Positions 1-64,000 of a DNA stretch of 64,000 nt are shown one piece after another (position 1 is the first letter of the stretch; each line of letters opens with the position of its first letter). Under the pieces are notes generated by a model, which was not told where the DNA came from, did not search any database, and saw nothing but the letters and a program-made list of their open reading frames with translations. Source of the stretch: Alcanivoracaceae bacterium (GTDB taxonomy: Bacteria; Pseudomonadota; Gammaproteobacteria; Pseudomonadales; Alcanivoracaceae); NCBI GenBank assembly GCA_029213045.1, contig JARGPN010000010.1, positions 372,001 to 436,000 of the forward strand. Reading direction: 5' to 3'. A program made the position numbers and the translations under genes.

Positions 1-174
1 ACAGAAACCTCGACCAGCACAATCATCGCAATCTAAGCAGCGTCTTTTTTGTCTCTTGTGGTATGCTTGCGCGCCTCGCCGGCAGCCACGTCATGACACC
101 CTTGTGCTAAGTCCGTGGCGCAGCATCTATGCCGCAGCGAAACATCCCATTATTAAAGTATTTCGGTTAGTCCA

Positions 175-513
175 ATGAGTAATCCCCGACAAATATACAA
201 AGTCATCTTCCTGAATCAGGGACAGATTTATGAAATCTATGCCACTCAGATTTATCAGGGTGAGCTGTATGGGTTTATTGAAGTTGAAGAGTTTCTCTTT
301 GGTGAGCGCGCGCAAATGGTGGTTGACCCGTCAGAAGAGCGCCTGAAGAATGAGTTCGCTGATGTGAAACGCTCATTTATTCCAATGCAGTCGATTATTC
401 GCATTGATGAAGTAGAAAAAGAAGGTATTGCTAAAGTCATTGATGCGGGCGGCGGCAACGTGGCGGCCTTTCCAATGAATTTCGGCCCCGGCGGCAAAGG
501 GAAAAAGTCTTAA
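175..513 (+). CDS. DUF1820 family protein
   Basis: A 112-residue soluble protein recognised as DUF1820, a short family common in Gammaproteobacteria with no established function. It has a conserved N-terminal block rich in aromatic and beta-prone residues (RQIYKVIFLNQGQIYEIY), an acidic middle (VDPSEERLKNEF), and a flexible glycine-rich end (GPGGKGKK). No signal peptide, membrane segment or cysteine pair is visible, so it should be cytosolic. The ATG is the first in frame and gives the usual family length; the Shine-Dalgarno sequence is weak. It stands alone and converges with the next gene on the other strand, so the neighbourhood says little about its role. Confidence 0.85.
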   Translation: MSNPRQIYKVIFLNQGQIYEIYATQIYQGELYGFIEVEEFLFGERAQMVVDPSEERLKNEFADVKRSFIPMQSIIRIDEVEKEGIAKVIDAGGGNVAAFPMNFGPGGKGKKS

Positions 514-534
514 GCCGCGCGAACCAATCAATAG

Positions 535-1329
535 CTACTTGCCAACCAGCGGCATCGGCACGCCATACTTCGCATAAATCGCCGCCAGCATCCCGCTGGC
601 GCGCAGCTTTTCCCAGCCTTCATTGTACATGTTAATAAATCGGGCGCCACGATCCGCCACGTTGTTGCAGGCAAAATAGAAAGGCTCGCTAGCACTAATA
701 CGCCCCGCTTCAATCACCAAATTCGTCGCGCCCACCTGCTCCAAGACGTGCATCATCACCAATGGCGACGCCACCAGTGTCTGCACTCGACCTGCCAACA
801 GCATCTGTAGGTTGCGCTGCAACGGCTCTCGACCGTGCGATATGTGAACATTAGGAGGGCGGAGGGCGAGCCAATTGTCGACTTCCGCGCCGTAGGAGTA
901 ATCCGCGATGACAGCAATCGTTGTGCCATCTAATGAGGCGGGGCCTTTGTATCGCCAAGGATTTTCCGCCAGCACATAAAACGCCGCGGTGTCATAAGCC
1001 AGAGGATACTTCGGAAAGAGCAAGCCTCTACCCTCACTTTTATAGCTGCCCACTACGCAATCAACGTCGCCGCTGTAGGTTAAATCCAGCGAACGCGCCC
1101 ATCCCATCAACTCATAGTCGACATCGACATGTTCGCGGGTGAATATTTCGCGGAGCACTTCGATAGAGAAACCGGGAAGAGCAGCTTGCGGCTCACCGTT
1201 AATCGGGAACCACTCATCGGCACGCACTATTACAACGTCGTCATCAAGAGACTGGCCGCACGCGACAGCACTGAAACAAAGCAGGAAAACCGGCAAGCTG
1301 ATGGCCAACAGTTTACGTAATTGACCCAC
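535..1329 (-). CDS. periplasmic solute-binding protein (SBP family 3-like)
   Basis: A 264-residue secreted protein resembling the extracellular solute-binding family 3 (amino-acid-binding type) used by ABC importers or as sensory inputs. A hydrophobic signal sequence (KLLAISLPVFLLCFSAVA) is followed by the two-lobe pattern: an entry strand with ADEWFP, a PGFSIEVLREIF helix, and a C-terminal EPFYFACN region. The GTG at 1329 is preferred because GGCGGAG sits just upstream; an in-frame GTG at 1344 is possible. No permease or ATPase gene is adjacent, so it is an orphan binding protein. The ligand cannot be named. Confidence 0.75.
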   Translation of the reverse strand: MGQLRKLLAISLPVFLLCFSAVACGQSLDDDVVIVRADEWFPINGEPQAALPGFSIEVLREIFTREHVDVDYELMGWARSLDLTYSGDVDCVVGSYKSEGRGLLFPKYPLAYDTAAFYVLAENPWRYKGPASLDGTTIAVIADYSYGAEVDNWLALRPPNVHISHGREPLQRNLQMLLAGRVQTLVASPLVMMHVLEQVGATNLVIEAGRISASEPFYFACNNVADRGARFINMYNEGWEKLRASGMLAAIYAKYGVPMPLVGK

Positions 1330-1397
1330 GTCTATCTCCGCCACAACAAGAAGTTGAATTCAGTCTATGCCGTTGCCGCACGCCCGGGAAAGCAATT

Positions 1398-1676
1398 TTA
1401 AGGCGCCGCAGCACCTTCGCTAGCGGGCTCTGCTTGCTGACCAATCGGCTGACCGTAGCGCTCGCCAGGATTGACGTCGTGCGGGGTAACCCAGCCCATG
1501 TACATCGACAGTAGCAAGAACAGAAATATCACTACGGAAAAGCCAATACGCCATGTTAACGCGCGCACTGTTTTTCCTTCACCGCCCTCGTCGCGCATCA
1601 TCGATGTGAGTGCGCGAAATAACGACACCACCGCGGCAACCAACAACACCAACACCAACACCTTTACCCACCACAT
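1398..1676 (-). CDS. twin transmembrane protein (DUF2909-like)
   Basis: A 92-residue inner-membrane protein with two transmembrane helices (about residues 3-24 and 45-63) joined by a charged loop (MMRDEGGEGKT), and a Pro/Ala-rich tail. This fits the DUF2909 or 'twin transmembrane' proteins often found beside cytochrome c oxidase assembly genes. The start at MWWVKVL is chosen because GGAGG lies 9 nt upstream; longer frames add a non-conserved N-terminus. It is divergent from SURF1, which suggests a link to oxidase biogenesis, but no molecular role is known. Confidence 0.75.
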   Translation of the reverse strand: MWWVKVLVLVLLVAAVVSLFRALTSMMRDEGGEGKTVRALTWRIGFSVVIFLFLLLSMYMGWVTPHDVNPGERYGQPIGQQAEPASEGAAAP

Positions 1677-1821
1677 CGTTAACGCCTCCGGCAGCTCACG
1701 TGAAATTCTGTAAATAGCGCTCATTGGCCGTGCAATCACTCCACGACCGGCTACAATGGCCGCCCATTCTAGCGGCTGGGTGAGAAACTGCAGTGAATCT
1801 TTTCTCCGCAAGGACACCATT

Positions 1822-2556
1822 ATGAGTTCGCGACGCTTTCATCTGCATTGGTTCGCACTGATTGTAGCGGTGCTGGTGGCGGCTTTTTGCGCGCGTCTCG
1901 GCGTTTGGCAGCTGCAGCGCGCCACCGAAAAAGAAGCCCTTATAAGCACCATTGAGGCACGCGGCCAACACGCCCCCATTCCCCTTAGCACCCTACTGGC
2001 CAAATCTGACGCGGCGCACTTCCCTGTGCAGCTGCAAGGCACATTCGACAACCGGCACAACGTGCTGTTGGACAATCGCATCCTTGAAGGTGTCGCCGGT
2101 TACTTCCTGATTACCCCGTTTAAAACCACGGATGGACATTGGTTGCTGGTCAACCGGGGCTGGCTACCACGCGGGGCCGATCGCGCTAAACTGCCCAGCA
2201 TCACTGCGATTGAAGGCGATGTTAGCGTCACCGGACACACCTATTTATACAGCAGCAAGACGTTCACGCTCGCCGACGACAACCTTGAACATGCCCAATG
2301 GCCAGTGCGCGTCCAGAAAATTGAAATGCAGGCAATTGGCCAGCTTCTTGGGGTAGAATTGGCGCCCTTTGAAATCAGGGTGGACCCAGCGGCAACGCTT
2401 GAGGCTGGGCCACAGCTAGCGCGCCCATGGCAGGACGCAACCGAGGCCATTCTTGGGCCAGAGCGACATCGCGCGTACGCAGTGCAATGGTTTTCGCTCG
2501 CCGTGATGGCACTGCTGGTATTTTTCGCCGCCAGCTTTCGTAAAACAGCTTCGTGA
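1822..2556 (+). CDS. SURF1 family cytochrome oxidase assembly protein
   Basis: A 244-residue inner-membrane protein of the SURF1/SHY1 family, which assists heme a insertion into subunit I of aa3-type oxidases. It has the family layout: an N-terminal helix (FALIVAVLVAAFCARLG) followed by the WQLQRA motif, a large periplasmic domain (LLDNRI, LLVNRGW), and a C-terminal helix (VQWFSLAVMALLVFFAA). The ATG at 1822 has AAGGA upstream and yields the typical length. It is the first gene of a same-strand run with an Sco-like protein, heme A synthase and heme O synthase, in line with this role. Confidence 0.93.
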   Translation: MSSRRFHLHWFALIVAVLVAAFCARLGVWQLQRATEKEALISTIEARGQHAPIPLSTLLAKSDAAHFPVQLQGTFDNRHNVLLDNRILEGVAGYFLITPFKTTDGHWLLVNRGWLPRGADRAKLPSITAIEGDVSVTGHTYLYSSKTFTLADDNLEHAQWPVRVQKIEMQAIGQLLGVELAPFEIRVDPAATLEAGPQLARPWQDATEAILGPERHRAYAVQWFSLAVMALLVFFAASFRKTAS

Positions 2557-2582
2557 AAACGAACAGAGTTGATTGAGCTACG

Positions 2583-3194
2583 ATGAGCACTCGCACAAAA
2601 AACCTCGTTATTCTGGCGCTGATCATTGCCCCCTTCGTGCTGACCTTCGCCTACGTTCGTCTGTTTGTGAATTTCGACAACATGGATCGAAATAACAAAG
2701 GAACGTTAATTATTCCGCATGTGGATTTTATCGATTTAAAACCACGTCAACTTGACGGCTCTGCGTTTACCGAACAACAACTCGCCGGGCAGTGGACCAT
2801 GCTGTACATCGCCAATGGCGATTGCGACACACCCTGCAAAAACGCGCTTTACTATTTAATTATGCAATTGCGCAAATCACTCGATACCGACACCCCACGC
2901 GTTCGACGTTTAATTGCTCACACACAAGATCCGAACGTTGAATTACGTGAATTTCTCGACGACAAAATCTCAGGCATGGACGAAGTGCGCATCGACAGCA
3001 TCGCTGCCGAACATGCACTTTTGCCATTTATGCAAGGCGCCGCCAGCGCAGTTGGTCACATTTATCTCGTCAGCCCGGACGGCAAGATTTTTATCTGGTA
3101 TTCCTCCCACGACGACATGCAGGACGTATTGCTCGAAGCGGACAAGATTCGTGCGGATTTAAAACGCACGTTGAAAGGCTCACTGATTGGATAG
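2583..3194 (+). CDS. Sco-like membrane-anchored thioredoxin-fold protein
   Basis: A 203-residue protein with one N-terminal membrane anchor (about residues 8-28) and a periplasmic thioredoxin-like domain. It carries CDTPC (Cys81 and Cys85), a CxxxC spacing as in Sco copper chaperones, and a later His in VGHIYLVSPDG, which could be the third copper ligand. It lies between SURF1 and heme A synthase, matching the 'hypothetical' gene at this place in Pseudomonas-type oxidase clusters. A role in copper or thiol handling during oxidase assembly is inferred. It is much more divergent than the canonical SCO protein at 29.0-29.6 kb. Confidence 0.78.
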   Translation: MSTRTKNLVILALIIAPFVLTFAYVRLFVNFDNMDRNNKGTLIIPHVDFIDLKPRQLDGSAFTEQQLAGQWTMLYIANGDCDTPCKNALYYLIMQLRKSLDTDTPRVRRLIAHTQDPNVELREFLDDKISGMDEVRIDSIAAEHALLPFMQGAASAVGHIYLVSPDGKIFIWYSSHDDMQDVLLEADKIRADLKRTLKGSLIG

Positions 3195-3201
3195 CTCGAC
3201 A

Positions 3202-4236
3202 ATGCACATTAATGCTTTTGTGAAATTCCAACGCACCTTCGTCATTATCGCTCTGTTGCTAGCGGGCAGCGTCATCATGCTCGGCGCTTGGACAAGACTT
3301 TCCGACGCAGGGCTCGGCTGCCCAGATTGGCCCGGCTGTTACGGACACCTTGATGTGCGTAACGCCATTGAGCATGTTAATGATGTAAACCTCGACGCAC
3401 CCGGTGCATTACGCGAAGCGCATAAAACGGTTCCCGAAATGGTGCACCGTTATTTCGCCAGCACGCTAGGCTTGTTTATTGTCGGCATTGCTATTTTAGC
3501 TTGGCTGAATCGCCGTGACCCTAAGCAGCCTTTGGGCTTACCTACCGTGCTCGTCGGCCTCGTTATTTTCCAAGGCATACTTGGCATGTGGACAGTGACA
3601 CTTGGCTTGCAGCCGACGATTGTCATGCTGCATTTATTGGGCGGCTTTGCCACCTTTACGCTACTCGCTTGGCTCGCTGCTCGACTCTTTCACTGGCCAG
3701 AATTTTTAAATGATTGCGACGTTCGCAATTTACGCGGATTGACCTACGCAGCCATCGCCGCCGTTGCACTACAAATTGCCATTGGTGGTTGGACTACTGC
3801 AAATTACGCAGCGGTAACCTGTACCGAGCTGCCCATTTGCGAAACTGGCTGGACAGATCACTTAGATTTTTCTGAAGCCCTGACCTTTTGGGGGCACGAA
3901 CACGACCGTCCCGATTACGAATTTGGCGTTTTAGAAAACGATGCACGCACTACCATTCACGTTATGCATCGCTTCGGCGCAATGCTGGTTTTTTTACTTG
4001 TCGGGCTACTAGTGATCAAAGTCCTCGCACGCGCCCGCTGCCACTTTTATAGCAAGTTCGCCGCCGTGATTGGCGCATTATTGTTAGCGCAAATCGGTTT
4101 GGGCATTAGTAATGTGGTATTTGTTGTACCCTTGCCGGTAGCCGTCGCACATAACTTTGGCGGACTCCTGTTACTTGTTAGCTTGGTGCTGTTTGCACGA
4201 GCCATTCACACCAAAGCGGAGCAAAAACCTTCATGA
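3202..4236 (+). CDS. ctaA: heme A synthase (COX15/CtaA)
   Basis: Converts heme O to heme A for aa3-type cytochrome oxidases in the inner membrane. The 344-residue protein has about eight transmembrane helices. Family hallmarks are the early GAWTRLSDAGLGCPDWPGCYG motif, the heme-binding histidine regions EMVHRYFAS and HVMHRFGA, and a second half that repeats the first (GGWTTANYAAVTCTELPIC). The ATG at 3202 gives the expected N-terminus; an in-frame TTG at 3187 overlapping the previous gene is the alternative. Its stop overlaps the cyoE start, so the two are probably translationally coupled. Confidence 0.95.
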   Translation: MHINAFVKFQRTFVIIALLLAGSVIMLGAWTRLSDAGLGCPDWPGCYGHLDVRNAIEHVNDVNLDAPGALREAHKTVPEMVHRYFASTLGLFIVGIAILAWLNRRDPKQPLGLPTVLVGLVIFQGILGMWTVTLGLQPTIVMLHLLGGFATFTLLAWLAARLFHWPEFLNDCDVRNLRGLTYAAIAAVALQIAIGGWTTANYAAVTCTELPICETGWTDHLDFSEALTFWGHEHDRPDYEFGVLENDARTTIHVMHRFGAMLVFLLVGLLVIKVLARARCHFYSKFAAVIGALLLAQIGLGISNVVFVVPLPVAVAHNFGGLLLLVSLVLFARAIHTKAEQKPS

Positions 4237-5144
4237 GCACGCAAGCCGCGACCGAGTCCGCCACATGGCGTGATTATTACACTCTGACCAAGCCTGGGGT
4301 GGTTGCCTTGCTAATGGTGACCGCGGTGGCAGGCATGTTCCTCGCCACTGAACCGGCGGGCATGATCCCAATGGCGTTATTGATTCCTGCGGTGATTGGA
4401 TTGTCGCTGGCAATGATGGCCTCCGCCGCCATTAACCAAATCATGGATCAAAAAATTGATGCGATTATGGCGCGGACTGAAAACCGTCCTATCGTTACCG
4501 GAAAAATTAATACGCGTGCAGCCATCGCGTTTGCCGTACTCCTTGCCGCAGTGTCTATGGCGCTGCTGTATTTCTTGGTCAACCCAATTACAGCATGGCT
4601 CACCCTATTCGGATTCGTAGGTTATGCCTTTATTTACACCCTCTATTTAAAACGGGCGACACCTCAGAATATTGTGATCGGTGGCCTAGCCGGTGCCATT
4701 CCACCGCTACTCGGCTGGACATCTGTTACCGGTACCGTGGACCCTTACGCACTCTTATTAGTGCTGATTATTTTCGTCTGGACGCCACCACACTTTTGGG
4801 CGTTAGCCATTCACCGCGCGGACGAATATGCCAAAGCGGAAATTCCCATGCTGCCCGTCACACACGGCATTCCATTTACTCGCGAATCAGTGCTGTATTA
4901 CACCGTACTGCTATTGATAAGCTCAATCTTGCCGTACCTTACTGGCATGAGCGGGCTTATTTATTTAGTGGCCGCATTAATTTTGGGACTAGTCTTTCTC
5001 GGGCACGCAATAGCATTGCGCTTTACCGATGACCCCAAACTGCCGATGAAAACATTCGGCTATTCGATCACCTATTTATTCGTATTGTTTACCGCACTGC
5101 TGGTAGATCACTACATCCCCATTATGGTGCTGCCTGTCGGCTGA
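4233..5144 (+). CDS. cyoE: heme O synthase (protoheme IX farnesyltransferase)
   Basis: Transfers a farnesyl group to protoheme IX to make heme O, the substrate of the preceding heme A synthase. The 303-residue UbiA-superfamily membrane protein has about nine helices and the two prenyl-diphosphate/Mg motifs: NQIMDQKIDAIMARTENRP early in the chain and a later acidic loop after the HFWALAIHR region. Its ATG overlaps the ctaA stop (ATGA), as expected for a co-translated pair. It is the last gene of the oxidase assembly run; the downstream gap holds only a weak imperfect hairpin. Confidence 0.96.
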   Translation: MSTQAATESATWRDYYTLTKPGVVALLMVTAVAGMFLATEPAGMIPMALLIPAVIGLSLAMMASAAINQIMDQKIDAIMARTENRPIVTGKINTRAAIAFAVLLAAVSMALLYFLVNPITAWLTLFGFVGYAFIYTLYLKRATPQNIVIGGLAGAIPPLLGWTSVTGTVDPYALLLVLIIFVWTPPHFWALAIHRADEYAKAEIPMLPVTHGIPFTRESVLYYTVLLLISSILPYLTGMSGLIYLVAALILGLVFLGHAIALRFTDDPKLPMKTFGYSITYLFVLFTALLVDHYIPIMVLPVG

Positions 5145-5274
5145 TTCTCCGACGGGCCTTGCCCCCCCTCCTCACATGCGATTGTCGCAGTCCCATATTG
5201 AGTATCCGGCGATAGCGCCGCAGCCTTGATTCAGGTAACTTTTACTCCGCACCCTTATGCAGAGGAAAGTAATA

Positions 5275-5862
5275 ATGGGCCCATGGATTGTTCTCGCTAT
5301 TATTGTTGGCAGCGTTATTTTCGTCGTCAGCATCTACAACCGTCTTATCGCGCTCCGCAACCGTTTTAAAAATGCCTTTGCCCAAATCGACGTGCAACTG
5401 CAACGTCGTCACGATCTCATTCCTAACTTGGTGGAATCCGCCAAGGCCTATATGGCGCATGAAAAAGACACTCTGTCGGCCGTTACGGATGCTCGTAGTT
5501 CGGCCATGGGCGCACGCAGTGCCGCCAGCAACCATCCGGACAACGGCAATGCAGTAGCCGCGCTGGGCAAGGCGGAAAGCATGCTTTCCGGCGCACTGGC
5601 AAACTTTTTAGCGGTGTCTGAGAATTACCCCGAGCTACGCGCCAACGAAAATATTAGCCAGCTAATGGAAGAGTTAAGCTCAACCGAAAACCGCATTGGT
5701 TTTTCTCGGCAAGCGTTTAACGATGCTGTCATGACCTACAACACTTACCGAGAGCAATTCCCGAATAACTTTATTGGCGGCCTGTTTGGTCGCTTCGAGG
5801 CAGCTCAACTGCTCAAAATCGAAACGGAAGCGGCGCGTATCGTACCGAAAGTGTCGTTTTAG
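5275..5862 (+). CDS. lemA: LemA family protein
   Basis: A 195-residue LemA-type protein: one N-terminal membrane helix (GPWIVLAIIVGSVIFVVS) followed by a long helical domain containing the family signatures YNRLIALRNR, QIDVQLQRRHDLIPNLVE and ENYPELRAN. The function of the family is not settled. The start at MGPW is chosen over an upstream in-frame ATG at 5257 because AGAGGA lies about 7 nt before it. A membrane M48 protease follows 39 nt downstream; LemA-M48 pairing recurs in many bacteria and suggests a shared envelope process. Confidence 0.92.
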   Translation: MGPWIVLAIIVGSVIFVVSIYNRLIALRNRFKNAFAQIDVQLQRRHDLIPNLVESAKAYMAHEKDTLSAVTDARSSAMGARSAASNHPDNGNAVAALGKAESMLSGALANFLAVSENYPELRANENISQLMEELSSTENRIGFSRQAFNDAVMTYNTYREQFPNNFIGGLFGRFEAAQLLKIETEAARIVPKVSF

Positions 5863-5901
5863 TTGGCCGCTAAACGCTTCGCCGCTTAACGTCTCGCATC
5901 G

Positions 5902-7839
5902 ATGAACTTTTTCGAGCATCAAGACCGCGCACGACGAAATACAAGCCTGCTGGTGTTGTATTTCGTCCTCGCGATACTGGCGATCTCCAGTATTGTGTCG
6001 TTAGCTATTTTTATCGCTCTGGCTTGGGGCTCCAACGGTCAATACACCCTCTATCAATGGCTCACCTCCCAAGCATTTTGGTGGTGTTTCGGCCTCACAC
6101 TGATCGTGATTATTGCCGGCAGCCTGCACAAGTTCTGGCAACTTCGTGACGGCGGTGAAGCACTTGCGCATATGCTTGGCGCGCGCGAAATCCCACCCGA
6201 CGCAGCGCTGACCGACGAACATCTTCTCCGCAACGTAGTAGAAGAAATGGCGCTAGCGTCCGGCATTCCCGCTCCGCGCACCTATTTACTCGCAAATGAA
6301 AAAGCCGTTAACGCGTTTGTCGCAGGTTATCGCCCTAGCGAAGCGGTCGTCATAGTCACCCAGGGCACGCTCGACACGCTATCGCGCGATGAACTACAAG
6401 GCGTTATGGCGCACGAATTTAGCCATATTTTTAATGCTGATATGCGCATTAACATGCGGCTGATATCGATCCTTGCTGGCATTGTTGCCATCGGAAAAAT
6501 TGGTGAATTCCTGTTGCACGGCATGCGTTATCGACGTCGCCCATCCAGCAACCGAGATAACCAAGGCGGCATCGTTATTCTCGGCATTGCACTGATGGTG
6601 GTCGGCTATGTTGGGCTGTTTTTCGGACGGCTGATTAAGGCCGCTATTTCTCGCCAGCGTGAGTTACTCGCTGACGCCTCCGCCGTGCAATTTACTCGCA
6701 ACCCAGCCGGCTTGGCAGGTGCGTTGATAAAAATTCGAAATGGTAGCGGCAGCCATCTCAATACGGTTCACGCGGAAGACATGAGTCATATGTGTTTCGG
6801 CGATACCGTGCCATTCCATCTAAAATCTCTGCTCGCCACTCACCCTCCGATTGACGAGCGACTCACCGCCATCGGCGGTGAATGGCTGGCCAGAGCACGG
6901 GTGCGCTCCAAGCAAAGTTCAGCAACGGAAAGTGCCTCCCAAGGGAGCACCGTAGATAATGCCCAGCTCAGCGGCTTTGCACCAACACAGCCGCACGCTG
7001 CGCACATAAACACGCAAGCACCCGCGGCAACGCTCTCTTCGCAAATTGGCGCGGCGGGCTTGCCGCAGCTGGGCTATGCACAGAGTTTATATGATGCCAT
7101 TCCTGATGATCTGAAATACACGCTGCGGCAGCCTTATGGCGCGCGTCTTTTAATATGGGCACTGGCCATCGTGTCTAGTAACAACGATGCAGAATCGTTA
7201 CTTGCACATCTCACACTGAACACAGCTGAACGTCAGCAACTGTTAGATTTAATTGAAACGCTAAACCAGTTAGGCACCCGCCTACGGCTACCGTTATTCG
7301 ATTTAGCGGTACCGACACTTAAGCAACTCACCCCGCTAGAAAGGGAACTACTGCAACAGCAACTCGACACGCTAGTTCGCGCCGACGGTAAAATCAGTTT
7401 GTTTGAGTTCGTGCTAACACGCTTAGTGCAAAATCATCTAGCCGAAAATGCAGGGCGCGTATTGCGAGTGCGCTTCAAACGCTACGATCAAGTGGCCGCG
7501 GATTTGCAAATTTTGTTATCGCTACTCGTGCATGCCTCCGGCGAAAAAGACGACGCAGCAGCACAACTATTTAAACGTAGCTGTACCAGCTTAATATCCA
7601 ACGGCCGAACACTGCTGCCGCTGGATCGCTGCTCAATGGACGCGCTGGACCGTGCGCTTGAAAACCTACGCGACCTCACCCCGCTTTTAAAAGGCCCTTT
7701 GGTTGATACATTGGCAGACATGGTGCTCGACGACGGAAAAATTCAAGTATCCGAGCTGGAGCTTATTCGCGCAGTATGCAGCCTTATTGATTGCCCTATC
7801 CCTCCGCTGAACCCGTCTCAACGGCTGGCCGCACGCTAG
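5902..7839 (+). CDS. M48 membrane metallopeptidase with TerB-like C-terminal region
   Basis: A 645-residue inner-membrane zinc protease of the M48 (HtpX/Ste24-like) family. Helices lie at about 16-42, 59-75, 185-205 and 223-242. The zinc motif is HEFSH (171-175), and the third ligand is probably Glu254 in RELLAD. About residues 330-390 form a low-complexity linker. The last ~230 residues are helical, with two acidic patches of the type seen in TerB-like domains (RADGKISLFEF and LDDGKIQVSEL). That C-terminal assignment is tentative. The partner gene upstream is lemA, probably in one transcript. Substrates are unknown; turnover of membrane proteins is the family's usual role. Confidence 0.9.
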   Translation: MNFFEHQDRARRNTSLLVLYFVLAILAISSIVSLAIFIALAWGSNGQYTLYQWLTSQAFWWCFGLTLIVIIAGSLHKFWQLRDGGEALAHMLGAREIPPDAALTDEHLLRNVVEEMALASGIPAPRTYLLANEKAVNAFVAGYRPSEAVVIVTQGTLDTLSRDELQGVMAHEFSHIFNADMRINMRLISILAGIVAIGKIGEFLLHGMRYRRRPSSNRDNQGGIVILGIALMVVGYVGLFFGRLIKAAISRQRELLADASAVQFTRNPAGLAGALIKIRNGSGSHLNTVHAEDMSHMCFGDTVPFHLKSLLATHPPIDERLTAIGGEWLARARVRSKQSSATESASQGSTVDNAQLSGFAPTQPHAAHINTQAPAATLSSQIGAAGLPQLGYAQSLYDAIPDDLKYTLRQPYGARLLIWALAIVSSNNDAESLLAHLTLNTAERQQLLDLIETLNQLGTRLRLPLFDLAVPTLKQLTPLERELLQQQLDTLVRADGKISLFEFVLTRLVQNHLAENAGRVLRVRFKRYDQVAADLQILLSLLVHASGEKDDAAAQLFKRSCTSLISNGRTLLPLDRCSMDALDRALENLRDLTPLLKGPLVDTLADMVLDDGKIQVSELELIRAVCSLIDCPIPPLNPSQRLAAR

Positions 7840-8056
7840 ACTCGTCATTATTCATTTCCTCACTTTTTGCCCACATTTCCTGCGAACAAACGCGGCAAAT
7901 CAATGGCCCGCTGTGAGGGTTTAGTCCACACCTACAACTAAGGTATGATCCGTTAATCTGCAGAGAGAAACCGACCATCGGCACACGGAATGCTGCCTGT
8001 GGCGCCCTCTACAAAGCTGCGGTTAACTGTTTACATGGAATGTTCGAGGTCGATTA

Positions 8057-8428
8057 ATGGAATTCAAGAAAATCAGCGAACAGAACGCTTGGGATGAAGT
8101 TGCCGCCGCGACAAACAAAGTGCGCAGTGGCGATTCGATGAACCCTGCCCTACTGGAATGGTTTCAACGCCAAGGCGTAGTGGTTGATCAATCCGTATTC
8201 CCTGGCATTGGCTTGTTCGATGACGGCGTATTTTCAGGCACGCTCGTCACACAAGATCGCAAAGTCGTTGAGTATTTCGTCGACATGGAATCCCCGGACG
8301 ACGGCGATTTCGAAGATGTTACCGGCGAGCTCGGCCCGAAAGATCCCTCACACCCTGCCAGCGACGTGAAAGATTTAATCACCATGTCACTGGTGTATTA
8401 CGACGCGCATCAAAGCAAAGCTGCGTAA
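8057..8428 (+). CDS. hypothetical small acidic protein
   Basis: A 123-residue soluble protein that I do not recognise. It is acidic, has no cysteines, signal peptide or membrane segment, and appears to have a mixed alpha/beta fold (GIGLFDDGVFSGTLVTQDRKVVEYFVDM), a DD-rich loop, and a C-terminal helix (DVKDLITMSLVYYDA). The ATG has GAGG 7 nt upstream, and a strong hairpin terminator follows 9 nt after the stop, so it is very likely an expressed single-gene unit. No function can be inferred from the flanking genes. Confidence 0.7.
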   Translation: MEFKKISEQNAWDEVAAATNKVRSGDSMNPALLEWFQRQGVVVDQSVFPGIGLFDDGVFSGTLVTQDRKVVEYFVDMESPDDGDFEDVTGELGPKDPSHPASDVKDLITMSLVYYDAHQSKAA

Positions 8429-8437
8429 TACGCGTTT

Positions 8438-8483
8438 CCCAAATAAAAACACCGAGCCTCGATGCTCGGTGTTTTTATTTGGG
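8438..8483. terminator. bidirectional intrinsic terminator
   Basis: A near-perfect inverted repeat: ACCGAGC / GCTCGGT with loop CTCGAT, extended by AAAAAC / GTTTTT and AAAT / ATTT. It has a T-run on both strands. It lies between the convergent 123-residue gene and the FemAB-like gene and can serve both. Confidence 0.9.
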
Positions 8484-8509
8484 GCTATGCAATCTGATAG
8501 CCGGCGCAA

Positions 8510-9577
8510 TCAGCCTCGTCGGTATGGCAACAGCGTCCTCGCCTCTTCCTGATAAGCCTGAACGCCCCGCGCTTCTTCTTCACAAAATTGCGCAATGGCG
8601 CGATGAAAACGCTGATCCGCCAACCAATGTAACGACCACGTGATTTCCGGCTCAAAGCCGCGCAATATTTTGTGTTCGCCCTGCACTCCAGGATCAAACC
8701 GCTGGAGCCCGTTGCGAATCGCAAATTCTATGCCTTGGTAGTAGCACAGCTCAAAGTGCAATCCATCGTATTCTCTCGTGCAGCCCCAGTAACGTCCGTA
8801 CAGCGCATCGCCGTCGAGTAAGTAAAATGCGGAGGCGACCATTTCGTCATCTTCGAATGCCGCGACCATGGCCAGCTGTGGCGCGAGTGTTGATGCAGCA
8901 AGTTGCAGAAAAAACGCCTTTGAGAGATATGGATGCTGGCCCCGCTTGTAATACGTCATGGCATAGCATTGATAAAACCCGTCCCACCATTGGGCACTGA
9001 TCTCAGCGCCTTGGCACCAGCGAATCGTTAACCCTGACTGCTCAATCAACGCGCGCTCCTTGCGCATATTTTTACGCTTGCGCGACATCAGCGCCGCTAA
9101 GAAATCATCGAAATCCGCATAGCCGCGATTGTTCCAACGAAAGTGACACGCTTGCCGCGCCACCAACGGCAACTCCGCCAGCGCCTCGCGGGCTGCTTCA
9201 TCGGGAAATAACAGGTGCCAACCGGATGCCTGATGCTCGGCCATGACATTCCGCACGGTGTGCCAAAGCGCTTGAACGTCGGGCAACTGGCCGCGCCAAC
9301 GCGGGCCTGGGACCGGCGTGTATGGAACAGATGTCACCAGTTTGGGAAAATACGACACGCCAGCACGCTGGTACCCTTGCGCCCAGCCATGATCAAACAC
9401 GTATTCCCCCCACGACTCGTTGCGCAAATATAGCGGCATGAAGAAATCATCCGCGCCGTCAGCGCCGATCAAATGCTGCGCAGACCAGCCCTGCGCGGGG
9501 CTTGCGGCACCACTCTCTTCTAGCGCCGCAAAAAAATCCGCCTTTAAAAACGGATATCTGATGATGTCTTTGGTCAC
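8510..9577 (-). CDS. FemAB/GNAT-like protein (PF04339 type, DUF482)
   Basis: A 355-residue soluble protein of the family annotated as 'peptidogalycan biosynthesis/recognition' or GNAT-like N-acyltransferase (DUF482). Recognisable pieces are an N-terminal FLKADFFAALEESGA, the central SRKRKNMRKERA basic helix, TYYKRGQHPYLS, and the C-terminal CYYQGIEFAI ... FDPGVQGEHKILRGF block typical of the family. The start is GTG with AGAGG 9 nt upstream; the open frame continues further but offers no better start. The acyl donor and acceptor are unknown. It is divergent from the next gene and stands alone. Confidence 0.87.
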   Translation of the reverse strand: MTKDIIRYPFLKADFFAALEESGAASPAQGWSAQHLIGADGADDFFMPLYLRNESWGEYVFDHGWAQGYQRAGVSYFPKLVTSVPYTPVPGPRWRGQLPDVQALWHTVRNVMAEHQASGWHLLFPDEAAREALAELPLVARQACHFRWNNRGYADFDDFLAALMSRKRKNMRKERALIEQSGLTIRWCQGAEISAQWWDGFYQCYAMTYYKRGQHPYLSKAFFLQLAASTLAPQLAMVAAFEDDEMVASAFYLLDGDALYGRYWGCTREYDGLHFELCYYQGIEFAIRNGLQRFDPGVQGEHKILRGFEPEITWSLHWLADQRFHRAIAQFCEEEARGVQAYQEEARTLLPYRRG

Positions 9578-9711
9578 CGGGTGTGCCTCTGCGTTACAAT
9601 GCCGAGCGGATGCGCGCTGTTGCGCAATAACTGTGACGTTACCGTTCGCTTTTTCATTCGGCTACGGATCACGGTCTTTCTTTTTTACATCGTTGGAATG
9701 GTGTTTTTACT

Positions 9712-10314
9712 ATGAAATCTTATCTTATGTTTTTTTACTTGGTGTTTGCCTTCTTTTTGGCGCTGCTCGGCGCGTGGCTACTGGTCGATCCAAACTCTTT
9801 GCTTGGCCAACTGCATTTAACCCGTGAGTTTATCGCTGGGTCGCAAATGCTTAGCCAACAAACTGGCCTAGGATTCTTGCTCGCAGCAGGCATTAACCTG
9901 TTTTGTATGGCGCGTGCCGATGCTCGCCGAGCACTGCATATGCTGGTGTTGCTCTACATGGTCGGTGTCGTCATGACCCACGGCACCGTCGCGTTTACCT
10001 CAGGTGCGTGGCTATGGGTTCCCGTGATCATTTACGCCATGCCGCTCATCTCAATTCTCGGCGTAAAACTTCCTAAAATCTCCGCCCCGTCCATACTCAA
10101 ATCTGGCGAAGAAGTGGGTGAAGTAAAGTGGTTTAACCCAACAAAAGGTTTTGGCTTTTTGCTTGGCAGCGATGGTCGTGAAGTGTTTGTGCATTTCCGT
10201 GCAGTACAAAACGGCGGCCGCCGCAGCTTACGTCAAGGCCAAACCGTGCGCTTTACCACCCGCGACTCTGAGCGCGGCGAGCAAGCGGACACCGTTATTA
10301 TTGAGCGCGAATAG
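9712..10314 (+). CDS. four-helix membrane protein fused to a cold-shock domain
   Basis: A 200-residue protein with two parts. Residues 1-118 form four hydrophobic helices (about 5-25, 50-65, 74-95 and 98-116). Residues 135-199 are a cold-shock domain with GEVKWFN, the RNP1-like KGFGFL (145-150) and the RNP2-like VFVHF (158-162), which bind single-stranded nucleic acid. The usual membrane-CSD family (CSD + DUF1294) has the CSD first; here it is last. The fusion would place an RNA/ssDNA-binding domain at the inner membrane. It stands alone, 65 nt before a transporter gene. Function unknown. Confidence 0.82.
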   Translation: MKSYLMFFYLVFAFFLALLGAWLLVDPNSLLGQLHLTREFIAGSQMLSQQTGLGFLLAAGINLFCMARADARRALHMLVLLYMVGVVMTHGTVAFTSGAWLWVPVIIYAMPLISILGVKLPKISAPSILKSGEEVGEVKWFNPTKGFGFLLGSDGREVFVHFRAVQNGGRRSLRQGQTVRFTTRDSERGEQADTVIIERE

Positions 10315-10379
10315 TCCTTTTTCGCGCTCACCTCTGTAGTGATACAGCGAGGCGCACAACAGAATAACAAGGAGCGCCC

Positions 10380-11927
10380 ATGTCGCTTTCCACTCTCGAT
10401 TTGGTGGTGCTGGCCATATATTTTTCAATTATGGTCGGCATGGGCGTGTGGTTCTCACGTAAAAACACCTCCACCGACGAATATTTTGTCGGTGGCCGGC
10501 GCTTTCGCGGATGGGTGATTGGACTATCACTGGTGGGCACCTCCATCAGCTCAATCACCTTTCTCGCCTACCCTGCCGATGCCTTTAAAACAGGCTGGCT
10601 GCGTTACCTTCCTAATCTTATGTTGCCGCTCGGCGTGTTGATTGCCGCCTATGTCTTTTTGCCGTTTTTTCGGCGCAGACAAACCATTTCCGCTTACGAA
10701 TATCTAGAAGACCGCTTTGGTCCGTCTATACGTGTGTACGGCGCGGTGGCATTTATCATTGCGCAGCTGTCGCGCTTAGCGATGATTCTTTGGTTACTCT
10801 CATTATTAGTGCAAGAAGTGACAGGCCTTAGTCCCGGCGCGGCGATTTTGTTGTGCGGCGTCATCGTCGGCGCATACACCATTATTGGTGGCATCGACGC
10901 AGTCATCTGGACCGACGTGCTGCAAACCATCGTATTGCTGGCAGGCGGCATCGTGTGCTTGTGGGTAATCATTGATTTACTCCCTGGTGGCTTAACGCAA
11001 ATTATCGATACCGCCAGCGCGGCAGGAAAACTGTCGTTCTCGGAATGGCAGAACAATACGCCGGTAGATTTGCGCTGGGATTTTTCACTCTCCAGCAAAA
11101 CCGGCACGATGATGCTGCTGATCGGATTAACTGCTTGGTTAACGGAATACTCTAGCAACCAAAATACGGTGCAGCGTTATTGCGCGTCAGCCTCTACAAC
11201 CGAAGCGCGTCGCGGCATGTTGGTCTGCGTGTTAGCGAGCCTACCGATTTGGGCGTTTTATATGTTCTTAGGCACCGCGTTGTGGGTACTGTTTCAGCAA
11301 CACCCCGACCCCACCGCGAGTGCTATTTTGGCCGGCAGCGAAAAGGCAGAAAAAATTCTTCCGTGGTTTATTACTGAATATTTGCCCGACGGTATCGCAG
11401 GATTGGTGATCGCAGCGGCGCTTGCCGCCGCCATGTCATCCCTCGACTCAAGCATTAATTCAATTACCGCCGTGAGCATCGTTGATATTTACCGTCGGCA
11501 TTTAAAACCGGGATTGCATGACCAACATTATTTGCGGGCCGCATGGAGCGTTGGCGTTGTTGTGACACTATTGATGATGGCCGGTGCGTGGTGGCTAGAG
11601 CATGCCGACACAAAAACGCTGCAAGACACTTCGACCATTTTAGTGTCGTTGCTGAGCGGAGGTTTGTTGGGGCTGTTCTTATTGGGGTTCTTAACGCGCA
11701 GCGCTGATGCACGCGCAGCCTGGTGCGGCATTGTATGCACGATGTTGTTCACCGGCTGGACACTCCTCTCCCATCGCGGACTATTGCCGGACGCGTTGCA
11801 GGTGCCGTTTGATCTTTACTACACCGGTTTGATTGGCAACGTGCTGATGTTTTTCGTCGGCTATTTTATGGCCCGCCTGCTGCCCCGACGCACCCCGCTT
11901 GCTGATGAGCTAACGCTGGCGCGGTAA
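10380..11927 (+). CDS. sodium:solute symporter (SSS family)
   Basis: A 515-residue inner-membrane transporter of the sodium/solute symporter family, coupling Na+ entry to solute uptake. About 13 helices are visible. Family markers include the DEYFVGGRRFRGW stretch after helix 1, GGIDAVIWTDVLQ, and AAALAAAMSSLDSSINSI in the region of the second sodium-site helix. AAGGAG lies 5 nt before the ATG. The solute cannot be read from sequence; sialic acid or another sugar is one idea because a sialidase-like gene follows on the other strand, but that gene may not be a true sialidase. Confidence 0.9.
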   Translation: MSLSTLDLVVLAIYFSIMVGMGVWFSRKNTSTDEYFVGGRRFRGWVIGLSLVGTSISSITFLAYPADAFKTGWLRYLPNLMLPLGVLIAAYVFLPFFRRRQTISAYEYLEDRFGPSIRVYGAVAFIIAQLSRLAMILWLLSLLVQEVTGLSPGAAILLCGVIVGAYTIIGGIDAVIWTDVLQTIVLLAGGIVCLWVIIDLLPGGLTQIIDTASAAGKLSFSEWQNNTPVDLRWDFSLSSKTGTMMLLIGLTAWLTEYSSNQNTVQRYCASASTTEARRGMLVCVLASLPIWAFYMFLGTALWVLFQQHPDPTASAILAGSEKAEKILPWFITEYLPDGIAGLVIAAALAAAMSSLDSSINSITAVSIVDIYRRHLKPGLHDQHYLRAAWSVGVVVTLLMMAGAWWLEHADTKTLQDTSTILVSLLSGGLLGLFLLGFLTRSADARAAWCGIVCTMLFTGWTLLSHRGLLPDALQVPFDLYYTGLIGNVLMFFVGYFMARLLPRRTPLADELTLAR

Positions 11928-11960
11928 GGAAACAAAAACGGGAGCGACTTGCGACGGACT

Positions 11961-12023
11961 ATCGCTTGCAAGCGAGCACCCACAAAACCACTCGCCCCAT
12001 GTGGGAGCTTGCCTGCAAGCGAT
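11961..12023. repeat. REP doublet (inverted pair), copy A
   Basis: Two 24-nt REP palindromes in inverted orientation: the left copy at 11961-11984 (reverse strand) and the right copy at 12000-12023 (forward strand), 15 nt apart. The consensus is TGTGGGA, a GCTTGC-CT-GCAAGC hairpin, then GAT. The left copy has a slightly altered stem (GCTCGC-TT-GCAAGC). It lies between the convergent ends of the transporter and the membrane protein gene. Confidence 0.88.
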
Positions 12024-12074
12024 TACTACCCCCATAACACTTCAACGCTTTTCGAAAACCACCCACCTAAACCC

Positions 12075-12653
12075 TTACGCAGGAATTTCGGCTTGTCGAC
12101 GTTTCAGCGCATCGCGAATTAACCAGCCAAACACCCAAAAACATAAGAATGGATCGACCAAATAATCCCACAAATTATCCGAGCCTAGCGCACCAAACCA
12201 ATAAGCAACCTGCGCGGCGATCAGCACAATGCAGCTCCCATAAGCGCGGCTTATCCATGCATAAAAGCCCACCAATAACAGCGCCGTGCTCAACTCGAAA
12301 CTGCCGTAACCCAAGCCATACGGATCAAGATACGTAGCCCCCAAACTCATCGGGTAGTACGCCAAGGCAAGGACAGCGATCAACCAACAAGCACTGCGTA
12401 ATTCGGCAATGGGCATCAAAGTTTGACCGCGCACTCGGTGTTGAATCGCCACCAACGCCAACAAGCCACTGCTGATACTGAAATCGCTAGTAATCGAAAT
12501 AACCCAGCTCGTCCAGCCCCATGGATACGGCAGCACGCCGATGGCCAACACGACTAAACACCACACCAACCGTGCTTTACGAGATATCAGCGGATGCATA
12601 ATCCGCAATTGAATCGCCGCCAAGACGAGCGCACCAATCAATATGCTTATCAT
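12075..12653 (-). CDS. membrane protein of unknown function, coupled to sialidase-like gene
   Basis: A 192-residue integral membrane protein with about six hydrophobic helices and short polar loops; it ends in a basic tail (RDALKRRQAEIPA). I do not recognise the family. The start MISILIG at 12653 overlaps the stop of the upstream sialidase-like gene (ATGA), so the two are probably translated together and act together. A longer frame starting at 12713 would run inside the upstream gene and is unlikely. Residues such as YPMSLGATYLDPYGLGYG in one loop may be conserved. Function unknown. Confidence 0.75.
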   Translation of the reverse strand: MISILIGALVLAAIQLRIMHPLISRKARLVWCLVVLAIGVLPYPWGWTSWVISITSDFSISSGLLALVAIQHRVRGQTLMPIAELRSACWLIAVLALAYYPMSLGATYLDPYGLGYGSFELSTALLLVGFYAWISRAYGSCIVLIAAQVAYWFGALGSDNLWDYLVDPFLCFWVFGWLIRDALKRRQAEIPA

Positions 12654-13948
12654 TGCGCGTCTCCCGTGTTGCCCTGTGATGCACTGTGCGAGGCAGCATC
12701 TGCACGCCACCAAAGGTGGCGAATAACACTTTTATTCCACGTATATACGATATGAATATCACCGTTACGCGCGCGAATCATGTAAGGGTAGTCGTACTGA
12801 AAACGGCATTTCCCTCGGTCACATTTATTATGCTCAACGCGTTTTAGGATCGTCCCGGGATCGTCAATGCCTTGGGTTTGTGACATTTCCTCTCGGATTT
12901 CCTGACGAAACAACGGCAAGGTTTTTTCAACATCACGTAACGCGATACGATCATGAATGGTCGCCGTTCTTTGCCACGTTTTCCCGCCGTCTCGTGTTTC
13001 TTTTAAACACAGATCATCACGTTTAAATTCATTGCAGTTACCCGCCAGCAACCAATGGCCCGGACCCACAGCAACCGCACCCACCGCAGATCCAGGATTG
13101 TACTCACGTGTTCCAACTAACGGGGTCCAGTGCGCCCCCGCATCGACTGTATCGCTCCGCCAAACGCCATCCCCGCGATCACTGCGAGTGTTGCGCATAA
13201 ATGCCACGGCATTACGCGCATCTTCAACCACCACAACAGGTTGAATCGCCCCACGGCCAAACCCGATACGATCTTTACCCAACACGCGGTTGTCTTCGCT
13301 AACCCGTAACAGCTCGCCAAACTTGCCAAGAAATTCATGGTAAATGGGCAAGCCGATACTGCCGTCGCTAAAACGCACCGGCGTACCTTTGACTAGATTA
13401 CTGATATTGATAAACGGGGACGTCACCAGCAATTGAGGGTCGCCCCAACTTTCACCGTTATCGTGAGATTCCAACACGGTAATGCGGCTCGCGCCCCATC
13501 CGCCGAAACTGACCGTCACAACAAACAGACGTAAACGCCCATCCGGCTCCACACTCAGCACCGCATTGCCAAGCTTGCGCACATAACGGCCAAGTCCCGC
13601 CATAACTTGCTCGCGGGTAACCGCAACCCGCTCGTCGCTCCATGTACCGGCCTGAGGGTCAAACACAGCGGTATTAATGCTCACGTCTTTGCCGCCTTCA
13701 CGGCTACCAGCGAACCACACCGCGCGAAAGGAGCCGTTATCAAGCTCAGCCATGGCCGCAGCATGAACTAACGCTGTGTCTCCGTCTGACGCCGCGCCTT
13801 GATACCACTCGGCACCAACCGTCGGCGCCGGCGACAATGCAGCCGGCGGCACAAAAGAAGGCGCTGGGAGCCAAATATGCGCGGGCAAGCTGGCAAAATA
13901 GCCCAGTATCAGCAGAGCGCCGACCAACAGATGGCGTCCACGTTGCAT
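12650..13948 (-). CDS. sialidase-like (BNR repeat) secreted or anchored protein
   Basis: A 432-residue protein with an N-terminal hydrophobic segment (about 6-22, signal peptide or anchor) and a six-bladed propeller of the BNR_2/sialidase type. Asp-box motifs are visible at 161-168 (SHDNGESW) and 318-325 (TRDGGKTW), with a weaker one near 265-274. Arginines that could fit a sialidase triad are present, but I cannot confirm them, so exo-sialidase activity is unproven. Cysteine pairs (CNEFKRDDLC, CDRGKC) suggest periplasmic disulfides. The coupled membrane protein overlaps its stop. The domain is thought to face the periplasm. Confidence 0.82.
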   Translation of the reverse strand: MQRGRHLLVGALLILGYFASLPAHIWLPAPSFVPPAALSPAPTVGAEWYQGAASDGDTALVHAAAMAELDNGSFRAVWFAGSREGGKDVSINTAVFDPQAGTWSDERVAVTREQVMAGLGRYVRKLGNAVLSVEPDGRLRLFVVTVSFGGWGASRITVLESHDNGESWGDPQLLVTSPFINISNLVKGTPVRFSDGSIGLPIYHEFLGKFGELLRVSEDNRVLGKDRIGFGRGAIQPVVVVEDARNAVAFMRNTRSDRGDGVWRSDTVDAGAHWTPLVGTREYNPGSAVGAVAVGPGHWLLAGNCNEFKRDDLCLKETRDGGKTWQRTATIHDRIALRDVEKTLPLFRQEIREEMSQTQGIDDPGTILKRVEHNKCDRGKCRFQYDYPYMIRARNGDIHIVYTWNKSVIRHLWWRADAASHSASQGNTGDAQ

Positions 13949-14110
13949 TCAAGTTCTCCAGATCGTCATCAAAGCGCGCAAGTATATGGATCTGTGGCCG
14001 AGCAGGCCATGCCGACAACCGGCGTCTCTTTGAGCTCTATCAGCATTGTGTCTTATGCTGGTGACTGATAGGTTAATCTGACTCCAAAAACAATAAGACA
14101 ACAATCGCTT

Positions 14111-15838
14111 ATGGCCCTTACTTGGCTCAAAAAAGCCTCCGGGGGGAAGCAGACTCCGGACCACCTTGCTCGCCTACTTGCCGAGCAGGAGGACTTTAGT
14201 CGTCTCCTTCAGGACACTGCCGATATCGTCGTGCTCACCCACGAGGCTGACGGCACGGTTTTATCCATCAATCGCCACGGCCGTTGGCTTTCCGGCATCG
14301 GCGAAGAGGCATCTGCCGACCTACACTTCCTAGACTTATTGCACCAGCCGCCGTCGTTTCTTGGTGGCCGTTTGCGTGAGTTGCTAGAGGGTCGTCGTAG
14401 CAATTTTCGCCACGAAACGGCCCTCGTACGCCCAGGCGTCGACCCGTTATTACTGGCGTGGTGGCATGTGCCTTGGCACGACAAAAACCAAAGCACCAAC
14501 ACACGCATTTTAAGTATTGGCTTAGATATTTCCGATCAACGTTTAGCCGAAGAGCATCTAGGCTGGCTCGCGCTACACGACCCACTCACCGGTTTGCTAA
14601 ATCGCCGAGGTTTTCTTGAAACCGCCCGCGAAATGGAGAGCTCCGGGAAAGGTTTTTCTTTAATGGTGTTGGACTTAGATCAGTTCAAAGACATTAACGA
14701 TTTACGCGGGCACCACCAGGGCGATCGTTTACTGCAACAAGTCAGTCGCGTGCTACGCGGCGAATTACGACAATCGGATATTATTGCCCGCCTCGGCGGC
14801 GATGAGTTTGGCGTGCTGCTGCCAAATTCTGATAGGCAAAGTGTGGAACGCGCAGCGCGCCGATGCTGTCATTCATTACATCAAATTCAAGCCTTAGAAG
14901 ACGACATCAGTGTTGCCATCACAACTAGCATCGGCGTTGTTATGTTTCCCGAGCATGGCAATGACGTCGATCAATTGCTTGCCAATGCCGATATCGCGCT
15001 CTACCAAGCTAAGGCGCGGGGACGCAATGCATGGCATATATTTGACGGGGACGACGCCTATCGTGCTCGCATTCACGAGCGAGTTTTCTGGGAAAAACAA
15101 ATTCGCAGCGTGCTCGATGGTCAACGCATAGATATGCATTATCAGCCGATCATGTGCTTGGATTCCGGCAAAATCAGTCACCACGAAGCATTGTTGCGCG
15201 TGCGAGATGAACAAAACGAGCTGCTTCCCACCGCACAACTTATTGTTGCAGCGGAACAAAATGGTTTAATTCACCGGCTAGACGAACAAGTCATCAATGC
15301 CGTTTTTGAGCATGCGAAACAACTGCAAAGCATCGGCGAGAACACCACGCTGGCGGTGAATTTATCAGGGCTGTCTTTTACCAATCCTAGATTAGTTGCA
15401 CACATTGGACGCGCCCGAGAAAAATATTCCGTCGATCCGGCGAAAATTGTTTTCGAAATTACCGAAACCGCGGCGCTCGCGGATATCGATTCATCAATAC
15501 AAATAATGGAGGCGCTTCAAGCAGAAGGATTTAGCTTTGCGTTGGATGATTTCGGCGTCGGCTTTTCTTCGCTGTACTACCTTAAAAAGCTGCCGGTCAG
15601 CTATATTAAAATTGACGGATCCTTTATACGAAACATTATTCACGACAGCGAGCACCAAGTGTTAATTCGCGCGGTGGTCGATGTCGCAAAAGCGTTCAAA
15701 TTGCGCACTATTGCTGAATTTGTGGAAGACGGCGACGTGATGGATTTGCTCCGTTCACTCGGCGTGAACTATGCTCAGGGATACCACATTGAAAAGCCGC
15801 GCTCTTTCGACGAAATCTGGGCAACGAGTAGCGCCTGA
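14111..15838 (+). CDS. PAS-GGDEF-EAL bifunctional c-di-GMP enzyme
   Basis: A 575-residue protein with an N-terminal PAS-like sensor (about 25-145), a GGDEF domain (about 150-312) and an EAL domain (about 325-570). The cyclase signature GGDEF (229-233) is intact, and an RxxD inhibitory site (Arg220-Asp223) sits five residues before it. The phosphodiesterase motifs are also intact: EAL (359-361), NLSG, EITET, DDFGVG, KIDGSF and the final AEFVED/QGYHIEKP. Both synthesis and breakdown of c-di-GMP are therefore possible. No membrane helix is seen, so it is cytosolic. It may be relevant to the PilZ fusion protein at 45.7-47.0 kb. Confidence 0.95.
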   Translation: MALTWLKKASGGKQTPDHLARLLAEQEDFSRLLQDTADIVVLTHEADGTVLSINRHGRWLSGIGEEASADLHFLDLLHQPPSFLGGRLRELLEGRRSNFRHETALVRPGVDPLLLAWWHVPWHDKNQSTNTRILSIGLDISDQRLAEEHLGWLALHDPLTGLLNRRGFLETAREMESSGKGFSLMVLDLDQFKDINDLRGHHQGDRLLQQVSRVLRGELRQSDIIARLGGDEFGVLLPNSDRQSVERAARRCCHSLHQIQALEDDISVAITTSIGVVMFPEHGNDVDQLLANADIALYQAKARGRNAWHIFDGDDAYRARIHERVFWEKQIRSVLDGQRIDMHYQPIMCLDSGKISHHEALLRVRDEQNELLPTAQLIVAAEQNGLIHRLDEQVINAVFEHAKQLQSIGENTTLAVNLSGLSFTNPRLVAHIGRAREKYSVDPAKIVFEITETAALADIDSSIQIMEALQAEGFSFALDDFGVGFSSLYYLKKLPVSYIKIDGSFIRNIIHDSEHQVLIRAVVDVAKAFKLRTIAEFVEDGDVMDLLRSLGVNYAQGYHIEKPRSFDEIWATSSA

Positions 15839-15869
15839 GAGCGAACTACCGAATACAAAGGACAGGAAT

Positions 15870-16676
15870 ATGAAACACATTCAAAAACTATCACTGACCG
15901 GCCTAGCCGTACTCAGCGCGACTATGTTGCCGGGCTGCAGCGAAGACGACGTGAAAGAAGCGCTGGCGGATAACAATGCCACCGGACTTTATGTCGGCTG
16001 CACTGGGGAAACCCAAACGTCCGACTTAAACAATCCATGCGAAGACACACAGCGCACACTGGTCGCTCTTGTACAAGGCAACAAGCAGTATCACATCTTC
16101 TATAGCGCGATTAATGATGCATCGGAAATTGCAGGTGTTATTACCGGTACATATGAACTCGGAGGTGGCGGTTTCAGTGCAACGGGCAGTTTCGACTACC
16201 CCATTAACGGGACCAGAGAAATCACTAATGTGTCAGCCAATGAACCTTTTTCGGCGGCAGGCTTTCGCAACCTAGAAGGTGGCTCTATCACAGCAATCTC
16301 CGGAAGCACCGCCAGCTTTGCACTACTATCCGATACCGACAAATACAATACAGCCTTTGCAGCCCCTGCAACGACTTATAATGGTTCCGCAGGTTCTCTC
16401 GAAGGCGAACAAACCATTGCACTAACTCTGCTCGGTGACAACAGTTTCACCGCCACCCTATCCTCCGGGTGCGAAATCGATGAAGGAAGCATCACCATCA
16501 CCGGCAAAGCACTGGCGGTGGTTTCTATGACGGTTGCCACTGACCCCACAAACTGCGCAACACTTTCGGCGCAAACACTTTCTGGAGTCTCATACTTCGA
16601 AGATGGAAGCCTTTATATCGCCGCGCTGACGGGCGACAAGCAAGATGGCCTATTTATTTCCGCCTCCCTGCATTGA
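15870..16676 (+). CDS. hypothetical lipoprotein
   Basis: A 268-residue predicted lipoprotein with lipobox LPGC (Cys23) after a short hydrophobic signal. Aspartate at positions +3 and +4 after the Cys leaves localisation uncertain. The mature part is rich in Gly, Ser, Thr and Asn and beta-prone (GTYELGGGGFSATGSFDYP), with a few paired cysteines. I do not recognise the family. The start at 15870 has a CAGGA sequence upstream; an open frame upstream overlaps the GGDEF-EAL gene and is not used. An intrinsic terminator follows directly. Confidence 0.75.
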   Translation: MKHIQKLSLTGLAVLSATMLPGCSEDDVKEALADNNATGLYVGCTGETQTSDLNNPCEDTQRTLVALVQGNKQYHIFYSAINDASEIAGVITGTYELGGGGFSATGSFDYPINGTREITNVSANEPFSAAGFRNLEGGSITAISGSTASFALLSDTDKYNTAFAAPATTYNGSAGSLEGEQTIALTLLGDNSFTATLSSGCEIDEGSITITGKALAVVSMTVATDPTNCATLSAQTLSGVSYFEDGSLYIAALTGDKQDGLFISASLH

Positions 16677-16684
16677 TCTTTACA

Positions 16685-16707
16685 GGGCGCCAACCGGCGC
16701 CCTTTTT
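16685..16707 (+). terminator. intrinsic terminator
   Basis: Stem GGGCGCC / GGCGCCC with loop AACC, followed by TTTTT. It lies 9 nt after the lipoprotein stop. Confidence 0.92.
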
Positions 16708-16816
16708 ATAAATTAGTCCTTTTCATCTTCACGCCTAAACACTGACTGCGCGTTGCCGCCTCAGGTTGCGTTACTTATACTTTTGTCTCCTTCTAGAATG
16801 CTCTGGGCTGCGCAAC

Positions 16817-17557
16817 ATGCGGTTGTTATACCTTCTATACACTTGGCTAATCTTTCTTCCGCTGATGCTGTTAGAAACGGTGTTCTTTGGTGTGTTGTGT
16901 TTATTGCTCGCGCCGTTTATTTCTGCGCGGCGCGTCGGTTTTAGCACCGCCATTCCATGGGCCAAGCTCGGTTTAATGTTTAGTTGGGTCACCGTCAAAG
17001 TACATGGCCATGAACATATAGATCCCAAACAAAGTTATATTGTTGTCGCCAACCACCTCAGTCTTTTTGATATTTGGGTGCTGTACGGTTGGCTCAATAT
17101 GGATTTACGTTGGGTGGCAAAAAAAGAAGTACGCTACATCCCCATTATCGGTATTTGCTGTGTCGCGCTGGGGCATATTTTTGTTGATCGACGCGACAAC
17201 AACAAAGCACGCGCATCACTCGACAAAGCACGCCACCGTATTGTTCGTGGCACCAGCATTCTGTTTTTCCCTGAAGGCACACGCAGCCGCAGCGGCGCAC
17301 TCCAGCCGTTTAAAAAAGGCGCCTTTCATATGGCCAAACAGTTATCGCTGCCGATATTACCGGTATCCATTGTCGGCACCCGCGAAATACTTCCCTCCGA
17401 CACCTCACGATTTACGCCGGGGCGCACAGTCACTCTTGTGATACACCCGCCAATCAGCCAAGCAGAGCGTGACGTGGACAGCGTCATTAAGCTGAGCCAT
17501 GACGCCATCGCGGCGGGCATTACGACGGGGGTGGCCTCGGCACCAGCAGCCAGCTGA
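16817..17557 (+). CDS. plsC: 1-acyl-glycerol-3-phosphate acyltransferase (PlsC family)
   Basis: Acylates lysophosphatidic acid (or another lysophospholipid) at the inner membrane. The 246-residue protein has an N-terminal membrane region (LLYLLYTWLIFLPLMLLETVFFG) and the acyltransferase motifs NHLSLFD (HX4D) and FPEGTRS, with KKGAFHMA and a later IVGT stretch, as in PlsC. The ATG at 16817 matches the usual N-terminus (M-R-L-L-Y); an in-frame TTG at 16766 is possible. It may be a second PlsC-type enzyme of the genome, which the window cannot tell. Confidence 0.9.
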   Translation: MRLLYLLYTWLIFLPLMLLETVFFGVLCLLLAPFISARRVGFSTAIPWAKLGLMFSWVTVKVHGHEHIDPKQSYIVVANHLSLFDIWVLYGWLNMDLRWVAKKEVRYIPIIGICCVALGHIFVDRRDNNKARASLDKARHRIVRGTSILFFPEGTRSRSGALQPFKKGAFHMAKQLSLPILPVSIVGTREILPSDTSRFTPGRTVTLVIHPPISQAERDVDSVIKLSHDAIAAGITTGVASAPAAS

Positions 17558-17648
17558 ATGGCTCAAATGGCATGATAATTGGCAGAAACTGCGCCCATGT
17601 CTGGTGTAGCATCCGTGCTTTATTTGTTCTCGATCAAGGAACCTTTAT

Positions 17649-18494
17649 ATGAAATCCCTTAAGGATCGCGTTGCAGTAGTTACCGGTGCTGGCTCTGGCA
17701 TTGGTCGCGCTTTGGCTATTGAGCTTTCGGCGGCGGGCTGCAAGCTCGCGCTATCAGACATCAACGAAGCGGCGGTAAAACAGGTTGCTGCACAGCTCAA
17801 AGAAATGGGTCGCCCAGTTATTGCCGATCGGCTAGACGTCGCTGATCGCGATGCGTTTTATGCCTATGCCGATAAGGTGCAGGCGCATTACGGCCAAGTA
17901 AACCTGATCATCAACAATGCCGGCGTGGCGTTGGGCTCCACAGTAGAAAACACCAACTACGAAGATTTTGAGTGGCTCATGGGCATCAACTTCTGGGGTG
18001 TCGTCTACGGCACCAAAGCATTTTTGCCAATGATCAAACAAGCCGGCGAAGGTCACATCGTTAATATTTCCAGCATCTTTGGCCTGATCGGTGTGCCCAC
18101 GCAGTCAGCCTATAACGCAGCAAAATTTGCGGTGCGCGGTTTCACTGAATCCTTGCGCATGGAGCTGGAATTAGAAGGCGTCAATATTTCATGCACCTCT
18201 GTGCATCCTGGCGGCATTAAGACCAACATCGCCAAGAATGCGCGCATGGGCAGTGACGTGGAAAAAATGACGGGTATGGATGCGGAGAAATCCCGTCAAG
18301 AGTTTGAAAAGTTATTCCGCACCACACCAGAAGAAGCCGCAGCAACAATTATCAAAGGCATTCGCGGCAACAAACGTCGCGTGCTGATCGGCGCAGACGC
18401 CGTGGCCATTGATAGCATGCAGCGCTTACTGCCAACGACCTATCAACGCCTAATGGTCAGCGGCCAAAAAATGCTGGCCAAACGTAGCAAATAG
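17649..18494 (+). CDS. short-chain dehydrogenase/reductase
   Basis: A 281-residue classical SDR oxidoreductase using NAD(P). It has the nucleotide motif TGAGSGIG, NNAG, the catalytic Ser (NISSIFG) and YxxxK (YNAAK), and the PGG motif after strand six. Asp in LSDIN after strand two hints at NAD preference, but this is only a guide. A C-terminal helix (MQRLLPTTYQRLMVSGQKML) is longer than in minimal SDRs, as in membrane-associated or lipid-related members. The substrate is unknown. AAGGA lies before the ATG. A DUF938 gene follows at once. Confidence 0.93.
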   Translation: MKSLKDRVAVVTGAGSGIGRALAIELSAAGCKLALSDINEAAVKQVAAQLKEMGRPVIADRLDVADRDAFYAYADKVQAHYGQVNLIINNAGVALGSTVENTNYEDFEWLMGINFWGVVYGTKAFLPMIKQAGEGHIVNISSIFGLIGVPTQSAYNAAKFAVRGFTESLRMELELEGVNISCTSVHPGGIKTNIAKNARMGSDVEKMTGMDAEKSRQEFEKLFRTTPEEAAATIIKGIRGNKRRVLIGADAVAIDSMQRLLPTTYQRLMVSGQKMLAKRSK

Positions 18495-18553
18495 CGGTGA
18501 TATAAAAACCGTTTTCACCGGCCTGTCAAAACAACAAAGGCCCGATACTGGAA

Positions 18554-19153
18554 GTGTTACAACGGCACTTGCAGTTATCGGGTGATTTGCCTGCGCTCTC
18601 TTCACAAACCTCAGTCAATTCGACGACGTCCGCCAATACCTATCAACTTTTAGAAATCGGCAGCGGCACCGGACAACATGCGGCTTACCTTCCGCAATTT
18701 TTTCCGCACATACACTGGCAACCTTCCGATGTGGCGGAACACTTGGCTGGCATTCGCTTATGGCTGGCAGATGCCGCGCAACCCAATGTCGCCGAACCAC
18801 TCGCACTAGACGTACGCAGCCACTGGCCCGAACAACGTTTTCACGCTTTATTCAGTGCCAATACCTTGCATATTATGTCGCAAAACAGCGCAGCCATTTG
18901 TATCGCACAAGGAGCGGCGCATCTGCATGACGGTGGTTTATTTTTGCTATATGGGCCGTTTAACTACGGCGGTCAGTTCACGTCGGCAAGCAACGCTCGC
19001 TTTAACGACTGGCTGCAAGCACGCGATCCAGCGTCGGGCATTCGCGATTTTGAATGGGTGGAGGCACACATGCAGCAAGCGGGACTGTCACTGCTGGCCG
19101 ATCACAGCATGCCGGCCAATAACCGCCTGCTGGCTTTCCAAAAGCGACTCTAA
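18554..19153 (+). pseudogene. DUF938 SAM-dependent methyltransferase-like gene with damaged start
   Basis: The coding region is a DUF938-family class I methyltransferase-like protein: SAM motif LLEIGSGTGQHAAYL, an acidic loop, and SANTLHIMS. The usual family N-terminus (KPFSPAC..NKGPILEVLQ) is encoded in the same frame from 18506, but it is immediately preceded by an in-frame TAA (18503-18505), and a GTG-ATA pair (18497) lies just before that stop. No start codon lies between. The first usable start is the GTG at 18554, which would drop 16 conserved residues and give a 199-residue protein. This could be a recent nonsense mutation, a sequencing error, or a tolerated truncation. The rest of the frame is intact, so decay, if real, is recent. 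Confidence 0.6.
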
Positions 19154-19185
19154 AGCGGCTGCGGCCACCATAGCTGGCTGAGTTT

Positions 19186-19217
19186 AAAACGGAGCTTGTC
19201 ATACGCTCCGTTTTTTT
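19186..19217 (+). terminator. intrinsic terminator
   Basis: Stem AACGGAGC / GCTCCGTT with loop TTGTCATAC, followed by TTTTT. It would end transcription from the SDR/DUF938 genes. Confidence 0.9.
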
Positions 19218-19309
19218 ATTGTTTTCTGAATTTGATATGCCGCGTTGAGCTATTTGCGAGTTGATATGATTGGCGTTGAAAAGACGATAGAGCGGAATTG
19301 AAATCAGTT

Positions 19310-19374
19310 ATCACTTGCAGGCAAGCTCCCACAAAAACGCACATGCCCCATGTGAGAGCTTGCCTGCAAGCGAT
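19310..19374. repeat. REP doublet (inverted pair), copy B
   Basis: Inverted REP copies at 19310-19333 (reverse) and 19351-19374 (forward), 17 nt apart. The forward copy reads TGTGAGAG at its left edge instead of TGTGGGAG; the palindromic core GCTTGCCTGCAAGC is intact in that copy. Confidence 0.88.
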
Positions 19375-19579
19375 AGGCTACGGCAGCGGGCTTTCTGTTT
19401 CGCGGGGTACGACATTGAAAACGACGGGACAACAGCAGCCCTGAAGCTCGCTCCTTAGCGCGAAATCATCTACAAAAACACCCAGAACGCCTTCAAACGA
19501 TGTCAGTCGTCGCACGATCAATGAAAATAATGTCGCGAAGCCCTACAATGGCGGCTTCTTTCACAGCGGACACCTACGC

Positions 19580-20794
19580 ATGAGTAATACTCCCGGCTGG
19601 TCACTCGCCGACTTTGATGTACCGGCGCAAGAAGGCCAGACCCGATTCCACGACTTCGACCTCGCGCTACCTCTGATGCGCGGCATCGCCGAGTCTGGAT
19701 TTCAGTATTGCACGCCGATTCAGGCAGAAGTACTGACCTACACACTAAAAGGCTCCGACGCCATTGGTCGTGCGCAAACTGGCACGGGTAAAACAGCGGC
19801 GTTTTTGATTACCCTCATCAACGACATGCTCAATAACCCGATTGACGGACAACGCTATGCGGGCGAACCGCGCGCGTTAATCATTGCGCCGACCCGCGAG
19901 CTAGCGCTGCAAATTGAAAAAGACGCTCACCAACTGACCAAATACACCAATCTGAAAGTGATGAGCGTTGTGGGCGGCATGAACTTCACCCGCCAGCAAG
20001 AAACCCTGCAAGGCGCTGAAATTGATATTTTGGTGGCCACGCCTGGTCGCCTATTAGATTTCGCCAATCGCCGCGACTTATGGCTAGACCGCGTTGAGAC
20101 CCTCGTGATTGATGAGGCGGATCGCATGCTCGACATGGGCTTTATTCCAGACGTGAAACGCATTGTTCGCCTAACACCTCCGTGTACACACCGGCAAACA
20201 TTACTGTTCTCTGCAACGTTCAATAACGACGTGATGAACCTATCGCAACGCTGGACGCAGGATGCCGAAGTCGTTGAAATCGAACCGACACAAGTGACCA
20301 CAGACACCGTGGTGCAAAAAGTATTTATCACTGAAAAATCGCAGAAATTTGATCTGCTTTATAACCTCATCACCACAAAAAACTTCGACAAAGTTATTGT
20401 CTTTGCAAACCGTCGGGACATCACTCGTCGCCTTTACGAACGCTTGCAGAAAAAAGGATTGCGCACCGCGATGCTGTCCGGCGAAGTGCCGCAAAATCGG
20501 CGCGTCAAAACCTTAGAAAACTTTCGTAATGGTCTTGTTCAGGTGCTGATTGCAACAGACGTCGCAGGTCGCGGCATTCATATTGATGGCGTCAGCCACG
20601 TGATCAACTATAACTTGCCGGAAGATCCTGAGGATTATGTGCACCGCATTGGTCGTACTGGCCGCGCCGGCAACGATGGCATTTCTATCAGTTTTGCTTG
20701 CGAAGACGATGCGTTCTTGTTGCCACAGCTAGAAGAAGCAATTGGCAAAAAGCTCGATTGTGGTTATCCGCCCGAAGAACTCCTGAAAAGTTAA
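19580..20794 (+). CDS. rhlB: DEAD-box ATP-dependent RNA helicase RhlB
   Basis: A 404-residue DEAD-box helicase. All core motifs are present: the Q-motif (TPIQ), Walker [31 protein letters not shown], the C-terminal RecA core with ARG-finger helices, and [10 protein letters not shown]. RhlB unwinds RNA and works with the degradosome and with other RNA turnover; the lack of a long tail fits that assignment. Close relatives RhlE and SrmB are alternatives. It is followed by glpE in the same direction with a 13-nt gap, and the pair is probably an operon. Confidence 0.92.
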
Positions 20795-20807
20795 CATCGG
20801 AGGCGCA

Positions 20808-21122
20808 GTGATTCCGCAAATAGATCCAGAAAACGCGTTAGAGTTATTTAACGGCAACACCTTGTTCGTCGATATACGCGATCCTGACAGCTTCGCCGCC
20901 GCACATATCAAAAATGCGCAGCATTTAGACCAAACGAGCGTGGCGCAATTTTTGATAGACGTGCCAATGGATCAGCACATTGTTGTGTACTGTTATCACG
21001 GTCATTCTAGTTTATCCGCGACGGAATTTTTATTAGAACAAGGCTACAAGGATGTGGCGAGCCTGCAAGGTGGGTTTGAATTCTGGCGACAACGCTTCCC
21101 TGAAACGGTCATTACCGCCTAG
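20808..21122 (+). CDS. glpE: thiosulfate sulfurtransferase GlpE (rhodanese)
   Basis: A 104-residue single-domain rhodanese that transfers sulfur from thiosulfate to cyanide or a dithiol acceptor. The active-site loop is CYHGHSS with catalytic Cys, nearly identical to the GlpE consensus (CYHGNSS). Other markers are VDIRDPDSFAAAHI and LQGGFEFW. The start is GTG with GGAGG 4 nt upstream, 13 nt after rhlB. Confidence 0.93.
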   Translation: MIPQIDPENALELFNGNTLFVDIRDPDSFAAAHIKNAQHLDQTSVAQFLIDVPMDQHIVVYCYHGHSSLSATEFLLEQGYKDVASLQGGFEFWRQRFPETVITA

Positions 21123-21182
21123 CGTATTCTCAGAGCATTAGCGTGCCTTTCGAACACCCTAAATCTTCAACAACATTCAGAT

Positions 21183-21211
21183 AAAAAACTGCCGGCGATT
21201 AAGCCGGCAGT
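21183..21211 (-). terminator. intrinsic terminator of the OmpW gene
   Basis: Read on the minus strand: stem ACTGCCGGC / GCCGGCAGT with a TTAATC loop, then TTTTTT. It lies 54 nt after the OmpW stop. Confidence 0.9.
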
Positions 21212-21264
21212 CGAGGCACTTCCTGCGTGCTCTTTAAAAACGTTACGTACTCGCTAACGCGGAA

Positions 21265-21924
21265 TTAAAAACGCTTCGCCATACCAAACGACATCACCAT
21301 GGGGTCTGGCGCCGCATCAATCGTCTCGCTTTGTCCGCCGCCATAAATTTTCGCGCTCTGCTTCATGGCAAACTTCATCACGGACAAGTTCCAAGACCAT
21401 TTGCCATCGCGATCGTATTCCAATCCCAAACCACCGCCAAAACCGTGCGCGTCATCAAGTTCGATGTTGCCAACGCCAGGCCAGCCTGCACCGCCTGAGT
21501 TGTCTGTTAATACATGCTTATATTGCCACGCAGCCGCTAAATACGTGCGCCAGTGGCCCACTTTTGGCAGATACCAAGCCGCCGACAGCGTCACCGGCAG
21601 AGCACTCGCTTTGCCCACACGCGATGCGGTGGCACCATCATTCAGGAATAAGCTTTGCTTGTAGGGGCGCAATGGCAAACCCACCCCCAACGCCAATGAA
21701 TCCGTCAGCATGTAATCGAATTGCATGGCAAGACGCATTTCATCGGTGTAATCGACTTGCGTACCCGGAGCCACTACAGCGAACTCTTCACCCGCTGTTT
21801 CTGGCTTTACTGTGGTCAAATTTACCCGCCAAATCCAATCGCCGCGCTCATAGGCGATAGAAGAGGAAGAAAAGCCAATACCAATAGCGGCAAACAAAGC
21901 CGTGGCGACAGCGTGCAATTTCAT
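21265..21924 (-). CDS. ompW: OmpW family outer-membrane protein
   Basis: A 219-residue outer-membrane beta-barrel with a cleavable signal peptide (about 24 residues, ending SSIAYE) and eight expected strands. It has the family's DWIWRVNLTTVKP start, aromatic-girdle patterns, and a terminal phenylalanine (GMAKRF) as needed for BAM recognition. OmpW forms a narrow hydrophobic channel for small molecules. AGGA precedes the ATG. It has its own terminator and is transcribed alone. Confidence 0.9.
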   Translation of the reverse strand: MKLHAVATALFAAIGIGFSSSSIAYERGDWIWRVNLTTVKPETAGEEFAVVAPGTQVDYTDEMRLAMQFDYMLTDSLALGVGLPLRPYKQSLFLNDGATASRVGKASALPVTLSAAWYLPKVGHWRTYLAAAWQYKHVLTDNSGGAGWPGVGNIELDDAHGFGGGLGLEYDRDGKWSWNLSVMKFAMKQSAKIYGGGQSETIDAAPDPMVMSFGMAKRF

Positions 21925-21990
21925 TGCGTCCTACCTGATTTCCAGCGAGGACTGCACTCTACCTGCCGCCACGACCTTGCTCAAGCAGGC

Positions 21991-23439
21991 TTATAAGTGC
22001 GACTCCGCATATTCTGCCAATTGTGAGCGCGGCACGCCGTTAAGCTGCACCGAGCCGCCCGCATTGAAGCCTTTGAAGCGCTCTGTCATAAAGGTCAGGC
22101 CCGAACTGGTCGCCGACAGATACGGCGTATCGATCTGCGCCAAATTGCCCAAACACACCACCTTCGATCCTTCTCCCGCACGGGTGATTATGGCTTTCAT
22201 CTGGTGAGGCGTCAGGTTCTGGCTCTCATCAATCATGATCAGACTTTTCTGGAAGCTACGACCGCGAATGTAATTAAGCGCCTTGAACTGAATATTGGCC
22301 CGCTCCTTCACATATTGAATTGAACCTGAGGGGTTCTCGTCATTTAGGTGAAGCGCTTCAATATTGTCATTAATGGCGCCCAACCAAGGGTCCATTTTTT
22401 CCTCTTCCGTACCCGGCAAAAAACCGTGATCTTCTGCTAAGGGCGGCGTAGAGCGGGTAGCGATAATTTTATTAAAACGGCGTTGCTCAACAGTCATCTC
22501 AATGGCCGCTGCTAACGCCAAAATAGTTTTGCCTGAACCGGCCGCACCCGTGAGCGTGACCAAGCTAATATCTGGATCGAGTAACAAGTGCAGAGCAATG
22601 GCTTGATGAATATTGATCGGCTGTAAGCCCCACGCTTGCTGTGACATTAACGCATCATGCTTGAGGTGCAAAATAGTCACCACTCCCTCGCCGACACTTT
22701 GCACCCTGCCAACAAATCCCATTTCATCAATGATGTATTGATTAGGAAAAACTTCTTCTCCAAGTATTTCACTGACTAATAACCCATGAGAAATACGGTG
22801 GAATGTTTCTGAGCCTTCTTGCACCGTTTCCACTTGGCTCACGCGGTCCCAAAAGCTGCCCGACACTTCGTAATAGCCCTGAGTAAGCTGGCGAATATCC
22901 GACACCAATTGATCGTTGTGATAGTCCTCAGAGTCAATGCCGCACGCGCGGGCTTTTAAACGCATGTTGATATCTTTTGTCACCAACACATAACGACGAT
23001 TTGGATCACGCTCTTTCAACGCAACAACGTCGTTAATGATTTTGTTGTCGTTCAAATGCTCAGGCAAACAAATATCAGACATGCCTTCCATTCGCGGCAT
23101 TAACACCGAAAGAGTGCCCTCTGTTTGCCCTGCGCGAGGAATGGGCACACCCGCCTCAACCTGCTCTGGCGACGCATGGCCGAGCACCTTATCAATCAAT
23201 CGAATCGCCATGCGGCAATCAGTGGCGATATGGGATTTTCCAGATTTAAGCTTGTCCAGCTCCTCCAGCACCGTCATGGGAATCACCACGCGATGTTCTT
23301 CAAAGTTCAGCAGGGAATTGGGATCATGAATAAGAACGTTGGTATCAAGGACGTATACTTTTTCGCGCTGGGCGCTTTTGATGGAGGGGGTTTTATTCGA
23401 TTGATTCACGGGTTTGAGCAATGCCGCGCGCTCTTCCAT
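21991..23439 (-). CDS. PIN-PhoH fusion protein (PhoH2/YlaK type)
   Basis: A 482-residue protein with an N-terminal PIN-domain RNase (about 25-160; VYVLDTNVLIHDP start, later acidic residues) and a C-terminal PhoH ATPase (Walker A GAAGSGKT, MIDESQN Walker B, RG..F). PhoH2 proteins of this architecture unwind and cleave RNA in an ATP-dependent way in tested members. Residues for catalysis seem intact. Start ATG with AGAGG upstream. A second, PIN-less PhoH protein (YbeZ) is in the miaB block. No antitoxin-like small gene lies next to it. Confidence 0.93.
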   Translation of the reverse strand: MEERAALLKPVNQSNKTPSIKSAQREKVYVLDTNVLIHDPNSLLNFEEHRVVIPMTVLEELDKLKSGKSHIATDCRMAIRLIDKVLGHASPEQVEAGVPIPRAGQTEGTLSVLMPRMEGMSDICLPEHLNDNKIINDVVALKERDPNRRYVLVTKDINMRLKARACGIDSEDYHNDQLVSDIRQLTQGYYEVSGSFWDRVSQVETVQEGSETFHRISHGLLVSEILGEEVFPNQYIIDEMGFVGRVQSVGEGVVTILHLKHDALMSQQAWGLQPINIHQAIALHLLLDPDISLVTLTGAAGSGKTILALAAAIEMTVEQRRFNKIIATRSTPPLAEDHGFLPGTEEEKMDPWLGAINDNIEALHLNDENPSGSIQYVKERANIQFKALNYIRGRSFQKSLIMIDESQNLTPHQMKAIITRAGEGSKVVCLGNLAQIDTPYLSATSSGLTFMTERFKGFNAGGSVQLNGVPRSQLAEYAESHL

Positions 23440-23716
23440 TCGATTACCTCTTATCTAGCGTCGTGTGTCTTACTTGATAGAAGACTTGATAAAAGCTTGC
23501 GGCGAAAATTCGTCGCTCGCTTTTCAGTAACGGCGGTAGACAGAGGTGAGGCCACCTACCACCGATCCCCTTTTGGTTCCGGTAGCTGCCTTTACTTCAA
23601 AGACATCCAGGTGGTCGCGACCTGACTCACAATGGCGAGTTCAGCCCTAACATAACTCAGCAATTCAGAGGACACAATACGGTTTTTTTTCGTTTCATCA
23701 TTTTTTTTAACCCTCC

Positions 23717-24436
23717 TCAAGTTCCGGCCCATACAGCGGAGGTTTTCTGCAAAACAGCGGCGGCATGGACACTTAAAGTAGCCTCTCGCTCAGCCCATAA
23801 CGGCAAGTCTTCCGTCATTGGCTTTAAGCGCACCATTTTTTCCAGCCGACCGCCAGTTAACGGCAGATCATCCGCGGCAAAATTTCCAGGCACAAAACTA
23901 TTCGGTTGTATTTCGCGTTTGAGCCAACCAATGCGGCGATACATCTCTGCAACGAGTTCGCTACAAAACATGGCCGAGTAATCCTTGCCGGGATATCCCG
24001 CCAAGTAACCGCGCACATGGCAGAGCACATAATTCTTGTAGGGCCGATGACACAAGCGCAGCGCCAAGCGCTCAACCATTCTTAATTTCGGCGGTGTTAA
24101 TGACGGGCCATCGAATCGACGTAGCGCGACATCACCTTGGTATTCCGAGATTTTATTGCGAAACGGCACCAGACCAATGCCGTTAACGGGGCGACCTCGC
24201 AATAAATCGTTGCTGTCGCTGAGGGTGGTGGATTCAAGCACCAGCGGTTCCGATATACCGCGCAAGCGCACAACAATACCGATATGGCTCCAGTAACTGC
24301 GCGTAAACATTCTCACCACATCACTGGCCAAACCGCGACCGGAGAAAAACAACAAATCACCCGTCTTTAACGACTCAGCAATATCCCGTGGATCAACATC
24401 CGCTAGAAGCGGAGTTTGCGGCATCAGCGGCACCAT
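23717..24436 (-). CDS. permuted papain-like amidase (YiiX/YaeF, NlpC/P60 clan)
   Basis: A 239-residue soluble protein of the permuted NlpC/P60 clan. The expected motif order is present: LKTGDLLFFSG, catalytic His in YWSHIGIVV, and catalytic Cys in MFCSELVAEMY. Members cleave amide or ester bonds of peptides or lipids, but no substrate is known here. No signal peptide or lipobox is seen, so it is probably cytosolic. ATG with AGGGA upstream. It is divergent from the M14 peptidase gene, separated by a REP doublet. Confidence 0.87.
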   Translation of the reverse strand: MVPLMPQTPLLADVDPRDIAESLKTGDLLFFSGRGLASDVVRMFTRSYWSHIGIVVRLRGISEPLVLESTTLSDSNDLLRGRPVNGIGLVPFRNKISEYQGDVALRRFDGPSLTPPKLRMVERLALRLCHRPYKNYVLCHVRGYLAGYPGKDYSAMFCSELVAEMYRRIGWLKREIQPNSFVPGNFAADDLPLTGGRLEKMVRLKPMTEDLPLWAEREATLSVHAAAVLQKTSAVWAGT

Positions 24437-24824
24437 CGCGTCCCTGTATCACCTAAGGCACACCTATGCTTGCCGTCAGCAATGACACCAACGTGACAAC
24501 CTAGAAAAGATTCGATGACGAAATATGGGAAGGTGAGACGGTGTTACGGAGGAGGTGCCAGATTTAGAGGACGTCGTTCCGGTCGAGGTCGTAATCGCTT
24601 GCAGGCAAGCTCCCACAGGGGGGCACACTCTCCGGCTCCGTGGTCTATTTTCTATGTGCTATGTTCTCTGTGGGAGCTTGACTGCAAGCGATTACTGCCT
24701 CCATTCAAAACCCGTCACTATCAGTCTAGTGCCCCTCTGTATTCATTTTTCTTTTATACAACCCTGACTGTCATATTTTCGCCATGGCCATGTCCCATAC
24801 TTGTCACCTTTTCGAGGTGCTTCG
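24437..24824. other. intergenic stretch of 388 nt
   Basis: Lies between divergent genes. It contains a REP doublet at 24594-24692 with a long (51-nt) spacer. The remaining bases carry the promoters of both genes by necessity, but I can point to no clear boxes. No small ORF with a good ribosome-binding site was found. Confidence 0.65.
24594..24692. repeat. REP doublet (inverted pair), copy C
   Basis: Inverted REP copies at 24594-24617 (reverse) and 24669-24692 (forward), 51 nt apart, the longest spacer among the doublets. The forward copy has one stem mismatch (GCTTGA-CT-GCAAGC). Both keep TGTGGGAG at the head and GAT at the tail. Confidence 0.88.
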
Positions 24825-25874
24825 ATGGAAAACAGGCTGTTTGCATTACAACGACACCTACCAGAATTACTCACCCTCGAGTCATTAATGCATCAAGGCG
24901 AGCGCTGGATTCGTGCCCAAAAAGTGCATGAGGTTGACGTACACGATCAAAAATTACCGATGTGGGTACTGGAAATGGGATCGCGCAATCCGCGCGCGCC
25001 CGTGATCGGATTTTTTGGCGGTGTGCACGGCGTTGAGCGCATTGGCACCCAAATTTTATTGTCATGGTTACATAGTTTAATTCACCGATTGCCATGGGAT
25101 GACGCACTCAATCAACGATTGCAGCAAGTACGCTTGGTTTTTATGCCGATGATCAATCCCGGTGGCATTTGGAATCGCACACGCTGCAACCCTAACCGCG
25201 TTGACCTTATGCGCAATGCGCCGGTAGACGCAGACGAACCCGTGCCCTTTCTCGTGGGCGGCCACCGCATCAGCAATCGATTACCCTGGTATCGCGGCAA
25301 GCGCGGCGAAGAAATGCAGCCCGAAGCACAAGCCGTTATCAATGTGGTACGTGATAAAATTCTCAGTGCACCGTTTGCAATGACGCTCGATTGCCACAGC
25401 GGTTTTGGGCGTAGAGATCGGATCTGGTGCTGCTATGCGCACACGCGAAAACCGATTCCGCATTTAGCTGATGTCTACGCATTAAAAAAAATGTATGCGG
25501 AAAATTACCCACACCATCATCCGTATTTAATTGAACCGCAGTCCGTGAATTACACTACGCATGGTGATTTGTGGGATTTCCTCTATAAAGAATCACTTTG
25601 CCTGCATCCACAAAACACTTTTCTTCCCTTCACATTGGAAATGGGATCGTGGCTGTGGGTGAGAAAAAATCCACGGCAAATGCTAGACTTCTTTGGCTAC
25701 TTCAATCCGATTATTTCGCATCGTCATCACCGTGTGTTGCGTCAACATTTGCCGTTATTCGAGTTCCTCACCGCGGCAACCACCCATTGGCATCACTGGC
25801 AGCCACTTCCTCACCAGCGCCCCGCAGTACTCAAAGCAGCAATAGATCATTGGTTCCCCGCGAGCACGGAATAG
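24825..25874 (+). CDS. M14 family zinc carboxypeptidase-like protein
   Basis: A 349-residue cytosolic protein of the M14 zinc peptidase superfamily. It has the HxxE zinc motif GGVHGVERIG, the substrate-carboxylate Arg/Asn region MINPGGIWNRTRCNPNRVDLMRN, a third zinc His in LDCHSGFG and a catalytic Glu in TLEMGS. These agree with a carboxypeptidase or with a succinylglutamate desuccinylase-type deacylase; substrate unknown. The ATG at 24825 has GAGG just upstream; the in-frame start at 24801 is less likely. No partner gene is evident. Confidence 0.88.
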   Translation: MENRLFALQRHLPELLTLESLMHQGERWIRAQKVHEVDVHDQKLPMWVLEMGSRNPRAPVIGFFGGVHGVERIGTQILLSWLHSLIHRLPWDDALNQRLQQVRLVFMPMINPGGIWNRTRCNPNRVDLMRNAPVDADEPVPFLVGGHRISNRLPWYRGKRGEEMQPEAQAVINVVRDKILSAPFAMTLDCHSGFGRRDRIWCCYAHTRKPIPHLADVYALKKMYAENYPHHHPYLIEPQSVNYTTHGDLWDFLYKESLCLHPQNTFLPFTLEMGSWLWVRKNPRQMLDFFGYFNPIISHRHHRVLRQHLPLFEFLTAATTHWHHWQPLPHQRPAVLKAAIDHWFPASTE

Positions 25875-25936
25875 CTTGCATCCCCGCAGTGCGCTTGGAA
25901 CACTAGCGTTACACGCAAACTAACGCTTTCTCCAAA

Positions 25937-26443
25937 ATGAAATACTCTGGATACCTCATGACCCTAAAATCACTTTCCGTTCTCGGCCTTGCCCTCATTT
26001 TTAGTGGCTGTCAGATGCTCAGCTACCAAGAACCCGAAGGAGATAACAACGCGACTGTTGTATTTTCTAGCGACGATTACGCCGTACAGCCAGCCATCTG
26101 CGTACCGGGAAAAGGATTCGAAAGCACCCTAATAAGCGTTGCGAAAAAGCGAGCAGAGTCTCAATTCGCGAACGATATGAATACCGTGTTAAAAAAATCT
26201 GAAACCGTGGAAGTAAAAGTGAGCACAGAGCGCAAAAGAGCTAAGGTCGGTTTTATCATGCAGCGCAAACACAACAATGGACCAAGGGAGCGCTGTAAAG
26301 TGGCAGCAGAGTTCATGATATCAGCAGGCCAGCAATACCATGCAACGTTCACCAAATCAGGTGAACACTGCGGGATAGCGATTACTGACGCCAATAACGA
26401 GCCCGCTACCGACACCGTTATTGTCCCGTGGGGTTGCCAATAA
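25937..26443 (+). CDS. hypothetical lipoprotein
   Basis: A 168-residue predicted lipoprotein with lipobox FSGC (Cys25) after a hydrophobic signal. The mature part contains an acidic beginning (YQEPEGDNN), an amphipathic helix (SVAKKRAESQFANDMNTVLK), and four further cysteines that could form disulfides. I do not recognise the family. A shorter start at 25958 is possible. The flanking genes give no hint. Confidence 0.68.
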   Translation: MKYSGYLMTLKSLSVLGLALIFSGCQMLSYQEPEGDNNATVVFSSDDYAVQPAICVPGKGFESTLISVAKKRAESQFANDMNTVLKKSETVEVKVSTERKRAKVGFIMQRKHNNGPRERCKVAAEFMISAGQQYHATFTKSGEHCGIAITDANNEPATDTVIVPWGCQ

Positions 26444-26456
26444 CGTGCCCCATAAT

Positions 26457-26477
26457 GACGCCCCAAGATGGGGCGTC
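26457..26477 (+). terminator. hairpin after the lipoprotein gene (T-run lacking)
   Basis: Perfect stem GACGCCCC / GGGGCGTC with loop AAGAT, 13 nt after the stop. There is no U-tract, so it may work poorly as a terminator or protect the 3' end of the transcript. Confidence 0.5.
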
Positions 26478-26612
26478 GCACCATCTGCGAACACTTTATA
26501 TGACAACGGCGTCTCAGATCTCGGCAATTATTTCTTACATATTCTTGTAACAACCTGATTTTTGGTGTTTTTAGTAACTTGGCATGGCGAATGCAATGTC
26601 AACGTAGCTGCC

Positions 26613-26626
26613 GCGGCGGCCGCCGC
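26613..26626. other. 14-bp GC-only palindrome in the porin leader
   Basis: GCGGCGGCCGCCGC is a perfect palindrome 47 nt upstream of the TorF-like porin ATG, in an otherwise AT-rich leader. It would form a short compact hairpin in the mRNA. Function unknown. Confidence 0.6.
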
Positions 26627-26672
26627 AAGGCTAACTAACTACATGACACTGTCACGAAAGAGGGTTGTCTCA

Positions 26673-27347
26673 ATGAGCAAAAAATCTTTAATCAAAATGA
26701 CCGCTATGGCTGCAGCCTTCGCTGCGACTGCTGTTCCTTTGGCTGCATCTGCAGAAATTTCTGGCAGCTTGGCTGCATCTAGCTTCTACCTATGGCGCGG
26801 ACAAGACGTGTCTGGTGGAGCCGGCGCCATCTCTGGCAGTTTAGACTATTCCCACGAAACGGGGCTGTATGCAGGCATGTGGACCAGCTCAGCAAGCCCA
26901 TCTGCCACCGGCGGCGAGTACGATCTTTACGCTGGTTTCGCTGGCGAGGCAGGTGGTTTTAGCTACGACATTTCATACTGGGACTATAACTATCCAAACG
27001 ATGACGTTGCCTCTGTCGGCAACTCTCTTGGCGACATAGTTGTCGGTTTGGGCTTTGCAGGCGTTAGCGCAACAGCATATATCGGTCAAGGCGACGATGT
27101 TGACAATGAATACTACACGATCGGTTACGACTACGATAAATATGGCATCTTGGCAGGTTTCTGGGCGAACGATCTTGCTGACCCAGAGGATGCTGGCTAT
27201 GCAGGCGAGCTTGTTAAAGGAACACACGTAAATCTAACTTATACACCTGTTGAAAACTTGGTATTCACCGCCACCAAAATGGTTGACGAGGAAGACGGTG
27301 TAGCGGATGACTTGATGTTCAACGTTGCTTACAGCTTCCCACTATAA
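26673..27347 (+). CDS. TorF family putative porin
   Basis: A 224-residue outer-membrane protein of the TorF family (putative porin, TIGR02001 type). It has a signal peptide ending in AASAE, the family's early SFYLWRGQDVSGG motif, acidic extracellular loops, alternating beta strands and a terminal aromatic segment (FNVAYSFPL). Start at MSKKSL with GAGG upstream. Its own terminator suggests a single-gene transcript, probably strongly expressed. Confidence 0.87.
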   Translation: MSKKSLIKMTAMAAAFAATAVPLAASAEISGSLAASSFYLWRGQDVSGGAGAISGSLDYSHETGLYAGMWTSSASPSATGGEYDLYAGFAGEAGGFSYDISYWDYNYPNDDVASVGNSLGDIVVGLGFAGVSATAYIGQGDDVDNEYYTIGYDYDKYGILAGFWANDLADPEDAGYAGELVKGTHVNLTYTPVENLVFTATKMVDEEDGVADDLMFNVAYSFPL

Positions 27348-27366
27348 AGTTAGCTCTCCTCACTTC

Positions 27367-27390
27367 GGGGCCTTCGGGCCCCATCCTTTT
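27367..27390 (+). terminator. intrinsic terminator
   Basis: Stem GGGGCC / GGCCCC closed by a TTCG tetraloop and followed by ATCCTTTT, 20 nt after the porin stop. Confidence 0.85.
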
Positions 27391-27558
27391 CGGCTCTGCA
27401 GGGCACTCTCCCTGGTCCTCGCTGTCTGAACAACGCAGCAGTCCTGCAGAGTCGACTTTTACTTTTCCTCTGTATTACCCTCTCGGCTTTTTTAAACTCT
27501 TATGCGGTAGCTCTTTTAGACGGCTACTGCGGGATCAACGCCCCTGCACTTCCCGTCA

Positions 27559-28554
27559 TTAATACTTGAGGTAAACACCTAGGGCGTCGTGGTCGGAAAT
27601 AAAATATGGCGCCTTTCTCTTGTACAGATAATATTGATAGCCGGCATTTCCGCGACTAAATGCCGCCCTATTTATTCTCGCACTTAACTTCTTACCTATT
27701 AAAATATTATCAATGGCCTGCGGATTACATTGATAGATATAAGAAAATCTATCCGCCTCCGGTATTAAATACCACACCGACTCAAACGGAGTTTTATCTA
27801 ATATCGCAATCGATTCAGCGTACACAGGGTCCCCATAGGAGGAATTAAAATCGCCTAACACCATGACGCTTTCGCCACTTCGTTCTTTCTTCACCATCCA
27901 ATCACGCAGCACATTTGCTTGCTGGCGACGCTTTGCCTGGACATTTTTCCCTTTACGTTCATCTTCTAAATTAATGCCACTTCGTAAGTGCACCACCGCC
28001 GCGGTCATGGCAATCGGCTGCGTCAGTGTTACCACTAAAGGCGGACGACTATAAAGTGGTGAGCGCTTAAACCGCATTTCATGAAAAGGTGATTCAATTT
28101 TTCCGATCTTCACCGGCGCACGATACAACACTGCGACATCGATACCTGAAGGGTCGAGACTATCTTTTAATACAAACTGATATTCAGGCCCGCCAATTCG
28201 TTTTATTTCATCAGCCAACGCATGCATCATCTTGGCATTTTCGACCTCTTGAACGGCCAAAAAATGGGGCCAGCGTAATGTCGCACCAATATATTCGGCG
28301 ACGGCATGTAATCGCTGTTTGAAGTACTGCGGAGAAACAGCGCGGTCTGCGCTTGCGTCAGTATGATCATCGACTAAACGCCAAAGATTTTGCGTGGCGA
28401 AGAGCAGTTCATTTTTCTCCGCAGGAAAAAGTGCCTGAGGCGCGGGCGTTAATGGGCAACGAGGGGCCGCCATCAGCGCTGACGCGCTGAGGCATATAAC
28501 AATGAGACAGAAACGTATCGAACGATGTAGCGATAGCGTTTTAGCTATTCTCAT
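27559..28554 (-). CDS. secreted endonuclease/exonuclease/phosphatase family protein
   Basis: A 331-residue EEP-superfamily (DNase I-like) protein with a signal peptide (FCLIVICLSASALMAA). Motifs include TQNLWRLV, QEVENAKM (metal-binding Glu), VLGDFNSSYGDP (Asp and Asn), and a final SDHDALGVY with catalytic His. It acts outside the cytoplasm on nucleic acid or phosphoesters; the substrate is unknown. It follows the copper-chaperone genes by 15 nt on the same strand, so co-transcription is likely. Confidence 0.87.
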   Translation of the reverse strand: MRIAKTLSLHRSIRFCLIVICLSASALMAAPRCPLTPAPQALFPAEKNELLFATQNLWRLVDDHTDASADRAVSPQYFKQRLHAVAEYIGATLRWPHFLAVQEVENAKMMHALADEIKRIGGPEYQFVLKDSLDPSGIDVAVLYRAPVKIGKIESPFHEMRFKRSPLYSRPPLVVTLTQPIAMTAAVVHLRSGINLEDERKGKNVQAKRRQQANVLRDWMVKKERSGESVMVLGDFNSSYGDPVYAESIAILDKTPFESVWYLIPEADRFSYIYQCNPQAIDNILIGKKLSARINRAAFSRGNAGYQYYLYKRKAPYFISDHDALGVYLKY

Positions 28555-28569
28555 GTGGTGCTTATCTCG

Positions 28570-29022
28570 TTATTTTTTTGTCACGAAGTCTTGGCAAATT
28601 TCCATCGCATCGTCGGCAAGTAAACAAATCGACACACTCTCGCCTTCAACCGGCACATGATTCAAACGAAACAGCATCAGGTGCATACCTCCGGGCGAAA
28701 ATGTCACTGACTCATTCGGCGCCAACGTCAACGTCTTCATTCGACGCATTGAACGGGTGCCATCCTCGTTCGGCGACATATCATGCATTTCCGCCGCACC
28801 AGCAATTTCCGTTGATACGCCAGTAATACGAATTGCCGCATCGCCATTATTCGTCGCGGTAAAATAGGCCGCCGTCGTGGCAGACACCGGCGGCACTGCA
28901 CGCACCCACGCGTTCTCTATTGAGATGGCCGGCTCATTGGCCAATACGGGCATTGCTAATGCGCAGAGAAAAAGCAACACAGCACGCACCAAGAACGCAT
29001 TAAAGTAATGAAGTAGCATCAT
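28570..29022 (-). CDS. periplasmic copper chaperone PCu(A)C
   Basis: A 150-residue secreted protein of the PCu(A)C family, which delivers Cu(I) to cytochrome oxidase CuA/CuB sites or Sco. It has a signal peptide (VLLFLCALAMPVLA), NAWVRAVPP, and the copper-binding H(M)X10MX21HXM-like pattern: AEMHDMS, then MRRMKT, then PGGMHLMLF. AGGAG lies 7 nt before the ATG at 29022. The start overlaps the end of the SCO gene by 23 nt, so they are co-translated. Confidence 0.92.
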   Translation of the reverse strand: MMLLHYFNAFLVRAVLLFLCALAMPVLANEPAISIENAWVRAVPPVSATTAAYFTATNNGDAAIRITGVSTEIAGAAEMHDMSPNEDGTRSMRRMKTLTLAPNESVTFSPGGMHLMLFRLNHVPVEGESVSICLLADDAMEICQDFVTKK

Positions 29023-29602
29023 CAACCATCTCCTGAATATCGCCGTTTGAGGGATATAACTTTCGAATTCGTCCTTGCTGATCAAGCAAATAAATAAAGT
29101 CGCTGTGCGTGAAAAGGCCTTTGCTTTCTTCGCCTTCTACGCCGGTCTCGTCTTCTTCTTGAATAAATACCACGCCATATTTTTCAGCGGCATCTTGAAT
29201 TTGCTCCGCAGAGCCGGTTAATCCGACAATATTAGGGTCAAAAAACTCTAAGTACTTTCTGATGTGCTCCGGCGTATCACGTGCCGGATCAAAGGTAATA
29301 AAGACCACCGCAGTGTCATCGCCGTGCCCCGCCTTGCGAAGGTTTTTCCACACCTGAGTGACCCGCGCGAGCGTGGCAGGGCAAATATCAGGGCAATGGG
29401 TGTAGCCGAAGAACAGAAACGTGACTTTGCCTTCCAGCGCCGCCGTATTAAAACTCTCACCATGCTGGTCGGTCAGCGTGACAGCGCCACCTAAGCGTGT
29501 ATTGATAGGCAATTCAGGAGCTTGCGGCTGTAAACCGATCCAAATCACGGCGCCAACCAGCGCCACAGCCAGCGCAATCGCGCCATTTCTTACCCAATGC
29601 AT
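29000..29602 (-). CDS. SCO family copper chaperone
   Basis: A 200-residue membrane-anchored Sco1/SenC protein for copper delivery to the CuA centre of cytochrome c oxidase. It has an N-terminal helix (AIALAVALVGAVIWIGL), a thioredoxin fold, the copper motif CPDIC within YTHCPDICP, and the third ligand His in FTHSDFIYLL. AGGAG precedes the ATG. Followed by overlapping PCu(A)C, forming a compact copper-delivery unit. Confidence 0.94.
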   Translation of the reverse strand: MHWVRNGAIALAVALVGAVIWIGLQPQAPELPINTRLGGAVTLTDQHGESFNTAALEGKVTFLFFGYTHCPDICPATLARVTQVWKNLRKAGHGDDTAVVFITFDPARDTPEHIRKYLEFFDPNIVGLTGSAEQIQDAAEKYGVVFIQEEDETGVEGEESKGLFTHSDFIYLLDQQGRIRKLYPSNGDIQEMVDDATSLL

Positions 29603-29657
29603 GTGATTCTCCTAATTTACCGACGTTTGGTGAGTCGCAGAAGCGCCTGCCGAGCGC

Positions 29658-29663
29658 TATAAT
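29658..29663 (+). promoter_or_regulatory. candidate -10 box for miaB
   Basis: A consensus TATAAT 35 nt before the miaB ATG. No good -35 hexamer is seen at 17 nt spacing, so this is only a candidate. Confidence 0.4.
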
Positions 29664-29697
29664 GCGCGCCCCTTAAGCTGAACCCAAGACATAGACC

Positions 29698-31035
29698 ATG
29701 ACATCCAAGCTTTATATCCAGACTCACGGCTGCCAAATGAACGAGTATGACTCGTCGCGCATGCGTGATCTGCTCGAAGCCAGCCATGGTCTGACTGAAA
29801 CGGATAATCCCGATGAAGCGGATGTGCTGCTGCTGAACACCTGTTCCATTCGCGAAAAAGCGCAGGACAAGGTCTTTCATCAGCTGGGTCGCTGGAAAAA
29901 ACTAAAAACCGCGAAACCGGGCCTTATTATCGGCGTTGGCGGCTGCGTCGCAAGCCAAGAGGGTGAGGCAATTCGCCACAGAGCGCCCTATGTCGACGTA
30001 ATTTTTGGGCCACAAACGCTGCACCGCTTGCCAGCGCTGATTACCCAAGCGCGTCAGCAGCGTGGACTCGCTATCGACATTAGCTTTCCTGAAATCGAAA
30101 AATTCGACAACCTACCAGAGCCATCCGTTGACGGCCCGACCGCCTTTGTATCGGTTATGGAAGGCTGCTCGAAGTACTGCTCATTTTGCGTTGTTCCTTA
30201 TACACGCGGCGAAGAAGTTAGCCGCCCGGTCGAGCCTGTACTGAAAGAAATTCGCCACCTCGCCGAGCAAGGCGTGCGCGAAATCAATTTGCTCGGCCAA
30301 AACGTGAATGCCTACCGCGGCGACGACGGCCAAGGCGGCACCACGGATTTAGCGGAACTGATCGCCATGATGCGCACCATCGACGGCATTGATCGGATCA
30401 GATACACCACCAGCCACCCGGTGGAATTCACTGATGCGTTAATTGATGTGTATGCCGATGTGCCTGAGTTAGTCAGTCACCTGCACTTGCCGGTGCAATC
30501 GGGTTCAGATCGCATTCTGGCGATGATGAAGCGCGGGCACACCGCCATCGAATACAAATCCAAGCTGCGTCGCTTGAAAAAACTGCGGCCTGACATTTCG
30601 TTTAGCTCGGATTTTATTATCGGTTTCCCCGGTGAAACCGACGCTGATTTTGAAGCCACCATGAATCTGATTGCAGACATCGGTTTCGATCATAGCTTCA
30701 GCTTTATTTATAGTGCTCGCCCCGGCACACCTGCCGCTGATCTTCCAGACGACGTTCCCATGGAAGTCAAAAAACAGCGTCTGGCGTTATTGCAGCAACG
30801 CATTTTGCAAAATGCGATGGATATCAGCCGCAAAATGGTGGGCACCCGGCAACGCATTTTGGTCGACGGCATCTCCAAGAAAGATCCTGGCCAACTGAAA
30901 GGCCGCACTGAAAACAATCGCATTGTGAACTTCCAAAGCACAGACCTCAGCCTGATTGGTCGCTTCGTAGAGATCACCATCGATGAAGCCCTGCCCAACT
31001 CACTGCGTGCCAGCGGAGCGGTGTTGGCGGAATAA
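29698..31035 (+). CDS. miaB: tRNA-2-methylthio-N6-dimethylallyladenosine synthase
   Basis: A 445-residue radical-SAM methylthiotransferase that adds a methylthio group to i6A37 of tRNAs. The N-terminal UPF0004 domain has the three auxiliary-cluster cysteines (Cys12, Cys49, Cys83), followed by the radical-SAM motif CSKYCSFC (Cys157, Cys161, Cys164) and a C-terminal TRAM domain ([14 protein letters not shown]). It heads the miaB-phoH-ybeY-corC block. Confidence 0.97.
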
Positions 31036-31211
31036 TGCTAGTACCCTACCCTGCCCGACAAACCGTTCGACTAGGCCCCTTTAAAATGAAGAGCCCTGCG
31101 GTGTGCGTGCGCTCACATACACTAATTGACGTTGCGGCCTTTTCCGACATCGCCGAATCGGTTTATCCTGAACCTACTCAAACAGCCCTAGGGGCCAATC
31201 GACCAATTTGA
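31035..31211 (+). CDS. candidate 58-codon ORF bridging miaB and phoH
   Basis: An ATG that overlaps the miaB stop (TAATG) opens a 58-codon frame whose TGA overlaps the phoH TTG start (TTGA). It would encode a soluble, proline-containing peptide beginning [10 protein letters not shown] and ending GANRPI. The upstream GGCGGA could act as a weak Shine-Dalgarno sequence. An ORF of this size can occur by chance, and I recognise no family; the overlaps at both ends are the reason it is listed. It may instead couple translation of phoH. Confidence 0.3.
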   Translation: MLVPYPARQTVRLGPFKMKSPAVCVRSHTLIDVAAFSDIAESVYPEPTQTALGANRPI

Positions 31212-32188
31212 ACGCTTCACTCGCCTCACAGAAATTCAGCCTAGAGCCCTACGACTCGCGCCGCGTGGCCAGTCTATGCGGCAAGCTGGATGAGCACCTC
31301 AGCCAAATCTCTGGACGCCTCGGCATTGAAATCCTCAACCGTGGCAATGAGTTTCATTTGTCCGGCGACGCCGCAGCCGTCAAGGCAGGCAAAAAAATCA
31401 TCAATAGCTTGTACATGCAAACCGGCGAAGGCACTGACATCACGCCGGAGCTCGTGCATTTACACCTGCAAGAATCCGACGCCGCACTCGACAACACGGT
31501 TGAGTTTCCGCAAGACGAATTAATGATCCGCACCAAACACGCCCGTATTCGCCCACGGGGCGAACATCAGCGTGATTACATTCGTAAGATTCGTCGCAAC
31601 GACATCAACTTCGGCGTTGGCCCTGCAGGCACAGGCAAAACGTGGCTGGCGGTAGCCTGCGCTGTCGACGCGTTAGAACGTAACGAAGTGCAGCGCATCC
31701 TATTGGTGCGCCCCGCTGTTGAAGCCGGCGAAAAACTCGGCTTCCTTCCTGGCGACCTAGCGGAAAAAATTGATCCTTATTTGCGCCCGCTTTACGACGC
31801 CCTGTATGAAATGATCGGCTTTGATCGCGTTGCTAAATTAATGGAGCGCATGGTGATTGAAGTCGCGCCGCTCGCGTACATGCGCGGCCGCACGCTAAAC
31901 GGCAGCTTTGTTATTCTCGACGAAGGTCAGAACACCACCGTCGAACAGATGAAAATGTTTCTGACGCGGATCGGTTTTGGCTCAAAAGCCATTATTACCG
32001 GTGACGTCACCCAAGTAGATTTACCCAAGCATGTGAAATCTGGCCTGATGCATGCAATAGACGTATTGAAAGACGAAGCACAGATCGGGATCACGCGTTT
32101 CGATAGCCGCGACGTTGTTCGCCACCCGCTGGTACAACGTATTGTTGAGGCCTACGAGCGACACGAAGCAGAGCAATCCAGTGATTGA
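31208..32188 (+). CDS. ybeZ: PhoH family ATPase YbeZ/PhoL
   Basis: A 326-residue PhoH-type P-loop ATPase that partners YbeY in rRNA/RNA processing. It has an N-terminal KH-like region, Walker A ([10 protein letters not shown], about 136-145), [16 protein letters not shown], and Walker B (FVILDEGQN). The start is TTG at 31208; this is supported because the encoded N-terminus ([19 protein letters not shown]) matches the family start, and no ATG is near. It overlaps ybeY by 8 nt. Confidence 0.94.
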
Positions 32189-32666
32189 TGTGCAGATCGG
32201 CTGTGACGACAGCCTACTCGGCGAGGTGCCCAATGAAGCGCAATTAAGTGACTGGGCCCAACAAGCATTAAACGCGGCATGCGCGAACGATGAGCAGCGC
32301 AATGGCGATATCACCGTTCGCATTGTTGACGCCGAAGAAAGCCAAGCACTGAACAACGAATATCGAGGCAAAGACAAGCCTACCAACGTGCTGTCTTTCC
32401 CATTTGAGATGCCAGAAGGTTTACCGGCAGACGCCATGTCTGCATTGCTCGGGGACATCGCGATATGTGTCCCCGTGGTAACACAAGAAGCGCACGAACA
32501 GGGCAAGACCTTAACCGCTCATTGGGCACATATGATTGTCCACGGCGTTTTGCATTTACTTGGCTACGACCACATCGACGATGCGGACGCTGAAAAAATG
32601 GAACTACTGGAAATTACCATTCTTGCCAACATTGGTTTTGCTGATCCGTATCAACTCAGCGCCTAA
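32181..32666 (+). CDS. ybeY: endoribonuclease YbeY
   Basis: A 161-residue zinc-dependent endoribonuclease for 16S rRNA 3' maturation and 70S quality control. The metal motif [11 protein letters not shown] (three His) is present with [19 protein letters not shown]. The start is GTG at 32181, overlapping the phoH stop; an upstream frame from 32115 lies wholly inside phoH and is rejected. Confidence 0.95.
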
Positions 32667-32732
32667 CAGGCAATTAACACTAAAACGCGGCTTAAACAGC
32701 CCCGTCATAACGCAAAGGGAATAGGAGCAGTC

Positions 32733-33614
32733 ATGCCGGAAGATGTCACCGACAACGGCACAGGTCGAAGTTGGCTGGAGCGAATCGGTCAGTTTTTTAC
32801 TAGCGGGCCCAGCTCGCGTGATGAACTCAAAGAGCTGATTCGTTCCCTGAGAGACCGTGACATTATCGACCATGAAACCCACGGCATCATCGAGGGTGGA
32901 TTGCAGGTTGCGCAAATGCAGGCGCGAGAAGTAATGATCCCGCGCACGCAGATGATCGCTATTCGCGCAAACTGCTCACCCAAAGAATTTCTGCCCACTA
33001 TTATCGAATGCGCCCATTCTCGCTTTCCTGTACTGGGTGACGATTTCGATGAAATAGTGGGTATTTTGCTCGCCAAAGACTTACTTCCCTTAGCGCTTGA
33101 TCCAGCAAAAATAGAACGCTTTTCTATCAAAGATCACGTTCGCAAAGCGCTGATCATCCCCGAATCGAAACGCCTAGATTCCTTGCTGCGCGAATTTCGC
33201 ATCAGTCAGAATCACATGGCCATCGTCGTCAATGAATATGGCGGCATCGCCGGGCTGGTCACCATCGAAGACGTCTTAGAGCAAATCGTCGGCGAAATTG
33301 GCGACGAGCACGACTTCGACGAAGATGAATACTTAATTAAAGATCTTGGCCACGACGAATACACAGTGAAAGCGCTCACCCCTGTTGATGAGTTCAACGA
33401 GCATTTTCAGTGCAATCTGAGTGATGACGAGTTCGACACAATCGGCGGATTAGTTCTGCAACGCTTCGGCAGACTGCCAGCCAGAGATGAATCTGTTTCA
33501 TTCAGCGGATTCCGCTTTACAGTCCTCAGCGCAGATGGCAGAACAGTAAGGCTGCTGCGGGTTTCACCAGAAATTGAGGAAATAGAACCCGGATTGGACA
33601 GTCAATCAGGCTAG
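32733..33614 (+). CDS. corC: CorC family Mg/Co efflux-associated protein (YbeX)
   Basis: A 293-residue cytosolic protein with a pair of CBS domains (about 70-190; AREVMIPRTQM, GIAGLVTIEDVLEQIVGEI) and a C-terminal CorC_HlyC/transporter-associated domain (EFNEHFQ ... TIGGLVLQRFGRLP). It lacks the membrane DUF21 domain, as is normal for YbeX. It is linked to magnesium homeostasis and ribosome maturation. In relatives lnt follows directly; here two other genes intervene. Confidence 0.94.
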   Translation: MPEDVTDNGTGRSWLERIGQFFTSGPSSRDELKELIRSLRDRDIIDHETHGIIEGGLQVAQMQAREVMIPRTQMIAIRANCSPKEFLPTIIECAHSRFPVLGDDFDEIVGILLAKDLLPLALDPAKIERFSIKDHVRKALIIPESKRLDSLLREFRISQNHMAIVVNEYGGIAGLVTIEDVLEQIVGEIGDEHDFDEDEYLIKDLGHDEYTVKALTPVDEFNEHFQCNLSDDEFDTIGGLVLQRFGRLPARDESVSFSGFRFTVLSADGRTVRLLRVSPEIEEIEPGLDSQSG

Positions 33615-33675
33615 TTGACCTCGATTAACCGTCGTTCCGTCTGACGGGCAGCATTATAAAAATAAGGGGATATGC

Positions 33676-35151
33676 ATGTTGCCAAAGCCAGATGTGGAGT
33701 CGCTCGACGGCAAACTCAGCGTAAAGCAGAGTTTGAAGACGGTGCCGTGGGTGTGTCTCGCTTTTTTCGTTGCGTACTTGAGCATTTTTCTCGTATACCA
33801 AAAAGACGAACAACAAGACCAACTTGTCCTTGCTCAGTGGTATCAAAAAAGCGGCCTTTTCGAACTTGAATGGGAAAACTATATTTCATGGCTGCGCATC
33901 AGTGGCCAAGTTAAAAAGGCCGACGCACTTCAACAGGCACGCACAGCCAAAGACACCCTTACCGTTTTTCGCGCCATGGCATTCGATCCCTCTTTTGAAC
34001 GGGAGAACCGACTGCGCGGCGACCAATATTGGAATTCGGACCAGCGCATCAAGTGGGAACAAACACGGCAGGAATTCAGCCAGCGCTCCGCAGAATTACC
34101 GTCTGTTCGATTTGGCTTGAACCCGCAAACCCCACGTCCCTCAACCTATCTAACGTGGCACTTCCTTCATGATTCGCTGTGGCAATGGCTTGTCGCACTG
34201 CTGGTGCTCGCGCCCTTTGCTTGGGCGGTTGAAGGCACTGTCGGCGCAAAGCGCATGGCCATATTATGGATCAGCAGCGGCATTGCTGCCGGGCTCTCCT
34301 ATGTCGCATTTGTCCCGTGGGGCTATCAGCCTTTAGTGGGCGCCACACCGATTACGTCTGCCATTATCGGCATGTTTTTAGGGCTGTTTGCGCTGCGCAA
34401 GATTCCTTTTGTGTATTTCAATCCAAAGCAAAAAAGTTTCGCCGACATCATGCTGCCCGGCGCCATCATTGCACCGCTCTGGTTGGTGCTCCCTATTTAT
34501 GAATATTACGGCGGCAGCGACGCCCCCTTTGTGTGGGTAAGCCAGCTTGCCGCCTTGATTGCAGGATTTGGCCTAGTGCAGCTTGCCCGCCCCGCAGATG
34601 TCGCCGGAACGGAACAAGAACAATCCGATGACACCGACGACAACGGTCACAAACAACTTCGCCAGCATCTGACCTCCGCATGGGCATCCATGTCGGCCTT
34701 ATCATTTATGGATGCAGAAACCGAATTCAAGCGCGCGATAGAATTAAGCCCCGGCCACTTTATTGCGCTGTCAGGCCTTTATCAGATATACAAACTTGAT
34801 CCCGAAGCGGAAAGATTTCACAGCACCGCATTAGACGCACTGCAAGCCAATGTGGACAACGAAGGTGAAATTCGTCAGCAGCTTTCGATTTACCGCGATT
34901 ACATAAAATTTCTCGACGAAGAACAATCATTACCGCTCGATACCGAGATCAAACTGTTGATGCGCTTTACGCGTCTGGGCGAATTGAAGGATGCGGAAAA
35001 GCTAGCGGTCAAGATCAATAAGTCCGGCGCGAATCACGCGCTATTAGAAAAAGCGCTCAGCGCATTAGGGCAGGCATTTGCGCAGCACAACAATTCCACC
35101 AAAGCAGCTCACTTTGCAAGCTTGGCGGAGAATGTGAAGATGAGAAAGTAA
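33676..35151 (+). CDS. rhomboid-like pseudoprotease with helical-repeat tail
   Basis: A 491-residue membrane protein. After an N-terminal helix (about 23-40) and a soluble loop region, residues 158-305 resemble the rhomboid core: LTWHFLHDSLWQW, WAVEGTVGAKRMAILW, SSGIAAGLSYV. The catalytic elements are missing: the GxSG motif reads GATP (222-225), the helix-6 His position reads Gln (WVSQLAALIAGF), and the oxyanion His/Asn in helix 2 are not kept. It should therefore be inactive as a protease. Residues ~335-491 are helical repeats (TPR-like), preceded by an acidic linker. AAGGGGA precedes the ATG. It sits between corC and a convergent zinc-finger protein gene. Function unknown. Confidence 0.8.
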   Translation: MLPKPDVESLDGKLSVKQSLKTVPWVCLAFFVAYLSIFLVYQKDEQQDQLVLAQWYQKSGLFELEWENYISWLRISGQVKKADALQQARTAKDTLTVFRAMAFDPSFERENRLRGDQYWNSDQRIKWEQTRQEFSQRSAELPSVRFGLNPQTPRPSTYLTWHFLHDSLWQWLVALLVLAPFAWAVEGTVGAKRMAILWISSGIAAGLSYVAFVPWGYQPLVGATPITSAIIGMFLGLFALRKIPFVYFNPKQKSFADIMLPGAIIAPLWLVLPIYEYYGGSDAPFVWVSQLAALIAGFGLVQLARPADVAGTEQEQSDDTDDNGHKQLRQHLTSAWASMSALSFMDAETEFKRAIELSPGHFIALSGLYQIYKLDPEAERFHSTALDALQANVDNEGEIRQQLSIYRDYIKFLDEEQSLPLDTEIKLLMRFTRLGELKDAEKLAVKINKSGANHALLEKALSALGQAFAQHNNSTKAAHFASLAENVKMRK

Positions 35152-35189
35152 TCGAATAGTATTTTATAAAAACATTTTTCACTGAGTAT

Positions 35190-35222
35190 AAAAAAGCGAA
35201 CCCGACATCAGGTTCGCTTTTC
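35190..35222. terminator. bidirectional intrinsic terminator
   Basis: Stem AAAAGCGAACC / GGTTCGCTTTT with loop CGACATCA between two convergent genes; A/T runs suit both directions. Confidence 0.92.
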
Positions 35223-35236
35223 CAACCTAGGACCAA

Positions 35237-36652
35237 TTAACCTTTCTGCAACCCCAGATCAGTGCGGCACTCCGCCGCCAGCTGCTGCGCTTTCGGCTCA
35301 CGAAACCGCGTCTCGACAAAGCGAATATATTGCTCGGCTTTACCGGCCAAATTAAATTCTTTTTTCAACAACGAAGCGACAAATAAATAGGCTTCCGCCA
35401 AGCCAGGCCATGTCGGCGCGCGTTTGTGTAAATCCAGCAGAATGTTGAGTGCGACTTTGGCCTCGCCATTTTCCGCCAGCAACTTTGCCACGTCCCACGT
35501 CGATTGCGCGGTGGCAGGCCTGAACCCAGCATCCATTTGCCGATAGCGCCTGACCAATTCAACCACGCGATATTCTTGCTGGTTATTCATCAGCAAATCG
35601 AGGTACCGACTGGCGTGCTCTAGCTGATCCTCTTTGCGCCCTAGCGCGGTCAGTAGCTTTTCATATTGCTCATTGAGTGACAGTGAGCCGCCTTTTTTTT
35701 CCAACTTAAGCTTATACGTGGATACAACCTTGTCGTACTTCCCTTCACGCAATAGCACAGCCTGACGTCGCTCATCTTCCGGTTTGCGCGCACGCCGCTG
35801 ACGCATGGCCGTCTCGTCTTGCAGCGGCGACAAATAGCCGAGCTTTTCACGATGCTGACAAATCAAATAGCCGAGTAAATGAGCGGTCAAAAAGAAAAAC
35901 CAACCGACAATTACGGCCGACGCGGGAAGTCCGATAAAACTCGGCAACAGGTCGTAGAGCACACTGCAGACAATTGATACGCCGATAAACGTCGCAAAGA
36001 GAAATAGCGCCGCAAGAAAATAATCTACGCCAACGACGGCCAGCGTATTTAACAAACGTTGCGGTGCCAGACACGCGGCGATATTCCCGTCCAAGACCAC
36101 TTGCAATAAAGCCAGCGTTAACCAAAACCATGCCAACAAAGCAATGCCAGCGCCTTTGAGCATGCCGAAATAGAAAAAACCGTAGCCTAATGCGACTAGG
36201 CCTCCGGCAAATAACAACCAAAACTGTGCGCCCTTGGCGTAGAACTCTTGCTGCTTCACCACTGTGTATTCTGGCGGCCGCATACGCGCGCCCGCAGAGT
36301 ATTCAACAATGGCAGCAGCCAAAAAACCCAGCGGCAGACCCAGCGCCACGGCAATGCCCACACCAACCCAATTCGGTGGCGCCACAGCGCACAACACCGC
36401 CACAGCAAGCACGATCACCATCGGGTCACGACTCATTGGGTATTGCACAAAATGCGATAAAATCTTCCAGAATGGATCCTGCGCAACCTGACGCCCGGTT
36501 TGCTTCAGCGCTTTATTGCAAATGAAGCAACGCGCGCGGCCACTGTCGGCGGCCTCATCAGATGCCACACAATCTTCACAAAAATGCACGCCGTCGTCGG
36601 GGCAATACCAACTTGCCTGAACCCCCGGATGGTACTTACAGGTATGTTTCAT
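35237..36652 (-). CDS. B-box-like zinc-finger membrane protein with helical-repeat tail
   Basis: A 471-residue protein. Residues 1-48 form a zinc-binding module with ligand spacing C5-x2-H8-x8-C17-x7-C25-x2-C28-x13-C42-x2-C45, like prokaryotic B-box fingers. Residues ~77-265 contain about six or seven membrane helices. The C-terminal ~190 residues are helical and TPR-like. GGAG lies before the ATG. It is convergent with the rhomboid-like gene and divergent from lnt by 76 nt, so it splits the usual corC-lnt operon. Domain parallels with its neighbour (membrane core plus TPR-like tail) suggest the two may work together; this is inference. Confidence 0.8.
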   Translation of the reverse strand: MKHTCKYHPGVQASWYCPDDGVHFCEDCVASDEAADSGRARCFICNKALKQTGRQVAQDPFWKILSHFVQYPMSRDPMVIVLAVAVLCAVAPPNWVGVGIAVALGLPLGFLAAAIVEYSAGARMRPPEYTVVKQQEFYAKGAQFWLLFAGGLVALGYGFFYFGMLKGAGIALLAWFWLTLALLQVVLDGNIAACLAPQRLLNTLAVVGVDYFLAALFLFATFIGVSIVCSVLYDLLPSFIGLPASAVIVGWFFFLTAHLLGYLICQHREKLGYLSPLQDETAMRQRRARKPEDERRQAVLLREGKYDKVVSTYKLKLEKKGGSLSLNEQYEKLLTALGRKEDQLEHASRYLDLLMNNQQEYRVVELVRRYRQMDAGFRPATAQSTWDVAKLLAENGEAKVALNILLDLHKRAPTWPGLAEAYLFVASLLKKEFNLAGKAEQYIRFVETRFREPKAQQLAAECRTDLGLQKG

Positions 36653-36728
36653 TATTCTTCTCCGCGACGATGCGTTTGGCTAAGCGCTTTCTTTACTAAC
36701 TTCTTAATGCAAAAGGCTTCTTTTCTCA

Positions 36729-38225
36729 ATGCAAAAGCGATTGACCGCCCTAATTGCCGGACTGCTGTACCCTTTTGCCTTCGCGCCGTATGAACTTTGG
36801 CCACTGGTCATCGTCAGCATTGCCCTGTTTTATAGGTTACTGCAAGGCACTCAAAGCAAAGAAGCCGCATGGATAGGTTTTTGCTACGGCCTAGGCGTGT
36901 TCGGTTATGGCGTCAGCTGGTTGTACGTCAGTGTGCACACCTATGGCGGTACGCCAATCTGGCTTGCGGTGCCTCTGACTGCTTTGTTCTGCGCTACGTT
37001 AGCGCTATACGCTTCTTTGCTGGGCCTGCTGAGTGCGCAACTCAAGCACCACGCGCTCGCCTTTGTTGGGCTCTGGTGTCTCGTCGATGTTTTCAGAGGG
37101 TGGTTTTTAACTGGCTTTCCGTGGCTATACCCTGGCTATGCACTCATCGATACGCCGCTGGCAAACCTCGCCACCGTTGGCGGCATTTGGTTAGTCTCGC
37201 TAGCCACTGTGTTGTCAGCCGTGGCGCTGGCAACCGTTCGATTCTGGCAACGACAATGGCTCTACCCGCTAGCCGCGGCAGGGGCGTGGATTCTCTCTTT
37301 TTTCATTTCGCCACAATTATGGGTCACGCCCACCACCGACAAGATGACCGACGTCGCGCTAGTGCAAGGCAATATTCCGCAAGACATCAAATGGCTGATG
37401 ACCCAACAAAGCGCCACGCGGCAAATTTATGCTGACCTCACTGAACGCGTCGCCAACAACATCCAACAACCCACGCTAGTGGTCTGGCCCGAATCTGCGA
37501 TTACCGAGTTTTATCAAGACGCCGTGCCCTTTTTGCAGGCGCAAGGAGAGCGTGTCGCAGAAAAAGGCGGTGCCTTAATCAGCGGCATGCCGTGGCGCGT
37601 CAATCAAATGCATGGTTATCAGTTTTATAACAGCATTGCCGTCGTGGATGGCGGTCAAGGCGTCTACCACAAACAAAAGCTGGTTCCCTTTGGCGAATAT
37701 GTGCCGCTCGAAGATGTGATACGCGGTGCGATTCCCTTTTTTGATTTGCCAATGTCGAGCTTTACCCGCGGCACACCTACACAAGACAATCTTGGTGCGC
37801 TTGGTCTCACTATTGCCCCGTTTATTTGCTATGAAGTGTTGTATCCTGAGCTAGTCTCGACACGGAGTCACAATGCTGAAGTGATGCTCACGGTCAGCAA
37901 CGATGCATGGTTTGGCACGTCTGACGGCCCTTGGCAGCACTTTCAAATGACGCGCATGCGCACATTAGAAACGGGGCGCTGGTTACTGCGCGGCACGAAT
38001 AACGGCGTCACCGCTGTGATTGATGCAAACGGCAAAGTGCGCGACCAATTGCCACAATTTGAACGTGGCGTGTTAACCAGCCGCTTCTTACCGGTGGCCG
38101 GAGAAACACCGTTTATGCGCACCGGCGGATGGCCTTGGTGGCTATTGGCGGCGCTATTCTGTATTCCGGCGTTGCGCAGAGTTATTTCAAGCTCGCACAG
38201 TGAGCGGAGCAATAAGGAGTCATAA
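36729..38225 (+). CDS. lnt: apolipoprotein N-acyltransferase
   Basis: A 498-residue inner-membrane enzyme that adds the third acyl chain to the N-terminal Cys of lipoproteins. It has an N-terminal membrane bundle (about 7-195) and a nitrilase-like periplasmic domain with the triad Glu255 (WPESAI), Lys315 (HKQKLVPFGE) and Cys367 (FICYEV). A final helix lies near the C-terminus. It needs its own promoter here because the upstream gene points the other way. The 76-nt gap before it is AT-rich with no clear boxes. Confidence 0.96.
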   Translation: MQKRLTALIAGLLYPFAFAPYELWPLVIVSIALFYRLLQGTQSKEAAWIGFCYGLGVFGYGVSWLYVSVHTYGGTPIWLAVPLTALFCATLALYASLLGLLSAQLKHHALAFVGLWCLVDVFRGWFLTGFPWLYPGYALIDTPLANLATVGGIWLVSLATVLSAVALATVRFWQRQWLYPLAAAGAWILSFFISPQLWVTPTTDKMTDVALVQGNIPQDIKWLMTQQSATRQIYADLTERVANNIQQPTLVVWPESAITEFYQDAVPFLQAQGERVAEKGGALISGMPWRVNQMHGYQFYNSIAVVDGGQGVYHKQKLVPFGEYVPLEDVIRGAIPFFDLPMSSFTRGTPTQDNLGALGLTIAPFICYEVLYPELVSTRSHNAEVMLTVSNDAWFGTSDGPWQHFQMTRMRTLETGRWLLRGTNNGVTAVIDANGKVRDQLPQFERGVLTSRFLPVAGETPFMRTGGWPWWLLAALFCIPALRRVISSSHSERSNKES

Positions 38226-38226
38226 C

Positions 38227-38652
38227 ATGAGCGAATTTAAGAAGTTAACTGACCAGCTTTTCGTTTCCGCGCAACTTAGCCTTGATGATATTCAAGCGGC
38301 GAAAGCGGCTGGCTTTAAAACCATTATCAACAACCGCCCGAACAATGAATCCGACGATCAACCGGACGGTGCAGAGATTGAGAATGCGGTGCGCAATGCC
38401 GGCCTAGCGTATTACCACCAGCCCGTTGTATCGGGGCAAATTACTGATGAAAACGTCGACGGATTCGGGCAACTACTTAGCAGCGTGGAAGGACCTACAT
38501 TAGCGTTTTGTCGCACCGGCACGCGCTGCACGTTTTTATGGGCGCTTAGCCAAGCCGCGCACGAGGAATTGCCCGAGCTGGCCAACAAAGCAGCCTCGGC
38601 GGGATATGACTTATCGGGGTTAATGCCGCGCCTGTTGCAACGCAAAGCCTAG
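38227..38652 (+). CDS. TIGR01244-type phosphatase/sulfurtransferase domain protein (DUF442)
   Basis: A 141-residue protein of the DUF442/Blh-like family, structurally a dual-specificity phosphatase-like fold. The P-loop is CRTGTR (CxxxxxR-like), with FKTIINNRPNNE near the start. The true substrate is not known; in other bacteria the family sits near sulfide or lipid metabolism genes. AAGGAG lies 9 nt before the ATG. It starts one base after the lnt stop, so it is probably co-transcribed. Confidence 0.85.
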   Translation: MSEFKKLTDQLFVSAQLSLDDIQAAKAAGFKTIINNRPNNESDDQPDGAEIENAVRNAGLAYYHQPVVSGQITDENVDGFGQLLSSVEGPTLAFCRTGTRCTFLWALSQAAHEELPELANKAASAGYDLSGLMPRLLQRKA

Positions 38653-38685
38653 AACGACGACGTTTTCTCTCGGTGACGTGACATC

Positions 38686-38706
38686 GCACTGGCCTAGCGC
38701 CAGTGC
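38686..38706. other. hairpin at convergent gene ends
   Basis: Perfect stem GCACTGGC / GCCAGTGC with loop CTAGC, covering the stop codon of the ydcF-like gene. No T-run follows on either strand; it may be a weak terminator or an mRNA 3' stabiliser. Confidence 0.5.
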
Positions 38707-39329
38707 AATCCGTACCAGACCAACGCCAACCACTCGTACCAAATTTCCGGCATCAGCGATAATGCCGCTGCCGTCGGCACCCAGTTTGACGTCGGCAACC
38801 GGTCTAGCGGTGCAGGCTCAACGTCTAATCCCTGCGCTCTAAAGCACATCATCGCCCGCGTCATATGGGGTCTATCAGTAACCAAAAGCACCCTGGATAC
38901 GCCTTTGCGCACCAATAATTTGGCGGCGTTCTCGGCGTTTTCCCATGTCGTGCGACTTTCCTCTTCCAGCCACACCGATTGCAACGGCGCGCGCATGCGC
39001 ACTTCTTCTGCCATGAGCGCTGCCTCGCTCGGCACATCACCTTGCGAGCCTGTCGGCGATTCCGAGGAGAGGTGCTTGCCACCTCCACATAACAGCAACG
39101 GCAACTTGCGCGCTTGTGCTTGCACCAAACCGTGCTGCAAGCGTCGCAACCCAATCACGCCCGTCACATATTTGCCAGCCCGTTGACGATGTCCAGCACC
39201 AAGCACCACCACGACCTGTGGACGCACCTCGGTGCCACGACGAAAAAACAAAGGAGGGTACAACGCGCGAATCGTCACCGGCATGGTGCCGAATATCAGC
39301 GCAATCAAAATCACCCACATCACCGTCAT
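38694..39329 (-). CDS. YdcF family (DUF218) membrane-anchored protein
   Basis: A 211-residue protein with an N-terminal helix (MWVILIALIFGTMPVTI) and a DUF218 domain: VVVLGAG, GGG motif (LLLCGGGKH), EEESRTTWENAENA, LLVTDRPHMTRA. The domain is related to vancomycin-resistance SanA and to E. coli ElyC, which affects envelope polysaccharide metabolism. The start at 39329 has a G-rich Shine-Dalgarno-like sequence (seven or more G) upstream; the frame opens further to 39470 but that part is not conserved-looking. Confidence 0.88.
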   Translation of the reverse strand: MTVMWVILIALIFGTMPVTIRALYPPLFFRRGTEVRPQVVVVLGAGHRQRAGKYVTGVIGLRRLQHGLVQAQARKLPLLLCGGGKHLSSESPTGSQGDVPSEAALMAEEVRMRAPLQSVWLEEESRTTWENAENAAKLLVRKGVSRVLLVTDRPHMTRAMMCFRAQGLDVEPAPLDRLPTSNWVPTAAALSLMPEIWYEWLALVWYGLHWR

Positions 39330-39436
39330 GCAGCCCCCCCCGAGAATCTGAGGAGCGCGAGGCAACCACGGCAATATTTCATCACAACAATTACGGTCAT
39401 TTTTATGCTTATAGTTTGTTAGCGCGTTCTCCCTAA

Positions 39437-42007
<2,571 letters not shown>

Positions 42008-42038
42008 TAGCGCAAAAAGGCGTTAAAGAGGAGCTGCC

Positions 42039-42530
42039 GTGGTACGCGTATTAAAAGTGCTGATGATTAGCGCATTGTTGTTGTTCACCGCCTGCGGTTG
42101 GCAATTACGCGGCGCGGCGGACACCGTAGAAATCGACAGCTTAACAATGGTGGGCGGCAGTCCTGAGTTTCGATTCTCATTAGAGCAAGCATTGGAAGAC
42201 GATAACGTGTTGGTGCACGAAGAGTCGCCCACGATATTGGTTCTTTCCAATACAAAATGGCAAACGCGTACCGTCGCATTAGATTCCCTTGGCCGCGCCG
42301 CGGAAATGGAAATTAAAATGAGCTTGCGCTGGCAGCTTAATGCTCGTGAAGGCAAGCCCTACAGCGAACGGCAAACGATCAGCACAACGCGTCGCTACCA
42401 AGTGTCCTCTGACAATGCCACCGGCGCCGCCGATGAAGACCAACTTGCCCGCGAAGATATGCGCAGAGAAATGATTGCGCGAATCATGCGCGCACTCTCC
42501 AAACTGGCACCAACGGTGGACCAGCCCTAA
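42039..42530 (+). CDS. lptE: LPS assembly lipoprotein LptE
   Basis: A 163-residue outer-membrane lipoprotein that plugs and helps fold LptD for LPS export. The lipobox is FTAC (Cys20), followed by the family signature GWQLRGA. GTG start with GAGGAG 5 nt upstream. It lies between leuS and holA, the conserved location. The stop overlaps the holA ATG (TAATG). Confidence 0.93.
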   Translation: MVRVLKVLMISALLLFTACGWQLRGAADTVEIDSLTMVGGSPEFRFSLEQALEDDNVLVHEESPTILVLSNTKWQTRTVALDSLGRAAEMEIKMSLRWQLNAREGKPYSERQTISTTRRYQVSSDNATGAADEDQLAREDMRREMIARIMRALSKLAPTVDQP

Positions 42531-43531
42531 TGCGCATCAAGCCCGAGCAACTGCAACGCGCGTTAAATAAGGATTTGCTTCCTGCGTGGCTGGTGGCGGG
42601 CGACGAGCCCTTTCAAATAGGCGAGTGCTGCGACACGATTCGACGCACCGCCATAGATCAAGGTTTTTCAGACCGACAATTATTTAGTTCAGACACGGGC
42701 ATCGATTGGCCGGAAATTCTCAATGCGTCGCAAAGCATGGGCCTATTTGGCGGGCGCACGCTGATTGAAATACGCCTCGACACAAAGCGCCCCGATAAAG
42801 TCGGCAGCACGATCCTTCAGCAACTTTTAAACAATCCGTCGCCGGATGTGATGCTTCTCATTTCATGCAGCAAACTGGATCGCCGCAAAGATGTCTCTAG
42901 CAAATGGGTGACCGCGCTCGATAGCATTGGTGGCGTCATCGAAATTTGGCCTGTCGCTGCTCCGCAGTTACCGCACTGGATTGAGCAACGCCTGCAAAGC
43001 AAAGGGCTGCGCGCCAACAGTGAAGCCATCGCGTTAATGTCTGAACGCAGTGAAGGCAACTTGCTAGCTTGCGCACAAGAAATCGACAAGCTCGCGTTAC
43101 TGTTTCCAGACGAAGAAATTACGCCGCAAAATGTGCAAGAGTCTGTTGGCAACTCCAGTCGCTATACCGTGTTCGATTTAACCGATGCGTTAAACGATGC
43201 GCCGCGCGCGCTCCGCATTCTCGATGGCCTGCGCTCAGAAGGCGGCGAACCGCCGGTGATTCTGTGGGCGTTAACCCGAGAAATTCGCATGATGGAGGCC
43301 TTTGCATCAGGCAATAGCCAACACGTCCGCCTACCTCCGCAAAAAATTGCCAGCCTCGAACGACAAGCCAATCAACTTGGTTTGCACGGTCTGGGCCGTG
43401 CTTTAACGTTGTCCGCACGCATTGACCAAAGCATCAAAGGCATGCGCGCTGGCGATCCATGGCAAGGTATGGCGGCGCTGATCCTACGTCTCGCCAATTC
43501 ACCGCTCCCCGACGCGCTAGAACAACTTTAG
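42530..43531 (+). CDS. holA: DNA polymerase III delta subunit
   Basis: A 333-residue clamp-loader subunit that opens the beta clamp. Typical features are the early RALNKDLLPAWLVAGDEPFQIGE motif (line-up with AAA+ like domain I), SMGLFGGRTLIEIRL, and a helical C-terminal collar region. ATG overlaps the lptE stop. Last gene of the operon. Confidence 0.95.
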   Translation: MRIKPEQLQRALNKDLLPAWLVAGDEPFQIGECCDTIRRTAIDQGFSDRQLFSSDTGIDWPEILNASQSMGLFGGRTLIEIRLDTKRPDKVGSTILQQLLNNPSPDVMLLISCSKLDRRKDVSSKWVTALDSIGGVIEIWPVAAPQLPHWIEQRLQSKGLRANSEAIALMSERSEGNLLACAQEIDKLALLFPDEEITPQNVQESVGNSSRYTVFDLTDALNDAPRALRILDGLRSEGGEPPVILWALTREIRMMEAFASGNSQHVRLPPQKIASLERQANQLGLHGLGRALTLSARIDQSIKGMRAGDPWQGMAALILRLANSPLPDALEQL

Positions 43532-43662
43532 CCCTCACTCGTTCCACAAAAAAAATCGAATAGGTCACGTTAACGTGGCAGCTTAAGGTGTGCTGTGCTA
43601 GAACGGTGTTCTGGGGTCGCTGTATCGGCATCGGGCCGATTTATCTGAGGAGGGAACCTACC

Positions 43663-44565
43663 ATGCACAATATTATTTTTTCCGGCGAATTAGTGGCTGG
43701 CTACGAGACTGACGAAGTAAAAGCTAATCTCGCCAAACTTTTCAAGATTGATGACACGGCAAAGATCAACGCCATTTTTTCCGGCAAAGCGGTCACTCTG
43801 AAGAAGAATCTTGATGCGGAAAAAGCAGCTAAGTACGAAGCGGTGCTCGGCAAAGCAGGCGCGCTATGCCGAATTGATCCACCGCTGCAGAATTTTGATG
43901 ATGTCGACGACGGTCTAATGACCACCTCCGGTGCCGGCGTTAGCTTCGACACCGTTGCCATCACGCCGACGCAAGACCTTACCGGCGCCGCCGAACCTGA
44001 GGCTGAAGCGCAGAGCGAAGAAAGCTATTCGGCGCCCTACGCCACCCCTGATGCGCCGATTGGCGCAGCTGAAAATGATTCGGGTTCCGGCAAGGGCGCA
44101 GTGCTGCCCGATGAAGCCCGCGGCCTTAGTTGGGGCGGCTTCTTCCTAACGCCGATCTGGGGCGTATTTAACGGCACTTTTCTCGCGTTGCTGTCACTGC
44201 TTCCTTATATCAACCTTTTAGTAGCCATTTGGATGCTTATCAAAGGCCGTCAATACGCATGGCAAAACAAACGCTGGTCCAGTGTTGAACATTTCAATAG
44301 CGTGCAAAAGAAATGGTCTATTGCCGGCTTAATCGTTTTCGCTCTCACCATTATACTGACGGTGGGTTCTGTCATTTATGTGGTCAGCATGACCAATGAT
44401 CTCTCCCAGTCGTCGCTAGACATAGACGACGCACAATTCGAGCGCGAAATACAGCAAATTGAAGACCCTGAAATGCAGGAAGCGATGCGTAATTTGCGCA
44501 CGTTGATGGAAGAAGCTGAAGCAGAAGGCGAGTACTACGACGAACGCGACGCTCAGCAAGAGTAA
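43663..44565 (+). CDS. two-domain membrane protein of unknown function
   Basis: A 300-residue protein. Residues 1-70 form a small domain (FSGELVAGYETDEVKANLAKLF ... GKAGALCRI) of a kind I associate with gammaproteobacterial hypotheticals. A disordered acidic linker (~75-150) follows. Residues 156-243 hold two or three membrane helices starting with LSWGGFFLTPIWGVFN, similar to DUF2628-like modules. The tail is an acidic amphipathic helix. GGAGG lies upstream of the ATG. Function unknown; the neighbours do not clarify it. Confidence 0.72.
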   Translation: MHNIIFSGELVAGYETDEVKANLAKLFKIDDTAKINAIFSGKAVTLKKNLDAEKAAKYEAVLGKAGALCRIDPPLQNFDDVDDGLMTTSGAGVSFDTVAITPTQDLTGAAEPEAEAQSEESYSAPYATPDAPIGAAENDSGSGKGAVLPDEARGLSWGGFFLTPIWGVFNGTFLALLSLLPYINLLVAIWMLIKGRQYAWQNKRWSSVEHFNSVQKKWSIAGLIVFALTIILTVGSVIYVVSMTNDLSQSSLDIDDAQFEREIQQIEDPEMQEAMRNLRTLMEEAEAEGEYYDERDAQQE

Positions 44566-44659
44566 TCGCACGCGAGTGTATTGACTCACTCAGCACTGGG
44601 ACAGGCCGGCAACTTTGCTAGCCTGTCCACCCCCTCACTCGACAATAGATTTCACGTCC

Positions 44660-45517
44660 ATGAGCAAAGATCCCGCCGACACCTCATCCATTAGCTTTAC
44701 CGCCCTTTACACCGGACACGTTTGGTACGCCAACGGCATGTCCGCGCCCGCATTTCATAACGCTGGCGGCAGCATGCTGTATCACGCCTTGATGCCTTTT
44801 GAATTTATCGGCAAACAAATTGCGGGCGGCAACATTAAAACCTTTTTGCTGCAACGCCATTTGATTATTGATGCCTTGGTTGAAAAAGCGATTCAAGAAG
44901 ATGGTGTTGAGCAAATTTTAGAAATTGCCTGCGGGATGTCGCCGCGTGGCACTCGTTTCTGCAGTCGCTTCCCACAACTCACCTATATCGAAGGTGATCT
45001 GCCAGGCATGGCAGCGCGTAAACATCGCCTGCTTACCGAGCAAAAAGAAATTACCGAAAAGCATCAAGTCGTGCCGCTGAATATATTTGCGCAAGACTCT
45101 GATGATGCACTAGAAACTGTCATGGCGCGGGCGTTCGATACAAGCAAGCCGGTACTGGTGATTACCGAGGGCTTAGTCAATTATTTCTCGCTAGAAACCA
45201 TCGATGGATTTTGGAAGCGTTTGCAGGCTGCATTAAGTCACTATCCACAAGGCATTTATCTACTCGATAACTACCCACTTTTTGATAACCATCCGCTGCA
45301 TAAAACCATGCGCGTACTAGGCGGCATGCTTGGCACCATCTCGCGTAGCCAAGTGAGCTTTCACTTCGGTAGCGACCATGCAGCGAAAAGCCATTTTGAA
45401 AGCTTCGGATTTAAAAATACCACCGTGCATAACCCAGCTAACTATTATCAACAACTCGCCATACCGCGCTCACGCGGCAACCCTTTTGTTAGAGTGGTTG
45501 AAGCAAGAGTGAAATAG
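44660..45517 (+). CDS. class I SAM-dependent methyltransferase (LCMT-like)
   Basis: A 285-residue soluble methyltransferase resembling the leucine carboxyl methyltransferase/PF04072 group. SAM-binding motif LEIACGMSPRG, acidic YIEGDLPGM, and VITEGLVNYFS are the key points. The substrate is unknown. The start at 44660 is the first with a typical N-terminus; a 45-nt longer frame upstream is less likely. It stands alone, followed by a REP doublet and a terminator. Confidence 0.85.
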   Translation: MSKDPADTSSISFTALYTGHVWYANGMSAPAFHNAGGSMLYHALMPFEFIGKQIAGGNIKTFLLQRHLIIDALVEKAIQEDGVEQILEIACGMSPRGTRFCSRFPQLTYIEGDLPGMAARKHRLLTEQKEITEKHQVVPLNIFAQDSDDALETVMARAFDTSKPVLVITEGLVNYFSLETIDGFWKRLQAALSHYPQGIYLLDNYPLFDNHPLHKTMRVLGGMLGTISRSQVSFHFGSDHAAKSHFESFGFKNTTVHNPANYYQQLAIPRSRGNPFVRVVEARVK

Positions 45518-45525
45518 TTTCTCAA

Positions 45526-45593
45526 TGTGGGAGCCAGCCTGCTGGCGATGGGCCTTCGATCTAGGCGGCATCGCTCGCGGGCAAGCTCCCACA
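45526..45593. repeat. REP doublet (inverted pair), copy D, variant stems
   Basis: Copies at 45526-45549 (forward) and 45570-45593 (reverse), 20 nt apart. The forward copy has a changed but still fully paired stem: GCCAGC-CT-GCTGGC. The reverse copy reads GCTTGC-CC-GCGAGC. The forward-then-reverse order is opposite to copies A, B and C. Confidence 0.85.
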
Positions 45594-45636
45594 TCGCTCA
45601 ATACGCTGATTGCTTTTTCACTTTTCAATCAGGCAT

Positions 45637-45665
45637 AAAAAAGCCCGCACTTGACGGGCTTTTTT
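45637..45665. terminator. bidirectional intrinsic terminator
   Basis: Stem AAAAAAGCCCG / CGGGCTTTTTT with loop CACTTGA, between the convergent methyltransferase and hydrolase-PilZ genes. Confidence 0.93.
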
Positions 45666-45696
45666 ATTTATTCTGCTCTTTTTACACTAAAAGAAA

Positions 45697-46986
45697 CTAG
45701 CCATATATTTTGTGCACTTGCCCTTTACTACCAGGCTGCAAGAAATATTCTCCGTCTTTCAAATGCGCAGTAAAACGTTCTGCTTGCTCAATATTGCCAT
45801 GCTTAAACAAGCAGCGCACATACCCTGCATCATCGTAATCAAATGCCAAAAGCTCCAACTTCAATTCCGGCGAGGTGATATACAAAGTGCAATCGCGTGC
45901 ATGATCCGCCAGCGAGAAGCCGGGGCGCTCTAACTTCAATAAACAGCCAAAGAAATTAATATCAATCACTTTCACTTGTTGATCGAAACGGAACTGATCA
46001 CCAATGCGTGACTCGCTGATCATTCGGCCGCGAGAATTACACGGCACTAATCGTTCGCTACGACGGCGCTCCAATTTATCATAGGTGCCATGTGGATAGA
46101 CTTTCACACCTTGCACATTTTCTAATGGACGGCCATTCAGAAACGACGAGAATAACTCCAACGATTGTTCCCGTTTTTCCAGTTGCGGTAAATGGTCCGC
46201 GCCTTCAATCAAAGCGAACTGCGCATTTTTACACTTACGCGCAAACGTTGCGTTTTCCCACGGCAAGGTAAAACTATCAAACTCGCCCGTGGTCACTAAG
46301 GTTTCGCATTCCGGATAGCCGAGCACGCCCTCCACCGATAACAAGCGACGACCGTTAATTTTATAACGTTCTCGTTCGTTATCGTTCAGCGCTTTCATTT
46401 GTCGGTAAAACAAACGCCGCGCGGTGGGCGTAATGCCGGTTTCTTTAATGCGGTGATAATTCACCAGATAAAGCACCACCGCCTGACTAAACTCATCCAT
46501 ACGGCCTTCGTCCAGCACCCGTACAGATTCATCAACCAGCATGCGCCAACTTTTACGCGGGCGCGTCAGAATGCCGGCGACAATAAGTTTTTCGGTGCGC
46601 TGCGGATATTTATAGGCAAACGTACTGACGATGGCAGAACCCAACGACAACCCCATAAGGTGCACACTGGGCAATTCCATTTGCTCGACAAAGCCGAACA
46701 ATAGATCCGCCAAGTCTTCCATTCCCAAGTCCGGCGCGAGCTGATCATTACTGCCTAATGACGGCAGGTCGACCAAGATCACAGGAAAGTCTTCGTGAAT
46801 GCGTTCTACGCAGTATTTATAGGACGTGAAATTCTGAAAAGCCCCACCCACCACGAGTAACGGCGGACGGTCCTTGGTGCCTGGGTGTGCAAAAGGCAAA
46901 TAATCAATTCGCCAGCCGCCGACCCAACAGCTGCGCGCTTCCGCCTTGATGGCATTGCGCGAGTACTCGATATAATCAATTTTCAT
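45697..46986 (-). CDS. alpha/beta hydrolase fused to a PilZ-like domain
   Basis: A 429-residue protein. Residues ~20-285 are an alpha/beta hydrolase with nucleophile Ser114 (GLSLGSA), acid Asp237 (TTGEFDSFT) and His265 (EGADHLPQ). Residues ~300-429 look like PilZ: RRRSER with an RxxxR (Arg308-Arg312), then DINFFG (342-347) in place of the usual DxSxxG. A c-di-GMP-regulated esterase or lipase is therefore possible. GGAGG precedes the ATG at 46986. The protein lacks a signal peptide. Single gene, divergent from proA. Confidence 0.83.
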   Translation of the reverse strand: MKIDYIEYSRNAIKAEARSCWVGGWRIDYLPFAHPGTKDRPPLLVVGGAFQNFTSYKYCVERIHEDFPVILVDLPSLGSNDQLAPDLGMEDLADLLFGFVEQMELPSVHLMGLSLGSAIVSTFAYKYPQRTEKLIVAGILTRPRKSWRMLVDESVRVLDEGRMDEFSQAVVLYLVNYHRIKETGITPTARRLFYRQMKALNDNERERYKINGRRLLSVEGVLGYPECETLVTTGEFDSFTLPWENATFARKCKNAQFALIEGADHLPQLEKREQSLELFSSFLNGRPLENVQGVKVYPHGTYDKLERRRSERLVPCNSRGRMISESRIGDQFRFDQQVKVIDINFFGCLLKLERPGFSLADHARDCTLYITSPELKLELLAFDYDDAGYVRCLFKHGNIEQAERFTAHLKDGEYFLQPGSKGQVHKIYG

Positions 46987-47142
46987 GCTGCCCTCCAACA
47001 CCGGGCTGCTGTGTTATTGTTTTAAGGCGTTGCCCGCTAATCACCCCCCGGTGATCTTACCGCGGCGCAGTCGGCGTCTTCCGTGCCCGATCCCATCTGG
47101 TGATAGGTCTCGGAGCATGCCACTGCGAGCCAGTAATTGTGA

Positions 47143-47185
47143 TTGACAGATAAGCCACGCGTAAAGTGTCAATCATCGTTATAAT
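47143..47185 (+). promoter_or_regulatory. candidate proA promoter region with TTGACA/TGTCAA repeat
   Basis: TTGACA at 47143-47148 and TGTCAA at 47167-47172 form an inverted repeat, and a TATAAT at 47180-47185 lies 41 nt before the proA ATG. The -35 to -10 spacing (31 nt) is wrong for sigma-70, so the -10 may be used with a poor -35, and the repeat may be an operator. Confidence 0.35.
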
Positions 47186-47226
47186 CAGCCTCTCAACCAC
47201 TTACTTCAGTAATGATTTGTAATCGT

Positions 47227-48483
47227 ATGGATATTCAGCAGTACATGAGCGACCTCGGCGCCCGCGCCCGCGCGGCTTCACGCCATATGGCCCGCGCTGA
47301 CAGCGGCGCTAAAAACCGTGCGTTAGCGGCCATTGCCGCTGCATTACGCAGCCATCGCAGCGCGGTGCTTGATGCAAACCGTCAGGATATGGAGCTCGCC
47401 ACTAAAAACGGCCTCGACAGTGCTCTCCTCGACCGACTAGAGCTAACGCCAGCACGCTTTGACGGCATGGTAGAAGGCTTAGAGCAGGTCATCGCCCTGC
47501 CCGATCCTATCGGCGCCATCACCGACATGAGCTACCGCCCAAGCGGTATTCAGGTCGGGAAGATGCGTGTGCCCCTCGGTGTCATCGGCATCATTTACGA
47601 GTCACGCCCTAACGTCACCATCGACGCAGCCTCCCTGTGCCTAAAATCTGGCAACGCGGCCATTTTACGCGGCGGCTCAGAAGCGATTAATTCGAATCAA
47701 GCTATCGCAGAATGTCTGCGCGTCGGATTGCGTGAGGCCGGCCTGCCTGAAGATGCGGTACAAGTTATCGAAACCACCGATCGCGCTGCGGTAGGTGAGT
47801 TAATTACCCACCCAGAATACGTCGACGTTATCGTGCCGCGCGGCGGCAAGGGTTTGATCGAGCGCATCAGCAACGAAGCGCGCGTACCGGTAATCAAACA
47901 TCTCGACGGCAACTGCCACGTCTTTATCGACGTAGACGCTGATCACGAGAAAGCCATTGCCATTGCCATCAACGCGAAGACACACCGCTACGGCACCTGC
48001 AACACGATGGAAACGTTGTTGGTTCACGAAGGTGTGGCTGCGCAGTTGTTGCCAACGCTAGCAGATCAATATCGTAGCGCGGGCGTAGAGCTGCGCGGCT
48101 GCGAAAAAAGCCGCGCGCTAGTTGCCGACATGACGCCTGCTAGCGAAGACGATTGGCGCGACGAATATCTCGCTCCGATTCTGGCGATCAAAGTCGTCAC
48201 GGATGTCGATGAGGCCATGGACCACATTAGCCAATACAGCTCAGGCCATACGGAAAGCATCGTCACCGAAAATTGGACCCGTGCGCGCCGTTTCCTAGCG
48301 GAAGTCGACTCCAGCTCGGTAATTGTCAACGCATCGACCCGTTTTGCGGACGGCTTTGAATATGGTTTGGGTGCTGAAATAGGCATTTCCACTGACCGCA
48401 TTCATGCGCGCGGCCCTGTTGGACTGGAAGGCCTGACCAGCCAAAAGTGGATCGTATTCGGCGATGGCCATGTACGCAGCTGA
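47227..48483 (+). CDS. proA: gamma-glutamyl phosphate reductase
   Basis: A 418-residue NADPH-dependent reductase for the second step of proline synthesis. It has the aldehyde-dehydrogenase-like fold, catalytic Cys in [12 protein letters not shown], and typical [14 protein letters not shown] and [10 protein letters not shown] segments. The start at [11 protein letters not shown] is preferred to an in-frame ATG at 47212 because it matches the family N-terminus. nadD follows at 24 nt, as in many gammaproteobacteria. Confidence 0.96.
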
Positions 48484-48507
48484 GCCTCAGCTGCGTCACC
48501 CACTGCC

Positions 48508-49188
48508 GTGACGCGCGCCACCGAAAACACTCGTCCGCTCATTCTTTTCGGCGGCACGTTTGACCCCGTGCATCGCGCGCACATCAGCTGCGCGCTGGCC
48601 GTATCAAAAACATTCGACAACTGCACCGTACAACTTCTTCCGAATGCGGCACCGCCACATCGCGACACGCCGATGACTGACGGCCTGCACCGTCTGGCCA
48701 TGCTGGAGCTGGCTTGTGCAGAGTTCCCTGAGTTGCAGGTCAACGATTGGGAGCTGCGCCAGACCGGATTGTCCTACTCAATTCAAACGCTGGAGCACTT
48801 TCGAAAAGAGATTGGCGCGCAGCCGCTTATTTTATTAATCGGCGCCGACAGCCTCGCCAACCTGCACACCTGGCACCGCTGGCAAGATTTTGCGCTGCTC
48901 TGCCACCTCGTCGTCGCCCCCCGGCCTGGCGCTGAAACCCCTGCCAGCGCTGTGATTGAGGCATTTCCGGAGGCACCGCATAGTGCTCTTTTGCAACACG
49001 CCAATGGCCTGCGCCTAATGCTTAACGGGCCCACGCTGGACCTGTCCGCCACCGCTATTCGTCACGGACTGGCAGAAAAAGGTACGTCCCCAGCCGTGAA
49101 TAATCAGGTTCTGGACTATATTCAGCGCCATCATCTGTATAATGCCCCTTTAATCACCCGTACCTATCGTACTAACGAGGATTCATGA
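48508..49188 (+). CDS. nadD: nicotinate-nucleotide adenylyltransferase
   Basis: A 226-residue enzyme making deamido-NAD from nicotinate mononucleotide. The nucleotidyl-transfer motif GGTFDPVHRAH and the C-terminal LSATAIR motif are present. GTG start at 48508. Its stop overlaps the rsfS ATG (ATGA). Confidence 0.95.
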   Translation: MTRATENTRPLILFGGTFDPVHRAHISCALAVSKTFDNCTVQLLPNAAPPHRDTPMTDGLHRLAMLELACAEFPELQVNDWELRQTGLSYSIQTLEHFRKEIGAQPLILLIGADSLANLHTWHRWQDFALLCHLVVAPRPGAETPASAVIEAFPEAPHSALLQHANGLRLMLNGPTLDLSATAIRHGLAEKGTSPAVNNQVLDYIQRHHLYNAPLITRTYRTNEDS

Positions 49189-49541
49189 CAGCGTCCAATA
49201 CCGCGCTTCTCGATATCGTGCTCGACGCGCTTGATGAGATGAAAGCAAAAAATGTTTCATCCTTAGACGTCCGCGAGATCACCAGCGTCGCCGACAATAT
49301 GGTTATTGCCAGCGGCACATCAACACGTCACGTAAAAGCTATGGCTGATAGCGTGATGGAAAAAGCCAAAGAAAAGGGCTTTCGCCCCATCGGCGTTGAA
49401 GGCACCGAAAGCGCCGAATGGATCTTGGTCGATCTTGGCGACGTCATCGTGCATTTGATGCAGCAGGCGACGCGCGAGTATTACGATCTCGAACGTCTCT
49501 GGCGCAAACCTGATCATCACCCGGACCGCAAAAAGTCCTAA
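49185..49541 (+). CDS. rsfS: ribosomal silencing factor RsfS
   Basis: A 118-residue protein that binds L14 on the 50S subunit and blocks subunit joining in stationary phase. It has the conserved DVREITSVADNMVIASGTS, WILVDLGDVIVHLM and REYYDLERLW motifs. Overlaps nadD at its start and rlmH at its end. Confidence 0.97.
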   Translation: MTASNTALLDIVLDALDEMKAKNVSSLDVREITSVADNMVIASGTSTRHVKAMADSVMEKAKEKGFRPIGVEGTESAEWILVDLGDVIVHLMQQATREYYDLERLWRKPDHHPDRKKS

Positions 49542-50011
49542 TGCGGGTTCGCTTGCTGGTGATCGGCACGCGCATGCCGGATTGGGTAAACACCGGTTAT
49601 GACGAATACGCCCGCCGCTTGGCGGGCGACGTACGTCTGGAGCTGGAAGAAATCAGCATGCCCAAACGCGGCAAAGGCGACGTGCAAAATTGCATTAGCG
49701 AGGAAGCCGTCGCGCTGCGTAAACGCATGGACAAATACCCAGGCGTATTGCGCGTTGCGCTTGAAGTGGGTGGTCGCCGGTTAGATACCCATAAGCTCTG
49801 CGACAAACTTTCAGGCCTGCGCGACCAAGGCCGAGACATGATTTTATTGGTGGGCGGGCCTGATGGATTGCAGCCAGAACTCTCCAAAAGCTGCGACGAG
49901 CAATGGTCACTGTCCGACCTCACCTTGCCACATCCCCTTGTGCGGATTCTTGTCGCCGAGCAGGTTTATCGCGCTTGGACGTTGATGACGGGCCACCCGT
50001 ACCATCGATAA
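49541..50011 (+). CDS. rlmH: 23S rRNA pseudouridine-1915 N3-methyltransferase
   Basis: A 156-residue SPOUT-class methyltransferase acting on pseudouridine 1915 of assembled 70S ribosomes. Knotted-fold motifs LLVGGPDGL and SDLTLPHPLVRILVAEQVYRAW are intact. TAATG overlap with rsfS. Confidence 0.97.
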   Translation: MRVRLLVIGTRMPDWVNTGYDEYARRLAGDVRLELEEISMPKRGKGDVQNCISEEAVALRKRMDKYPGVLRVALEVGGRRLDTHKLCDKLSGLRDQGRDMILLVGGPDGLQPELSKSCDEQWSLSDLTLPHPLVRILVAEQVYRAWTLMTGHPYHR

Positions 50012-50159
50012 ACACGCCAACCCCGTTCACGCTCAGTAACACGAAGGGCGCGCAAAAATCTGACGGCGCTGCTAAGGTATGCAACAACTTAACCGTTACT
50101 ATGCACCCCGAAACGTACGTCGCCGCTTCCAGCGTTCGCGTTTATTGAAATAGGTTGTC

Positions 50160-52094
50160 ATGCGTTCCCATATTCATCTGCGAGATCATCACCGCGAAGG
50201 ACAAATTTTTTCCAATCGTTTAGTCGCGGCGATTATTCTTGTTGTATTGATGACACTCATTCTTATTGGTCGCATGGTGTGGCTGCAATGGGCCCAATAC
50301 GAACGCTTCGCCATTCTCTCCGAAGAAAACCGCCTTCAAACGCAAGCATTGGCCCCGCCGCGTGGACTGATCGTTGATCGGCGCGGCGCTGTGCTCGCAG
50401 ACAACCGCCCTGACTTTTCCCTCACCGTTGTCCCCGAGCAAGTTAAAGATATCGACGCAACGCTGGCCAAAATCAGCGAGCTGATAGAACTCAACGATGA
50501 AGACGTTGATCGCTTTCTAAAAATCGTCCGCAGCCGTCGTCGCCCTTGGGACCCCGTTCCATTGCGCGGCCGAATGAACGACGAAGATTTGGCATTGATC
50601 GCCTCGTCATTGCATGAGTTACCCGGCGTTCGAATTAGCGCAGAAGCGATTCGTCGTTATCCCTACGACGATTTATTTTCCCATGTACTTGGCTACGTCA
50701 ATCGCATCAACGTCGACGACCAAGCGCGAATGGATGAAGCCTCGGTCGCCAACTATGCCGGCACGCACTTCTACGGTCGCACCGGCGTCGAACGCTATTA
50801 CGAAAACATGCTGCACGGCCAAGTGGGCTATCGAAAAGTGGAAACCAATGCCCGCGGACGTGTCCTGCAAGTTGTCGAAGAGCAACCGCCAATCCCCGGA
50901 ACCGACTTACATCTATTTTTAGATTTGCGTACACAAAAAGCAGCATGGGATGCACTAGGAAATAGGCGCGGCGCGGTGGTTGCCATCGACCCTCGTGACG
51001 GCGGCGTTCTCGCTTTCGTAAGCCGCCCAGGCTTTAACCCGAATTTATTTGTCACCGGCATTTCTCACAAAGATTATTCCGGCTACCGCGAAGATCATGA
51101 CCGCCCGCTTTTTAATCGTGCGCTTCAAGGGCAGTACCCTCCGGGCTCCACATTAAAACCATTAATTGGGCTGGCAGGTTTGCAATACGACGCCACCAAT
51201 TGGTCACGCACCATTCGTGACCCGGGTATATTTAAGCTTCCGGATACCAAACGCACTTATCGCGACTGGAAACGCGGCGGCCATGGCATCGTCGATTTGC
51301 ACACTGCCATCGTCCAATCCTGTGACGTTTATTTTTATGATACGGGTGTCAAACTCGGCATCGATAATTACCACGAGTTCCTCGACAAGTTTTCGCTAGG
51401 GCGACTCACCGGCATCGACATCCCCGGCGAAGTGAGCGGCAATCTGCCTTCACGTGAATGGAAACGCGGCGCGCGCAGAGAGGCGTGGTTTCACGGCGAT
51501 ACCGTCAACGCCAGTATCGGCCAAGGCTACGTCCTGGCCACGCCTGTGCAACTCGCCCTTTCCACTGCCATGATTGCCCGCAACGGCGTGCATCTGACTC
51601 CACGCGTTGCGTTAGAAAATAACGTGATCGTGCCCGGCATGGACGTGAACTTAAAACACCCCAACGACTGGGCGAGAATGCATAGCGCGATGGAAGATGT
51701 TATTCACGGCGCTCGTGGCACCGCCCGCGTCGTCGGCTATGGCAGTAAATATCGCGTCGCCGGAAAGACCGGCACGGCACAAGTCTTTTCCGTCGCCGAA
51801 GACGAAGAATACGATGAAAGTGAAATTTCCGAGCGTCTGCGTGACCACGCGCTATTTATCGCCTACGCACCCGCTGATAATCCGGCCATCGCTATTGCAG
51901 TGCTAGTGGAAAATGGCTCCCACGGAGGCTCTACGGCAGGCCCAGTTGCTCGCGCAGTAATGGACGCGTGGTTATTAAATAAAAACGGTGAGCTCGATGT
52001 GCCGCCGCCGCTAGCGGAAACCGTGCAAGCGCAAAACACCGCGACGTCCGAGACACCCAAAAAGTCCGCCGACGCGGGCAGCCCAACTCCCTAA
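50160..52094 (+). CDS. mrdA: penicillin-binding protein 2 (elongasome transpeptidase)
   Basis: A 644-residue class B PBP for lateral-wall peptidoglycan cross-linking. One N-terminal helix (VAAIILVVLMTLILIGRMVW), the dimerisation region with APPRGLIVDRRG, and the transpeptidase motifs SxxK (GSTLKP), SCD (QSCDVYFYD) and KTGTAQ are present. The C-terminal tail is Ala/Thr-rich. It begins the mrdA-rodA-mltB-rlpA-dacA run. Confidence 0.97.
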   Translation: MRSHIHLRDHHREGQIFSNRLVAAIILVVLMTLILIGRMVWLQWAQYERFAILSEENRLQTQALAPPRGLIVDRRGAVLADNRPDFSLTVVPEQVKDIDATLAKISELIELNDEDVDRFLKIVRSRRRPWDPVPLRGRMNDEDLALIASSLHELPGVRISAEAIRRYPYDDLFSHVLGYVNRINVDDQARMDEASVANYAGTHFYGRTGVERYYENMLHGQVGYRKVETNARGRVLQVVEEQPPIPGTDLHLFLDLRTQKAAWDALGNRRGAVVAIDPRDGGVLAFVSRPGFNPNLFVTGISHKDYSGYREDHDRPLFNRALQGQYPPGSTLKPLIGLAGLQYDATNWSRTIRDPGIFKLPDTKRTYRDWKRGGHGIVDLHTAIVQSCDVYFYDTGVKLGIDNYHEFLDKFSLGRLTGIDIPGEVSGNLPSREWKRGARREAWFHGDTVNASIGQGYVLATPVQLALSTAMIARNGVHLTPRVALENNVIVPGMDVNLKHPNDWARMHSAMEDVIHGARGTARVVGYGSKYRVAGKTGTAQVFSVAEDEEYDESEISERLRDHALFIAYAPADNPAIAIAVLVENGSHGGSTAGPVARAVMDAWLLNKNGELDVPPPLAETVQAQNTATSETPKKSADAGSPTP

Positions 52095-52115
52095 TGGCGT
52101 AGCGCAGGAGACTCA

Positions 52116-53273
52116 GTGCAAAGAGAATATTTACGCCAATTGCCCAGCCATCAACGCGGCCCGATGACGCGTGGTTTCGCGTGGAAACTACATATAGATC
52201 CGCCGTTACTGATCGGCCTATTACTGATCATGGGCTTCGGGCTGTTTATTCTTTACAGCGCCAGCGGAGAACACGCCGACACCTTGGCCCGCCAAGGATT
52301 TCGTTTTGGTGCTGGCTTTGCCGCCATGTTTGTACTCGCACAAATCCCCCCACGCACCTATCGTTTCTGGACGCCCGTCGTTTTCGCCATCGGTCTCGTC
52401 ATGCTGATCTTGGTATTGCTCGTCGGCACAGAAGCAAAAGGCGCACAACGCTGGTTAAGCCTGCCGGGCATAGGACGTTTTCAGCCGTCAGAAATAATGA
52501 AAATCGCCTGCCCCGCAATGATGGCGTGGTATTTTCGCGAACGCGCCCTGCCGCCCAAGTTGAAAGACATTGCGGCGGGCTTACTCATTGCATTACTGCC
52601 CGCACTGTTAATCGGCAAACAGCCCGACCTTGGCACCGCGTTGCTGATTGCGGCGGCCGGATTGCTCGCGCTGTTTATGGCCGGTTTAAGCTGGCGAATT
52701 ATTTTACTTGCCGTGATTATTGCCGCCGTCGCCGCGCCGCTGATGTACAACTTTGTGCTGCATGATTATCAACGTAATCGCGTTGACACTTTTCTCAATC
52801 CCGAGGCAGACCCGCTCGGCACAGGATGGAACATCATCCAATCTAAAACCGCCATTGGCTCGGGCGGCCTCGATGGCAAAGGCTGGCTCAATGGCACGCA
52901 GTCACGGCTCGACTTTTTACCCGAGTCTCACACCGATTTTATTTTCGCCGTACTTGCCGAGGAACTTGGCCTGTTAGGCATTCTCGCATTGCTTGGCTTA
53001 TACCTGTTTATTATTGGTCGTGGCCTGTGGATTAGCCTACAAGCACAAGATGTGTATTCGCGGTTGCTTGGCGGCAGCCTCACCCTGACCTTCTTTATTT
53101 ATGTTTTCGTGAACATAGGCATGGTTTCAGGGCTTTTGCCTGTGGTCGGCGTGCCCCTGCCTTTGGTAAGTTATGGCGGCACATCCATCGTGACGCTGTT
53201 AGCCAGCTTTGGCATTTTAATGTCGATCCAAACCCATCGACGGTTAATCGCTGGCACGTCGTCTGGAATATAA
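52116..53273 (+). CDS. rodA: rod shape-determining peptidoglycan polymerase RodA
   Basis: A 385-residue SEDS glycosyltransferase with about ten helices. Conserved SEDS segments are visible: GIGRFQPSEIMKIACP, KQPDLGTALLI, the catalytic-loop region with FLPESHTDFIFAVLAEELG, and GVPLPLVSYGGTS. GTG start with AGGAG 6 nt upstream. Works with PBP2 upstream. Confidence 0.96.
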   Translation: MQREYLRQLPSHQRGPMTRGFAWKLHIDPPLLIGLLLIMGFGLFILYSASGEHADTLARQGFRFGAGFAAMFVLAQIPPRTYRFWTPVVFAIGLVMLILVLLVGTEAKGAQRWLSLPGIGRFQPSEIMKIACPAMMAWYFRERALPPKLKDIAAGLLIALLPALLIGKQPDLGTALLIAAAGLLALFMAGLSWRIILLAVIIAAVAAPLMYNFVLHDYQRNRVDTFLNPEADPLGTGWNIIQSKTAIGSGGLDGKGWLNGTQSRLDFLPESHTDFIFAVLAEELGLLGILALLGLYLFIIGRGLWISLQAQDVYSRLLGGSLTLTFFIYVFVNIGMVSGLLPVVGVPLPLVSYGGTSIVTLLASFGILMSIQTHRRLIAGTSSGI

Positions 53274-53425
53274 ACGCGCTCATTGCGAAAACCGCAGGGA
53301 ACAGAATGCCAAAAGCAGTTTCTAATCCGTGCGGACCATCGCTACGTCATGGCATGATTCCATGACCAAGTTAAAGCATTAACAGCTCGGCGCTTACCCT
53401 ACGTGCCGATCACCTAGGAGTTGAA

Positions 53426-54475
53426 GTGATTAAATCATTGTCCAGTACGCTAACGGCTTCCGCGTTCTATGTTATCGCGGCAGCCGCACATGCCTCTGAA
53501 GCGAGCCCCAACAATCAATCGGATTATGTGAATCGCCCAGAAGTTAAAGCAATGATTGATGAGCTGGCGGAGGAAGGACTAGATCGTCAACGCATCACCT
53601 CACTGATGTCCCAAGCCAAGCGACAAGATAAAATTCTCGAAGCCATCGCCCGTCCAGCAGAAAAAACCTTAACGTGGGCGCAATATCAAAAGATCTTTAT
53701 CCAACAAAGCCGCATGGATCAAGGCAACGCGTTTCGCAAAGAACAGGAAGCGATTCTCGCCAAAGCAGAATCCGTGTCCGGCGTAGATCGCGATATGATT
53801 CTCGCCATCATTGGCATTGAAACGCGCTATGGCCGCCAGCGTGGCGGCTATAAAGTTATTGATGCGCTCGCCACGCTGGGCTTTGATTACCCACCACGCA
53901 GCACGTTCTTTCGCGGCCAACTGAAAGAATTATTTCGCTTAGAGCAAAGCGCGCACATTGATGCCGCCACCATTACCGGCTCCTATGCAGGTGCGATGGG
54001 GTATCCGCAATTCATTCCATCGAGTTACATTAATTTTGCAGTGGACTTCGATGAAGACGGCAAAACCGATTTGGTTGACAACCCCGTCGACGCCATCGGT
54101 AGCGTCGCCAATTATTTTAAAGAACATAAATGGCAAACCGGCTTACCTGTTGCGGCGCGGGCACGCGTAGAGGGCGACAAATACCAGGCCCTTGTGAATG
54201 ACAAAGGCAAGCCAGACATGACGTTAAAGCAGGCCATCAAGGCGGGCATCACGCCGGTGCCATGCAAAGAAAGTGAACACTGTTTCGATAAGCTCGTAAA
54301 AGACACAGACGTCGCTCTGCTCGAACTTGAAGGCGAACGCGGAAAAGAATATTGGTTAGTTACACAGAATTTTTATGTGATTACTCGCTACAATCACAGC
54401 GTTTTGTATGCCATGGCGGCCTACCAACTTTCGCGTGAATTTGAAAAAACCAATCCGGATAAAAAACACAAATGA
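53426..54475 (+). CDS. mltB: lytic murein transglycosylase B
   Basis: A 349-residue family-3 lytic transglycosylase. The catalytic Glu lies in IIGIETRYGRQRGGYKVIDAL, and GAMGYPQFIPSSY is conserved. The N-terminus has a Sec signal (FYVIAAAAHASE) but no clear lipobox, so it looks soluble and periplasmic, unlike E. coli MltB, a lipoprotein. GTG start with TAGGAG upstream. The stop overlaps the rlpA ATG. Confidence 0.94.
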   Translation: MIKSLSSTLTASAFYVIAAAAHASEASPNNQSDYVNRPEVKAMIDELAEEGLDRQRITSLMSQAKRQDKILEAIARPAEKTLTWAQYQKIFIQQSRMDQGNAFRKEQEAILAKAESVSGVDRDMILAIIGIETRYGRQRGGYKVIDALATLGFDYPPRSTFFRGQLKELFRLEQSAHIDAATITGSYAGAMGYPQFIPSSYINFAVDFDEDGKTDLVDNPVDAIGSVANYFKEHKWQTGLPVAARARVEGDKYQALVNDKGKPDMTLKQAIKAGITPVPCKESEHCFDKLVKDTDVALLELEGERGKEYWLVTQNFYVITRYNHSVLYAMAAYQLSREFEKTNPDKKHK

Positions 54476-55323
54476 AATACGGGCTCGTACTGATCACGTT
54501 TTTGTTGGCGGCATGCCAAACACCTGTTTCGCAAACAACACAGCCAAACACCGACAACGGTGCGCCCGGCAGTGATCGGTACAGTCAGCAACACGACGCA
54601 GCGCCGGCAGATCGCAACGTGGCACTGCAAACAGCAAACCCTACGCCCGTTTATGAAAGCAAAAGCCGATACGGCAACCACAGCCCCTACCGCGTATATG
54701 GCGTGAGCTACACCGTCATGGACAACGGCGAAGGCTATATCGAAGACGGTATCGCTTCTTGGTACGGCAGCAAGTTTCACGGTCACCGGACGTCGTCAGG
54801 CGAAGCCTACGACATGTATAAATTATCCGCCGCCCACAAAACGCTTCCACTGCCCACCTGGGCCAAAGTCACCAATTTGGACACAGGCAAAAGCACCGTC
54901 GTACGCATTAATGATCGCGGCCCTTTCCACTCAGAACGTCTGATCGATCTGTCTTGGGCAGCGGCGGTAAAACTCGGCATCGACCAAACCGGCACAGGCC
55001 GCGTGCGCGTCGAAGTCATCAGCGTACCGCCAAGCAATGCCCCCAACACCGTGGCAGCGGCATTACCGAGCCCGCCACCGAACGCAAACAATGCCGACAT
55101 TAACACTCAACTGTTCCTCCAAACCGGCGCGTTCGGCCAACTGGGTTCTGCACAATCCTTAGAAACCGATCTCACCACACAATTCGACTGGCCCGTAGCG
55201 ATTCGCCCTAGCGCTACCCTTTATCGGGTGTGGGTTGGCCCCTTTAATACAGCCTCAGAGCGCGACATTGCCAAGCAACGCCTAGCGGATGCAGGCTTTC
55301 ACGCGGTCAATGTGTCGCCCTAG
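54472..55323 (+). CDS. rlpA: septal ring lytic transglycosylase RlpA
   Basis: A 283-residue lipoprotein with lipobox LLAAC (Cys15), a double-psi beta-barrel catalytic domain (GIASWYGSKFHGHRTSSGEAYDM, VRINDRGPF) and a C-terminal SPOR domain (from about residue 205) that binds denuded peptidoglycan at division sites. Coupled to mltB by an ATGA overlap. Confidence 0.95.
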   Translation: MKYGLVLITFLLAACQTPVSQTTQPNTDNGAPGSDRYSQQHDAAPADRNVALQTANPTPVYESKSRYGNHSPYRVYGVSYTVMDNGEGYIEDGIASWYGSKFHGHRTSSGEAYDMYKLSAAHKTLPLPTWAKVTNLDTGKSTVVRINDRGPFHSERLIDLSWAAAVKLGIDQTGTGRVRVEVISVPPSNAPNTVAAALPSPPPNANNADINTQLFLQTGAFGQLGSAQSLETDLTTQFDWPVAIRPSATLYRVWVGPFNTASERDIAKQRLADAGFHAVNVSP

Positions 55324-55572
55324 TACTTGCGGCGACACACCAAGCAAATGAGGAAATCTGCGCCCAGCCTGTTAGAATGCTGCGCCATACCGTTGCCCAA
55401 TATCACTTGGCCAATGGAAGGATCACCAAGGCAGCCCCAAAAAGCGGAACTGATTCGTTTTCTGCCAGTCCTAGCCCTTTCGCTTGCGCGCCTAACGTTG
55501 CGCGATCAAAGGTGCACGCGCCACCCCGAATAACCTGCGGTAATGAGTACCGCTTACACAGTGAGAGGAAGC

Positions 55573-56715
55573 ATGATCCCCCGCAAATTTGGCCTTTACC
55601 TGCTGCTCTGCTTAACCCCCCTTACCGCCATCGCCGGCATGGTGCCGAAAGCACCCGACATCGAAGCGACAGGCTACTTGCTGATGGACGCCAATAGCGG
55701 CCAACTGATCGTTGAACACAACGTCAACGAACGCCTGCCTCCCGCCAGCTTGACCAAAATGATGACGTCATACATTGCCGCGTCAGAATTGCACAGCGGT
55801 CATATTTCGCTGAAAGATAAAGCACCCATCAGCGTTGCCGCATGGAAAATGGGCGGCTCACGTATGTTTATTCGCGAGGGTACTGACGTTGCTGTCGAAG
55901 ACCTCATGCGCGGCATCATCATTCAATCCGGCAACGATGCCTCAGTAGCAATGGCGGAATATATTGCAGGTAGCGAAGACGCCTTCGCCGATCTGATGAA
56001 TCAGCAGGCGGCTCGCCTAGGCATGAACGATTCCCATTTTGTGAACGCCACCGGCTGGCCCGCTGACAACCATTACTCCAGTGCTCACGACCTTGCCATT
56101 TTGGCGCGCCACATCATTAACGATTTTCCTGAGCACTACGAAATCTATTCGGAAAAGTCCTTCGTTTATAACAACATCACGCAGCAAAACCGCAATTTAA
56201 TGCTGTGGCGCGACGACCGCGTGGATGGACTAAAAACAGGGCATACCGATGCAGCAGGCTTTTGCCTTGTTTCCTCAGCAAAAGACGGCGACATGCGTTT
56301 AATTTCTGTGGTCATGGGCACCAACTCCGAACAAGCCCGTGCGCAAGAAACACAAAAACTTTTAACCTACGGCTTCCGCTTTTTTGAAACGTACAAAGCC
56401 TATAGCGAAGGTGACGGCCTCACTACCGTACGCGTATGGATGGGGCAGGAGAATGAACTTAAGCTAGGGCCAGCGGAAGATTTAGTGTTGACGATTCCAC
56501 GCGGCAATCATGATCAACTGAAAGCAGAAATGACCGTTAATCCAGACGTGACCGCTCCGATTCATAAAGGCGACATACTCGGCACAGCGATTATCCGTAT
56601 GGACGGCGAAGTGCTTCTAGAGAAGCCACTGGTCGCATTAAATGACGTTGAGCAAGCCGGTATATTCAAGCGGATGTGGCACCATATTGTCCGTTTCTTC
56701 GCGAATTTATTTTAA
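55573..56715 (+). CDS. dacA: D-alanyl-D-alanine carboxypeptidase (PBP5/6)
   Basis: A 380-residue periplasmic DD-carboxypeptidase that trims pentapeptides. Signal peptide (LYLLLCLTPLTAIAG), SxxK (ASLTKMM), SGN (QSGNDAS), KTG (LKTGHTDAAG), and a C-terminal amphipathic helix (FKRMWHHIVRFFANLF) for membrane attachment. The ATG at 55573 has AGAGGA upstream; the ATG at 55543 is unlikely. Confidence 0.95.
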   Translation: MIPRKFGLYLLLCLTPLTAIAGMVPKAPDIEATGYLLMDANSGQLIVEHNVNERLPPASLTKMMTSYIAASELHSGHISLKDKAPISVAAWKMGGSRMFIREGTDVAVEDLMRGIIIQSGNDASVAMAEYIAGSEDAFADLMNQQAARLGMNDSHFVNATGWPADNHYSSAHDLAILARHIINDFPEHYEIYSEKSFVYNNITQQNRNLMLWRDDRVDGLKTGHTDAAGFCLVSSAKDGDMRLISVVMGTNSEQARAQETQKLLTYGFRFFETYKAYSEGDGLTTVRVWMGQENELKLGPAEDLVLTIPRGNHDQLKAEMTVNPDVTAPIHKGDILGTAIIRMDGEVLLEKPLVALNDVEQAGIFKRMWHHIVRFFANLF

Positions 56716-56836
56716 GGTTGTCTTGCGGCTAGCGGGCATCCTGCCAGCCGCACATTAATTCAGCCTGCACACACGCAAGGGTAGACGCTCGCAGATAAGC
56801 GACTACATAACACCAACACCTTATGTCGAGGCCCGC

Positions 56837-57700
56837 ATGGGTATTGCTTATCTCAACGGCGAATTACTTCCCCTCGAAGAAGCACGCATTTCACCGCTCG
56901 ACCGCGGCTTCTTATTTGCAGACGGCATCTACGAAGTTATTCCCGCCTATAGCGGCGTTCTGTTTCGTCTAGATGAACATCTTGAGCGGCTCGAACATTC
57001 GTTACGCGAAATCCAGCTCGACAACCCGCATACGCGCCCGCAGTGGAAAAAAATCCTTCAATCCGTTATCGAAAAAAATGGCGGCGGAAATATTTCGGTG
57101 TATCTGCAGATAACGCGCGGCGCGCCAGCCAAGCGTGACCATGCTTACCCAGAGCATTGCGCACCCACTGTATTTGCAATGACTAACCCAATAGCAACAC
57201 CGGCGGCCGATACGCCTGACACCTGCGAGGGCGTTGCGGTGATTACCATGGACGACATTCGCTGGGCTCGCTGCGACATTAAGAGCATTGCGCTGCTGCC
57301 AAACGTGATGATGCGCCAACATGCCGTACAACAAGGCAGCGCCGAAGCTATTTTAATTCGCGATGGTTTCGCCACCGAAGGTTCTGCAACAAACTTTTTT
57401 ATTGTGTCTAACGGCGTTGTCGTAACGCCACCGAAGAGCCATTTAATTCTGCCGGGCATTACCCGCGACCTTACCGTTGAGCTTTGCCAAGAAAACGGCA
57501 TCGCCATCGAAGAACGGGAAGTTACCGAAATCGAATTAAAAAAAGCGGATGAAATCTGGCTGTCCAGCTCCACCAAAGAAATCGTCCCGGTGGTTACGCT
57601 AAACGGCAATTCCGTAGGCAATGGAGAACCCGGTGAAATTTGGAAATCGGTTGCGCATCTATACGTACATTACAAACGCAAACTCTGTGGTGAGGCATGA
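56837..57700 (+). CDS. dat: D-amino-acid transaminase
   Basis: A 287-residue PLP-dependent class IV aminotransferase. The catalytic Lys is probably in the CDIKSIALLPNVM block; ATEGSATNFFIV and LILPGITR are typical of the family. It makes D-alanine or D-glutamate by transamination. Its location beside dacA and before ybeD-lipB is the usual one in Pseudomonas-type genomes. Stop overlaps ybeD. Confidence 0.93.
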   Translation: MGIAYLNGELLPLEEARISPLDRGFLFADGIYEVIPAYSGVLFRLDEHLERLEHSLREIQLDNPHTRPQWKKILQSVIEKNGGGNISVYLQITRGAPAKRDHAYPEHCAPTVFAMTNPIATPAADTPDTCEGVAVITMDDIRWARCDIKSIALLPNVMMRQHAVQQGSAEAILIRDGFATEGSATNFFIVSNGVVVTPPKSHLILPGITRDLTVELCQENGIAIEEREVTEIELKKADEIWLSSSTKEIVPVVTLNGNSVGNGEPGEIWKSVAHLYVHYKRKLCGEA

Positions 57701-57966
57701 CAGTTAACGAACATTTATGGGACTTCCCCCACGCCATGACGTTAAAAGTGATGGGCGCTGCTGACGCCCCTCTTGAAGAAGTTGTTGGCGCAATTCTGGA
57801 TGAATTCCTGAATGATTTTGATCCCAACGGAAATATCTTTGTGACGCCCAGCAGCAAAGGCAACTTCATTTCCGTTAACGCAAAAATTGTTGTGGAAACA
57901 AAAGAGCAAGTCGCCGCCATTTACGCATCACTCAATGCAAACAAACACGTCAAGATTGTTTTTTAA
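57697..57966 (+). CDS. ybeD: DUF493 family protein YbeD
   Basis: An 89-residue ferredoxin-like-fold protein (ACT-like) conserved upstream of lipB. It starts with DFPHAMTLKVMG and ends with NANKHVKIVF. A regulatory or lipoate-linked role has been proposed but is not established. Overlaps dat by ATGA. Confidence 0.94.
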   Translation: MTVNEHLWDFPHAMTLKVMGAADAPLEEVVGAILDEFLNDFDPNGNIFVTPSSKGNFISVNAKIVVETKEQVAAIYASLNANKHVKIVF

Positions 57967-58085
57967 TGATCGCCCTCTGTGAGGGCGCCCCGTTACAAGC
58001 GATAAGTCTTCACCCAAACACCCACCGTTACTCACGCGTTGTTGACCTCAACGCGCTCAGGCTATGACGAAAACGGAGTAGCAAC

Positions 58086-58643
58086 ATGCGAATTTTATGG
58101 GTGTTTTTTATGGTTCTTATGGCGGGATGTCAGCATCGCCCATTGCCCCCCGTGGCGATGGCAGACTCCGTGGATATCCCACGCTTTATGGGTAGCTGGT
58201 TTGTGCTAGCGCATATCCCTCTCACGCCAGAAAAAAACGCGTGGAATGGGGTGGAACACTATCGATTACGTGACGACGGGCGCATCGCCACCACCTTCGT
58301 ATTTCGCCAAGGCAGCGCTGACGGCGAGCGCAAGGACTGTCACCCCGAGGCAAGCATCGACCCAACCGATAACGCACTTTGGAAGATGCAGTTCTTATGG
58401 CCATTCAAGGCTGACTTTCGCGTCAGCTGGCTAGACAGCGATTACCAACTGACCGTGATTGGTCGCAAAAAACGCGACTATGTTTGGGTGATGGCGCGTA
58501 CGCCGGAAATTTCGCCAGAGCGCTGGCAGGAAATGGAAGCCTTTCTTACACAGCAAGGCTATGACCTAGAAAAACTACGGCGCGTACCGCAGCAGTGGTC
58601 AGGCGAACCCGGTTACGATATCGAGGCGATTAACGCCGACTAG
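58086..58643 (+). CDS. lipocalin family lipoprotein (Blc-like)
   Basis: A 185-residue outer-membrane lipoprotein with lipobox LMAGC (Cys15) and a lipocalin domain marked by the GxW motif in RFMGSWFVLAHIP. Lipocalins of this type bind fatty acids or lysophospholipids. A late region YVWVMARTPEISPERW fits the family. It lies between ybeD and lipB as an insertion compared with the common ybeD-lipB order. Confidence 0.9.
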   Translation: MRILWVFFMVLMAGCQHRPLPPVAMADSVDIPRFMGSWFVLAHIPLTPEKNAWNGVEHYRLRDDGRIATTFVFRQGSADGERKDCHPEASIDPTDNALWKMQFLWPFKADFRVSWLDSDYQLTVIGRKKRDYVWVMARTPEISPERWQEMEAFLTQQGYDLEKLRRVPQQWSGEPGYDIEAINAD

Positions 58644-58655
58644 TGCTGAGATTCA

Positions 58656-58723
58656 TGTGGGAGCTTGCCTGCAAGCGATGCAGCCTCAATCAAAGCCCCA
58701 TCGTCTGCAGGCAGACTCCCACA
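58656..58723. repeat. REP doublet (inverted pair), copy E
   Basis: Forward copy 58656-58679 (consensus) and reverse copy 58700-58723, whose stem is GTCTGC-CT-GCAGAC when read in the forward sense: changed on both sides, so base-pairing is kept. Confidence 0.88.
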
Positions 58724-58804
58724 TAGAACAAAGCCGCATTGCAGGATTTAAGTGTTTTCACACCCCACCACTACTTCAAAAACCACAACCCAACCACACC
58801 CACC

Positions 58805-58872
58805 TGTGGGACCTTGCCTGCAAGCGATACAGCCTCGATCAAAGTCCCATCGTCTGCAGGCAGACTCCCACA
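58805..58872. repeat. REP doublet (inverted pair), copy F
   Basis: Forward copy 58805-58828 (one change near the head: GGGACC instead of GGGAGC) and reverse copy 58849-58872 identical to that of copy E. Tandem duplicate of copy E. Confidence 0.88.
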
Positions 58873-58972
58873 TAGAACAAAACCACATTGCACGGCTTAC
58901 GTTTTTTCACACCCCACCGCAACGGCCCAACACACCACTGTCCGCATCCCCTAAAACAGTTAAACTAGCGCC

Positions 58973-59650
58973 ATGCAAAATGCCCTCACACGCCACTTCG
59001 AATGCGTCGACTACCTTCCCTGTTGGGAGGCTATGAAGGCCTTCACAGACAGCCGCGCCGCCACTACCGAAGATGAAATTTGGTTTCTCGAGCACCCTGC
59101 TGTCTTTACCCTTGGTCAAGCCGGCAAGCCTGAGCATGTGCTGGCCGCGGGCGACATTCCGGTAGTGCAAACAGACCGTGGCGGGCAAGTCACCTATCAC
59201 GGTCCAGGGCAAACCGTCGGCTATTTACTGATTGATATCGAACGACTGGGCATCGGCAGCCGCGAGTTGGTATCGCGCATAGAACGCGCCATCATCGACA
59301 CCCTCTCCGCTTACGACATCGTCGCCAACGCCAACCCCGACGCGCCCGGCGTGTATGTGAACGGCGCAAAAATCGCATCGCTTGGCCTGCGCATTCGGAA
59401 AGGGCGCAGTTATCACGGGTTATCGTTAAACCGCGACGTCGTCCTTGAGCATTTCCGGCGCATCAACCCCTGTGGTTATGCCGGTCAGCCAATCACCAGT
59501 CTGGCCCTACTCAAGGCCAACCCTGATCGGCAAACACTAGAACGCGAATTGCTCAGCCAATTGCAAAAACATTTGTGCATCAACACAGTCAACGAAGCAG
59601 CCGACGCGCCCGACTGGTACACTAAGGCACGTTCCGCACAGACAAACTGA
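58973..59650 (+). CDS. lipB: octanoyltransferase LipB
   Basis: A 225-residue enzyme transferring octanoyl from acyl-ACP to lipoyl domains. Conserved [12 protein letters not shown] and the catalytic Lys/Cys regions ([27 protein letters not shown]) are present. The first in-frame ATG is used. lipA follows 14 nt later. Confidence 0.96.
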
Positions 59651-59664
59651 GTGAGCCTGCATCA

Positions 59665-60678
59665 ATGAGCGAACCCCGCACACCTCGCCGCAAAGTTGCC
59701 CCCGGAGAAAAACTTCGAGGCGCTGATAAAGTGCGCATGATTCCTGTCGTCAACGACGCCACTGAACACACTGATGACACTCGCACTTCTCGCAACGGCA
59801 TCCAACGTAAACCGGATTGGATTCGCGTGCGCGTACCCGCCAACGGCGAAATTCAGCGCATCAAAAAAATGCTGCGCAAGCAAAAACTACACACTGTTTG
59901 TGAAGAAGCGTCGTGCCCTAATTTGCCCGAGTGTTTTGGCGGCGGCACTGCCACCTTTATGATCATGGGCGACATTTGCACTCGCCGTTGTTCGTTTTGC
60001 GATGTGGGCTTTGGTCGACCCAACCCGCTTGACCCTGATGAGCCTAAGCACCTGGCAGAGAGCGTCGCTGATCTCGCGTTAAAATATGTCGTCGTGACGT
60101 CTGTTGATCGTGACGATTTAAAAGACGGCGGCGCCAATCATTTTGCTGACTGCATTAACGAAGTACGCGCGCTTTCTCCGCACACAAAAATTGAAGTTCT
60201 CGTTCCCGACTTTAAGCTGTGCATGGACGAAGCGCTCAAGATCTTAAACACGTCCCCACCCGATGTGTTCAATCATAATATTGAAACCGTGCCGCGCCTG
60301 TATAAAAGCATTCGCCCAGGTGCACGCCTAGATCACTCGTTGAAGTTATTGAAAACATTTAAAGCGCAGAACCCCGATGTACCGACAAAAAGCGGCATCA
60401 TGGTTGGCCTTGGTGAAACCCGTGAAGAAGTCATCGACGTACTTCAACAATTACGCGATCACGACGTCGACCGCGTTACCATTGGCCAGTATTTACAACC
60501 CAGCAAGCACCACGCTGCAGTGGAACGCTTCGTCCATCCAGACGAATTTCGGGAATATGCGCGCGTGGCAGAACAACTAGGATTTACCTCAATCGCGTCC
60601 GGCCCAATGGTGCGCAGCTCGTATCACGCGGACTTACAACATCAAGGTATTGATGTGGGCATCACGGCTGAGGGGTAG
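59665..60678 (+). CDS. lipA: lipoyl synthase LipA
   Basis: A 337-residue radical-SAM enzyme that inserts two sulfurs into octanoyl chains. The auxiliary cluster motif [12 protein letters not shown] and the radical-SAM motif CTRRCSFC are intact, as is the C-terminal RSSYHAD motif that supplies a cluster-binding Ser. It shares a short gap with lipB and is surely co-transcribed. Confidence 0.98.
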
Positions 60679-60698
60679 ACATTGTTACCGCAACGCTG

Positions 60699-60734
60699 CG
60701 CCTATTAGGTGTGCCCCGGCGCACCTAATAGGCG
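60699..60734. terminator. long perfect hairpin between lipA and yqhD
   Basis: Stem CGCCTATTAGGTG / CACCTAATAGGCG, 13 perfect pairs around a 10-nt loop, 20 nt after the lipA stop. It is followed by TTTAAC, only a short T-run, so terminator strength is uncertain. Its outer edges (AACGCTG and CGCAGC) extend the symmetry imperfectly. Confidence 0.6.
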
Positions 60735-60776
60735 TTTAACGCAGCGCCATTCACCCCAATTAACGCAGGTGTCCCT

Positions 60777-61934
60777 ATGCTTAATTTTACCTTCCACAAT
60801 CCAACGCGTATCCATTTTGGCAACGGCCAGATTCAAGCAATCGCAAAAGAAATTCCAGAAGATGCAAAAGTATTGGTGCTGTACGGCGGGGGCTCAATTA
60901 AATCGAATGGCGTTTACGATCAGGTGATCGCGGCATTGGGTGATCGCGCTGTGTTTGAATTTTCGGGGATTGAACCAAACCCAAGTTACGACACGCTGGT
61001 TAAATCACTGCCCATCATTCGTGACAACAAGGTTGATTATTTGCTCGCAGTCGGCGGAGGATCAGTCGTTGATGGGACGAAATTTATTGCCGGTGCCGCA
61101 CTGTTCGAAGGCGACGACCCTTGGGATATTATCGCCAAGCAGCAACGCATTAAGCAGGCATTACCCATTGGCGTAGTATTAACGCTGCCCGCCACAGGCT
61201 CAGAAAGTAATATCGGAGCCGTCGTCACCCGCAACGGCAATAAATTGCCATTCTCCAGCGCATTAGTACGCCCAAAATTCGCCGTGCTTGACCCCGCCGT
61301 CACATTAACTCTCTCCGATCGACAGGTCGGCAACGGCGTTGTGGATGCATTTGTCCACACGATGGAGCAGTACCTAACGTACAACGTTAACGGCAAACTA
61401 CAAGATCGATTTGCTGAGGGTATTTTGCAAACCTTGATCGAAGAAGGCCCAAAAGCGCTAGCGGCAAAAACAAAAGAAGATTTAGATATCCGCGCGAACA
61501 TTATGTGGTCCGCCACGATGGCATTAAATGGCTTAATCGGCTCAGGTGTGCCACAAGATTGGGCGACACATATGATCGGCCATGAGCTAACCGGGTCGCA
61601 CAATATCGATCATGCACGCACCTTATCGATAGTACTACCCGCCGTAATGAAAGTTCGCCGCGAAGCGAAGCGCGAAAAGCTACTGCAATACGCCGAGCGC
61701 GTTTGGCAGGTTACCGACGGCAGTGACGAAGAAAAAATTGATCGCGCCATTTCCCTAACTGAAGACTTCTTCGAAAAAATGGGCGTCCCCACAAGACTGT
61801 CCCACGTCGACCTGAATGCGTCACATCTGGATGAATTAATCACTAAACTTACTGAACACGGCATGGTAAAGCTCGGCGAAAAGCGTGATATTACGCCTAA
61901 AATCAGTCGAGAAATTCTGGAAACAGCACTCTAA
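60777..61934 (+). CDS. yqhD: iron-containing alcohol dehydrogenase YqhD
   Basis: A 385-residue NADPH-dependent aldehyde reductase of the iron/zinc alcohol dehydrogenase family. GGGSVVDGTKF is the nucleotide-binding motif; metal ligands are Asp and His in VVDAFVHTMEQ and two later His (MIGHELTGSHNIDH). YqhD reduces short aldehydes formed by lipid peroxidation, but here no yqhC-type regulator is adjacent. Confidence 0.93.
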   Translation: MLNFTFHNPTRIHFGNGQIQAIAKEIPEDAKVLVLYGGGSIKSNGVYDQVIAALGDRAVFEFSGIEPNPSYDTLVKSLPIIRDNKVDYLLAVGGGSVVDGTKFIAGAALFEGDDPWDIIAKQQRIKQALPIGVVLTLPATGSESNIGAVVTRNGNKLPFSSALVRPKFAVLDPAVTLTLSDRQVGNGVVDAFVHTMEQYLTYNVNGKLQDRFAEGILQTLIEEGPKALAAKTKEDLDIRANIMWSATMALNGLIGSGVPQDWATHMIGHELTGSHNIDHARTLSIVLPAVMKVRREAKREKLLQYAERVWQVTDGSDEEKIDRAISLTEDFFEKMGVPTRLSHVDLNASHLDELITKLTEHGMVKLGEKRDITPKISREILETAL

Positions 61935-61982
61935 GATCAGGCCGCATTTTCACCCTCCCACAGGAGAAATAGTCTTAGCGCC

Positions 61983-62006
61983 TTGTGGGAGCGTGCCTGC
62001 GAGCGA
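61983..62006. repeat. solitary degenerate REP copy
   Basis: Forward REP-like copy with head TTGTGGGAG and stem GCGTGC-CT-GCGAGC, followed by GAAAG. A CTCCCACA fragment 21 nt upstream may be the remnant of its inverted partner. Confidence 0.6.
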
Positions 62007-62197
62007 AAGCCGCAACAGAACGCCCTCACAAACATAAGCCCCTCGCGTAAAATGCACCGCCTATACGCCTGAAACTATTTAACGTGAATGCGGCAGCCCA
62101 ACCTGAAATATGTAAAAATATCTAACCACTGAACCTGAAGGTCAGCACCAATAGGCTGAGACATTCAGATACGAATGCCGCGCACCAAGGAAACGTC

Positions 62198-62536
62198 ATG
62201 AGTACTATCCCCGATTGCCCGCAATGCGGCTCCAGCTATGCTTACGAAGATGGCGCGTTATTAATATGCCCTGAATGCGCTCACGAATGGTCCGCAGCAG
62301 AATCAGCCGCTGCCGAAGAAGCAAAGATCATTAAAGATGCGAACGGTAATCCGCTGCAAGACGGCGACACGGTGACGGTAATTAAGGATTTAAAAGTTAA
62401 AGGTTCATCACTTGTGGTTAAGGTTGGCACCAAAGTAAAAAATATTCGGCTTGTAGACGGCGATCACGATATTGATTGCAAGATCGATGGCGTTGGCGCA
62501 ATGAAACTTAAATCAGAGTTCGTAAAGAAAGTGTAA
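62198..62536 (+). CDS. yjdM: zinc-ribbon protein YjdM (PhnA family)
   Basis: A 112-residue protein with an N-terminal zinc ribbon ([13 protein letters not shown], then CPECAHEW) and a C-terminal SH3-like KOW-type domain ([17 protein letters not shown]). Despite the old name PhnA, a role in phosphonate breakdown is not supported. No adjacent phosphonate genes are present. Confidence 0.95.
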
Positions 62537-62592
62537 GTCGGGAGCCGATATTGATCGGCATAGCATTCCCTGCGGCACGCATGGGAGGATAA

Positions 62593-64000
62593 ATGATCAC
62601 TTTGCGACGCACGCTGCGAGCACTGTTAGTCGCAGTGCTATGCCTTTTTCTTGTGCTATTCATTAACACCTTTCGACTGCGCTCACTTCAGCCCGCTCCG
62701 GGTGAAAATGTTATCATCACCTACGATGCTGATACCGCAGTGCAACGACTTGTAGGCTTACTACAAATCCCGACGGTGTCCTCTTCCGTTAACCCCTCTC
62801 AACACTCATCAGAAAACATCGAAGACAGCAATCATTTCGATGCGCTGATTGCCTACCTGCATGCGCAATGGCCAACGGTATTTAGCACACTCTCGACGCA
62901 AACTTTCTCCGGTCATGCACAATTGCTGCGCTGGGAAGGACGCGACAAAGAGCTCGAACCGCTACTGTTACTTGCTCATCTCGACGTGGTGCCCGCCAGC
63001 GAACAAAATTGGCAACAGCCGCCTTTTTCTGGCGCTATTCTCGATGGTGAGATTTGGGGGCGCGGCACGCTAGATGATAAAGGGAGTGTCGCCGCCATAT
63101 TGGAATCCGTTGCTGCGCTTATCCAGCAAGGCGTTCAACCAGAACGCACCCTATTAATTGCTTTCGGTGATGACGAGGAAGTTGGCGGCTATGGCGCGGC
63201 AGCCATTAGCCGTTATCTTGCGTCAGAAAATATCACCCCGTGGATGGTGCTAGACGAAGGCGGATTTGTTTTAAGCGATAGTCCGTTGCCGGTGGCCGCG
63301 CCTGTTGCCTTGGTGGGCATTTCCGAGAAGGGATATTTATCGGTCAAGCTAACCGCCTCGGCCCCTGGCGGACATTCTTCCATGCCGCCGCGAGAGCTCG
63401 CTATTTTCAAGCTAAGCCATGCGTTGGAAAGAATTCATGCACATCCGTTTACTGCAACACTCGACGGCCCAGCGGATAAAATGTTTTATTGGATTACCAC
63501 GGAGATGCGCTGGCCGGAAAGAGTGTTGTTTTCCAATACCTGGTTATTCCAGCCGCTTATAATTTCTCAACTTGAGCGCTCCCCCGGAGGCAACGCGCTA
63601 CTGCGCACCACCCAAGCACCGACGCTCTTAAGCGCTGGCGTCAAAGATAACGTGCTGCCAGAAAGTGCCAGCGCGGTGATTAACTTTCGTTTGCACCCCC
63701 ACGACAGCACAGAAAATGTCATTACCCATTTAACAACGGTCATTAATGATTCAAGCATCACGTTGACTCCCCTCAACGAGGCCACGGGTATTATCAGAAA
63801 AGCATCGCGTATTGACCACCCGGCGTTTAATACGCTCGCGCAAAGCATTCGCACAAGCTTTCCTGACGCATATGTGGCGCCGTATTTAATGGTGGGCGCG
63901 TCAGACGCGCGGCATTATCGCAACCTTAGTGATCAGGTATACCGTTTCGCGCCACTACGCCTCAACAATGATTCCCTATCGCTTTTACATGGCGCAAACG
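62593..64000 (+). CDS. M20 family metallopeptidase, cut by the window edge
   Basis: An open frame of at least 469 residues with no stop before the end of the window. N-terminal helix (ALLVAVLCLFLVLFINTF) then an M20 peptidase with zinc ligands in LLAHLDVVPAS, GRGTLDDKG and GDDEEVGGYG, and a dimerisation domain after APGGHSSMPP. It resembles carboxypeptidase PM20D1/CPS1-type members. A late RHYR motif near the cut suggests only the last 20-30 residues are missing. GGAGG precedes the ATG. Confidence 0.9.
   Translation, partial: MITLRRTLRALLVAVLCLFLVLFINTFRLRSLQPAPGENVIITYDADTAVQRLVGLLQIPTVSSSVNPSQHSSENIEDSNHFDALIAYLHAQWPTVFSTLSTQTFSGHAQLLRWEGRDKELEPLLLLAHLDVVPASEQNWQQPPFSGAILDGEIWGRGTLDDKGSVAAILESVAALIQQGVQPERTLLIAFGDDEEVGGYGAAAISRYLASENITPWMVLDEGGFVLSDSPLPVAAPVALVGISEKGYLSVKLTASAPGGHSSMPPRELAIFKLSHALERIHAHPFTATLDGPADKMFYWITTEMRWPERVLFSNTWLFQPLIISQLERSPGGNALLRTTQAPTLLSAGVKDNVLPESASAVINFRLHPHDSTENVITHLTTVINDSSITLTPLNEATGIIRKASRIDHPAFNTLAQSIRTSFPDAYVAPYLMVGASDARHYRNLSDQVYRFAPLRLNNDSLSLLHGAN

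Follow-up and report, generated by a model that had tools for sequence, protein, structure and literature searches.

A rhomboid that lacks the catalytic dyad, paired with a B-box-like membrane protein between corC and lnt in an Alcanivoracaceae bacterium

Two genes that converge between corC and lnt in an Alcanivoracaceae bacterium almost certainly belong together as a pair, and the rhomboid protein encoded by the first of them has, with the same confidence, lost its catalytic dyad. We call the pseudo-rhomboid gene A and its partner, which encodes a membrane protein with a B-box-like zinc finger, gene B. Our explanation is that A and B are two parts of one inner-membrane system, and the whole of it is given a probability of about one half. 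Judging from the sequences, the pair at corC-lnt (pair 1) is an inactivated lineage of a system made of an active rhomboid and B. The rhomboid fold is a known one, whereas the two-gene system, of which one branch is dead, seems to be undescribed.

To our knowledge, few bacterial rhomboids have an assigned function, and fewer still have a dedicated partner. No description of the A-B pair was found in a search of the open-access literature. A 2025 review of rhomboids (PMC12615303), in the part considered here, discusses pseudoproteases for eukaryotes, namely Derlins and iRhoms, and in that part makes no mention of a bacterial pseudoprotease with such a partner.

Organization of the corC-lnt locus

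The window (the whole stretch of DNA analysed, 64,000 nucleotides) comes from a genome of 3.17 Mb that is 99.9% complete. In a scan of the genome collection with a narrower alignment, which gave seven named relatives, the closest were Alcanivoracaceae and Alcanivorax records. An earlier note, made from the letters of the window, had placed two facing genes here, and both open reading frames (ORFs) were confirmed (Table 1).

Table 1. Coordinates of the pair and its surroundings in the window
Feature	Position	Strand	Basis
Gene A, pseudo-rhomboid	33676-35151	+	491 aa; ORF and Pfam Rhomboid, 2.1e-10
Gene B, B-box-like zinc finger membrane protein	35237-36652	-	471 aa; ORF, Pfam match below threshold
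corC (CNNM/CorC family)	32733-33614	+	ORF, family profile match
lnt (apolipoprotein N-acyltransferase)	36729-38225	+	TIGR00546, 291.7 bits
Bidirectional terminator-like stem	35190..35222		between converging A and B
Spacer between divergent starts of B and lnt	36653..36728		promoters of both expected here

The gene corC lies 61 bp before A on the same strand, and the two may be co-transcribed. The stop codons of A and B are 85 bp apart. Within this gap an 11-bp stem is preceded by a run of A and followed by a run of T, which supports the bidirectional terminator that had been suggested; the z-score of the fold is -3.05 on the plus strand and -4.39 on the minus strand. B and lnt are divergent with their starts 76 bp apart, so lnt needs its own promoter, as had also been argued; a consensus scan found no consensus sigma-70 site in this spacer, a result that says nothing either way on promoters. 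The end of lnt is overlapped by a small gene (38200-38652 of the window) that encodes a BLH-phosphatase domain, and a relative of it is near lnt in several related genomes.

In relatives that lack the pair (L218-L220) corC is immediately 5' of lnt, so the description of A-B as interrupting corC-lnt is accurate. The order corC > A > < B < lnt > of the window is kept in 20 of 20 family loci fetched: in every one of them A is immediately preceded by corC, which has the same orientation (tblastn), and lnt adjoins B. A replacement of corC by another gene in five related loci was considered and rejected, because the gene in question is an antisense open frame and tblastn shows corC in all 20. Insertions seem, from the loci compared, to be tolerated between the two convergent genes. 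Six loci (L068 and L076 to L080) carry one to three extra genes between A and B.

Pairs elsewhere have other neighbours, so the corC-lnt position was probably fixed once in one family, as a single ancestral insertion. This bears on the idea that the pair acts on the envelope pathway to which its neighbours belong, for example by controlling CorC or Lnt. The constancy of the slot in the 20 related loci speaks for it, and so does the fact that a magnesium transporter is cleaved by YqgP, a rhomboid with TPRs (PMC7231995), CorC being of the CNNM family, a link to which we give little weight. Intact pairs elsewhere stand beside unrelated genes, however, with no steady partner among their neighbours, and one insertion followed by vertical descent is enough to explain the location, which makes control of CorC or Lnt quite improbable. 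For the same reason the lipoprotein-linked processing proposed in the earlier note was not supported, whereas its proposal that the pair forms one system was.

Gene A is a rhomboid that has lost its dyad

Gene A belongs to the rhomboid superfamily: residues 157-300 match Pfam Rhomboid (PF01694) with 41.4 bits against a curated cut-off of 22.6, and intact relatives reach 93-105 bits. Six transmembrane (TM) helices are predicted, at about residues 24-44, 168-189, 191-212, 221-240, 262-278 and 286-304. By hydropathy and charge, both ends are predicted to be inside, the N-terminus is short, and loop 1, of about 125 aa (residues about 43-165), is predicted to be periplasmic; the tail (330-491) is TPR-like and predicted to be cytosolic from the helix count and the positive-inside rule. 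In place of the GxSG of proteases TM4 has GATP, and in place of their AHxGG TM6 has SQLAALIAG; both the TM4 Ser and the TM6 His of a catalytic rhomboid are missing, and "pseudo-rhomboid", the term used at first reading, is apt. Compared with solved structures, the profile of A matches GlpG (1.5e-5) and the pseudoprotease iRhom2 (1.7e-5) about equally.

The dyad was counted in an alignment of 64 A proteins. None of the 21 pair-1 proteins, the window included, keeps the TM6 His, and 20 of them have lost the Ser, the sole exception (L066) having a Ser in a ruined motif, GSSA. By contrast, 30 of 31 distant A proteins and all 12 A proteins from a second pair of the same family have an intact Ser/His dyad. 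The only dead distant A (L172, genome G081, L228:5724-9293) has both residues replaced; it comes from another family and has a very diverged B adjacent to it. In the A tree it joins pair 1 (97), on a very long branch that leaves the placement unsure.

In six close comparisons, dN/dS is 0.04-0.17 for pair-1 A and 0.03-0.15 for pair-1 B, near the 0.09-0.18 of lnt, so pair 1 is under purifying selection and is not decaying. Such selection, together with the residues E65, E186, G190 and G222 (in loop 1, TM3 and TM4) that are conserved across dead and intact A, might mean that pair-1 A is still an enzyme with a different catalytic arrangement. We consider this highly improbable, as the TM2 HxxxN motif, the TM4 Ser and the TM6 His have all gone, with replacements that differ between genera, and no new conserved Ser/His/Asp set was found in the A alignment.

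Gene B and the tail shared with A

The finger of B spans residues 1-56, with ligand-like C5, H8, C17, D20, C25, C28, C42 and C45. Residues 3-29 match zf-B_box (PF00643) with an E-value of 1.0e-4 and 22.8 bits, under the cut-off of 24.1, and thus the cautious wording "B-box-like" was right; B of Desulfosarcina, with 18.4 bits, is also below this cut-off. The spacing of the last two ligands departs from that of B-boxes. Of the pair-1 B proteins, 14 of 21 have all eight predicted ligands (CHC[D/C]CCCC), as do 12 of 12 pair-2 B proteins; ligand 4 is Asp in every pair-1 B and Cys in the second pairs and most distant B. Seven of the 21 pair-1 proteins have lost the second site (C42, C45), and the whole finger is absent from some distant B (L182-L185). 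The finger is therefore not central everywhere, and what stays constant in B is the membrane core together with the tail.

The membrane core covers about residues 75-265 and the TPR-like tail about 290-471; by hydropathy and charge the helix number is even, and finger and tail are both predicted to be cytosolic. Several B and the A of Desulfosarcina exceed the cut-off for TPR_14, TPR_19 or TPR_6, which places them in the TPR family, and the window B alone has a TPR match of 14.7 bits, below cut-off. The tails of A and B are homologous to each other (hhalign 96.3%, E 1.6e-9, 136 columns). AlphaFold models of A and B are of middling quality (pTM 0.53 and 0.43), with helical tails that agree with this; Foldseek searches with both models returned TPR folds only, the PDB matches being generic TPR proteins, and gave no match in the PDB for the membrane core of B. 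The architecture first proposed for each gene, a multi-helix membrane core followed by a helical-repeat tail, is thus borne out by the predicted helices and TPR-like tails. Besides, two distant B show a weak similarity to DUF4013 (0.0025 and 0.017, below cut-off), neither gene is covered by an NCBIfam model, and no relative of intact B was found in plasmid records.

Co-occurrence and gene order

An A was called full-length when it covered at least about 390 of the 472 profile positions. In the family sample (46 genomes) the same 30 genomes have both genes and 16 have neither, with no exceptions. Full-length A was found in 31 genomes of the order sample (146 genomes), where B is in 32 and accompanies A in all 31; in the class sample (229 genomes) B is found with 18 of 18 full-length A, the B of one genome (G406) being a weak partial match that adjoins A. 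B without A occurs in one genome of the order sample (G116) and two of the class sample (G306 and G365), and full-length A without B in none of the three samples. This absence is the main point, rather than the Fisher p-values (1.0e-12 for the family, 6.6e-31 for the order, 8.1e-25 for the class), which are descriptive only since the samples overlap slightly and the genomes are related. The earlier note would have called the pairing accidental if the genes did not co-occur elsewhere; they do so strongly across Gammaproteobacteria and in Desulfosarcina, and are mostly linked. In G116 the B-like match (G116:C356:88008-89066) falls within what looks like an open frame 24,364 codons long.

Among 32 distant loci with both genes, 25 are convergent, 7 are co-directional (six with A then B, one with B then A) and none is divergent. 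Three genomes of one genus (G111, G169, G142) have A and B far apart and keep both. Unlinked A (L223:5086-8800, L224, L225) is divergent from ihfB and near lapA-lapB. A convergent pair with an intact dyad is also present in Desulfosarcina widdelii, which belongs to another phylum. The pair is absent from many related genomes and hence not generally essential.

A second, intact pair in the same genome

The host genome of the window contains another convergent pair, separate from the first (G000:C11:213655-216397, equal to L082:6656-9398), whose rhomboid has the full dyad and whose B has all eight predicted zinc ligands. Pair 1 forms one clade in the A tree (99) and in the B tree (95), and so does pair 2 (100 and 99). 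The two pairs were considered as recent duplicates, a view that was dropped since the clades are separate and not sisters; the long pair-1 branch leaves the depth of their split uncertain.

Both pairs are present in the host genome (G000), in G040, G039, G034 and G038, and in most g2 genomes, and catalytically lost paralogues often regulate active kin. Pair 1 could accordingly regulate pair 2, the dead rhomboid competing for substrates or for the partner. Twelve genomes have pair 1 without pair 2 (G001, G002, G009, G015, G016, G033, G035, G036, G037, G042, G043 and G045), however, and the two clades are not those of recent duplicates, and we regard such regulation as unlikely.

The distances in the A tree and the B tree correlate at 0.93 overall and at 0.73 without the own family, where 0 of 2000 permutations were as high. 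Congruence is partly expected for linked genes; from the sequences, we take it that A and B have travelled together. Linked genes share histories, and co-inheritance without shared function, or a decaying A, would be an alternative. It is hardly credible and largely refuted by the several orientations, the retention of both genes when unlinked, the lack of A-only genomes in three samples, the two independent pairs and the low dN/dS.

A possible function of the pair

In the explanation preferred here, A and B would work as one inner-membrane system, in whose common form A would be an active rhomboid protease and B its dedicated partner, which brings a zinc finger, a membrane core and a TPR tail. 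In the lineage of the window, A would have lost the catalytic dyad while both proteins were maintained. Its rhomboid fold may still bind the transmembrane segments of clients, without cutting them. The predicted topology suggests that A and B could associate through their membrane cores and their related cytosolic TPR arrays, and the zinc finger and TPRs of B might recruit a soluble or ATP-dependent cytosolic factor. Membrane clients would thereby be captured or regulated without proteolysis, as with other rhomboid pseudoproteases. Such a role in handling clients is put forward tentatively, at somewhat less than even odds, and quality control of membrane proteins, which had been suggested from the letters of the window, is possible.

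A partner that is never missing offers a direct handle on the job of this rhomboid subfamily, and an intact and a dead pair in one genome are a natural experiment. If the dead pair works, rhomboid pseudoproteases could be studied through it in a bacterial model amenable to genetics.

Comparison with known systems

iRhom is an inactive rhomboid that serves as cofactor of ADAM17. Like A, it has a rhomboid fold without the dyad, is kept by selection and acts with a partner, as A is proposed to do. A differs in that it is bacterial, has a TPR tail, lacks the iRhom homology domain (there is no cysteine in loop 1 of the window A) and has a partner that is not a metalloprotease. LapB (YciM), a membrane TPR protein with a zinc site and an adaptor of FtsH, is reminiscent of B in its membrane anchor, its TPRs and its zinc site, which in B is predicted. 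Unlike LapB, B has a core of several helices and carries its B-box-like finger at the N-terminus, and the weak Foldseek match between them (E 8e-3) reflects generic TPRs only.

For presentation without cutting, the best precedent is YqgP (GluP) of B. subtilis, which presents MgtE to FtsH, its own activity being dispensable in that role (PMC7231995). YqgP and A both join a rhomboid and TPRs in one chain, and part of the work of YqgP needs no catalysis (PMC7231995). YqgP is, however, active; its N domain is large, cytosolic and metal-binding and its TPR tail is extracellular (PMC7231995), neither of which is found in A, where the N-terminus is short, loop 1 is large and the tail is predicted to be cytosolic. 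No B-like partner of YqgP is reported in the literature examined.

GlpG and Rhom7 carry out quality control of orphan subunits in Shigella (PMC7232013). A has the same fold, and the A of the second pair keeps GlpG-type dyad motifs, whereas GlpG has no long loop 1, TPR tail or B partner, and the A of the window appears inactive by motif. GlyGly-CTERM proteins are reported in Alcanivorax (PMC3237569), and rhombosortase is, like A, a rhomboid with a specialised system; against its model (TIGR03902, cut-off 84) the second-pair A scores only 34.2 bits and pair-1 A has no match. A mycobacterial paper on a B-box and a rhomboid was set aside as precedent, because there the B-box is a weak extra domain within the rhomboid and not a partner. 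A and B could represent a widespread, undescribed system of Gram-negatives that joins a rhomboid-TPR protein to a zinc finger-membrane-TPR protein; a little under an even chance is allowed for this view, in which the dead version of Alcanivorax-like bacteria would be a convergent counterpart of the iRhom and Derlin pseudoproteases, with its cofactor encoded next door.
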